Shown: positions 1 to 37,006 of the stretch, piece after piece | Numbering within the stretch: the stretch's first letter is position 1 | Layout: each line of letters starts with the position of its first letter | Notes under the pieces: generated by a model | Database searches by the model: none | What the model saw: only the letters and a program-made list of their open reading frames with translations | Told to the model about the DNA's origin: nothing | Assembly: GCA_002709405.1 (NCBI GenBank) | Contig: PAQV01000075.1 | Location: forward strand, 1-37,006 | Length of the DNA: 37,006 nt | Origin: Paracoccaceae bacterium | GTDB lineage: Bacteria > Pseudomonadota > Alphaproteobacteria > Rhodobacterales > Rhodobacteraceae | Direction of reading: 5' to 3' | Made by a program: the position numbers and the translations under genes

Positions 1-56
1 ATTTGGAAAGAGAAAGAAGCAGCGGGGCGGTCTACTGCTTCTTTCTCTTCTCAAAT
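1..56. repeat. Long imperfect palindrome (hairpin) at window start
   Basis: Positions 8-22 (AAGAGAAAGAAGCAG) are perfectly complementary to 35-49, with a 12-nt GC-rich loop at 23-34. After a 2-nt mismatch, positions 1-5 (ATTTG) pair again with 52-56 (CAAAT). The result is about 20 bp of stem in 56 nt. The stem is purine-rich on one side and unlike the surrounding GC-rich DNA. It lies about 140 bp before the carnitine operon. There is no T-tract, so a standard intrinsic terminator is doubtful. It could end the gene to the left of the window or fold in the operon leader. The palindrome is certain; its role is unknown. Confidence 0.6.
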
Positions 57-198
57 ACCCCGGCCGAACGGAAGAGGTGCGCGTGCGGTGCGTATAGGCA
101 AAGACCGTGACACAAGCGGGCGCCTTGCGTCGGAAGGTAATTGAACACGGCGGGTCTCGGACCACGGGATGTACTGCTGTAAAGAAGGAGAGACACGG

Positions 199-1110
199 AT
201 GCCGTTGACCATGAACCGAGAGGTTTTCATCACCTGTGCCGTGACGGGATCGGGCGGGACGCAGGACCGCAGCCCGCATGTGCCGCGTTCGCCCAAGGAG
301 ATTGCGGATAGCGCCATTGACGCCGCCAGGGCGGGCGCTGCGGTTGTGCACTGCCATGTGCGCGATCCGGAGACCGGGAGCCCGCGGCGGGACGTGGCGC
401 TTTACCGCGAGGTGACGGACCGTATTCGTGACGCCGATATCGACGTGGTGCTGAACCTGACCGCCGGCATGGGCGGGGACATCGTGTTTGGCGGGGTCGA
501 ACGGCCTCTGCCGCCGGTGGACGGCACCGACATGGTGGGGGCGACCGAACGGGTCGCTCATATCGCTGCGTGCCTGCCCGAGATCTGCACGCTCGATTGC
601 GGAACGATGAATTTCGCCGAGGCCGACTATGTCATGACCAACACGCCCGGCATGTTGCAGGCGATGGGCCGGATGATGACGGACTTGGGCGTCAAGCCCG
701 AGATCGAGGCCTTTGACACCGGGCACCTGTGGTACGCCAAGCAGCTGGTCAAGGACGGCGTCCTGGACAGTCCCGCGCTGGTCCAGCTGTGCATGGGCGT
801 GCCCTGGGGGGCTCCGGATGACCTGAACACCTTCATGGCCATGGTCAACAACGTGCCCGACGACTGGACCTTCTCGGCGTTTGCCCTGGGCCGGAACCAG
901 ATGCCCTACGTGGCGGCCTCGGTCCTGGCGGGGGGCAACGTGCGGGTCGGGCTGGAGGACAACCTGTTCCTCGACAAGGGCGTTCTGGCCACCAATGCCC
1001 AGCTGGTCGAACGGGCCGTGAGCATCGTGGAAAACCTTGGCGCGACGATCATCGGGCCGCAGGCCGTGCGCGACAAGCTGGGGCTGGTCAAACGCGCCCC
1101 GAAGGGCTGA
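199..1110 (+). CDS. Beta-keto acid cleavage enzyme (BKACE/DUF849), probable dehydrocarnitine cleavage
   Basis: The 303-residue protein belongs to the BKACE (DUF849, Kce-like) family of Zn-dependent TIM-barrel enzymes. These condense a beta-keto acid with acetyl-CoA to give acetoacetate and a new acyl-CoA. The HCH Zn-ligand pair is H51/H53 within VVHCHVRDP, and the conserved Glu of the GLEDN segment is E253. The family opening REVFITCAVTGSG is intact. I start at ATG 199 because AAGAAGGAG ends 8 nt before it; ATG 169 lacks that spacing and ATG 211 is too far away. The gene opens a five-gene operon whose last gene is a carnitine dehydrogenase/thioesterase fusion. The likely substrate is therefore 3-dehydrocarnitine, giving betainyl-CoA plus acetoacetate. 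Family assignment is strong; the substrate is inferred from context. Confidence 0.9.
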   Translation: MPLTMNREVFITCAVTGSGGTQDRSPHVPRSPKEIADSAIDAARAGAAVVHCHVRDPETGSPRRDVALYREVTDRIRDADIDVVLNLTAGMGGDIVFGGVERPLPPVDGTDMVGATERVAHIAACLPEICTLDCGTMNFAEADYVMTNTPGMLQAMGRMMTDLGVKPEIEAFDTGHLWYAKQLVKDGVLDSPALVQLCMGVPWGAPDDLNTFMAMVNNVPDDWTFSAFALGRNQMPYVAASVLAGGNVRVGLEDNLFLDKGVLATNAQLVERAVSIVENLGATIIGPQAVRDKLGLVKRAPKG

Positions 1111-1114
1111 GCCG

Positions 1115-1735
1115 ATGCGGACCGTCCTGTGTTTCGGCGACAGCAACACCTTCGGCACGCCGCCCATGGTCCGGCTGGAACTGACCGAGAGGTTCGGGCC
1201 GGCCATCCGCTGGCCCGGGGTGATGGCGGCGGCCCTGGGCGACGGCTGGCACCTGGTCGAGGAAGGCCATCCGGGCCGGACGACCGTGCATGACGACCCG
1301 GTCGAGGGTGCGCACCGGAACGCGACGCGCGTGTTGCTGGCGATCCTTGAAAGCCACCGGCCGATCGACGTGATGGTGCTGATGCTGGGGACCAACGACC
1401 ACAAGCTGCGCTTCGGGCTGGGGACCCAGGACATCGCCCTGGGGGCGGCGCGTCTGGTGCGCATGGCCCAGGCGTCGAGCCATGTGGGCAAGATCCTTCT
1501 GGTCTGCCCGCCCAAGGTGCTGGAACGCGGCGTGCTGGCCCGGATCTTTGCCGGGGCCGAGGCACGCAGCGACGGGTTGGCGGCGGACATGGCCGGGGTA
1601 GCCCGGTCGCTTGGGGTCGGCTTCCTGGATGCCGGATCGGTGATCGACAGCGACCCGCTGGACGGCGTGCATTTCGGCGAAGCGGCTCATGCCGCGCTTG
1701 GGGCCGCAATCGCCGAGAAGGTCGCGGCGCTTTGA
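1115..1735 (+). CDS. SGNH/GDSL-type esterase in the carnitine operon
   Basis: The 206-residue SGNH hydrolase has block I GDSN with nucleophile S10, a block II Gly near EEGHPGRTT, block III GTND with N94, and block V DGVHF with D183 and H186. It has no signal peptide, so it is probably cytoplasmic. The opening MRTVLCFGDSNTFG is typical of small arylesterase-like members. It starts 4 nt after the BKACE stop and its stop overlaps the next start (TTGA), so it is co-translated with carnitine genes. A role hydrolysing O-acylcarnitines or another choline-type ester to free carnitine would fit, but that is inference; the sequence shows only a complete catalytic set. Confidence 0.85.
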   Translation: MRTVLCFGDSNTFGTPPMVRLELTERFGPAIRWPGVMAAALGDGWHLVEEGHPGRTTVHDDPVEGAHRNATRVLLAILESHRPIDVMVLMLGTNDHKLRFGLGTQDIALGAARLVRMAQASSHVGKILLVCPPKVLERGVLARIFAGAEARSDGLAADMAGVARSLGVGFLDAGSVIDSDPLDGVHFGEAAHAALGAAIAEKVAAL

Positions 1736-2517
1736 CCCCTGCGGAAGCGCGCCTTGACGGCAAACGAGTGGTGATCACCGCCGGCGGCGGGGGCATCGGC
1801 GCGGCCATGGCCCGCCGGTTCAGCGAAGCGGGCGCGCGGATCGCTTTATGTGACATCGACGCGGCGGCGGCCGAAGCGGTGGCGGTGGACCTGCCCGGGG
1901 CGATCGGCCTGGGCGCCGACGTGACCGACGAAACGGCCATGGACGCCTTTTTCAACGCGGCCGGGGCGCACCTGGGCGGGGTCGATGTGCTGTGCGCCAA
2001 TGCGGGCACCGGCGGGCCGGTGGCCCCGCTGGCCGAGATCGACCTGGCCGATTGGCGGGCCTGCCTGTCGGTCAACCTCGACGGGGCCTTCCTGGCCTGT
2101 CGCTGGGCGGCCCGGCGGATGGGGCCTCAGGGCAGCGGGGCGATGATCCTGACATCTTCGACCAGCGGGCTCTATGGCGTTCCGACGCGATCGCCCTATG
2201 TCACTGCCAAATGGGGGGTGATCGGTCTGATGAAGACGCTGGCGATGGAGCTTGGGCCGAAGGGCGTGCGCGTGAACGCCCTGTGTCCGGGCGCGGTCGA
2301 GGGCCCCCGGATGGACCGGGTGGTCGCGGCCGAGGCCCTGGCCCGGCAGATGACCGAGGCGGAGGTGCGGGCGCTTTATGCCGAGGGGACCTCGATGCGG
2401 TCCTGGGTCACCGCCGACGAGATCGCCGACATGGCGCTGTTCCTGGCCTCGCCCGCAGGGCGGCACGTGTCCGGGCAGGCCATTGCCATCGACGGCCACA
2501 CGGAGCGCATGACATGA
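1732..2517 (+). CDS. SDR-family NAD-dependent oxidoreductase in the carnitine operon
   Basis: This 261-residue classical short-chain dehydrogenase has the TAGGGGIG cofactor motif (residues 16-23), Asp41 at the end of the second strand (favouring NAD over NADP), NAG at 90-92, N115, the Ser of TSSTSG near 142, and the YVTAK catalytic Tyr156/Lys160. I use TTG at 1732 as start because it overlaps the preceding stop (TTGA) and gives the expected RLDGKRVVITAG N-terminus; no internal start would preserve the first strand. Its stop overlaps the next ATG (ATGA). The substrate is unknown. In this operon it could oxidise the other carnitine enantiomer or interconvert acetoacetate and 3-hydroxybutyrate. 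Confidence 0.85.
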   Translation: MTPAEARLDGKRVVITAGGGGIGAAMARRFSEAGARIALCDIDAAAAEAVAVDLPGAIGLGADVTDETAMDAFFNAAGAHLGGVDVLCANAGTGGPVAPLAEIDLADWRACLSVNLDGAFLACRWAARRMGPQGSGAMILTSSTSGLYGVPTRSPYVTAKWGVIGLMKTLAMELGPKGVRVNALCPGAVEGPRMDRVVAAEALARQMTEAEVRALYAEGTSMRSWVTADEIADMALFLASPAGRHVSGQAIAIDGHTERMT

Positions 2518-2918
2518 GGGGCAGCGCCCCGGTCCTGATCCAGGCCCTGATCCTGGCGTCCGCGCTGGCCGCCTGTCAGCCCGAGGCGCAAACCGCATCC
2601 CCTTCGACATCCGAACCCGTTGCGACACAGACGTCCGGCTACAACCCGGACGGGACGGGCTATGATCCGGGCAACACGACCGTCGATCCCGCCTTGAAGG
2701 CAAGCTGTACCGCGAAGGGCGGCAAGATCGGGTTCGGCATGGCCGGGGCGACCTGCGTGATGCCGCAGCCGGACGCGGGCCAGGCCTGCACCGGCGCGGC
2801 CGATTGCGGCGGGGTCTGCCTGGCCGACACGCGCACCTGCGCGCCCTGGGTTCCCCTGATCGGGTGCTATGGCATCCACGAAGCGGGCCAACCCGACATC
2901 TACTTGTGCAATGACTAA
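2514..2918 (+). CDS. Cys-rich lipoprotein of unknown function
   Basis: This 134-residue protein has a lipoprotein signal peptide: a short hydrophobic stretch and lipobox LAAC with Cys21. A Thr/Ser/Pro/Gly-rich linker follows (about 22-60). The C-terminal part (about 65-134) contains eight Cys, including a cluster spaced C-x5-C-x3-C-x6-C, suggesting up to four disulfides in the periplasm. I do not recognise a named family. The start ATG overlaps the SDR stop (ATGA), so it is translated with catabolic enzymes, and the next gene follows 13 nt later. A membrane-anchored periplasmic protein inside a cytoplasmic catabolic operon is unusual; a role in substrate capture at the membrane is only a guess. 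Confidence 0.75.
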   Translation: MRGSAPVLIQALILASALAACQPEAQTASPSTSEPVATQTSGYNPDGTGYDPGNTTVDPALKASCTAKGGKIGFGMAGATCVMPQPDAGQACTGAADCGGVCLADTRTCAPWVPLIGCYGIHEAGQPDIYLCND

Positions 2919-2931
2919 GAGGAGAGACCCC

Positions 2932-4404
2932 ATGACCAGGACGGCAGCGATCATTGGAGGCGGCGTCATCGGCGGGGGCTGGGCCGCCCGGTTCCTGCTG
3001 AACGGCTGGAACGTGTCCATGTACGACCCGGACCCGGAGGCCGAGCGGGTCCTGGCCGAGGTCATGGACAATGCCCGGCGGGCTTTGCCGGGATTGATGG
3101 ACGTGCAATTGCCGCCCGAGGGCACTTTGGTCTTTTGCGGCACCGTGGCCGAGGCCGTCGGGGGCGCCGAATGGATCCAGGAAAGCGTGCCGGAACGGCT
3201 GGCCCTGAAGCACGAGGTGCTGGCCGAGATCCAGGAGGCCTGTTCGCTGGAGGCGGTCATCGGGTCCTCGACATCGGGGTTCAAGCCGAGCGAGTTGCAG
3301 GAGGGCGCGGCGCGGGGCGGGCAGATCGTCGTGGCGCATCCGTTCAACCCGGTCTACCTGCTGCCCCTGGTCGAGGTGGTGGCCACAGGCGCCGACCCGG
3401 CAGTGATCGAGAAATCGCGCGACATCCTGTCGGGCATCGGTATGTATCCGCTTGTTCTGGAAAAGGAAATCGACGCCCACGTGGCGGACCGCTTCCTGGA
3501 GGCCGTCTGGCGCGAGGCGCTGTGGCTGTTGAAGGACGGCATTGCCACGACCGAAGAGATCGACAATGCGATCCGCTACGGCTTCGGGCTGCGGTGGGCG
3601 CAGATGGGCCTGTTCGAAACCTACCGGACGGCCGGGGGCGAGGCCGGGATGCGGCATTTCCTGGCGCAGTTCGGCCCGGCCCTGAAATGGCCCTGGACCA
3701 AGCTGATGGACGTGCCCGAGTTCGACGACGACCTGGTCGAGCTGATCGCCGGACAGTCGGATGCGCAATCGGGGCACATGACGATTTCGGACCTGCTGCG
3801 GACCCGGGACAACAACCTGGTGGCGATCCTGCGGGCTCTGAAGGGCCAGGATTTCGGGGCAGGGGCCCTGCTGGTGGCCCAGGACAAGGCGCTGGCCGCG
3901 GGCACCGAACTGGCGGCCGGGGTGGACGGCTTCGCCGACCTGTCGCAGCCCCTGCTGACGCTGCAACGGGCGGTGCCGATCGACTGGGCCGATTACAACG
4001 GGCACATGACAGAGTTCCGCTACCTTGAGGCGTTTTCGCTCGCGACCGACCGGTTCATGGAGATCATCGGCTGCACCAAGGATTACATTGCGGCGGGCCA
4101 AAGCTATTTCACGGTGGAAACCCATATCCGCCATGTCGACGAAGTGATGTGCGGGGCGGTGATTTCGGTGCGCACGCAGATGGTTCTGGGGCAGGGCAAG
4201 AAGCTGCAGCTGTACCACGAGATGTACGAGGACGGGCGGTTGCTGGCCACGGGCGAGCATTTCCTGCTGCACGTGGACCTGGCCAGCCGGAGACCGTCGG
4301 AGCCCTCGGCGGAGATCGTCGAGGCCATGGCGCGGATTTCCGACGCGCAGGCGCACCTGGGCTATCCCGAAGGGGCCGGGCGGGCCATCCGCAAGCCGGC
4401 CTGA
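2932..4404 (+). CDS. lcdH: L-carnitine 3-dehydrogenase fused to betainyl-CoA thioesterase
   Basis: This 490-residue fusion has two parts. Residues 1 to about 320 form a 3-hydroxyacyl-CoA-dehydrogenase-type NAD enzyme: GGGVIG at 9-14, GSSTSGFKPSEL near 113, and HPFNPVYLLPLVE with H136. Residues about 345-490 form a hotdog thioesterase with the 4HBT-type signature DYNGH (D354-H358). Established knowledge: carnitine dehydrogenases of this class make 3-dehydrocarnitine, the BKACE turns it into betainyl-CoA, and the fused thioesterase releases glycine betaine. The BKACE gene is upstream in the same operon, so both ends of the pathway are present. Start ATG 2932 has AAGAGGAGAG just upstream. A hairpin terminator follows. 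This is the strongest functional anchor for the operon. Confidence 0.92.
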   Translation: MTRTAAIIGGGVIGGGWAARFLLNGWNVSMYDPDPEAERVLAEVMDNARRALPGLMDVQLPPEGTLVFCGTVAEAVGGAEWIQESVPERLALKHEVLAEIQEACSLEAVIGSSTSGFKPSELQEGAARGGQIVVAHPFNPVYLLPLVEVVATGADPAVIEKSRDILSGIGMYPLVLEKEIDAHVADRFLEAVWREALWLLKDGIATTEEIDNAIRYGFGLRWAQMGLFETYRTAGGEAGMRHFLAQFGPALKWPWTKLMDVPEFDDDLVELIAGQSDAQSGHMTISDLLRTRDNNLVAILRALKGQDFGAGALLVAQDKALAAGTELAAGVDGFADLSQPLLTLQRAVPIDWADYNGHMTEFRYLEAFSLATDRFMEIIGCTKDYIAAGQSYFTVETHIRHVDEVMCGAVISVRTQMVLGQGKKLQLYHEMYEDGRLLATGEHFLLHVDLASRRPSEPSAEIVEAMARISDAQAHLGYPEGAGRAIRKPA

Positions 4405-4425
4405 GCGGGGCGGTTCCCACGCGGC

Positions 4426-4456
4426 GCGCGCCCGTGCCGGGCGCGCATTCCTTTTC
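4426..4456 (+). terminator. Rho-independent terminator of the carnitine operon
   Basis: The perfect 8-bp stem GCGCGCCC (4426-4433) / GGGCGCGC (4439-4446) has a 5-nt loop and is followed by ATTCCTTTTC. It lies 21 nt after the carnitine dehydrogenase stop, in the gap before the convergent XRE gene. Confidence 0.65.
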
Positions 4457-4504
4457 ATGATCAAACGGCCAGGCGTCGCCCATGTCCGGGCGTTGGGCGT
4501 GAAA

Positions 4505-5365
4505 TCAGGCGATGCGGTGGCGCAGGGCCCGCAGGTGGGTGGGCACCTGGCGGGCGCCGAGGGCGGATTCGCGGACGAGACGGTCGAAATTGCGGGTGAA
4601 GAGGTCGATCCGTTCGCGGTCGCGGAAGCTCATGAAATGGCCGCCTGTGTAGAAGGCGCAGAGCAGCGGGCCGAAGATGGTGATCGGCGCGGCATAAAGG
4701 CGCTTGGCGTCGAAGAGGTAGATGCGCAGGCGGGGATAGAGCTGTTCGGTCAGGTCGAGGAAGTGGTCGACCTGGGCCAGGCGGATGTCTGCGGGCAGGC
4801 CTTCGTAATAGCCGGTCGCGCCGACGAAGCTGGTCAGCTCGTAAAGCGGCATGGCGATTTCGTAATCCGATCGCGAGTGGCGCATCCAGTCGAGCCGGTC
4901 GCTGGCCGCTCCGATCGCCTGGGCGGCGGTGCGCCCGACATGGGGGGCGTATTCCCAGGCCAGCAGGGCATCGGTTTTCAGCATGTCGGGCAGGGCGGCG
5001 GGCACGTGGCGGATCTTGTAGCCCTGGGCCTCCTGGTGCCAGGCCTGGATCTGTTCGTCGACTGGCGCGCGGGCGGTTTCGGTCAGGGTGAGGTTGGTCG
5101 ACAGCAGGTCGGCGGCCCGTTCCGGCCGGTCGGACAGGCCCAGCAGCCAGTCGGCCGAGACACCCAAGGTGGAGGCGGCCGAGCCGATGACATGGGCGTT
5201 GGGCAGGCGCGCGCCTTCGCGCGTCAGAAGTTGCGAGATGGTCGAGCGGTCGACGCCGATCTGGCGGGCCAGCCCGCTTTGGGTCGCATTGGCATCGCCC
5301 ATTGCCTGGGCAAGGCGGGCGCGGAAGGTGTCGGCGCGCAGCCGTTTGTCGATGATATCCTGCAT
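4505..5365 (-). CDS. XRE-family HTH transcriptional regulator
   Basis: This 286-residue protein has a Cro/CI-type helix-turn-helix at its N-terminus. The domain spans about residues 14-77, with recognition region TQSGLARQIGVDRSTISQLL around 29-47. The remaining ~200 residues form a domain I cannot name, rich in aromatic and charged residues, possibly ligand-binding. It is convergent with the carnitine operon and divergent from the desaturase gene. A near-palindrome starts 3 nt upstream of its ATG, and no Shine-Dalgarno sequence is visible there, suggesting autoregulation and possibly a leaderless or weakly translated mRNA. The likely target is the divergent desaturase, although control of carnitine genes cannot be excluded. 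Confidence 0.85.
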   Translation of the reverse strand: MQDIIDKRLRADTFRARLAQAMGDANATQSGLARQIGVDRSTISQLLTREGARLPNAHVIGSAASTLGVSADWLLGLSDRPERAADLLSTNLTLTETARAPVDEQIQAWHQEAQGYKIRHVPAALPDMLKTDALLAWEYAPHVGRTAAQAIGAASDRLDWMRHSRSDYEIAMPLYELTSFVGATGYYEGLPADIRLAQVDHFLDLTEQLYPRLRIYLFDAKRLYAAPITIFGPLLCAFYTGGHFMSFRDRERIDLFTRNFDRLVRESALGARQVPTHLRALRHRIA

Positions 5366-5368
5366 GTG

Positions 5369-5382
5369 GTGACAAATATCAC
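5369..5382. promoter_or_regulatory. Near-palindromic candidate operator at the XRE start
   Basis: GTGACAAATATCAC: arms GTGA/TCAC are perfect and 5 of 6 bp per half-site match around a 2-bp centre. It lies 3 nt upstream of the XRE start codon. A second pair of the same half-sites, GTGAC at 5398-5402 and GTCAC at 5416-5420, lies 16 bp further on, between the two divergent genes. The repeated GTGAC half-site suggests one DNA-binding protein, most simply the adjacent XRE regulator. Confidence 0.45.
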
Positions 5383-5437
5383 AATGCGTGGGTTTTGGTG
5401 ACCATTCCCCGAATTGTCACGGACCCGTGATCGGGCG

Positions 5438-5470
5438 ATCCCGGATCGACCGCTCTCAATCCCGGATCGA
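5438..5470. repeat. 12-bp direct repeat upstream of the desaturase
   Basis: ATCCCGGATCGA occurs at 5438-5449 and again at 5459-5470, a 21-bp period (two helical turns). The first copy, preceded by G, contains the palindrome GATCC-C-GGATC. It ends 20 bp before the desaturase start codon. A dimer-binding operator on one face of the helix is plausible. Confidence 0.5.
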
Positions 5471-5490
5471 GCGTCTTGACCGGAGACCCC

Positions 5491-6411
5491 ATGCCCCCGC
5501 GCCACGCAGCCCTGCCCGACCGCATCGAATGGCCCACCGTTGCCCTTTTTGCCTTGTGTTACGGGGGCTGGGCCGGGGCGGTCTTCTGGCTGGCCGAACT
5601 GTCCCTGGTGGCCGCCGTGATCGCGCTGGCGGTGACGCTGACCCTGCAATCCTCGCTGTCGCACGAGGTGCTGCACGGCCATCCCTTTCCGAACCGCCGG
5701 CTGAACGAGGCGCTGGTGATCTTGCCGCTGGGCCTGTTTGTGCCCTATGCCCGGTTCCGCGACCTGCACCTGGAGCACCACCGCGATGCGGACCTGACCG
5801 ATCCTTACGACGATCCCGAAAGCAATTACCTGGATCCGGCGGTGTGGCGCGGGTTGCCGGGCTGGAAACGGGGGCTCTTTGCAGCCAACAACACGCTTCT
5901 GGGGCGGATGCTGCTGGGTCCGGCCATCGGGACGGCGGCGTTCGTGGCCGGTGACCTGCGGCTGATCGCGGGCGGAGACCGAAGCCTGGCGCGAAGCCTG
6001 GCCCGGATTTGGGCGGGGCACCTGGTTCTGTGCCTGGCCGTGCTGGGGGTCGTGGCGCAGGCGGGGATGCCGCTGTGGGCCTATGGCCTGGCGGCCTACG
6101 GCGGGTTTTCCATCCTCAAGATCCGCACCTTCGCCGAGCACCGGGCCCACGACAAGGTGCGCGCCCGAACGGTGATCGTCGAGGACCGGGGGCCGCTGGC
6201 GTTTCTCTTTCTGAACAACAACCTGCACGTCGTGCACCACATGCATCCCAAGGCGCCCTGGTATGCCTTGCCCCGGCTTTACGCCGCGCGGGCCGATCAT
6301 TACCGGGCGTGCAACGACAATTACGTGTTCCGCGGCTATGGCGAGGTTTTTCGGTCGCACCTGGTGACGGCGAAAGACCCGGTGGCACATCCGCTCTGGC
6401 GGAACGGGTAG
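5491..6411 (+). CDS. Membrane fatty acid desaturase/hydroxylase family protein
   Basis: This 306-residue membrane di-iron enzyme has three His boxes: HEVLHGH (58-64), HLEHH (93-97) and HVVHH (246-250), plus EHRAHD before the last box. Hydrophobic segments lie at about 18-57 and 76-88 and in the middle third. This is the FA_desaturase (PF00487) layout, working on membrane-lipid acyl chains or an isoprenoid; the exact substrate cannot be read. Start ATG 5491 has GGAGA just upstream; an in-frame TTG at 5476 is less likely. It is divergent from the XRE regulator, with operator-like repeats between them, and precedes a transporter gene by 20 bp. Confidence 0.82.
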   Translation: MPPRHAALPDRIEWPTVALFALCYGGWAGAVFWLAELSLVAAVIALAVTLTLQSSLSHEVLHGHPFPNRRLNEALVILPLGLFVPYARFRDLHLEHHRDADLTDPYDDPESNYLDPAVWRGLPGWKRGLFAANNTLLGRMLLGPAIGTAAFVAGDLRLIAGGDRSLARSLARIWAGHLVLCLAVLGVVAQAGMPLWAYGLAAYGGFSILKIRTFAEHRAHDKVRARTVIVEDRGPLAFLFLNNNLHVVHHMHPKAPWYALPRLYAARADHYRACNDNYVFRGYGEVFRSHLVTAKDPVAHPLWRNG

Positions 6412-6431
6412 CGGGGGCGCATAGCGGGGCC

Positions 6432-7334
6432 ATGAGCCTCTGGATCCCGATCACCATCGCCGCGGCGACCTTTCAGACCCTGCGCTTCATGTTGCAGAAG
6501 CACCTGTCGACAAGCCAGCTGACGGCCGCCGGCGCGACCTTTGCGCGCTTTGCCTACTCGGCCCCGATCATCCTGATGCTGACGGCGATCTGGCTGGGCG
6601 TCTCGGGGCAGGCCCTGCCGCCGATGAGCGGGCGGTTCTGGGTCTTTGCGCTGGTCGGCGGGCTGGCGCAGATCCTGGCCACTGTCTGCGTGGTGATGCT
6701 GTTCAAGCAGCGCAATTTCGCGGTGGGGATCACCTTCAAGAAGACCGAGGTCATCCAGACCGTGTTCGTGGGCCTCATCCTGCTGGGCGAAGGCGTCAGC
6801 TGGGGCGGGTTTGGCGCGATCCTGATCGGGCTGGCGGCGGTGCTGTTGCTGTCCAAGACCCCGGGCAGCGAGACCAGCTGGTGGCGCGGGCTGATGGCTC
6901 CGGCGACGGGGCTGGGGCTGGCCTCGGGCGTGCTGTTCGGGGTGTCGGCGGTCAGCTACCGGGGGGCCTCGCTGGAGCTGGGCGACATCGAACCGGCGCT
7001 GCGCGCGGCGATCACCCTGGCGGCCGTGGCCACGAGCCAGATGATCGGCATGGCGGCCTGGCTCTACTGGCGCGACCGGGGCGAGCTGGCGGCGGTGTGG
7101 ACCGCGCGCAAGGTCGCGGTCTGGGTCGGGCTGATGTCGATGGGCGGGTCGTTCTGCTGGTTCTATGCTTTCACGCTGCAGAACGCGGCCTACGTGAAGG
7201 CCCTGGGACAGATCGAGCTGATCCTGAGCCTGCTGGCCTCGATCCTGGTCTTCCGCGAAACCGTCACGCGCCGCGAAGTGGCCGGCATGGGGCTGCTGGG
7301 CCTGTCGATCGTGGCGCTGATCGTTCTCGTTTGA
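6432..7334 (+). CDS. EamA/DMT-superfamily transporter
   Basis: This 300-residue, almost wholly hydrophobic protein has about ten predicted membrane helices in two repeated halves (about 1-145 and 155-300), as in the EamA (drug/metabolite transporter) family. Hallmarks are the charged KKTE segment after a helix in the first half and the final AYVKALGQIELILSLLASILVFRE-like helix pair. Such proteins move small metabolites across the inner membrane; the substrate is not predictable. It lies 20 bp after the desaturase and probably shares its transcript. It converges on the Nudix gene, with a hairpin at the junction. No strong Shine-Dalgarno sequence is visible, which suits coupling to the upstream gene. 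Confidence 0.85.
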   Translation: MSLWIPITIAAATFQTLRFMLQKHLSTSQLTAAGATFARFAYSAPIILMLTAIWLGVSGQALPPMSGRFWVFALVGGLAQILATVCVVMLFKQRNFAVGITFKKTEVIQTVFVGLILLGEGVSWGGFGAILIGLAAVLLLSKTPGSETSWWRGLMAPATGLGLASGVLFGVSAVSYRGASLELGDIEPALRAAITLAAVATSQMIGMAAWLYWRDRGELAAVWTARKVAVWVGLMSMGGSFCWFYAFTLQNAAYVKALGQIELILSLLASILVFRETVTRREVAGMGLLGLSIVALIVLV

Positions 7335-7344
7335 CTATTGCGGT

Positions 7345-7367
7345 TTGACTCGGCCCCTCGGGGTCAA
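7345..7367. terminator. Hairpin between convergent EamA and Nudix genes
   Basis: TTGACTC (7345-7351) pairs with GGGTCAA (7361-7367), 7 bp with one G-U and a 9-nt loop. It overlaps the Nudix stop codon. There is no long T-tract; it could act for both convergent genes. Confidence 0.35.
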
Positions 7368-8092
7368 TCGCCGGTCATCGGGTGGCCGCGCAGGCGCAGG
7401 AACAGGCTGGCTTCGTCGTCATTGCGGAAATAGGGCACGCTGGCCGGTGGGGCGGGATCGTGCAGGCGGGCGGTGACCTCGGCCAGGACGACTTCGGTGA
7501 TGAAGGGCAGGTCGAACCCGCGCACCTGGGCCAGCGGGATCCATTGCAGGTGCGACAGCTCGTCCGAGGCGCGCGAGAAATCGTCCAGGTCGCCCTGGAT
7601 CGCATCCGCATCGACCAGGAAGAAGCGGGCATCGAACCGGCGCGGGCGGCCCGGCGGGGTGAGCGCGCGAAAGACAAATTGCAGCGCCTCGGCCGAGGGC
7701 ACGTGGCCGGTGGCCGCATAGCTGTCCCAGTCGGCGGGCACGGGGCCGTTCCAGCTGCCGGGATGGCCCAGCACCAGGCCGGTTTCCTCCCACAGCTCGC
7801 GCACGGCGGCGGCGGCCAGGGCGGTCTGAAGACCGGCGGGCGCATCGTCGGCCAGCCGGTCGAAACAGGGGGCGGGGACGGGCTGGCGCAGGGCGATCGC
7901 CGCATCGCCGGGATCGAGGGCCCCGCCGGGAAAGACGAACTTGTTGGGCATGAAGGCCGCCTTGGCCCCGCGCTGGCCCATCAGCACGCAGGGGTCGGTG
8001 GCGCGGTCGCGCAGGGCGATCACGGTGGCGGCGTTGCGGATGGCGGTCTTGTCTTGCGGCGCCGGCCCGGCGGCGGCGGGTTCTGCTGTCAT
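7364..8092 (-). CDS. Nudix hydrolase with interrupted Nudix box (NUDT19-like)
   Basis: This 242-residue Nudix-fold protein has a split Nudix box. The Gly end (FPGGALDPGD, residues 54-63) is separated from the catalytic helix (REL-WEETG, 98-105), so the motif spans about 49 residues instead of 23. The long insertion within the box resembles the NUDT19/NUDT7-type branch, whose characterised members cleave CoA or nucleotide diphosphates. The two essential Glu of EETG and Arg98/Glu99 are kept. GGAGGA lies upstream of the start. It follows the DUF983 gene by 27 bp on the same strand and probably shares its transcript. Hydrolysis of a nucleoside-diphosphate-linked or CoA substrate is expected; the exact substrate is unknown. 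Confidence 0.82.
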   Translation of the reverse strand: MTAEPAAAGPAPQDKTAIRNAATVIALRDRATDPCVLMGQRGAKAAFMPNKFVFPGGALDPGDAAIALRQPVPAPCFDRLADDAPAGLQTALAAAAVRELWEETGLVLGHPGSWNGPVPADWDSYAATGHVPSAEALQFVFRALTPPGRPRRFDARFFLVDADAIQGDLDDFSRASDELSHLQWIPLAQVRGFDLPFITEVVLAEVTARLHDPAPPASVPYFRNDDEASLFLRLRGHPMTGD

Positions 8093-8119
8093 CTGGTCCT
8101 CCCCCGGGGGCGATCAGGA

Positions 8120-8605
8120 TCAGCCAGAGCGCCCGAAGCCATGCATGAACCGGGCCCACTGAAAGCCGATCATGGCCCCCTTCAGTCTGGGCAGAAGGTA
8201 AAGCGACAACCCGACACAGCCAACCGCAAAGATGGTGAAGAGGACCAGGGGCTCTGGCCGCCAAATTTCGAAGACGACCAGCAGCAGGGGGGCCATCAGG
8301 TGGCCGACGATCAGGATCGTCAGGTAGGCCGGGCCGTCGTCGGCCCGCTGGTGGTGCAGCTCTTCGCGGCAGACCGGGCAGACGGGGGTCACGGTCAGAT
8401 AGCCACGCATCAGGGGGCCGCTGCCGCAGCTGGGGCATTTCAGCCGCCAGCCCTTTAGCATCGCCGGCCACAGCTCGCGCTCGGGGTCGGACGTGGGCCC
8501 GGACCCGGATCCAGGCAGGGACACGCCCTCCGCCGCCTCGGGGGCCGGGCGGTTGGGGTCGGCCTCGGATGTCTCAGTCGCGATGTCGGGGCTGATCTCG
8601 GTCAT
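8120..8605 (-). CDS. DUF983 membrane protein with zinc-ribbon
   Basis: This 161-residue protein has an acidic, disordered N-terminus (1-45). Two CxxC pairs follow (C57/C60 in CPSCG and C76/C79 in CPVC), forming a likely rubredoxin-like zinc knuckle, then two membrane helices (about 92-112 and 117-138). This is the DUF983 architecture, common in alphaproteobacteria; no biochemical role is established that I can state. It is the promoter-proximal gene of a two-gene minus-strand unit with the Nudix hydrolase and is divergent from the EF-hand/ECF sigma cluster, 212 bp away. No strong Shine-Dalgarno sequence is seen, and the N-terminus could begin later. Confidence 0.8.
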   Translation of the reverse strand: MTEISPDIATETSEADPNRPAPEAAEGVSLPGSGSGPTSDPERELWPAMLKGWRLKCPSCGSGPLMRGYLTVTPVCPVCREELHHQRADDGPAYLTILIVGHLMAPLLLVVFEIWRPEPLVLFTIFAVGCVGLSLYLLPRLKGAMIGFQWARFMHGFGRSG

Positions 8606-8817
8606 GACGGTCTCGTGCGGGGATTTGGCCTAATCTGAGGCCAAGCCCGCCGTGTGAAAAGGCGGCAAGGCGTCGTTGCGGCGGGATGTCGCGAAATGAT
8701 GAAGTTTTTGCGCAGTGGGGCGACGGAATGTTACCCGCGGTGCGTTCATGGGATATGGTCGGTGGACAGACACCTGCCGTTTAACCAGACGTAGACGACC
8801 AAAGAGGGTCCGACGAC

Positions 8818-9276
8818 ATGCACATGCAGTTCGCTTTTGCCGCCGCGCTGGCCACGGTTCTTCTGGCCGATACGGCCGCCGCCCAGGGCTTTGGCCGGTC
8901 GCCCAAGCCGGTCCCGTTCGAGGAAATGGACGCCAATGGCGACGGCGAGGTGACCCAGGCCGAGATGCAGGCCCATGGCCGCGCCCGGTTCGAGGCCACC
9001 GACACCGACAAGGATGGGTATCTCAGCACCGCCGAGCTACAGGCCAAGGCCGAAGGCCCGGCCCGGCTGTTCGTCGGCCGGATCATGGCCCGGGTCGATG
9101 CCGATGGCGACGGCCGCCTGTCGCTTGACGAAATGCGGGCGGCGGCGCCGAACCGGGACACCGCGTTCCAGGACATGGACACGGACAACTCGGGCGGGCT
9201 GAACCGGGCCGAGATGGAGGCGGGCAAGGACAAGGCCCGGCAGATGGCCCCGGCTCAGCTTGCTGATCAGGGCTGA
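8818..9276 (+). CDS. Secreted EF-hand calcium-binding protein
   Basis: This 152-residue protein has an N-terminal signal peptide (about 1-22, ending ADTAAAQ) and four EF-hand loops starting at D38, D62, D94 and D121, each ending in Glu at position 12 (E49, E73, E105, E132). The loops have the DxNxDG/DxDxDG pattern, so Ca2+ binding in the periplasm is well supported; the fourth (DTDNSGGLNRAE) has a weaker Ser at position 5. AGAGGG precedes the ATG. The gene sits 62 bp before an ECF sigma gene on the same strand and probably belongs to that stress-response cluster, as a target or as a signal component. The latter two roles are inference. Confidence 0.88.
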   Translation: MHMQFAFAAALATVLLADTAAAQGFGRSPKPVPFEEMDANGDGEVTQAEMQAHGRARFEATDTDKDGYLSTAELQAKAEGPARLFVGRIMARVDADGDGRLSLDEMRAAAPNRDTAFQDMDTDNSGGLNRAEMEAGKDKARQMAPAQLADQG

Positions 9277-9338
9277 TCCATGACGGCCGTACCCGCCCCG
9301 GGCAGGGCGGCACCGGGTGCCTGGCGCTGGCCGAGCGG

Positions 9339-9935
9339 GTGGCATCCGCCGACGTGAGCCAACCGAGCCCAGAGGATGAAGAGGCGCGCCTGCTGGCCGC
9401 CTTCGCGGCCGGCGATCATGCCGCCGCCGCGGTCCTGACGGACCGGCTGACGCCGCGTGCCTTCGGCCTGGCCCTGCGCCTGACCGGGGACCGGGCCGAA
9501 GCCGAAGACATAGCCCAGGAGGCCATGGTCCGCCTTTGGCGGATGGCGCCGGACTGGGAGCCGGGCACGGCGAAGGTCAGCACCTGGGTGTACCGCGTGG
9601 TGACCAACCTCTGCCTGGACCACAAGAGGCGCAGGCGTGGCCGGGACGGCGCGCTGGACGATGCGCCCGAACCGGCCGACGAGGCGCAGAGCGCGGCCGA
9701 CCAGATGCAGGACGCGGCGCGCAGCAGCGCGTTGCAGGGGGCTCTGGACCAGCTGCCCGACCGTCAACGCCTGGCGATCGTGTTGCGGCATTTGCAGGAT
9801 CTGCCGAATCCTCGGATCGCCGAGGTGATGGAGATCAGCGTCGAGGCGGTGGAAAGCCTGACGGCCCGAGGCAAGCGGACTCTCACCCGTCTGCTGGCGG
9901 GCCGCAAGGAGGAATTGGGGTACGAAGATGACTGA
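9339..9935 (+). CDS. ECF-type sigma factor (RpoE/CnrH-like)
   Basis: This 198-residue sigma-70 family protein has only regions 2 and 4. Region 2 is about 20-90 (GDRAEAEDIAQEAMVRLWRM, then VSTWVYRVVTNLCLDHKRRR). Region 4 is about 130-185 (LPDRQRLAIVLRHLQDLPNPRIAEVMEI, then a helix ending VEAVESLTARGKRTL). Two in-frame GTG codons (9339, 9354) could start it, with no clear Shine-Dalgarno for either. GTG 9354 overlaps a TGA that closes a 25-codon frame starting at ATG 9280, so coupled translation from a leader is possible. The 3' end overlaps the anti-sigma start by 8 nt. It probably drives its own cluster in response to an envelope or metal signal. Confidence 0.88.
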   Translation: MASADVSQPSPEDEEARLLAAFAAGDHAAAAVLTDRLTPRAFGLALRLTGDRAEAEDIAQEAMVRLWRMAPDWEPGTAKVSTWVYRVVTNLCLDHKRRRRGRDGALDDAPEPADEAQSAADQMQDAARSSALQGALDQLPDRQRLAIVLRHLQDLPNPRIAEVMEISVEAVESLTARGKRTLTRLLAGRKEELGYEDD

Positions 9936-10299
9936 AGACGACGATTTCGACCGGCAGCTGGGCCCCTGGATTGCGGCCGCCCGGCGTGAAGACGCCCGCC
10001 TGCCCGAGGGGCTGACCGCCCGGATTCTGGCGGATGCGGGCCAGGTGCAGGCCGAGTGGCAGGCCCGGGCCTATGCGGCCGCCCCCGCGGTGCGCGTGCC
10101 GATCTGGCGCCAGCTGTTGTCGGCGCTTGGCGGCATGCCGGTCGCGGGCGGCCTGATGGCGGCCTGCGCGGCGGGGATCTGGCTGGGCGCGGCGCCGCCC
10201 CAGGGGTTCGATCCGCTGGGCTACGTGGTCAATTCCAGCAGCGCCCTGACGGTCTATTCCGAACTGCAGAACACGATCCTGGCCGAGGAGGGCTATTGA
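9928..10299 (+). CDS. Probable single-TM anti-sigma factor
   Basis: This 123-residue protein has an acidic cytoplasmic N-terminus (1-60, beginning MTEDDDFDRQLGPWIAAAR), one membrane helix (about 67-88) and a short periplasmic tail. It overlaps the sigma gene by 8 nt and the next gene by 1 nt (TGATG), the usual sign of a co-made sigma/anti-sigma pair. The size and topology match CnrY-like anti-sigma factors, but sequence alone does not prove family membership. I infer it holds the ECF factor at the membrane until the periplasmic partner signals. AGGAGGA precedes the start at a long spacing, so coupling to the sigma gene probably matters more. Confidence 0.75.
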   Translation: MTEDDDFDRQLGPWIAAARREDARLPEGLTARILADAGQVQAEWQARAYAAAPAVRVPIWRQLLSALGGMPVAGGLMAACAAGIWLGAAPPQGFDPLGYVVNSSSALTVYSELQNTILAEEGY

Positions 10300-10793
10300 T
10301 GACCAACCCGCTTGGGGATGCGCCGGCGCCGCAGGGCATGAAGCCCTGGATCCGCGTGGTGCTTGGCCTGTCGCTGGCGGTCAACCTGCTGATCATCGGG
10401 CTGGTCCTTGGGGCCGTGCTGCGGTTCGGCGGACCCGGGGCCAACCGGCCGCCGCCCACCGGGGTGTCGCTGATCCGCGCCCTGCCGTCCGACGACCGGC
10501 GGGCCCTGCGCGACCACCTGCACGAAATCCTGCCGCCTCCGGCCGACCGGCTGGGCGAGGCCCGGGACCTGGCCGCGCCGCTGATGGCCACGCCCTTCGA
10601 CCCGGCCGCCCTTGAGGCCGTGGTCCAGGAACAGGCGGCCACGCGCTCGGCCTTTCAGGATGCCCTGCAACAGGCCTGGCTGGATCACGTGATGACCATG
10701 GATGATGCCGACAAGGCCGCCTATGCCAAGCGCCTGCTGGAGCTGGCCGAACATGGCCGCCCGCCGAAAGGCCCCCCCGACAGCGACGACTGA
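10299..10793 (+). CDS. Periplasmic heavy-metal-sensor-like protein (CnrX/Spy-type)
   Basis: This 164-residue protein has an N-terminal membrane anchor (about 18-43) and a helical periplasmic domain (about 55-150), as in the heavy-metal-resistance/CnrX family (PF13801-like). The region RDHLHEILPPPADR resembles the first helix. An H130-x3-M134 pair (in LDHVMTM) mirrors the spacing of the CnrX H-x3-M metal ligands, and H73/H75 could supply the other ligands. It follows the anti-sigma gene with a TGATG overlap, completing a sigma, anti-sigma and sensor triplet. Established knowledge: in CnrYXH, CnrX senses Ni/Co and releases the sigma factor. Here the metal and even metal binding are inference; a folding-stress sensor is the alternative. 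Confidence 0.75.
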   Translation: MTNPLGDAPAPQGMKPWIRVVLGLSLAVNLLIIGLVLGAVLRFGGPGANRPPPTGVSLIRALPSDDRRALRDHLHEILPPPADRLGEARDLAAPLMATPFDPAALEAVVQEQAATRSAFQDALQQAWLDHVMTMDDADKAAYAKRLLELAEHGRPPKGPPDSDD

Positions 10794-10811
10794 AGAGGCC
10801 TCACCCGCCGC

Positions 10812-12332
10812 TCAGGCGGCGGCGCCGACCATGGTGACCTTGTCGCGCCCGGCGTGCTTGGAATCGTACAACGCCTGGTCGGCCCGGTTCAGGATGGCCA
10901 TGATCTGAGGCTCGTCCGGGTCATCGGGAAAGCCATAGCCGTCCCTTTCATGGGCCGGCGGGCACAGGGCGACGCCGATGCTCATGGTCACGGTGACACA
11001 GCGCCCGGCGGGCAGGATGTGAAACGGCCGTCCATTGATGGCCCGGCGCAGGGTGTCGGCCATGGTCCGGGCGCGGGTATCGTCGGCATCGCCCAGCACG
11101 ATAAGAAATTCCTCTCCGCCGATGCGGGCGACCATGTCGGGCCGGTCCAGGGCGGCCCGCAGGCGGGCGGCGGCCTCGATCAGGACGGTGTCCCCGGCCA
11201 GGTGGCCGTGGCGGTCGTTGATCCGCTTGAAATGGTCCAGGTCGGCCATCATCACCGCGAAGCCCTTGCCCGTCCGCGACGACTGGCGAACGGTATGGGC
11301 CAGGTAGGGGATGGCGTAGCGACGGTTGTAAAGCCCGGTCATCGGGTCGACCAGCGCCGCGCGCAACCCGTCGCGCACGGTGTTGCGCAGCCGGTCGGAC
11401 AGCTGCTTGCGGCGCAGTTGAGCCTGCACCCGCAGGGCCAGTTCGCAGGATTCAAAGGGCCCGGTCATGACATCGTCGGCGCCCAGATCCAGAGCATGGG
11501 CGGCGGCCTGGGGGTTCGGGGTCATCAACAGCACAATGACGGCCACGTGGCGCGTCGAGGTTCCCGCCCGCAAGTCGGCCAACAGCCGCATCGCCGGGGC
11601 CGGGCGCGCAGGGTCCAGGGCCAGCACCAGCGCGTCGGGCGGCGCGGCCGCCCCGAACACCGCCTGCCGCTGGGCCAGGGCGTATCCCGCCACCGGCCGG
11701 TCCAGCCGGGTACCCAGCCGCTGCCCCCAGGCCAGGGCGGTTTCGGGATCCTCGGCCAGGACGACCACCCGGTCGCGGTCCAGCACCGGGGCCGGGGCCG
11801 TGGTCTTGCGGATACCTGGTCCGTTGTCGTGCCTGCTGTCGTCCGCAGTGCTGGTCGCATCGGCGACGGTAAAACCCGCCCTGGGTTCCGCGAAACCGGC
11901 GGGCTCGGCCACCGGGGGGGCGACGAAGCTGTCGGTCGGCAGGTCAAAGGCCGATGACGGAGGACGCCGGCGCAGGATGCTGCGCAGCCGGGCATGCAGC
12001 ATGGATTCGTCCAGCGGGTGAAACAGCACATCGGTCAGCCCCGCCTGCAGTGCGGCCCGCCGGTCGGTGCTTTCGCCGGGCCGGGCGATGGCCAGGACCG
12101 GGATGTCGCGGTCCCGGTCGGCCCCGTCCAGCGCCGCGCGCAGGTCCATCGCCGACCCGTCGGGCAGAGACCAGGCGGTCAGCACCAGGTCGGGCCGGGC
12201 GGTGCGGACATGGGCCATGCCCTCGGCAATCGAGGCAGCCTGGTCGATCGTGTAGCAGGACGGTTCCAGCAGGGCATTGAGCACGATGCGATTGGTGGAA
12301 ACGGCGTCGAGAATAAGGAGCCTTGCCTGCAC
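10812..12332 (-). CDS. pleD: PleD-like REC-REC-GGDEF diguanylate cyclase with degenerate first receiver
   Basis: This 506-residue protein has REC1 (about 3-120), a Pro/Ala-rich linker (122-185), a REC2-like adaptor (about 188-310) and a GGDEF domain (about 325-500) with an intact GGEEF active site (405-409). In REC1 the phospho-acceptor Asp of the PDLVLLD-type strand is Ala53 (PDLVLTAWSLPDG), the second acidic-pocket residue is Ala10 and the conserved Lys is His105. The inhibitory RxxD before GGEEF reads DRPD, so the canonical I-site Arg is shifted or lost. It starts at GTG 12332, with AAAGGGG upstream. It is divergent from DUF3572, a common alphaproteobacterial neighbour. It probably makes c-di-GMP without classical phosphorylation control. 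Confidence 0.85.
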   Translation of the reverse strand: MQARLLILDAVSTNRIVLNALLEPSCYTIDQAASIAEGMAHVRTARPDLVLTAWSLPDGSAMDLRAALDGADRDRDIPVLAIARPGESTDRRAALQAGLTDVLFHPLDESMLHARLRSILRRRPPSSAFDLPTDSFVAPPVAEPAGFAEPRAGFTVADATSTADDSRHDNGPGIRKTTAPAPVLDRDRVVVLAEDPETALAWGQRLGTRLDRPVAGYALAQRQAVFGAAAPPDALVLALDPARPAPAMRLLADLRAGTSTRHVAVIVLLMTPNPQAAAHALDLGADDVMTGPFESCELALRVQAQLRRKQLSDRLRNTVRDGLRAALVDPMTGLYNRRYAIPYLAHTVRQSSRTGKGFAVMMADLDHFKRINDRHGHLAGDTVLIEAAARLRAALDRPDMVARIGGEEFLIVLGDADDTRARTMADTLRRAINGRPFHILPAGRCVTVTMSIGVALCPPAHERDGYGFPDDPDEPQIMAILNRADQALYDSKHAGRDKVTMVGAAA

Positions 12333-12425
12333 GATGTGCCCCTTTCAGGACTTGCATTCGATTTTCCACCAGTCTTTATCATCTGGGTTAACAAACTGTT
12401 TCCGACCAAGAGATGGCAGGCGCCG

Positions 12426-12710
12426 ATGGCATTTTCCCGCGACCAGGCTGAAACCTTTGCCCTGACGGCACTGGGCTGGCTGGCAGGCCATGACGAGCTG
12501 CTGCCGGTCTTCCTGGGTGCGACCGGGGCCAGCCTGTCGGATGTGAAGACCCGGGCGGGGGATGCGGACTTCCTGGGCTCGGTCCTGGATTTCGTGATGA
12601 TGGACGACGCCTGGGTCATCGAGATGTGCGATGCGCTTGCGGTGCCCTACGAGACGGTGCAAACCGCGCGGGCCGGCTTGCCCGGTGGACAACAGGTGCA
12701 TTGGACATGA
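12426..12710 (+). CDS. DUF3572 family protein
   Basis: This 94-residue protein, probably all-helical, begins MAFSRDQAETFALTALGWLAG, the hallmark opening of DUF3572, a small alphaproteobacterial family often found beside pleD. It has no signal peptide, membrane helix or catalytic motif; it contains an acidic mid-section (VLDFVMMDDAWV). It is divergent from the PleD-like gene across 93 bp, and its stop overlaps the next gene's ATG (ATGA), so it is translated with the HAD phosphatase. The function is unknown; conserved proximity to pleD hints at a c-di-GMP or cell-cycle role, which is inference only. Confidence 0.82.
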   Translation: MAFSRDQAETFALTALGWLAGHDELLPVFLGATGASLSDVKTRAGDADFLGSVLDFVMMDDAWVIEMCDALAVPYETVQTARAGLPGGQQVHWT

Positions 12711-13411
12711 CAGACGGCCAGACGGTGCAGGCGGTGCTTTTCGACAAGGATGGCACGCTGTTCGATTTCGCGGGCACGTGGAACGCCTGGTCGATGCAGG
12801 TGCTCGACGATCTGTCCGGGGGCGACGAGGCCCTGGCCGATGCCCTGGCCGCGGCGATCTTGTTCGACCGCCAGGCCGTGACCTTCCTGCCGGGCAGCCC
12901 GGCGATTGCCGGGACCAACGACATGGTGGCCGAGGCCCTGGCCCGCGAATTGCCCGGCCGTGACCCGCGCTCCATCGCGACGTTCCTGGCCGAAAGCGCT
13001 GCCACCGCCCCCCTGTGCGAGGCCGTGCCCCTGGTGCCCCTGCTGGCCGAACTGGCCGCCCGGGGGATCGTGCTGGGCGTTATGACGAACGACCACGAAA
13101 GCTCGGCCCGGGCGCACCTGGCCGCGTCGGGCGTGCTGGAGATGTTCGATTTCGTCGCCGGGGCCGACAGCGGCTATGGGGCCAAGCCGGATCCCGATCC
13201 GCTTTGGGCCTTTTGCGATGCAATGGGGCTGGCCCCCGAGATCGCGGCGATGGTGGGCGACAGCACCCATGACCTGGTTGCCGGGCAGGCGGCGGGCATG
13301 AAGACCGTCGGCGTGCTGACCGGCATGAGCGGGCGCGAAACGCTGGCCCCCTATGCCAACGTGGTCCTGCCCGACATCGGCCATCTGCCGGGCTGGCTGG
13401 ACGGGCGCTAG
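12707..13411 (+). CDS. HAD-superfamily hydrolase, phosphoglycolate-phosphatase-like
   Basis: This 234-residue haloacid dehalogenase-type phosphatase has motif I FDKDGT (nucleophile D13, acid/base D15), motif II Thr in VMTND (about 126), motif III Lys in GAKPDPDP, and motif IV GDSTHD. A helical cap lies at about 20-90, the C1-cap layout of Gph/phosphoglycolate phosphatases. It acts on a small phosphorylated metabolite; phosphoglycolate is the default guess. The DKDGT form (rather than DLDGT) is a known variant. It is coupled to DUF3572 by a 4-nt overlap and followed by a hairpin terminator candidate. Confidence 0.87.
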   Translation: MTDGQTVQAVLFDKDGTLFDFAGTWNAWSMQVLDDLSGGDEALADALAAAILFDRQAVTFLPGSPAIAGTNDMVAEALARELPGRDPRSIATFLAESAATAPLCEAVPLVPLLAELAARGIVLGVMTNDHESSARAHLAASGVLEMFDFVAGADSGYGAKPDPDPLWAFCDAMGLAPEIAAMVGDSTHDLVAGQAAGMKTVGVLTGMSGRETLAPYANVVLPDIGHLPGWLDGR

Positions 13412-13447
13412 GCCCGGACACCTGCGTTTTTCACGATGCGAAGAAGG

Positions 13448-13468
13448 CCGGACAGAGATGCTGTCCGG
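13448..13468 (+). terminator. Hairpin downstream of the HAD phosphatase
   Basis: Perfect 8-bp stem CCGGACAG (13448-13455) / CTGTCCGG (13461-13468) with a 5-nt loop, 36 bp after the HAD stop. No T-tract follows, so termination is likely but not proven; it could also be a leader structure for the downstream methyltransferase. Confidence 0.4.
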
Positions 13469-13624
13469 GGACGGCCTGTGGCGGACCCCGGCATGATCTC
13501 GTGGGAAATCTGATCGAGGAATTGATCCGGATTGGGGGTCAAATGCGACATCCTGCGTCGGGAACGGAGCGGCATGGCGCGGCGGAACGCGGCCTTCTTG
13601 ACGGGTCACGGTCCGGAGACTCCC

Positions 13625-15184
13625 ATGGAAGACGGTCAGGTACGCAGGAAACGCGGTGGAGGGCGGGCAGCCAACAAGGCTCGCCGAGGGGCCGAGGTCA
13701 TCGGCCAGATGCCCTGGCGCATCCCGCGCAACATGGACCGCCCGATCGAGCCTCTGCCGCCCGAAGGCGTGGCCGCGATCCACGAGGGCGCCATGCGGAT
13801 CCTCGAAGAAATCGGCATCGAGTTCTACAATGACGAGGCCCTGGGCCTCTTCCGCGAGGCCGGCTGTTCGGTCGATGGGTCGCTGGTGCGCATGGGCCGC
13901 GACTTCGTCATGGAGATGGTGGCCAAGGCGCCCTCCAGTTTCACCATCACCCCGCGCAACCCGGCCCGCCAGATTAAGATCGGAGGCGACCGGATGCTGT
14001 TCGGCAATGTCTCGTCTCCGCCCAACTACTGGGACCTGGAGCTGGGCCGCAAGGTGCCGGGCACTCGGGCGCAATGCGCCGATCTGCTGCGCCTGACCCA
14101 GTATTTCAACTGCATCCATTTCGCGGGCGGTTACCCGGTGGAACCGGTGGACCTGCATGCCTCGACCCGGCACCTGGACGTGCTGTTCGACAAGCTGACC
14201 CTGACCGACAAGGCGATGCACGCCTATTCGCTGGGCCCCGAGCGGGTCGAGGATGTCATGGAAATGGTGCGGATCGCCGGTGGTCTCAGCCACGAGGAGT
14301 TCGACGCCACGCCCAGGATGTACACCAACATCAACTCGACCTCGCCGCTGAAGCACGACTACCCGATGATCGACGGCTGCCTGCGGCTGGCCCGGCGGGG
14401 ACAGGCGATCGTGGTGTCTCCGTTCACGCTGGCGGGTGCGATGGCGCCGGTGACCATGGCCGGGGCGGTGGCCCAGTCGATTGCCGAGGCGCTGTCGGCC
14501 ATTGCGTTGTTCCAGTACGTGGCGCCGGGAGTGCCCTGCGTGATCGGGACGTTCACGTCCAATGTCGACATGAAATCGGGGGCCCCGGCCTTTGGCACGC
14601 CGGAATACATGCGGTCGACGCAGATGACGGGTCAGATGGCGCGGTTCTACGGCTTGCCCCTGCGGTCGTCGGGGTCCTGCGCGGCGAACGTGCCGGACGG
14701 GCAGGCGGTGTGGGAGACGTCGAATTCGCTGTGGGCGGCGGTGCAGTCGGGGACCCACATGGTCTATCATGCGGCGGGCTGGCTGGAGGGCGGCCTGGTG
14801 GCCAGCCCCGAGAAGTTCATCATGGATTGCGAGATCCTGCAGCAGATCCAGCGCTACATGGAGCCCCAGGTCTGGGCGACAGAGCCCGAGGATATCGCCC
14901 TGGACGCCATTGCCGAGGTCGGCCACCAGGGGCATTTCTTCGGGGTGGGGCACACCCAGGAGCGCTATACCACGGCGTTCTACCAGCCGTTCCTGAGCGA
15001 CTGGCGCAATTTCGAGGCCTGGGAGGCGGCGGGCGCGGTCTGGACGCCGGAACGGGCGCATCTGCTGTTCAAGGAGATCATCGCCCGGTTCGAGCCGCCG
15101 CCCATGGACGCGGCGATCCGCGAGGAACTGGCGGAGTTCGTCGAACGGCGGCGGGCCGAGGGCGGGGCGCCGACGGATTTCTGA
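13625..15184 (+). CDS. MttB-family (non-pyrrolysine) methyltransferase
   Basis: This 519-residue protein of the trimethylamine methyltransferase (MttB, COG5598) superfamily has a basic, disordered N-terminus (1-30) and a TIM-barrel core to about 500. The frame is continuous with no in-frame amber codon, so it lacks pyrrolysine and belongs to the branch that includes glycine-betaine demethylases. Start ATG 13625 has GGAGAC just upstream; an in-frame ATG at 13574 would add 17 residues. No corrinoid protein or activase gene is nearby, so any methyl acceptor must be encoded elsewhere. The link to the carnitine-to-betaine operon 9 kb away is suggestive only. It stands alone in its transcript. Confidence 0.85.
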   Translation: MEDGQVRRKRGGGRAANKARRGAEVIGQMPWRIPRNMDRPIEPLPPEGVAAIHEGAMRILEEIGIEFYNDEALGLFREAGCSVDGSLVRMGRDFVMEMVAKAPSSFTITPRNPARQIKIGGDRMLFGNVSSPPNYWDLELGRKVPGTRAQCADLLRLTQYFNCIHFAGGYPVEPVDLHASTRHLDVLFDKLTLTDKAMHAYSLGPERVEDVMEMVRIAGGLSHEEFDATPRMYTNINSTSPLKHDYPMIDGCLRLARRGQAIVVSPFTLAGAMAPVTMAGAVAQSIAEALSAIALFQYVAPGVPCVIGTFTSNVDMKSGAPAFGTPEYMRSTQMTGQMARFYGLPLRSSGSCAANVPDGQAVWETSNSLWAAVQSGTHMVYHAAGWLEGGLVASPEKFIMDCEILQQIQRYMEPQVWATEPEDIALDAIAEVGHQGHFFGVGHTQERYTTAFYQPFLSDWRNFEAWEAAGAVWTPERAHLLFKEIIARFEPPPMDAAIREELAEFVERRRAEGGAPTDF

Positions 15185-15229
15185 GCGGGCGCACTGATCG
15201 GGCGTGGTGTTCTGGTGATGAGGGCAGGA

Positions 15230-15280
15230 CAGCGCCCGGGGCACGCTCCCGCCCACCCACCCCGCGCGCCCCGGGCGCTG
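15230..15280. repeat. 13-bp GC-rich inverted repeat after the methyltransferase
   Basis: CAGCGCCCGGGGC (15230-15242) is perfectly complementary to 15268-15280, with a 25-nt loop. It follows the methyltransferase stop by 45 bp and may end its transcript, although there is no T-tract. The 16-mer at 15271-15286 recurs exactly at 25248-25263, next to glpX. Confidence 0.5.
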
Positions 15281-15374
15281 CCCTGTGCGGATGGCTGCCC
15301 TTGGTGTCAGCCTTGAGGTTTCGTCCGCCATCATTGCGCGGTAGGCTTTCGGAAAGCCAAGAGGAGCGCGGGGC

Positions 15375-17129
15375 ATGAGCTGGTTTCCGGGATCCGAGAT
15401 CTTTCGGCATCGGCTGGGCATGGCCCTGCTGGGCGGGCTTGCGTTCAGTGCGCTCTGGGCGCTGACCGAGGCCGAGGGGTTGCGCGACAGCGCGCCGGGC
15501 CTGTTCCTGTTGCTGATCGCCGGGCTGTCGTGCTGGTCGGCGGTGTCCCTGGCCATCTCCGGGCCGGTGTCGCTGTCCCGGTCCATGGTCGGGGCGCTGG
15601 TCCTGGCCGTGCCGGTCGCCGGGTTGATGCGCCTGGCGGGGCTTAGGGCGCTGGTGCCGACGGATGTGCTGGAGTCCCCGGGCGTGTTGGCCGTCTTCCT
15701 GCTGATGGTCTTCGTGGCCACGCCCTTCCTGGCCGTGCGCCTTCAGGGCAGGGGGCCCTGGCTGTCCTACCCCGCCCTGTTCGAGACCGCCTGGGCCATC
15801 ACCATCCGCTTCGCCGCGGGGATGCTCTTTGCCGGCGTGGTCTGGGGCGTCCTGCTGCTGTCCGATGCCCTTTTGGGGATCGTCGGCATCGACCTGATCG
15901 GAGGCCTCCTGGACATCGACGGCGTACCCGCCCTGGTCAGCGGGGCGGCGCTTGGCCTGGGCATCGCGGTGATCCACGAGCTGCGCGAGGTCGTGTCGCC
16001 CTTGCTGGTGTTGCGCCTGTTCCGCCTGCTGGTCTGGCCGGTGCTGATCGTGGTCGGTGTCTTCCTGGTGGCCGTGCCGGTGCAGGGCCTGTCGGGCCTG
16101 GTGGGCAGCCTGTCTCCGGCGGCGACCCTGATGGGCGTGGCGCTGGGGGCGGTGACGCTGATCACCTCGGCCGTGGGGCGGGCCGATGACGAGGCGATGG
16201 AGGCCGAGCTTGGCCCGCGCCTTTTGGCCCTGGCGGTGCCCGTCGTGGCCGGTCTGGCGGTGCTGGCCGTGGTCCTGCGGGTCAGCCAGTACGGGTGGAC
16301 CCCGGACCGGGTGATGGCCGCCACGGTGGCCGGTGTCACGCTGCTTTACGGCCTGGCCTATGGCGCGGCAGCACTGCGCGGTGCGGGGCGCTGGCGGGCC
16401 CCTCTGCGCCGGGCCAATGTCGTCCTGGCGCTATTGGTCATTGCCGTCTGTGCCGCCTGGCTGACGCCCCTGCTGGATGCCGGTCGCCTGTCGGCCCGCA
16501 GCCAGGTCGCGCGCTTTGCAGACGGGCGGTCGACCCTGGACCAGCTGCCGCTGGACCGCATGGTTCGGGACTGGGGCAAGGCCGGGCACGATGCTCTGGA
16601 CCGACTGGAGGCGATGACCGAGCATCCCGATCACGATGCCCTCGTGCGCGAAATCGAGGCCGCACGGCGCAAGCCCACGCTGCGGCAGGCGACGACCGAT
16701 GCGGTGGACCTGGACCCGATCGCCCTGGCCCGGGACCTGGCCCAGTGGGTGCCGGTCCGCCCCGATGGCCAGCTCGACCCGGATGCCCTGGCGCGCGTGC
16801 AGCTTTACTGGTTGAGCGACTGGCACGTCCGCTGCCGGCCGCTGGAGGACGGACCCCCGCCATGTGTCTTCGTGCACGGCCGGTTCGTGGCCGACCTGCC
16901 CGCAAAGGACCAGGGGCTTTTGGTGCTGCCCTATGGGCCGAACCAGCTGCTGGCCCAACATCTGCGCTGGCCCACAGCAGAGATCACGACAATCGAAACC
17001 TCGGACGCCTTGCCCGAAGACGCCGTTGCGCGCATTCTGGACGGGGATTTCGCACTTGCCCCCGTGCAGACCGAAGCGCTCGAGCTTGGCGGTCAGGTGT
17101 TCGGCCCGGGCCTGAGGCAACCGGAATAG
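15375..17129 (+). CDS. DUF4153 polytopic membrane protein
   Basis: This 584-residue protein has about a dozen predicted membrane helices between residues 15 and 380, then a soluble C-terminal domain (about 385-584) rich in charged residues. This matches the DUF4153 family (PF13687). The function is unknown. AGGAG lies upstream of the ATG. The soluble tail holds two Cys (CRPLEDGPPPC), possibly a disulfide if periplasmic. It is monocistronic in context: 190 bp after the methyltransferase and 130 bp before the H-NOX gene, all on the plus strand. Nothing in the sequence links it to its neighbours. Confidence 0.8.
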   Translation: MSWFPGSEIFRHRLGMALLGGLAFSALWALTEAEGLRDSAPGLFLLLIAGLSCWSAVSLAISGPVSLSRSMVGALVLAVPVAGLMRLAGLRALVPTDVLESPGVLAVFLLMVFVATPFLAVRLQGRGPWLSYPALFETAWAITIRFAAGMLFAGVVWGVLLLSDALLGIVGIDLIGGLLDIDGVPALVSGAALGLGIAVIHELREVVSPLLVLRLFRLLVWPVLIVVGVFLVAVPVQGLSGLVGSLSPAATLMGVALGAVTLITSAVGRADDEAMEAELGPRLLALAVPVVAGLAVLAVVLRVSQYGWTPDRVMAATVAGVTLLYGLAYGAAALRGAGRWRAPLRRANVVLALLVIAVCAAWLTPLLDAGRLSARSQVARFADGRSTLDQLPLDRMVRDWGKAGHDALDRLEAMTEHPDHDALVREIEAARRKPTLRQATTDAVDLDPIALARDLAQWVPVRPDGQLDPDALARVQLYWLSDWHVRCRPLEDGPPPCVFVHGRFVADLPAKDQGLLVLPYGPNQLLAQHLRWPTAEITTIETSDALPEDAVARILDGDFALAPVQTEALELGGQVFGPGLRQPE

Positions 17130-17259
17130 GACAGGACCAGGACTGGCAGGCGACCCGAAGGATCCGCGACCCGGCGTTCGGATCCGGGAAAATCGCGGGC
17201 GTTGAGGCGGTCTTAACCACCGGCTTGCATGATTGCACCGGCCAAGGGGTGAGACATAG

Positions 17260-17847
17260 ATGCATGGTTTGATCAACAGGGCGATACAATCCTTCGTCTG
17301 CAATACCTATGGAACGGACCGCTGGCACAGCGTGACCGAAGATGCCGGCCTTGGCTTTTCGGAATTCGAGGCGATGCTGATCTATGACGATGCCCAGACC
17401 GACGCGGTGATGCGGGCGGTCTGCATCGAACTCGGCCGCCCGGAAAGCGAGGTGCTGGAAGACCTCGGCACCTACCTGGTGTCCGATCCCAAGGTCGAGG
17501 CCCTGCGCCGCCTGCTGCGCTTCGGGGGCGAGACGTTCCAGGACTTTCTGCATTCGCTGGACGAATTGCCCGAACGGGCGCGCCTGGCGGTATCGGACCT
17601 GCACCTGCCGCCGCTGGAGCTGCGCGACGTGACGGCCCACCAGTTCAGCCTGGTCTGCGGGCGTGGGCTGCGGGGCTATGGCCGGGTGATGATGGGCATT
17701 CTGCGGGCCATGGCGGATGATTACGGGGCGCTGGTCTACCTGGAACACAGCGGTTGCCACGAGGCCGGAGAGATCATTTCCATCACCCTGGTCGAGGCCG
17801 ACTTTGCCGCCGGGCGCGATTTCGACCTGGGGGCGCGGGCCGGATGA
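17260..17847 (+). CDS. H-NOX (heme-NO-binding fold) protein lacking the proximal heme His
   Basis: This 195-residue protein spans the whole H-NOX (HNOB) domain. Family segments are the N-terminal MHGLINRAIQSF, EDLGTYLV (67-74), RRLLRFGG (83-90) and FLHSLDEL (96-103). Where H-NOX proteins carry the proximal heme ligand (H102 in the Thermoanaerobacter protein, H105 in soluble guanylate cyclase), this protein has Pro104 (LDELPERAR). The YxSxR heme-propionate motif reads L131-V-C133-G-R135, so only Arg is kept. Canonical heme binding is therefore unlikely, though an alternative ligand cannot be excluded. The stop overlaps the GGDEF start (ATGA), matching the classical H-NOX/diguanylate cyclase pairing. 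A single base change (CAC to CCC) would explain Pro104. Confidence 0.85.
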   Translation: MHGLINRAIQSFVCNTYGTDRWHSVTEDAGLGFSEFEAMLIYDDAQTDAVMRAVCIELGRPESEVLEDLGTYLVSDPKVEALRRLLRFGGETFQDFLHSLDELPERARLAVSDLHLPPLELRDVTAHQFSLVCGRGLRGYGRVMMGILRAMADDYGALVYLEHSGCHEAGEIISITLVEADFAAGRDFDLGARAG

Positions 17848-18905
17848 CACCGGACGAAGACCTGGCCGATGTGCTGTCGATCCTGTGCCCGATGCATGTA
17901 ACGCTGGACGCGGCCGGCCACGTGGTGCGCGCCGGGCCGACCTTGCAGAAACTGCGGCCCGACATGCCCTTCGAACGGCAGCGCTTCCTAGACCTGTTCG
18001 AACTGATCCGCCCGCGCTCCGTCGCCGCGGTCGAGGACCTTTTCGGCGCGCCGCGTACCAAGCTGCGCCTGCAATTCCGCGACGTGCCGCGCACCGGGTT
18101 CAAGGGCGTTCTGGTGCCGCTGCCCGATGCCCGGGGGGCGATCATCAACCTGTCCTTCGGGTTCTCGGTGCTGGACGCGGTGCGCGATTACGCCCTGACC
18201 AGCGCCGATTTCTCTGCCACCGACCTGACCATTGAAATGCTCTACCTGGTCGAAGCCAAGTCCGCCGCGATGGAGGCCTCGCGGTCCCTGAACGCGCGCC
18301 TGCAGGGCGCGATGATCGCGGCCGAGGAACAGGCCTTTACCGACACGCTGACCGGGCTGAAAAACCGCCGGGCGCTGGATCACGTGCTGGACAGGCTGAT
18401 GACCGCCCGCCGGCCCTTCGCGGTGATGCAGCTGGACCTGGATTTCTTCAAGGCGGTGAACGACACCCACGGCCATGCGGCGGGCGACCATGTGTTGCAA
18501 CAGGTGGCGCGGGCCATGGTCTCGGAGACCCGCGAAAGCGACACGGTGGCCCGGGTTGGCGGCGATGAATTCGTGCTGATCTTTGACCGGCTGTGCGACG
18601 GGCCGCGTCTGGATGCCATCGCAGAACGGCTGATCGCGGGGGTCACCGCGCCGATCCTTTACGGGGGTGTGTCCTGCCAGGTTTCGGCCAGTATCGGCAG
18701 CGCGTTTTTCGGCGGGGCAGAGGACATGACGGCGACCGATCTGCTGGCGCGGGCTGATGCCGCGCTTTATGCCGCCAAACATGCCGGGCGGTCGCGGCAC
18801 TTTCTGTACGACGGCGCGCAGCACGCGCCGGTGCCGGGCTCGGCCGTGGGGCACGGCGCGCCCGATGCACCGGATAAACCGGACGGGCAGGGCGCGCCTG
18901 TGTGA
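17844..18905 (+). CDS. H-NOBA/GGDEF diguanylate cyclase partner of H-NOX
   Basis: This 353-residue protein has three parts: an N-terminal H-NOX-associated, PAS-like (H-NOBA) domain (about 5-130, with FLDLFELIRPR at 48-58), a coiled-coil signalling helix (about 131-165), and a GGDEF domain (about 166-325). The active site is intact (GGDEF 239-243), as are the inhibitory I-site RESD (R230/D233) and the metal-binding DLD near 198. It should make c-di-GMP under control of the partner H-NOX protein, with which it is translationally coupled. The last ~25 residues (Ala/Pro/Gly/Asp-rich) are encoded by the edge of a degenerate tandem repeat that continues past the stop. The enzyme looks functional although its partner seems unable to bind heme normally. 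Confidence 0.87.
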   Translation: MTPDEDLADVLSILCPMHVTLDAAGHVVRAGPTLQKLRPDMPFERQRFLDLFELIRPRSVAAVEDLFGAPRTKLRLQFRDVPRTGFKGVLVPLPDARGAIINLSFGFSVLDAVRDYALTSADFSATDLTIEMLYLVEAKSAAMEASRSLNARLQGAMIAAEEQAFTDTLTGLKNRRALDHVLDRLMTARRPFAVMQLDLDFFKAVNDTHGHAAGDHVLQQVARAMVSETRESDTVARVGGDEFVLIFDRLCDGPRLDAIAERLIAGVTAPILYGGVSCQVSASIGSAFFGGAEDMTATDLLARADAALYAAKHAGRSRHFLYDGAQHAPVPGSAVGHGAPDAPDKPDGQGAPV

Positions 18906-19037
18906 TGAACGGTTGTGCGCGCCGGTGGGGCAAACGGACAATGCGCGTCGGTGGGCGATCGGTCAAAGCGCGCCTGCTGGCGATCGGGCAGGGCGCGCTG
19001 GTGAGGCTAACGGTCAAAGCGCGCCTCCTGGCGCGAC
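18885..19037. repeat. Degenerate 25-26 bp tandem repeat
   Basis: About six units start at 18885, 18911, 18936, 18961, 18986 and 19012, each 25-26 bp with a shared GCGCGCC-like core about 8 bp in. The units at 18961 and 19012 share GGTCAAAGCGCGCCT and then CTGGCG. The units at 18885 and 18986 share GGGCAGGGCGCGC and end in AAC. The array begins inside the last codons of the GGDEF gene and runs into the gap before the convergent GMC gene. Just after it, the 11-mer CGGGCCTGTCT occurs twice in tandem, near 19050-19073. No CRISPR-like spacers are present. Confidence 0.6.
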
Positions 19038-19082
19038 ACCGCCCGGACCGGGGCCTGTCTCGGGCCTGTCTCGGGCCCGGCT

Positions 19083-20687
19083 TCAGGCCCGCAGGATCAT
19101 GTCAGCGGCCCGGTCGGCGATGACCATGGTCGGGGCCTCGGTATTGCCGGACACCAGCGCCGGCATCACCGAACAATCGACCACGCGCAGGCCCTCGACC
19201 CCGTTCACCCTGAGCTCCAGGTCGACCACGGCCTTGGGGTCTGGCCCCATCCGGCAGGTGCCCGTCGGGTGCTCTTTCGATTCCGCACGGGCGCGGATGG
19301 CCTCGTCGAAGGCCTCGGACCCCTGGCCCGTGTCGGTGCCCGGCAGTGGCCAGATCGGCGCGCCCAGTACGTCCTTCAGCGGCGCCTGCGCATAGATCGA
19401 CTGGGCCAGCCGGACGCCCCGGCGCAGCGTGTCCACGTCCCCGGGTTCGGCCAGCGCATTGGACAGGACCTTTGGCGGATCCTCGGGGTTCTTCGAGCGC
19501 AGCCCGACCCGCCCCCGCGATTTCGTCTGCATCACCGTGGCACTGATCACCATGGCGTTGTCCGCGATCCGGGGGGTGCCGGGATTGCCCGGGGCGAAGC
19601 CGGCAAAGTTCAGCTGCACATCCGGGCGGCCGTCGCCGTTCGTGTCCACGCAGGCCCCGGCATCCAGGTGGGACGAGGTCAACGGGCCCGTCCGGTGCAG
19701 GATGTAATCCTTGACGTTGCGCAGGGCGTTGCGCCCCCGGTCCTGGCGATACAGCCCCTCGATCCCGTCCAGCAAATGGGTGACGGCGGTGCTCATGTGG
19801 TCATGGAAATTCGCCCCGACCTCTGGCGCGTCGACCACCACGTCGATCCCATGCCTGGTCAGCTCTTCGGCCGGACCAATGCCGGACAGCATCAGCAGCT
19901 TGGGGCTTTGGAAACTGCCAGCCGACAGGATGATCTCGCGCCCGGCCCGCAGGACAATGTCCTTGCCCCGGGCGTCGCGGGCCTCGATCGCCACGGCCCG
20001 GCGGTTTTCGATCACGATGCGGCGGGCCGAGGTGTCGGTCAGCAGCGTCAGGTTTTCGCGCGACAGGGCCGGATGCAGGAAGCACCGTGCGGCCGACTGG
20101 CGTTCGCCTTTGAAGATGTTGACCTGGTACCAGCCCGCGCCTTCCTGGCGCGCGCCGTTGAAATCGTCGCTGGGCGGCACGCCGGTGGCAATGGTCGCAT
20201 CGATCGCCATCTGAGACAGCGGGTGCGGCGCGTTGGGGTCGGAAATGACCACCGGCCCCTCGGTGCCGTGAAATTCATTGTTCAGCCGCATGTTCTTTTC
20301 CTGCCGGCGGAAGATCGGCAGCAGGTCGTCATAAGCCCAGCCGGTGCAGCCGTGGTCCGAGGCCCAGCCGTCGAAATCCTCGCGCTGGCCGCGCATGTAG
20401 ATCATCGCCCCGATGGATGACCCGCCGCCCAGGACGTTGCCCTGCATCACGACGCCCCTGCGGTCCCCCAGCGAGGGTTCGATTTCCGAGGTCACCCGTT
20501 CCGTTTCGGGCAGGCTGTAGAGCCGGGGAAACACGCCGGCCACGCGGATGGCCGGGCGCTTGTCGCGCGGGCCTCGTTCCAACAGGGCAACGCTGTGCTG
20601 GCCGCTGGCCGACAATCGCGCCGCCAGGACGCATCCTGCGGCCCCTCCTCCGACGATGATGTAGTCGAAGTCCTTCTGTTCTGACAT
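19083..20687 (-). CDS. GMC-family FAD oxidoreductase (choline dehydrogenase-like)
   Basis: This 534-residue glucose-methanol-choline oxidoreductase has an N-terminal FAD dinucleotide motif (VGGGAAGCVLAARLS, about 11-25), the GMC signature region (NVLGGGSSIGAMIYMRG), a second signature around GSFQSPKLLMLSGIGP, and C-terminal active-site regions EHPTGTCRMG and SGNTEAPTM. It oxidises an alcohol; choline is the family's familiar substrate, but no betaine aldehyde dehydrogenase, transporter or BetI lies nearby, so I do not call it betA. I start at ATG 20687 because AAGAGGAA precedes it. It is convergent with the GGDEF gene and shares its strand with the halogenase-like gene upstream, 289 bp away. 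Confidence 0.88.
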   Translation of the reverse strand: MSEQKDFDYIIVGGGAAGCVLAARLSASGQHSVALLERGPRDKRPAIRVAGVFPRLYSLPETERVTSEIEPSLGDRRGVVMQGNVLGGGSSIGAMIYMRGQREDFDGWASDHGCTGWAYDDLLPIFRRQEKNMRLNNEFHGTEGPVVISDPNAPHPLSQMAIDATIATGVPPSDDFNGARQEGAGWYQVNIFKGERQSAARCFLHPALSRENLTLLTDTSARRIVIENRRAVAIEARDARGKDIVLRAGREIILSAGSFQSPKLLMLSGIGPAEELTRHGIDVVVDAPEVGANFHDHMSTAVTHLLDGIEGLYRQDRGRNALRNVKDYILHRTGPLTSSHLDAGACVDTNGDGRPDVQLNFAGFAPGNPGTPRIADNAMVISATVMQTKSRGRVGLRSKNPEDPPKVLSNALAEPGDVDTLRRGVRLAQSIYAQAPLKDVLGAPIWPLPGTDTGQGSEAFDEAIRARAESKEHPTGTCRMGPDPKAVVDLELRVNGVEGLRVVDCSVMPALVSGNTEAPTMVIADRAADMILRA

Positions 20688-20976
20688 CTGAATTCCTCTT
20701 GACCCCCAGCCGTCCCGGGCCGCCCGGCAACCGCGCAGGGGCGGGTCGGGCGATCCTTCGGGCAACTCGCCCTAACGTCAATTTTAACGGGATTTACCCC
20801 CGGGAACAGAGGTTTGCGCCATCGGTGATAATGTTTGGCCGCCCATGCCTACTTTGGTCCCATTCCCGGAAGCGAAAAAACGGGCCGCGATTGCGCACAA
20901 GGATCGGGCCACCCGGGACCCCGGCTGGCCAAATGAGACCCTCGCATTCCGCGTTTCGCACGCCGTTGCGGCGGGC
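20688..20976. other. 289-bp intergenic region upstream of the GMC gene
   Basis: This is a gene-free stretch between two minus-strand genes and presumably holds the GMC promoter. A small inverted repeat GGGCGA (20748-20753) / TCGCCC (20767-20772) could form a leader hairpin. An AT-richer patch near 20776-20795 is the best candidate promoter area. I see no convincing ORF or RNA gene. Confidence 0.5.
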
Positions 20977-22914
20977 TCAGTCCGATTCCATCGCCATCAT
21001 CTGGGCGGGCATGGCCTCGGCGGGCTCCATCTTGGGCTTGTCGGGCACGACCTTGCCGGCCTGTGCGGCCTGCATCGAGGTGCCCTCGGGGTAGAGGAAG
21101 CTTTGCGGAGGCTCGAAGGGCGATTTCAGGTCGGGTTCGGTCGACAGGGCACGGTCCCACAATTGCGGGCGCAGGGCCAGAAGCCCGGCCGCCAGCATCT
21201 GCCCGGCAGACTTGCCGTATTCCTTGGCGGCCATGCGGTAGAGAGACGGATCTTCCCACCATTTCAGCAGCTTCAGCGCCTTGTTGCGCATCCAAGCCGT
21301 CCTGTACAGGTGCCGGGCGATCAGCTTGCCCCGGTTGATGTCCTCGGACCGGAAATAGTTGAAGGGCACCGCTTCGTTGAACATCGACGGCGTGCGCCGG
21401 ATGATTTCCTGCGGATCCATGGTGTCGGCCAGCTTGTCCAGCACCATCGGGAACGGGTAGACAGGGGGCTGCATTTCCTTGTCGTGCCGGTGGATCAGCC
21501 GGCCCTGCTGGCGGATCGCTCCGGCGTTCAGGAACGCGCCGACCATGTAGTTGGGCATGGCATAGGTGAAATAGCCCATGTTGGTGACCACCAGCGTCCA
21601 GGCCATTTTCACCGGATCGTCCATGATGTGATACCAATGCGACCATTCATCCTGCAGCGCCAGCTGGGTTTTCACATGCGATTCCAGCGTGATCGCATAG
21701 CGTTCCGACAATTGGCCCGCCTGCGATTTCTTGATCATCGAGGTGATCTGGGGGATCTGGTTGGCCAGGTAGGCAATCCCGGCCGAGTTCGCCGGATCGA
21801 AGGTGAAGGCGCTGTCGCCCAGCAGGAACCAGCGGCCCTGGTGATCGTAGTACTGCTTGGCCTCGTACATGTAGTTGTAGTAGCGCGCTTCATCGACCTT
21901 GCGGCCGCTTTCGATCATCTCGACCAGCTTGGGGTGATCGCGGCCCAGGACGGCCAGCAGGCGGTCCATGTTCATGGCCTTTTCGCCCGCGACCTCGGGG
22001 CGGTAGGTGATCCCGATGCTGACCATGTCTTCGCCGGTCTCGCATTTCATCGGGATGATCCAGATCCAGTATCCCTTGCCGTAGAAATGGTGGGTCACGT
22101 AGTAGCTGTCGAAGCTGTTCTGCTTGTCCTTGACCACCGGCAGTTCCATCAGGATGCGGCGGTCGAACCCGGCCAGGCGGAACCAGTAGGCGCAGCGCTG
22201 GAAGGGCGGGTCCTGGTGCAGGTCCAGCTGCTTGGTCAGCACCCGGGCCCGGCCCGAGCTGTCGATGACGTGGTCGGCCTTCAGCTCGATCATGTCGCCG
22301 TCGTTGGTGGCGATGTTGATCGTCTGCGGCCCAGGCGTCGCGCCCATGGTCGCATCGCCCTTCATCGGCGCCATGCGCATCGACTTCTTCTTCATCATGG
22401 GTTTCTTCATGGACATTTTGTCGTCCATCTTGCCCATGTCGGCCTTCATCATGTCGGTGCCGCCCATCATGTCGTCCATGATCGGGGCCGTGGGCGCGCC
22501 GCCGGCAAAGTCCACGCCGACGACCTTGCCCGAAATGCGGGTCACGCTGTCGGGGATGCGCCGGTCGATTTCCTCGTCGAAGGCATGGCGGTTCAGGTTG
22601 AAGGCCAGCAGCCGTTTCACGCCCGGAGATTCGTGGCGGATATAGTCCGGCGTCTCCATGTCGCCGTCCTGCTTTGGCAGCTTGAAGTAATAGGTCAGCC
22701 CGTATTTGTGCAGGTGCTGTTCTTCAAGGTAGGATGCCAGGCCCAGCGAAGCCAGGAACTGTGTGGTCACCTCGACCGTGCTCTCGCCCACGACCGGCAG
22801 GTTCGGGTCGCCGGGGTCGATCATGGTGATGGAGGCTTCCGGCAAGTGCCGGACGAAATAAAGAGCAGCCAGTTTTCCGGCCAGCCCGCCTCCGATGATG
22901 GCAATCTGTGTCAT
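20977..22914 (-). CDS. Flavin-dependent-halogenase-like oxidoreductase with Met-rich insertion
   Basis: This 645-residue protein has an FAD-binding GGGLAGKLAALY start (about 8-19), GEST at 43-46 and WIWIIP at 283-288, which fits the WxWxIP motif of flavin-dependent (tryptophan) halogenases, so the PF04820-type fold is likely. A Lys near 78 (YYFKLPK) may match the catalytic Lys, but this is uncertain. Between about 144 and 192 there is a low-complexity insertion with 15 Met and 9 Lys plus many Asp, and the last 18 residues are again Met-rich. There is no signal peptide. AAGGGA precedes the ATG. Halogenation is not assured: many relatives lack it. No biosynthetic cluster surrounds it. Confidence 0.8.
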   Translation of the reverse strand: MTQIAIIGGGLAGKLAALYFVRHLPEASITMIDPGDPNLPVVGESTVEVTTQFLASLGLASYLEEQHLHKYGLTYYFKLPKQDGDMETPDYIRHESPGVKRLLAFNLNRHAFDEEIDRRIPDSVTRISGKVVGVDFAGGAPTAPIMDDMMGGTDMMKADMGKMDDKMSMKKPMMKKKSMRMAPMKGDATMGATPGPQTINIATNDGDMIELKADHVIDSSGRARVLTKQLDLHQDPPFQRCAYWFRLAGFDRRILMELPVVKDKQNSFDSYYVTHHFYGKGYWIWIIPMKCETGEDMVSIGITYRPEVAGEKAMNMDRLLAVLGRDHPKLVEMIESGRKVDEARYYNYMYEAKQYYDHQGRWFLLGDSAFTFDPANSAGIAYLANQIPQITSMIKKSQAGQLSERYAITLESHVKTQLALQDEWSHWYHIMDDPVKMAWTLVVTNMGYFTYAMPNYMVGAFLNAGAIRQQGRLIHRHDKEMQPPVYPFPMVLDKLADTMDPQEIIRRTPSMFNEAVPFNYFRSEDINRGKLIARHLYRTAWMRNKALKLLKWWEDPSLYRMAAKEYGKSAGQMLAAGLLALRPQLWDRALSTEPDLKSPFEPPQSFLYPEGTSMQAAQAGKVVPDKPKMEPAEAMPAQMMAMESD

Positions 22915-23221
22915 GCGTCAAATCCCTTGGTCAGGTCGAAATTCCCCGGCACAGGCTTCCCTGGTGATATGGCAGGCCGCCATGCCGGGTCCCTTGGCCC
23001 GATCATTTTCCCGTGACGTCGGCGTTGACTCAAGCCTCAATTGGACAGATCGGGAAAATGCGGCCTTAAAAGGTGAATTGACGGGCAATCATTCCCTTTT
23101 TGGTTGATGCTGGCCGAAGATATGCGCGGATTGCGGACCACATCGTGAACGGCGTCATTGGGCAATGCACGGCAGATCACAATCTGCGGCGGTGCGATAT
23201 CGGATCAATTGGGGAAGAAAG
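22915..23221. other. 307-bp intergenic region with three inverted repeats
   Basis: No gene is visible between tRNA-Glu and the halogenase-like gene (both minus strand). It holds CATTTTCCCG (23004-23013) matched by CGGGAAAATG (23051-23060), 10 bp perfect with a 37-nt loop. It also holds AAAAGG (23068-23073) / CCTTTT (23095-23100), ending in T-residues on the minus strand and so a possible tRNA transcript terminator, and GCAGAT (23172-23177) / ATCTGC (23182-23187) with a 4-nt loop just beyond the tRNA 3' end. The promoter of the halogenase-like gene must lie here. Confidence 0.5.
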
Positions 23222-23296
23222 TGGCAGCCCGTAGGGGAATCGAACCCCTCTTTCCAGGTTGAAAACCTGGCGTCCTAACCGATAGACGAACGGGCC
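23222..23296 (-). tRNA. tRNA-Glu (anticodon UUC)
   Basis: The minus-strand sequence folds as a standard cloverleaf. The acceptor stem is 7 bp (GGCCCGT with ACGGGCT; the first pair is G-U). The anticodon stem CCAGG/CCTGG encloses a 7-nt loop with anticodon TTC. The T arm GGGGTTCGATTCCCC is canonical, and CCA is encoded at 23222-23224. The family opening TTCGTCTATCGGTTAGGAC is typical of tRNA-Glu. A promoter candidate lies just upstream. Confidence 0.95.
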
Positions 23297-23328
23297 ACTC
23301 TGTCCCGGCGTTGCCGCCGGTGAGGGGC

Positions 23329-23357
23329 TATCTAGGCAATCGGCCCGAGGGGCGCAA
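23329..23357 (-). promoter_or_regulatory. Promoter of tRNA-Glu
   Basis: On the minus strand TTGCGC (23357-23352) and TAGATA (23334-23329) are separated by 17 bp. The -10 box lies 32 bp upstream of the mature tRNA 5' end. This resembles sigma-70 tRNA promoters of alphaproteobacteria. Confidence 0.55.
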
Positions 23358-23360
23358 GCG

Positions 23361-23391
23361 AAAAAATCGGCCGAATGCGAAGAATTTTCGG
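23361..23391 (-). terminator. Rho-independent terminator after recJ
   Basis: On the minus strand CCGAA (from 23391) pairs with TTCGG (to 23371) with an 11-nt loop, followed by CCGA and six T (23366-23361). It lies 22 bp after the recJ stop and immediately before the tRNA-Glu promoter. Confidence 0.5.
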
Positions 23392-23413
23392 ACGCCCCAA
23401 CGTCACCCGGATG

Positions 23414-25162
23414 TCAGCCCGAAGTAGCCAGCGCGGCGTCCTCCAGGCGCAGCTGTACACTCTGCCGTCCGCTCCAGGTGTTGATGTCCAGCCGCCCCGC
23501 CACGTGCACCCGCGCGCGGTCCTTGCGCGCCAGGGTCGCGCCAATCGGGCCGTCGAAGGCCCCGAAGGCGATGGCGTCGATGGACTGGCCCATGCCGTCC
23601 GTCAGGGACACCTTCAGGTGGCCGCTGCCGACCTTGCGGGCATGGCGCACCATCAGGTCGGGCAGGGCGAACCGCGGGGCCGAGGCCCCGGCGCCGAACG
23701 GCCCGGCCGTCTCCAACGCCTCGACCAGTTCGACCGTGGCGGCCCCGGGCATCAGCATGCCGTCGAGCCTCAGATCCGCCGGCCCCAGCGATCCCGCACC
23801 CTGGCGGCCCAGCAGGTCCGACAGCCGGTCCATTGCCGGGTCCAGCTGGTCGCGCATCACGGTCAGCCCGGCAGCCATTCGGTGCCCGCCGCCCTTGACC
23901 AGCAGGCCCTCGCCGGCAATCCGCTGGATCGAGGCCCCAAGGTCCACGCCGGTCACCGAGCGGCCCGAGCCCTTGCCCTCGTCGCCGTCGAACCCGATCA
24001 CCACGGCGGGGCGGTTCGTCGTTTCCTTCAGGCGCGAGGCCACGATGCCGACGACGCCCGGATGCCAGCCTTCCCCCGCCGCCCAGGCCAGGGGGGCATC
24101 GGTCCCGCGCGCCTCGGCCTGGTCCAGCGCGGCCATGCGGACGGCTTCCTCGATGGCCCGGCGTTCGGTGTTCAGGGTATCCAGCCGCTCGGCCAGGGCC
24201 TGCGCCTCGTGCGGGTCCAGCGTCGACAACAGGCGCGCGCCCAGGTCGGCCTTGCCGATCCGCCCACCCGCGTTGATCCGGGGGCCCAGCAGGAACCCCA
24301 TCGCATAGGCACTTGGCGCGCTGTCCATACGGGCCACGTCGGCCAGCGCCACCAACCCGGGCCGGTCGCGCCGGGCCATCACCCGCAAGCCCTGGCGCAC
24401 CAGGGCCCGGTTGACCCCGACCAGGGGGGCCACATCCGCCACCGTTGCCAAGGCGACGAGGTCCAGCATGCCCAGCAGATCCGGGCCCTTCTCTCCGGCC
24501 TCGCGCAACTGGCGCCCGGCCTCGACCAGCATCAGGAAAACCACCGCCGCCGCGCACAGATGGCCCAGGCTGCCGTCCTCGTCCTGGCGGTTGGGGTTCA
24601 CCACCGCATGGGCGTCGGGCAGGGTTTCCCCGCCCAGGTGGTGATCCAGGACCACCACGTCGGTGTTGCCGGTGGCAGCGATCGGTTCATGGGACAGGGT
24701 CCCGCAATCGACGCAGATGATCAGGTCGTGACCCTTGGCCAGCGCCTGCATCGCCGGCACGTTCGGCCCATATCCCTCGTCGATGCGGTCGGGCACGTAC
24801 ACCGTCGCCTCGCGCCCCAGGGCCCGCAGCCAGCTGACCAGCAGCGCCGCCGAAGACCCCCCGTCCACGTCGTAGTCGGCAAAGACCGCGATCTTCTGCC
24901 GCCCGGCCACCGCCGCCAGAACCCGCGCCGCCGCCCGTTCCATGTCGCGCAAGGTCCTGGGGTCCGGCAGCAGATCGCGCAATTGCGGCGCCAAAAAAGC
25001 CTGCGCCTCCGCCGCAGGCACCCCCCGCCGCGCCAGCACCTGGCAGACCGGCCGGGCCAGCCCGGTGCCCTGCGCCAACGCCTCTGACGCCCGCTCAAGC
25101 TCGATCGACGGCCCCAGCCAGCGCCGCCCCGTCAACGAGCTTTCGACCCCCAGGAAACTCAT
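23414..25162 (-). CDS. recJ: Single-stranded-DNA-specific exonuclease RecJ
   Basis: This 582-residue RecJ has DHH-family motifs: ADYDVDGGSS (95-104), CVDCGT (about 150), VLDHHLGG (about 171), GPRINAGGRIG, then the DHHA1 part with GGGHRMAAG and a C-terminal OB-like region. It degrades single-stranded DNA 5' to 3' in recombination (RecF pathway), base excision and mismatch repair. All acidic and His metal ligands visible in these motifs are present, so it looks active. It is the last gene of the minus-strand hom-glpX-recJ set, 100 bp after glpX, and ends in a hairpin terminator. No clear Shine-Dalgarno sequence precedes the ATG. Confidence 0.95.
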   Translation of the reverse strand: MSFLGVESSLTGRRWLGPSIELERASEALAQGTGLARPVCQVLARRGVPAAEAQAFLAPQLRDLLPDPRTLRDMERAAARVLAAVAGRQKIAVFADYDVDGGSSAALLVSWLRALGREATVYVPDRIDEGYGPNVPAMQALAKGHDLIICVDCGTLSHEPIAATGNTDVVVLDHHLGGETLPDAHAVVNPNRQDEDGSLGHLCAAAVVFLMLVEAGRQLREAGEKGPDLLGMLDLVALATVADVAPLVGVNRALVRQGLRVMARRDRPGLVALADVARMDSAPSAYAMGFLLGPRINAGGRIGKADLGARLLSTLDPHEAQALAERLDTLNTERRAIEEAVRMAALDQAEARGTDAPLAWAAGEGWHPGVVGIVASRLKETTNRPAVVIGFDGDEGKGSGRSVTGVDLGASIQRIAGEGLLVKGGGHRMAAGLTVMRDQLDPAMDRLSDLLGRQGAGSLGPADLRLDGMLMPGAATVELVEALETAGPFGAGASAPRFALPDLMVRHARKVGSGHLKVSLTDGMGQSIDAIAFGAFDGPIGATLARKDRARVHVAGRLDINTWSGRQSVQLRLEDAALATSG

Positions 25163-25204
25163 GGCAGACAGACGCAGGGGGCGCTTGTCACGCCCCCCGT
25201 CTTC

Positions 25205-25243
25205 ATCTTTGCAAAAATACGCCCGCCGAAGGCGTCCGACGGG
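25205..25243 (-). terminator. Possible terminator between glpX and recJ
   Basis: On the minus strand a short GC-rich hairpin region (arms CCCG/CGGG around GCCTTCGGC) is followed by TATTTTTG at 25219-25212. A second hairpin, GGGGGCG/CGCCCCC at 25177-25197, lies nearer recJ and could be part of its leader. Either may reduce read-through from glpX. Confidence 0.35.
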
Positions 25244-25262
25244 CTGGCCGGGCGCTGCCCTG

Positions 25263-26231
25263 TCATTCCTCGATCGGCGAGCGGTACTGCACCCGCCGCA
25301 CCGAGCCGGTCTTCGACCGCATCAGGATCGTCTCGGTGGTCAGCCAGCCGATCTCGCGCTTGATGCCCGGCAGCAGGGTGCCCCCGGTCACGCCGGTCGC
25401 GGCAAAGATCACGTCCTCGTTGACCATCTCGTCCCGGGTATAGATCTTGTCCAGGTCGGTGATCCCAGCCTTCGCCGCGCGGCCGCGTTCGTCGTCGTTG
25501 CGGAACAGCAGCCGGCCCTGGATCTGGCCGCCCATGCACTTCAGCGCCGAGGCCGCCAGCACCCCTTCGGGTGCCCCGCCCGAGCCCATGTACATGTCGA
25601 TCCCGGTCTTTTCTGGTTCCGCGCAATGCATCACGCCGGCCACGTCGCCATCGGTGATCAGCCGGATCGACGCCCCGGTCGAGCGCACTTCCTCGATCAT
25701 GTCCTGGTGGCGGGGGCGTTCCAGGATGCAGACGGTGATGTCGGACGGCGCGCATCCCTTTTCCGACGCAAGCGCCGACACCCGAGTCGCCGGGGGCATG
25801 TCCAGCGTCACCAGACCTTCGGAAAAGCCCGGTCCGATCGCCAGCTTTTCCATGTAGACGTCGGGCGCGTGCAGCATCGACCCGCGCGGGCCCATGGCGA
25901 TCACGGTCAGCGCGTTGGGCATGTCCTTGGCCGTCAGCGTGGTGCCTTCCAGCGGATCCAGGGCGATGTCCACGCCCGGGCCTTCACCGGTGCCGACCTC
26001 TTCGCCGATATACAGCATCGGCGCCTCGTCGCGCTCACCTTCGCCGATGACCACGACGCCCTTGATGTCCAGCTTGTTCAGCTGCTCCCGCATGGCGTTG
26101 ACGGCAGCCTGGTCGGCGGCCTTCTCGTCGCCGCGGCCGACCCACTTGGCCGAGGCCAGGGCGGCCTGTTCGGCCACGCGGGCCAGGCCCAGCGACAACA
26201 TGCGGTCGTGGAATTCGACATTGGTGCTCAT
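25263..26231 (-). CDS. glpX: Class II fructose-1,6-bisphosphatase GlpX
   Basis: This 322-residue GlpX hydrolyses fructose 1,6-bisphosphate to fructose 6-phosphate in gluconeogenesis (and the Calvin cycle where present). Motifs are WVGRGDEKAADQAAV (about 30-44), the metal-binding IGEGERDEAPML (62-73) and DPLEGT (about 92-97), LITDGDVAGVM, and the substrate-loop region GSGGAPEGVLAA. Length is normal. AAGGAACG precedes the ATG. It lies 59 bp after hom and 100 bp before recJ on the minus strand, an order common in Rhodobacterales, so co-transcription with hom is likely. Confidence 0.95.
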   Translation of the reverse strand: MSTNVEFHDRMLSLGLARVAEQAALASAKWVGRGDEKAADQAAVNAMREQLNKLDIKGVVVIGEGERDEAPMLYIGEEVGTGEGPGVDIALDPLEGTTLTAKDMPNALTVIAMGPRGSMLHAPDVYMEKLAIGPGFSEGLVTLDMPPATRVSALASEKGCAPSDITVCILERPRHQDMIEEVRSTGASIRLITDGDVAGVMHCAEPEKTGIDMYMGSGGAPEGVLAASALKCMGGQIQGRLLFRNDDERGRAAKAGITDLDKIYTRDEMVNEDVIFAATGVTGGTLLPGIKREIGWLTTETILMRSKTGSVRRVQYRSPIEE

Positions 26232-26290
26232 GGGGACGTTCCTTCGAAGTTTCTCTGATGAATATCTTAACGACTTGTTGTGAAAAATGA

Positions 26291-27577
26291 TCAGACGTTT
26301 TCGATCCGCAGGACAACGGGATGGCCGACCATGACGTCGGTGTCCTGCATGGCGGTGATCGCCTCATCAAGCGCATCGCGGGTGGTCTTGTGGGTGACGA
26401 TCAGCACCGGCGCGGTGGGTTCGGAATGGCCATACTGGCGCATCCGGTTGATCGAGATCCCGGCCGAGCCAAGCGCCGTCGCGATCTTGGCCAGGGCACC
26501 GGGTTTGTCCTGCAGCCGCATGCGCAGGTAGTAGGGCGCGGGCAGGGCGGCGGTGGCGGCGGGCGCGGGGTCCAGCGTGTCGGCCGGCTGGCCGAAGGTC
26601 GGCACCCGGAACCCGCGCGCCAGGTCGCAGATGTCACCCATGACGGCACTGGCCGTCGGGCCTTCGCCCGCGCCGGGGCCGCGCAGCACGATCTGTTCGA
26701 CGGCATCGCCCTCGATCACCACCATGTTGGTGCCGCCCTCCAGCTGGCCCAGCGGAGACGAGGCCGGCACCAGGCAGGGCTGCATCCGCTGTTCCAGGCC
26801 GCGCGGGGTCCGCTGGGCCACGCCCAGCAGCTTGATCCGAAAGCCCATGTCGCGCGCCTGGTGGATGTCTTCCAGGGTGATCCGCTGGATCCCCTCCAGC
26901 CGCACGTTGTCGAAATCCACCTTGGTGCCGAAGGCGATGGACGACAGCAGGGCCAGCTTGTGGCCGGCGTCGATGCCGCCCACGTCCAGTTCGGGATCGG
27001 CTTCCAGGTAGCCCAGCTTGGCGCATTCCTCGAACAGCACCTCATAGGGCTGCTCGGTCGCTTCCATCTGGGTCAGGATATAGTTGCAGGTGCCGTTCAT
27101 CACCCCCATCACGCGGGTCAGCTCGTTGCCGGCCAGGCCCTCGGTCAGGGCCTTGATCACCGGGATGCCCCCGGCCACGGCCGCTTCGAACCGGATCACG
27201 CGGCCGGCGGCCTCGGCGGTTTCGGCCAGGGCCTGGCCATGATGGGCCAGCAGGGCCTTGTTTGCGGTGACCACGTCCTTGCCAGAGGCCAGGGCGGCCT
27301 CGGTCGCGTCCTTGGCCGGGCCGTCATGGCCGCCCATCAGCTCGACAAAGACGTCGATGTCGTCGCGCTTGGCCAGGGCCACGGGATCGCTTTCCCAGGC
27401 ATAGGACGACAGGGGCACGCCACGGTCGCGGTTCTGGTCGCGGGCGGACACGGCCACCAACTTGATCTCGCGCCCGGTGCGGGCGCTCAGCACGGCGGCC
27501 TGGCGGCGCAGGATACGGACCACTCCGACCCCGACAGTACCCAGACCGGCAATTCCAAGGCGCAGGGGTGTCGACAT
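26291..27577 (-). CDS. hom: Homoserine dehydrogenase
   Basis: This 428-residue monofunctional enzyme reduces aspartate semialdehyde to homoserine for threonine and methionine synthesis. The NAD(P) motif GLGTVGVGVVRIL is at about 11-23, the catalytic domain includes NKALLAHHG and GVMNGTCNYILTQM (about 158-172), and Lys/Asp residues in ELDVGGIDAGHKLALL match the active site. The C-terminal ACT domain (about 350-428, starting YYLRMRLQDKPGALAKIA) allows threonine feedback. AAAGGATC lies upstream of the ATG. It is the first gene of the minus-strand hom-glpX-recJ set. Confidence 0.95.
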   Translation of the reverse strand: MSTPLRLGIAGLGTVGVGVVRILRRQAAVLSARTGREIKLVAVSARDQNRDRGVPLSSYAWESDPVALAKRDDIDVFVELMGGHDGPAKDATEAALASGKDVVTANKALLAHHGQALAETAEAAGRVIRFEAAVAGGIPVIKALTEGLAGNELTRVMGVMNGTCNYILTQMEATEQPYEVLFEECAKLGYLEADPELDVGGIDAGHKLALLSSIAFGTKVDFDNVRLEGIQRITLEDIHQARDMGFRIKLLGVAQRTPRGLEQRMQPCLVPASSPLGQLEGGTNMVVIEGDAVEQIVLRGPGAGEGPTASAVMGDICDLARGFRVPTFGQPADTLDPAPAATAALPAPYYLRMRLQDKPGALAKIATALGSAGISINRMRQYGHSEPTAPVLIVTHKTTRDALDEAITAMQDTDVMVGHPVVLRIENV

Positions 27578-27655
27578 CCGGGGATCCTTTCTCGGTCGTG
27601 TGTCGGATCGTCGTGTAACGGGTTCCCGTCAGGCGTGCAACGCGGCGACCGGGCG

Positions 27656-28036
27656 CTAGCGGCCAAGCTGGCGCATAAGTCGCTGACGCGCCTCGGTGTC
27701 GAGCACATCGGACCGGCGCAGCGCCTCGGCCTGGGACTGCAGGCGGGCCACGCGGCCTTCCAGTCCCGCTTGCAGATCGGCCCCCTGGCTTTCAGGCGTG
27801 GCGCCCGTTGCCGCGGTGCCGGCAGCGATGACAGGGCCCAGCGGGATCAGCTCCGGATAGGCGGCGCGGGCGAGTTCGGGATCGGCGACGGCGTCCAGTT
27901 CCGGGGCCTCGATGCAGCCTGTCAGCAGCAGGGCCAGCGTGGCCGTCAGCGACAACCGGGCGGCCGGTCCTGTGCAGCGGCGGGCCAGGGGGGCCATTCG
28001 GGGCAACATTCGGGGGGACGTCGGGGGGCAGGTCAT
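27656..28036 (-). CDS. Small lipoprotein of unknown function
   Basis: This 126-residue protein has an Arg-rich start, a hydrophobic segment and lipobox LLTGC (Cys about 40). The mature part is about 85 residues with a helix likely near the C-terminus (LEGRVARLQSQAEALRRSD). I choose ATG 28036 because AAGGATC precedes it by 9 nt; internal ATGs at 28009 and 27997 lack ribosome-binding sites but would give a shorter, more usual signal peptide. It is divergent from the TetR gene (134 bp) and follows hom's start by 78 bp on the opposite side. It matches no family that I recognise. Anchored periplasmic location is the only firm inference. Confidence 0.65.
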   Translation of the reverse strand: MTCPPTSPRMLPRMAPLARRCTGPAARLSLTATLALLLTGCIEAPELDAVADPELARAAYPELIPLGPVIAAGTAATGATPESQGADLQAGLEGRVARLQSQAEALRRSDVLDTEARQRLMRQLGR

Positions 28037-28136
28037 GGGCCGGATCCTTGAAACGCCGGAGCAGACGGCGCCCGATCTTGATGCCCGATCCGCGCCCGAC
28101 CCGCAACAGCCGCGCAGGTGCGCTGCCTTCGGGCTT

Positions 28137-28160
28137 TTATCTGAACGCTTGTTCGAATAA
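28137..28160. promoter_or_regulatory. Candidate TetR operator (24-bp inverted repeat)
   Basis: Arms TTATCTGAAC (28137-28146) and GTTCGAATAA (28151-28160) match at 8 of 10 positions around the centre GCTT; the core GAACGCTTGTTC has perfect GAAC/GTTC ends. It lies 10 bp before the TetR start codon, where it would overlap the promoter or leader. Similar cores are known for TetR-type regulators of acyl-CoA metabolism. Confidence 0.6.
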
Positions 28161-28170
28161 TCTGGGGCAC

Positions 28171-28767
28171 ATGGCACGTACCACCGGTTCGCATTCCGAC
28201 ATCACCGGCCCCAAGATCCGCGAGGCCGCCCTACGGCTTTTCGCCGAATACGGCTATGCGGCGGTCTCGATGCGCCAGATCGCCTCGGAAGTCGGGGTGC
28301 AGGCCGGGGCTCTTTACAACTATACCGCCGACAAGCAAAGCCTGCTGGCCGGGCTGATGCGGTCTCATCTTGAAGACCTGCTCGAGGCCCGCGCCGCCGA
28401 ACCCGCCAGCCCTGATCCGTTGGCCCGGCTGGAGGCGTTCACCGCCTTCCACATCCGCTACCACCTGGAACGGCCCGACGCGGTGTTCATCGCCTACATG
28501 GAATTGCGCAACCTCAGCCCCGAGAACTTCCGCGAGATCGAGGGCCTGCGCCGGGCCTACGAAAACGAGCTGGAAACCATCCTGCGCGACGGGGTGGCGG
28601 CGGGGGTCTTCGACGTGGCCGATCCCAAGGTAGCGACCCTGGCGGTGATCGCCATGCTGACCGGGGTGACGACCTGGTATCGCGAGGCCGGGCGGCTGTC
28701 GCGGGACGAGGTGACAGGGGCCTATTGCGCAATGGTGCGCAAGCTGGTGGCGGCGGGCGGGGCCTGA
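28171..28767 (+). CDS. TetR/AcrR-family transcriptional regulator
   Basis: This 198-residue TetR-type repressor has an N-terminal DNA-binding domain (about 10-60) with ALRLFAEYGYAAVSMRQIA and the recognition helix region VQAGALYNYTADKQSLL. The C-terminal ligand domain (65-198) has FHIRYHLERPDAVFIAYMELRNL, reminiscent of regulators near branched-chain or fatty acyl-CoA catabolic operons. The start is ATG 28171; longer in-frame starts upstream would read through the operator-like palindrome. It is divergent from the small lipoprotein gene. Its regulon is not visible: no acyl-CoA dehydrogenase follows, so targets other than itself and the lipoprotein gene are probably elsewhere. Confidence 0.87.
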   Translation: MARTTGSHSDITGPKIREAALRLFAEYGYAAVSMRQIASEVGVQAGALYNYTADKQSLLAGLMRSHLEDLLEARAAEPASPDPLARLEAFTAFHIRYHLERPDAVFIAYMELRNLSPENFREIEGLRRAYENELETILRDGVAAGVFDVADPKVATLAVIAMLTGVTTWYREAGRLSRDEVTGAYCAMVRKLVAAGGA

Positions 28768-28818
28768 CCGGGTCCCGGCGGACCAAGGCGATGACCCTGC
28801 AAATGGCACCAAGAAACA

Positions 28819-28849
28819 AGCACGCCCGGCAAAGTCATGCGGGCGTGCT
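28819..28849 (-). terminator. Terminator for the tad genes (convergent with tetR)
   Basis: Perfect 10-bp stem AGCACGCCCG (28819-28828) / CGGGCGTGCT (28840-28849) with an 11-nt loop. On the minus strand it is followed by TGTTTCTT, a T-rich tail. It sits 30 bp after the last tad gene and may also stop tetR transcription. Confidence 0.65.
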
Positions 28850-28878
28850 GTGGTGGTCACCGGCGGGCTGACGACAGG

Positions 28879-29454
28879 TCAGCCGCTATAGACGATCTGG
28901 GGGGCAAAGCGGGGCCGGGTGACGACCAGGTTGTACAATTCCTTCTTGTCCCAGCCGATGTTGAAATCGGGATCATAATAGCCCCGCGTTTCCATCATGA
29001 TCACCCGGTCTCCGTCGTAGAGCACCGGCAGCTTGTCGAAGAACTGGTGGATGGTGCCGTTGTTGATCGGCTGCCCCAGCCCGCGGCTTTCGCTCCAGTC
29101 CACATAGTAGCGGTTGTCGTCCTCGTTCCAGCTGACCAGCGTGATGCGCATGTCGACTTCGTTGTCAGGCTGGGTCAGGAACTTGACCAGCTGGACCAGC
29201 GTGTCGATGTAATCGTCGTCGATGACCTGGGTCTCGCGGCTGAGAAGATCCGACACCGTGTAGGCGGCCTTGAGGTTGGTCGTGCTCAGCCGGTAGCCGT
29301 CAAAGAAGACATAGGCCGACATGTACGCCCAGAACAGCAGCGGCATCATCATCACGAATTCGACGGATATCGACCCCTTCGTGTCGCTGGCAAAGCGCGA
29401 CAGGGCAGGGCCGAGGCTGCGCGCCAGGGCCGATTTGATCCCTTGAATACCCAT
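28879..29454 (-). CDS. TadE/TadF-like pseudopilin protein
   Basis: This 191-residue protein has a basic cytoplasmic start and a TadE-like region GSISVEFVMMMPLLFWAYMSAYVFFDGYR (about 27-55, with the conserved Glu of SVEF and a membrane helix), then a periplasmic domain of about 135 residues. Such minor pseudopilins are processed and assembled by the Tad (Flp pilus/tight adherence) machinery. It lies 7 bp after the next tad gene, with AGGACA before its ATG, and is the last gene of a three-gene minus-strand operon ending in a terminator. No ATPase or secretin gene is in the window, so the rest of the tad system is elsewhere. Confidence 0.82.
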   Translation of the reverse strand: MGIQGIKSALARSLGPALSRFASDTKGSISVEFVMMMPLLFWAYMSAYVFFDGYRLSTTNLKAAYTVSDLLSRETQVIDDDYIDTLVQLVKFLTQPDNEVDMRITLVSWNEDDNRYYVDWSESRGLGQPINNGTIHQFFDKLPVLYDGDRVIMMETRGYYDPDFNIGWDKKELYNLVVTRPRFAPQIVYSG

Positions 29455-29461
29455 TGTCCTG

Positions 29462-29998
29462 TTACCTCGGTTCCTGAACGAAAGCCGTCGAAGAGACCAG
29501 CGAGTACTGGCCCGCGCCGTCCTTAACCATGTTCGCCCCCAGCCCGAAATTCGCGAAGACCGGGTCGACCTTGACGCAGGCGCGCATGATCATCAGCTCG
29601 TTGTCGAGCCCGTTGACGAAGTTGCGCACCGGGGACACCTCCTGCGACTTGTCGGTGCAGTCGGCGTCGGGGTCGGGCGATTGCCAGTTCTGCGGATCGA
29701 CCTGGATCATCTCCAGCCGCAACGAGTTGTTGCAATCGTCGATGAAGCCGGCCCTTTCGCAGATCTGCAGCTTGATGTCGTCATGTTGCGGTGCGGACCC
29801 GGTGCCAAGCCGGATGTCGCGCACCACCTGGTCCATGGCGCTTTCCAGCATGCTGTGGCGCAGCGAGATGAAGCCGAGATCCACCGCCGAGGCCAGCATC
29901 ATCAGCAGGGCCGGGAAAGTGATGACGAATTCGATCGTGGCCGCACCCCGTTCGGAGCGTCTGAAGCGACGAAGGAAGGTAAGGGTTCGACGTGTCAT
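29462..29998 (-). CDS. TadE-like pseudopilin protein
   Basis: This 178-residue protein has a basic start (RRTLTFLRRFRRSERGAA), then the TadE signature ERGAATIEFVITFPALLMML (about 16-35) with the helix-leading Glu, and a periplasmic domain with four Cys (residues about 84-140), possibly two disulfides. Its ATG overlaps the stop of the vWA-domain gene (ATGA), and the next gene starts 7 bp later. Together these are minor components of a Flp/Tad pilus. The assignment to the TadE family is good; which of TadE, TadF or a relative is not resolvable by eye. Confidence 0.85.
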   Translation of the reverse strand: MTRRTLTFLRRFRRSERGAATIEFVITFPALLMMLASAVDLGFISLRHSMLESAMDQVVRDIRLGTGSAPQHDDIKLQICERAGFIDDCNNSLRLEMIQVDPQNWQSPDPDADCTDKSQEVSPVRNFVNGLDNELMIMRACVKVDPVFANFGLGANMVKDGAGQYSLVSSTAFVQEPR

Positions 29999-31782
29999 TG
30001 GGTCAACCGAAGCTGGCGGATGGAGGACGCGATGGCCGAGAAGGCATCCGAGATTTCAAGACCGTCCACATCGAAGTAATGGGCGGGCGAGCTGGCGCAG
30101 TCCTGCAACACGGCCTGGCCGTTCGAAGGGGCCTCGAAGCCGATCGAAAAGACGATGACGTTCTCTTCCTTCACCTGGTCGCAGATCCGCGACGTGCGGT
30201 TGTTCTTGGTGGACGAGTTCACGTAGCTGCGCACGGCGTAGTACCAGTCGTTCCAGGCCTGGTCGTCGTTCATCCAGGGTTCGTACAGAGACTCGACAAC
30301 CTCGCCCATCGTGGTGAAGGCCCACAGGTCGGCATAGCTGACTTCCTCGGCCGTGCCCGGTTCGTCGACGACGACCGTCGTGGCGACCTGCTTGTACTTC
30401 CGGCAGGACCCGTTGCGCTTGTAGGACGTGCATTCGTAGTCGTAAGACGTCTCTTCATAGGTGCCCTCGCCATAGGCGTGGTCTTCCCAGGAATTGGTGT
30501 GCGGCCAGTAGAACAACGGTTCGTGGTAGTTGTTGTCGTTGTCCTCGTCGTCGGTATCGAGGCCGGTGTAGACCGAGTATTTCTCCTGGCTTTCGTTCCA
30601 CCAGATGTTCGACATGCCCCGGCGGTAGCCGTCGTTGATGAAGTACTGCGAGGTGTTCTGACCGTCGGTCATCAGCACGATCACCTTCAGCGCCGAGCTG
30701 TCATCGTAGTTCAGGGGACGGCCTTCGAAGTTGTTCGAAATCTCGCCGTCGCCGATCATCGAGCTGACCATGGTCTGCAGCGAGGGGTCGATCAGGGCGA
30801 CGCCCCACTTCATGCCCACGTCGATCGAGGTGTTCCCACCGCCCCACATGTCGTCGATGAAGTTCTTCAGCACGTTGCGGTCGTCTTCCATTACAACCAG
30901 TTCGCGGCTGGGGGTCGGGTCGCAGACGGGCAGGGTGACGTATTTCATCGGGTCGCGGTCACGGCCTTCGTAGTAGTACCACGGGTCGAAGAACATCGTG
31001 CGTTCGTATTCGTGGGACAGGCTGACGCTGGTCGAGTCGAAGTCGCTGGATTCGAAGTTGATGCAGCGCGGGAAGGCGGGGATGTTGCCCGAGTTGACCT
31101 CACGCGTGACGGTGGTGGCGAAATCTTCTTCGTCGGTGACGGTGAAATAGTCCCAGACGTTTTCCGGCACCGACACCTGCGTGGCGTAGGGCACGATCGA
31201 GATCGACACCTTGCCCTCTTCGGAATTGTCGAACATCTCGTCGACGAAATCCTTGGCGGCAACCTTCAGGTTGGGCAGGCGGTTGTTGCTGTTCATCGAC
31301 CCCGAGACGTCCAGCACCAGCGAGATCTCGACGCCGTCGATACGTTCCTCGGCGGTCGATGCGGCGTTGGCCGTCAGGGTGTCCACGCCGGTCATGTGCA
31401 TGAACTGGGTGTCGAAGGTGGTCTTGGCAGCACCCGACACGACCCGGTAGCCCAGGCCCTGGTCGACGGTGACAGAAGACAGGTAGTCGCCGATCTGGGC
31501 CTTGTTGAAATAGTCCTGCACGACGGACGTCGGATCCAGCTGCTGATCAAGGTCGGCTGCGGCCAGCACGGCGCGGTCCAGGGTGTATTGCACCATGGTC
31601 CGGTCACGCTCAAAGCGCATGACGTCGATGCCGACACCGCCGATCATCAGCATCATCAGGAAGATGTAGATGGCAAAGATGACCATGACGCCATCTTCTT
31701 CGCGGGCGAAGCGGCGCAGCGCCCCGTGTGGGGCTTTCGCGCGCATGACAGACACGACGCGTTGTGCAAGTGACATATTCAT
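29995..31782 (-). CDS. TadG-like pilus-assembly protein with von Willebrand A domain
   Basis: This 595-residue protein has a TadG-type N-terminus (EEDGVMVIFAIYIFLMMLMIGGVGIDVMRFE, membrane helix about 32-52). A vWA domain begins near residue 153 with the MIDAS motif DVSGS (158-162), followed by a Thr in GGGNTSIDVG and by LMTDGQNT (about 365). After that Asp loop there is a long, acidic and Tyr/Trp/Asn-rich insertion (about 375-455) before the domain resumes with EENVIVFSIGFEA. It is probably a periplasmic, metal-binding minor pilin or adhesin exposed by the Tad apparatus. AAAGGTAG precedes the start. It is the first gene of the operon. Confidence 0.87.
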   Translation of the reverse strand: MNMSLAQRVVSVMRAKAPHGALRRFAREEDGVMVIFAIYIFLMMLMIGGVGIDVMRFERDRTMVQYTLDRAVLAAADLDQQLDPTSVVQDYFNKAQIGDYLSSVTVDQGLGYRVVSGAAKTTFDTQFMHMTGVDTLTANAASTAEERIDGVEISLVLDVSGSMNSNNRLPNLKVAAKDFVDEMFDNSEEGKVSISIVPYATQVSVPENVWDYFTVTDEEDFATTVTREVNSGNIPAFPRCINFESSDFDSTSVSLSHEYERTMFFDPWYYYEGRDRDPMKYVTLPVCDPTPSRELVVMEDDRNVLKNFIDDMWGGGNTSIDVGMKWGVALIDPSLQTMVSSMIGDGEISNNFEGRPLNYDDSSALKVIVLMTDGQNTSQYFINDGYRRGMSNIWWNESQEKYSVYTGLDTDDEDNDNNYHEPLFYWPHTNSWEDHAYGEGTYEETSYDYECTSYKRNGSCRKYKQVATTVVVDEPGTAEEVSYADLWAFTTMGEVVESLYEPWMNDDQAWNDWYYAVRSYVNSSTKNNRTSRICDQVKEENVIVFSIGFEAPSNGQAVLQDCASSPAHYFDVDGLEISDAFSAIASSIRQLRLTQ

Positions 31783-32479
31783 TGACTACCTTTAACCCCC
31801 CCATAGGGCATTGACGGAAAGGCACCCCACATGCCTTGCGTCTGGATCGATAATAGGTGTGGCGAGAATGTGGCGAGCAGACGGCTTTTTCCAAGTTTTT
31901 CGTTGCAATTCTGATGGTTATCGAATTTTCGGAAACAATGCGGGGCCTGGGCCTGGCTTCGTTCACAGGATCGCCCTTAGTTTCTGAAGGAAGCGTTAAG
32001 ACATTTGGGGGCGCCCTGAAGGAGCCGATGCACCGAGTCCGGGCCCCTTGTCGGCGGGCGCAGACGACCCTGACATGGCCCGTGGCCCCGGCCGTTTGAC
32101 CGTCGGGCTTGGGGGCGCAGCCGGGACGAGGGATCGAAACCGTGTCATCGGTGCGGCGCGCGCTCAGCCCCTGCAGCGCCCTGCGCCGCCCCGGAAAATC
32201 GGCGGATCGGCGCAAAGCGGACCCTCGGAATACGTCATTTCCATGCCAGGGCGTGCGGTGGCGGGCACATTCGAGCCGTCCGCGACGGTGACGCCAAGGG
32301 CGGCTCGCACCTGGTCGCGCCTGTGTCCCCGCCGTCAGACAGGGCCGGGGCAGGGGGGGAAACAATCGTCCCGCGCAGGGCAAAATGTCGATCCTGCTTC
32401 GCGGATTAACCGAAGCGTCATAGGCTGTAGGCCAAAACGAAGGGGGAACCCCCCGACCGCGCAAGGAGGAGGCGCAGCC
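31783..32479. other. 697-bp intergenic region between tadG and gdh
   Basis: This is a divergent region with no convincing gene. An 81-codon frame at 31857-32099 has no ribosome-binding site and no family-like content. Near the tad side, TGTGGCGAG occurs twice (31858-31866 and 31869-31877, 11-bp period), a candidate regulator site. On the minus strand TATTAT at 31855-31850 is a possible -10 box for tad. The gdh side is GC-rich up to the strong AAGGAGGAGG before ATG 32480. Confidence 0.5.
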
Positions 32480-33907
32480 ATGATCAAGACAGAACCGACG
32501 TTCCGTGAAAGCGTGGACCTGATGTTCAACCGGGCGGCCGCCCTGATGGACATGCCGCCGGGGCTCGAAGAGAAGATCCGCGTGTGCAATGCGACTTACA
32601 CCGTGCGCTTCGGGGTGCGGTTGCGCGGGGGGCTTCAGACCTTCACCGGCTATCGCTCGGTCCATTCCGAGCACATGGAACCGGTGAAGGGGGGCATCCG
32701 CTACGCCATCAGCGTCAACCAGGACGAGGTAGAGGCCCTGTCGGCCCTGATGACCTACAAGTGCGCCCTGGTCGAAGCCCCCTTCGGCGGGGCCAAGGGC
32801 GGGCTGTGCATCGACCCGCTGCAATACGACGAATACGAGCTTGAACAGATCACCCGCCGGTTTGCCTACGAACTGGCCAAGCGCGACCTGATCGACCCGG
32901 CCCAGAACGTGCCCGCGCCCGACATGGGCACGGGCGAACGCGAAATGGCCTGGATCGCCGACCAATACGCGCGGATGAACACGACCGACATCAACGCCAA
33001 GGCCTGCGTGACGGGCAAGCCCTTGAACGCGGGGGGGATTGCCGGCCGCGTAGAGGCCACGGGCCGGGGCGTGCAATATGCCCTGCGCGAGTTCTTCCGC
33101 CACCCCGAGGACAAGGCCAAGGCCGGGCTGAGCGGCGACCTCGAGGGCAAGCGGGTGATCGTGCAGGGGCTCGGCAACGTCGGCTACCACGCGGCCAAGT
33201 TCCTGCAAGAGGAAGACGGGGCCATCATCACCGGCATCATCGAGCGGGATGGGGCCCTGTTCAATCCCGACGGGCTGGATGTCGAAGCGGTGCGCGCCTG
33301 GCTGATCCGTCACGGCGGGGTCTGCGGCTATCCCGACGCCGGCCACGCGACCGACAGCGGGTCGGTGCTGGAAGAAGACTGCGACATCCTGATCCCGGCG
33401 GCCCTGGAAGGGGTCATCAACCTGGAAAACGCGGCCCGCATCAAGGCGCCGCTGATCATCGAGGCGGCCAACGGTCCGATCACCGCCGGGGCCGACGACA
33501 TCCTGCGCGAGCGGGGCACCGTGATCATCCCCGACATGTACGCCAATGCCGGCGGGGTCACCGTGTCCTATTTCGAATGGGTCAAGAACTTGTCCCACAT
33601 CCGCTTTGGCCGCATGCAGCGCCGCCAGGAAGAGGCCCGCCACCAGCTGGTGGTGAATGAACTGGAACGGCTGTCCTCGGCCCTGGGCAACTCGTGGACG
33701 CTTGATCCCCGGTTCAAGGAGAAATACCTGCGCGGCGCGGATGAGCTGGAACTGGTGCGCTCGGGGCTCGATGACACCATGCGCATCGCCTACCAGTCCA
33801 TGCGCGAGGTCTGGCATGACCGCGACGACGTGGCCGACCTGCGGACCTCGGCCTATATCGTGTCCATCGGCAAGGTGGCTGCCAGCTACCGGGCCAAGGG
33901 ATTGTGA
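32480..33907 (+). CDS. Glu/Leu/Phe/Val dehydrogenase, probable glutamate dehydrogenase
   Basis: This 475-residue enzyme has the ELFV dehydrogenase N-terminal part, with the catalytic-Lys motif APFGGAKGG near residue 105 and NVPAPDMGTGEREMAWIAD (about 148-166), and the NAD(P)-binding part with VQGLGNVGYHA (about 231-241) and AANGPIT (about 336). It interconverts glutamate and 2-oxoglutarate plus ammonium; other amino acids are possible in this superfamily. The C-terminal ~100 residues (YFEWVKNLSHIRFGRMQRR onward) are longer than in the shortest members. Strong AAGGAGGAGG precedes the ATG. It has a 700-bp leader region upstream and a small secreted-protein gene downstream. Confidence 0.92.
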   Translation: MIKTEPTFRESVDLMFNRAAALMDMPPGLEEKIRVCNATYTVRFGVRLRGGLQTFTGYRSVHSEHMEPVKGGIRYAISVNQDEVEALSALMTYKCALVEAPFGGAKGGLCIDPLQYDEYELEQITRRFAYELAKRDLIDPAQNVPAPDMGTGEREMAWIADQYARMNTTDINAKACVTGKPLNAGGIAGRVEATGRGVQYALREFFRHPEDKAKAGLSGDLEGKRVIVQGLGNVGYHAAKFLQEEDGAIITGIIERDGALFNPDGLDVEAVRAWLIRHGGVCGYPDAGHATDSGSVLEEDCDILIPAALEGVINLENAARIKAPLIIEAANGPITAGADDILRERGTVIIPDMYANAGGVTVSYFEWVKNLSHIRFGRMQRRQEEARHQLVVNELERLSSALGNSWTLDPRFKEKYLRGADELELVRSGLDDTMRIAYQSMREVWHDRDDVADLRTSAYIVSIGKVAASYRAKGL

Positions 33908-33921
33908 CCGGCAAGGCCATG

Positions 33922-33968
33922 CCGGCCCCGCACCGAAGACGCAGAAGACAGATGGAAGCCGGGGCCGG
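33922..33968. terminator. Inverted repeat downstream of gdh
   Basis: CCGGCCCC (33922-33929) pairs with GGGGCCGG (33961-33968), 8 bp with a 31-nt loop; a smaller CCGGC/GCCGG hairpin (33908-33925) overlaps the left arm. There is no T-tract. It may mark the end of the gdh transcript. Confidence 0.3.
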
Positions 33969-34010
33969 GGGATTGTAACCTTGGGCCTATCCCGATTCTG
34001 GAGGCACGAG

Positions 34011-34367
34011 ATGATCCGCTTTACCCCGGTCGCCCCTTCGCTTGTCCTTGCCCTGTCGCTTGCCGTGGGTTCCGCCACGGGCGCGGCGGCGCAAGAGGTG
34101 ACGAAGGAAGAATATTGCGGCCAGACCGCCAGCGTCGTCGGCGCGATCCAGCAGGCCCGGCTTGACCGGGTCAAGGAACGCGACGTGCGCGACACGATCC
34201 TGGCCAGCGATCCGGCCTGGCCCGACAATTACGACAATGCCATCGTGCAGCTGACGCCCTGGGTCTACGAACAGAAGATGCGCGACGTGCGCAAGAACGA
34301 CCTGGGCGCCGTCTGGTCCGAGGTCTGCATCGCCAACTGGGACGCCTTCAAGGACAGCCTGAACTGA
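34011..34367 (+). CDS. Small secreted protein of unknown function
   Basis: This 118-residue protein has a clear signal peptide (1 to about 27, LALSLAVGSATGAAAQ) and a mature part of about 90 residues with two Cys (CGQ near 36 and EVC near 108), possibly one disulfide. The Trp-rich, acidic mature sequence matches no family I recognise. GGAGG precedes the ATG by 6 nt. It lies 103 bp after gdh and 58 bp before dnaG, on the same strand as both. There is no evidence for a link with either neighbour. Confidence 0.75.
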   Translation: MIRFTPVAPSLVLALSLAVGSATGAAAQEVTKEEYCGQTASVVGAIQQARLDRVKERDVRDTILASDPAWPDNYDNAIVQLTPWVYEQKMRDVRKNDLGAVWSEVCIANWDAFKDSLN

Positions 34368-34425
34368 TCGCCCTGCCCACATATCACCCCCTCGTGCCCG
34401 CACCTCGCAACCCGGTGCCCGCACC

Positions 34426-36378
34426 ATGAGCCTGCCTCCGAACTTCCTTGACGAGGTCCGCGGCCGCCTGAGCCTGAGCCAGGTGGTCGGCCGCAAGGTG
34501 ACCTGGGACATGCGCAAGTCCAACCAGGGCAAGGGCGATTGGTGGGCGCCCTGTCCGTTCCACCATGAAAAGACGGCCAGTTTTCACGTCGATGACCGCA
34601 AGGGCTTTTACTACTGCTTCGGCTGCCAGGCGAAGGGTGACGTGATCGGCTTCGTCAAGGACAGCGAAAACGTGTCCTTCATGGAAGCGGTCGAAATCCT
34701 TGCGCGCGAGGCGGGCCTGCAGATGCCCGCGCGCGATCCCCAGGCCCAGAAGAAGATCGACCGCCAGACCCTGTTGGTCGAGGTCATGGAACAGGCGGTG
34801 CAATTCTACCGCCTGCAGCTAAAAACCGGCGCCGGTCGCGACGCCCGGGCCTACCTGTCGCGGCGCGGGCTGACCGAGGCCGCCCTGGATCGTTGGGAAA
34901 TCGGCTTTGCGCCGGACGGCTGGCAGGGACTGTGGGACCACCTGCGCGGCAAGGGCGTGGCCGAGGACCTGATTATGGATGCGGGCCTGGCCCGGCCGTC
35001 CTCGAAGGGGCGCAACCCCTACGACATCTTCCGCAACCGGGTGATGTTCCCGATCCGCGATGCCCGCGGTCGGGCGATTGCCTTCGGCGGCCGGGCGATG
35101 GACCCCGACGACAACGCGAAATACCTGAACTCGCCGGAAACGCCGCTGTTCGACAAGGGCCGCAACCTCTACAACCTGCGCCCCGCCCGGGCAGCCGCGG
35201 GCCGTGGGCAGCAGCTGATCGTGGCCGAAGGCTACATGGACGTGATCGCCCTGGCAGAGGCCGGGTTCGAAGCGGCCGTGGCCCCTCTGGGCACCGCTAT
35301 CACCGAACCCCAGCTGGAGCTTCTGTGGCGCATCGCGCCGGAGCCGGTGATGTCGCTTGATGGGGACAAGGCCGGGATCAAGGCGGCCCTGCGGGCCATC
35401 GACCTGGCCCTGCCGCTTCTTGCGCCGGGCCGCTCGTTGCGCTTTGCCCTGATGCCCGACGGCAAGGATCCCGACGACCTGCTGCGCGCCGAGGGGGCCG
35501 AGGCCGTGGCCAAGGTGCTTGCGGCCGCCCGCCCGATGGTGGCGCTGATCTGGCAGCGCGCGACCGAGGGCAAGGTTTTCGACAGCCCCGAACGCAAGGC
35601 CGCGCTGGAGCTTGACCTCAAGAAGGTCACCGGCCTGATCCAGGACCAGGCGCTGCGCCAGCACTACGACCGGGAATTGCGCGGGCTGACGTGGAAACTG
35701 TTCTCCGACCAGCGCCAGCAGGGCCGTCCGGGCGGGCGGGGCAAGGCGGGCAAGGGCGGATGGCGCGCCCCGGCCCAGGCTCTTGGTCCGGTGCAAAGCA
35801 CCCGGTCGTCCTACCTGGCCACCGCCGACGACGCCGCGCAGGACCACATGCGCGAGGCGGTGATCCTGGCCACCCTGATCGTCACGCCCCAGATCATTTC
35901 CGAGTTCGACGACGGGCTGATGTCGATGCCCTGCCGCGACGATGAACATGCCCGCCTGCGCGAACTCCTGCTACGTCATGACCCCGCGCATGGCGACCTG
36001 GAACAGGAGATTGGTGCGCAGGCCCTTGAAAACCTGATGAAGCTTCGCCATGTGGCCATCAGCCCCTGCCTGCGCAAAACCGGCGATCCGGACCTGGCCC
36101 GCATGACCGTGGCCGGCGAGATCGCGAAACTCTCGGCCGCGCGGGGGCTGAGCGCCGAGATCGCCGAGGCGATCGAGGAAATGGAGGGCTTCGCTGACGA
36201 GGCGGTGACGTGGCGGCTTGGAGAGGCCGCGCAATCGCACCACCGCGCGACGCGAAGCCAGCAGGAGGACACCGCCGAATACGATATCGGTGACAATGGA
36301 GCGCCCATCAATCGCGACGAACGCTCGGCGCTGGATGCGCTTTTGGCACAGATATCCTTTGGTAAGCCAAGAACATGA
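34426..36378 (+). CDS. dnaG: DNA primase DnaG
   Basis: This 650-residue DnaG primase makes the RNA primers for DNA replication. The N-terminal zinc-binding domain has C43, H46, C64 and C67 (CPFHHEKTASF then YYCFGCQAKGD). The TOPRIM/RNA-polymerase core includes FRNRVMFPIRDARGR, AFGGRAM, VAEGYMDVIAL (catalytic Glu268) and SLDGDKAG (about 310). A Gly/Lys-rich linker near 430-445 precedes the C-terminal helicase-interaction region. No defects are seen. It lies 114 bp upstream of rpoD, the usual macromolecular-synthesis pairing. Confidence 0.96.
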   Translation: MSLPPNFLDEVRGRLSLSQVVGRKVTWDMRKSNQGKGDWWAPCPFHHEKTASFHVDDRKGFYYCFGCQAKGDVIGFVKDSENVSFMEAVEILAREAGLQMPARDPQAQKKIDRQTLLVEVMEQAVQFYRLQLKTGAGRDARAYLSRRGLTEAALDRWEIGFAPDGWQGLWDHLRGKGVAEDLIMDAGLARPSSKGRNPYDIFRNRVMFPIRDARGRAIAFGGRAMDPDDNAKYLNSPETPLFDKGRNLYNLRPARAAAGRGQQLIVAEGYMDVIALAEAGFEAAVAPLGTAITEPQLELLWRIAPEPVMSLDGDKAGIKAALRAIDLALPLLAPGRSLRFALMPDGKDPDDLLRAEGAEAVAKVLAAARPMVALIWQRATEGKVFDSPERKAALELDLKKVTGLIQDQALRQHYDRELRGLTWKLFSDQRQQGRPGGRGKAGKGGWRAPAQALGPVQSTRSSYLATADDAAQDHMREAVILATLIVTPQIISEFDDGLMSMPCRDDEHARLRELLLRHDPAHGDLEQEIGAQALENLMKLRHVAISPCLRKTGDPDLARMTVAGEIAKLSAARGLSAEIAEAIEEMEGFADEAVTWRLGEAAQSHHRATRSQQEDTAEYDIGDNGAPINRDERSALDALLAQISFGKPRT

Positions 36379-36447
36379 CACCGAATGGTGACAGAGACGT
36401 AAATAAATGAGGGTAAGCGGGTAGCCGAATCATATTGTCGCGCTAAT

Positions 36448-36466
36448 GATTCGCCGATATCGAATC
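36448..36466. promoter_or_regulatory. Inverted repeat in the dnaG-rpoD gap
   Basis: GATTCG (36448-36453) and CGAATC (36461-36466) are perfectly complementary with a 7-nt centre, 26 bp before rpoD. It might be an operator or leader hairpin controlling rpoD. A weak promoter-like pair (TTGTCG, 17 bp, TATCGA) overlaps it. Confidence 0.25.
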
Positions 36467-36492
36467 GCCCCGATCCCCATCAGGAGCACCGA

Positions 36493-37006
36493 ATGGCCGC
36501 CAAGGACACCGAAGACCAGAAGTCGGAAGACCAGGAGCAGGAAATCTCGCTCGACATGAGCCAGGCCGCCGTCAAGAAGATGATCGGCGAGGCGCGTGAG
36601 AAGGGCTATATCACCTACGATCAGCTGAACCAGGTTCTGCCGCCGGACCAGGTGAGTTCCGAGCAGATCGAGGACGTGATGTCGATGCTGTCCGAAATGG
36701 GCATCAACATCATCGAAGCCGAAGAGACCGAAGACGAAGAGAACAAGGGATCGACGGACATCGTCGAAACCTCGAACTCGCGCGAGGTCTCGGTTTCCCA
36801 GTCCGAGACGGAAAAGCTGGACCGTACCGACGACCCGGTGCGCATGTACCTGCGCGAGATGGGCTCGGTGGAGCTGCTGTCGCGCGAGGGCGAAATCGCC
36901 ATCGCCAAGCGGATCGAAGCCGGCCGCGAGATGATGATCGGCGGCATCTGCGAAAGCCCGCTGACCACTCAGGCCATCGTCAACTGGCATGACGATCTGA
37001 TCGACG
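36493..37006 (+). CDS. rpoD: RNA polymerase sigma factor RpoD (5' part)
   Basis: The first 171 codons of the primary sigma factor are present; the gene runs off the window. An acidic N-terminus with region 1.1 comes first (residues about 20-75: AAVKKMIGEAREKGYITYDQLNQVLP), then an acidic spacer, then region 1.2 with DPVRMYLREMGSVELLSREGE (about 115-135), both characteristic of RpoD. AGGAGCACC precedes the ATG. It directs transcription of housekeeping genes and lies 114 bp downstream of dnaG. Confidence 0.95.
   Translation, partial: MAAKDTEDQKSEDQEQEISLDMSQAAVKKMIGEAREKGYITYDQLNQVLPPDQVSSEQIEDVMSMLSEMGINIIEAEETEDEENKGSTDIVETSNSREVSVSQSETEKLDRTDDPVRMYLREMGSVELLSREGEIAIAKRIEAGREMMIGGICESPLTTQAIVNWHDDLID

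Follow-up and report, generated by a model that had tools for sequence, protein, structure and literature searches.

An H-NOX-like protein without the proximal histidine and its overlapping diguanylate cyclase gene in Rhodobacterales

A stretch of 37,006 nucleotides from a Paracoccaceae bacterium, referred to below as the window, was found to encode an H-NOX-like protein in which the heme-binding proximal histidine is replaced by proline, followed by an overlapping gene for a diguanylate cyclase. With a probability of about 0.6, we interpret the two genes as a Rhodobacterales 'group 5' H-NOX and its diguanylate cyclase, in which the heme-ligand-less protein restrains the cyclase. The pair is conserved under purifying selection. 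Given the missing histidine, the intact cyclase and the selection acting on the pair, the protein is most likely an H-NOX regulator that works without heme or without classical heme ligation. To this extent the converted sensor proposed in the original prediction is retained, whereas sequence does not distinguish among the inputs suggested for it (another ligand, a different heme ligand or a purely protein-based switch). The novelty suggested for such a branch is not supported, as a histidine-less and mostly proline-bearing group has already been described (PMC8738867) and the loss has also been reported elsewhere (PMC5588039).

The H-NOX-like protein and its missing heme ligand

The first gene of the pair (17260..17847 on the forward strand, stop codon included) encodes a protein of 195 aa that matches the Pfam HNOB profile at 80.1 bits against a cut-off of 25.5, with profile positions 1-159 of 163 covered. 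No second HNOB match was found in the 103 contigs searched of the window's genome. An AlphaFold model built with 62 of 73 relatives (pLDDT 84.7, pTM 0.82) has a predicted H-NOX fold, with the Nostoc H-NOX structure 3tf8 as its best PDB match (TM 0.80 by query length, E 1.6e-13) and sGC beta as the next, and profile and predicted fold together bear out the H-NOX family context originally assigned to the protein. The beta-1 subunit of sGC keeps both the proximal histidine and the YxSxR motif. Nostoc H-NOX, which resembles the window protein in fold and is alignable with it in sequence, likewise retains both, unlike the window protein.

The codon CCC at 17569..17571 (+) encodes Pro104, which aligns with His105 of Nostoc Alr2278 and with the proximal histidine of D. 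shibae H-NOX (LDELPERARLAV in the window against LDDLHDRARLAV in D. shibae), as had been predicted for this residue. In the predicted model Pro104 lies inside a long helix spanning residues 93-110. The stretch aligned with YxSxR is C133-G-R135-G-L137 (17656..17670, +), where the Tyr, Ser and Arg of the motif fall on C133, R135 and L137 and none of the three is kept; the earlier placement of the motif at L131-V-C133-G-R135 was two residues off. Judged by the hallmarks of heme-based NO- or O2-sensing H-NOX proteins, the window protein thus has Pro104 in place of the proximal histidine and C133-G-R135-G-L137 in place of the propionate-binding motif. With the axial ligand and the propionate-binding motif both lost, its sequence indicates that it most likely does not sense NO via a His-ligated heme.

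A change of one base, CAC to CCC, would suffice to turn histidine into proline, and a sequencing error of this kind had been named as a possible refutation. However, the histidine is also absent from 72 of 73 close relatives from other genomes, the frame is intact and the gene is under purifying selection, and on these grounds sequencing error or a decaying gene was ruled out, its probability being negligible. Pairwise dN/dS over the first 180 codons of the H-NOX gene was ~0.17 between the window and L032 (Marinibacterium profundimaris) and ~0.27 between the window and L270.

Distribution of the histidine among relatives

A scan of genome contigs recovered 74 named loci, of which the incomplete L104 was left out to give the 73 relatives. 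At the column of Pro104 these carry Pro (58), Ser (11), and Asn, Ala, Thr and His (one each). A Ruegeria-rich clade has Ser at this position (L061, L065, L068, L071, L075, L076, L079, L082, L084 and L101), with Thr in L067. The sole histidine belongs to L095 (Sulfitobacter sp. F26204), which is placed within a Pro clade and possibly regained the heme ligand.

At the level of the window's family, the HNOB profile was matched in 296 of 394 genomes and the D. shibae H-NOX by 287 of 394. We read 158 distinct orthologs, a set spanning 157 genomes at about one per genus, with ~130 further matching genomes outside the count. They came from the better of the listed matches, the query being either the HNOB profile or the D. 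shibae protein with its histidine, so that histidine is more likely to be over-counted than under-counted. Dropped before the counts were L107 (a plasmid piece), L115 (a heme-type H-NOX) and L117 (G271:C24), an ortholog that has the histidine but also a TAA stop interrupting its frame, after which 10 duplicates were removed (168 to 158). The residue count across aligned relatives, put forward as a check in the original prediction, revealed that histidine is absent in 142 of the 158 orthologs as well, with Pro in 116 of these 142. The remaining residues are His (16), Gln (5), Arg (4), Ser, Asn, Gly and Ala (3 each) and Tyr, Asp, Glu, Thr and Lys (1 each). Beyond the family, a profile of the window's kin matched nine of 385 genomes of the window's class, five from the window's own family and four from other families, and all four of the latter have the histidine. 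Within this class sample, and at the sensitivity of the kin profile, the His-less form thus appeared only in the window's family.

The full YxSxR motif was found in none of the 158 orthologs, the 16 His-bearing ones included, so that its loss alone says little about heme; we accordingly rejected motif loss as a sign of heme loss. The D. shibae protein keeps only the Arg of the motif, having lost Tyr and Ser, and the same Arg is also kept in 10 non-His orthologs. Besides column 104, His and non-His orthologs were separated only at positions 8, 71, 80, 118 and 135 (uncorrected p ~0.002 or less). So few differences suggest that the pocket has not been visibly rebuilt and that some heme binding is possible.

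These observations bear on an alternative in which the window protein still binds heme, through another or no strong protein ligand, and remains a sensor of NO or another gas. In its favour are the retention of the H-NOX fold in the predicted model, the small number of differing columns, and the absence of the motif Tyr and Ser from the D. shibae ortholog, a reported NO sensor. On the other hand, the replacing residue is mostly Pro and otherwise Gln, Arg, Ser, Asn, Gly or Ala, and with a single Tyr and a single Lys among the 142 non-His orthologs no one substitute ligand is conserved at this column. The sole frequent histidine on the Pro104 helix, H98 (95 of 142 non-His orthologs), is six residues from column 104 and should face elsewhere. 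Overall we regard retention of heme as unlikely.

A second alternative is a thiol switch, in which C133, occupying the position of the Tyr in YxSxR, would respond to oxidants or, through S-nitrosylation, to NO. Cysteine occupies this column in 63 of the 73 close relatives and 98 of the 158 orthologs, and the heme-free H-NOX of Vibrio cholerae responds to oxidation via Cys (PMC7108781, PMC8738867). However, the disulfides of V. cholerae form at a zinc site rather than at a single Cys, and group 5 as a whole has no conserved Cys according to the review (PMC8738867), whereas among the closer kin of the window C133 is frequent but not universal. Cys is absent from the column in 60 of the 158 orthologs, and P. 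denitrificans has Ala there. A switch at C133 is consequently improbable.

Four further residues, E67, D68, L73 and R83, are shared by all 16 His orthologs and by at least 140 of the 142 without His, and none of them occurs in any of the three outgroup sequences, all His-bearing; this is the pattern expected of a putative family-specific partner surface. R84 and R87 show the same invariance within the family, but one outgroup sequence has R84 and two have R87.

Evolution of the loss and a possible association with NO production

A tree of the 158 orthologs requires at least 12 changes between His and non-His, of which supported branches force only two, and a topology holding the 16 His orthologs and the three outgroup rows on one side of a branch was not rejected (AU p 0.43). 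Many independent losses are thus not upheld, and a single loss of the histidine is possible. A second tree, with 93 rows, combined the window and the 73 named relatives with the 16 His orthologs and the three outgroup rows; in it most His rows lay near the outgroup and L095 shared a starred clade with eight Pro rows. This is a hint, from a quick tree with long branches and chosen rows, that histidine was ancestral and was regained once.

Genes for NO-producing nitrite reductases (nirS or nirK) were present in nine of 16 His genomes versus 18 of 64 non-His genomes (Fisher p 0.042), the 64 being the first in the list as opposed to a random draw. Taken separately, nirS gave p 0.041 and nirK p 0.41, and p became 0.076 if a nirS-like fragment in G256 was counted. 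Genomes were scored as nirS-positive when they matched cytochrome d1 at E < 1e-90 (18 of 40 with any match) and as nirK-positive when they scored above the curated cut-off (10 of 47). Controlling for the tree left only two independent pairs on supported branches, which decide nothing, and we see in these data no more than a weak hint that the histidine is kept where NO is made. The 18 non-His genomes with nirS or nirK indicate that some hosts of the His-less form make NO, a point in favour of retained heme; in the window's genome, counting against it, nirS was not found and no nirK scored above the cut-off.

The adjoining cyclase and its gene neighbourhood

The second gene (17844..18905, +) encodes a diguanylate cyclase of 353 aa, for which Pfam and an AlphaFold model (pLDDT 90.1, pTM 0.61) indicate an HNOBA-like N-terminus, predicted as mixed helix and strand, a long helix at residues 128-164 and a GGDEF domain. 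The Pfam GGDEF match scored 137.3 bits. The HNOBA match (22.9 bits) was slightly below the Pfam cut-off of 23.4, compared with 31.5 bits for D. shibae Dgc1, and HNOBA was matched at E <= 0.001 by 43 of 49 cyclases scanned, the window's among the 43. An intact HNOBA domain is therefore likely but marginal in this protein, and of the intact H-NOBA/GGDEF cyclase originally described the GGDEF part stands firmly while the H-NOBA part is borderline. Other elements of that description were recovered as stated: the GGDEF active-site motif (18558..18572, +), the RxxD inhibitory site (I-site; RESD, 18531..18542, +) and a 4-bp overlap of the two genes, ATGA (17844..17847, +). In an alignment of 49 cyclases, the window's and those of 48 of the 73 relatives, GGDEF and R230 were invariant and D233 nearly so.

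This arrangement is strongly conserved. The cyclase is the next gene after the H-NOX gene in all 156 loci of the 158-ortholog set with room to test, and these adjoining cyclases have GGDEF in 156 and RxxD in 153 cases. Among the 73 named relatives the cyclase adjoins in every locus, with GGDEF in 73 and RxxD in 72, and the identical 4-bp overlap occurs in 65.

Retention of the cyclase, along with the predicted fold and selection on the protein, would also fit a reading in which the signal is another small molecule, such as a lipid or a different hydrophobic compound, bound in the vacated pocket. A Nostoc H-NOX structure has, according to its title, the drug BAY 60-2770 bound (4iae); we take the drug to sit in the heme pocket. 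We consider such a ligand distinctly improbable as the signal of the window protein.

Upstream of the pair, a hydrophobic, probably membrane protein (15375..17129, +) is possibly linked to it, D. shibae having a homolog at the same place with 37% identity. This upstream protein had no Pfam match, and its D. shibae homolog scored slightly below the DUF4153 cut-off. Of the 151 loci in the 158-ortholog set that could be tested, only 60 have a homolog of it upstream, as do 20 of the 73 named relatives, and the protein is thus not an obligate part of the pair. Genes for a HAD hydrolase and an MttB-like trimethylamine methyltransferase also lie upstream of the pair (12626-15184, +), as noted for L288, and on a plasmid of Phaeobacter sp. 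G2 the H-NOX and cyclase genes are likewise preceded by a HAD and MttB pair. On the opposite strand, 20977-22914 (-) encodes a tryptophan-halogenase-like flavoprotein, matched best by PF04820 over residues 3-64 and containing a conspicuous Met/Asp/Lys-rich insert.

Relationship to characterised systems

A 2022 review distinguishes a fifth, very large H-NOX cluster ('group 5'), seeded with the P. denitrificans protein, in which the proximal histidine occurs in <10% of members and most have Pro (PMC8738867). By tblastn, the P. denitrificans H-NOX (Pden_3719) and the window protein are 36.3% identical, with 97% of the query aligned (E 2e-27), and Pro at the proximal His column was confirmed in its record; our assignment to group 5 is based on this similarity and this residue, not on the network of the review (edges at E < 1e-47). 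As in the window, its gene overlaps that of a GGDEF cyclase. The window pair is therefore an ordinary member of a group already in print (PMC8738867, PMC5588039).

The absence of the histidine from the H-NOX proteins of P. denitrificans and R. sphaeroides has been reported, together with a partial biofilm deficiency of the P. denitrificans hnoX mutant and biofilm overproduction by a dgcAB mutant (PMC5588039). These genetics fit, by analogy, an H-NOX that would oppose its cyclase without the histidine. The same authors propose that NO acts via the His-less H-NOX, and NO stimulated biofilm in hnoX mutants also (PMC5588039); c-di-GMP in P. denitrificans was reported to be below detection (PMC12582929).

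A closer counterpart is the D. shibae pair (Dshi_2815/Dgc1), which shares with the window orthologous H-NOX (47% identity), cyclase (47%) and upstream (37%) genes and a degenerate YxSxR, and differs from it in keeping the proximal histidine and the motif Arg. Its H-NOX is the only such match in the genome of D. shibae DFL 12. The protein is reported to bind NO and to inhibit Dgc1 (PMC7232146, PMC8846402), the inhibition being described as NO-dependent, and the pair is listed among NO sensors in c-di-GMP networks (PMC8846402). The reported NO biochemistry thus comes from a member of the His-bearing minority, and a response to NO should not be assumed for the other members without testing.

Proposed mechanism and implications

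In His-bearing H-NOX proteins, NO breaks or weakens the Fe-His bond and thereby shifts the protein to its signalling state. Under our preferred reading, the window protein would instead serve as a protein partner that restrains the cyclase encoded by the overlapping gene, probably via the HNOBA-like domain of the latter. We infer a heme-free protein that would inhibit the cyclase directly in the window's organism and that, having no Fe-His bond, would rest in the inhibitory state by default, with control exerted by its abundance or by some other presumed input. An H103G H-NOX structure is among the fold matches of the window model. A partial parallel is provided by the sGC alpha subunit, whose H-NOX domain no longer carries heme but has been retained in a regulatory or structural role; it differs from the window protein in being eukaryotic, fused and part of a heterodimer with a heme-bearing beta subunit.

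More broadly, we propose only tentatively that in most Rhodobacterales carrying the pair a heme NO sensor has become a heme-less regulator, responding to another signal via the pocket or the partner surface, while rare lineages kept or regained the histidine. The present study contributes a count at about one genome per genus, the contrast with D. shibae, the frequency of C133, and the finding that almost every tested locus has the cyclase together with its I-site. Sequence records label members of the group 'heme NO-binding', yet the heme ligand is missing from some 90% of the orthologs that were read. The review gives the input signal of group 5 proteins as unknown and poses what they sense as an open question (PMC8738867). 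Naturally occurring orthologs that share this cyclase partner but carry either His or Pro offer a clean test of H-NOX signalling without heme. If the proposed conversion is true, NO control of c-di-GMP in D. shibae would be the exception for the group and not the rule.
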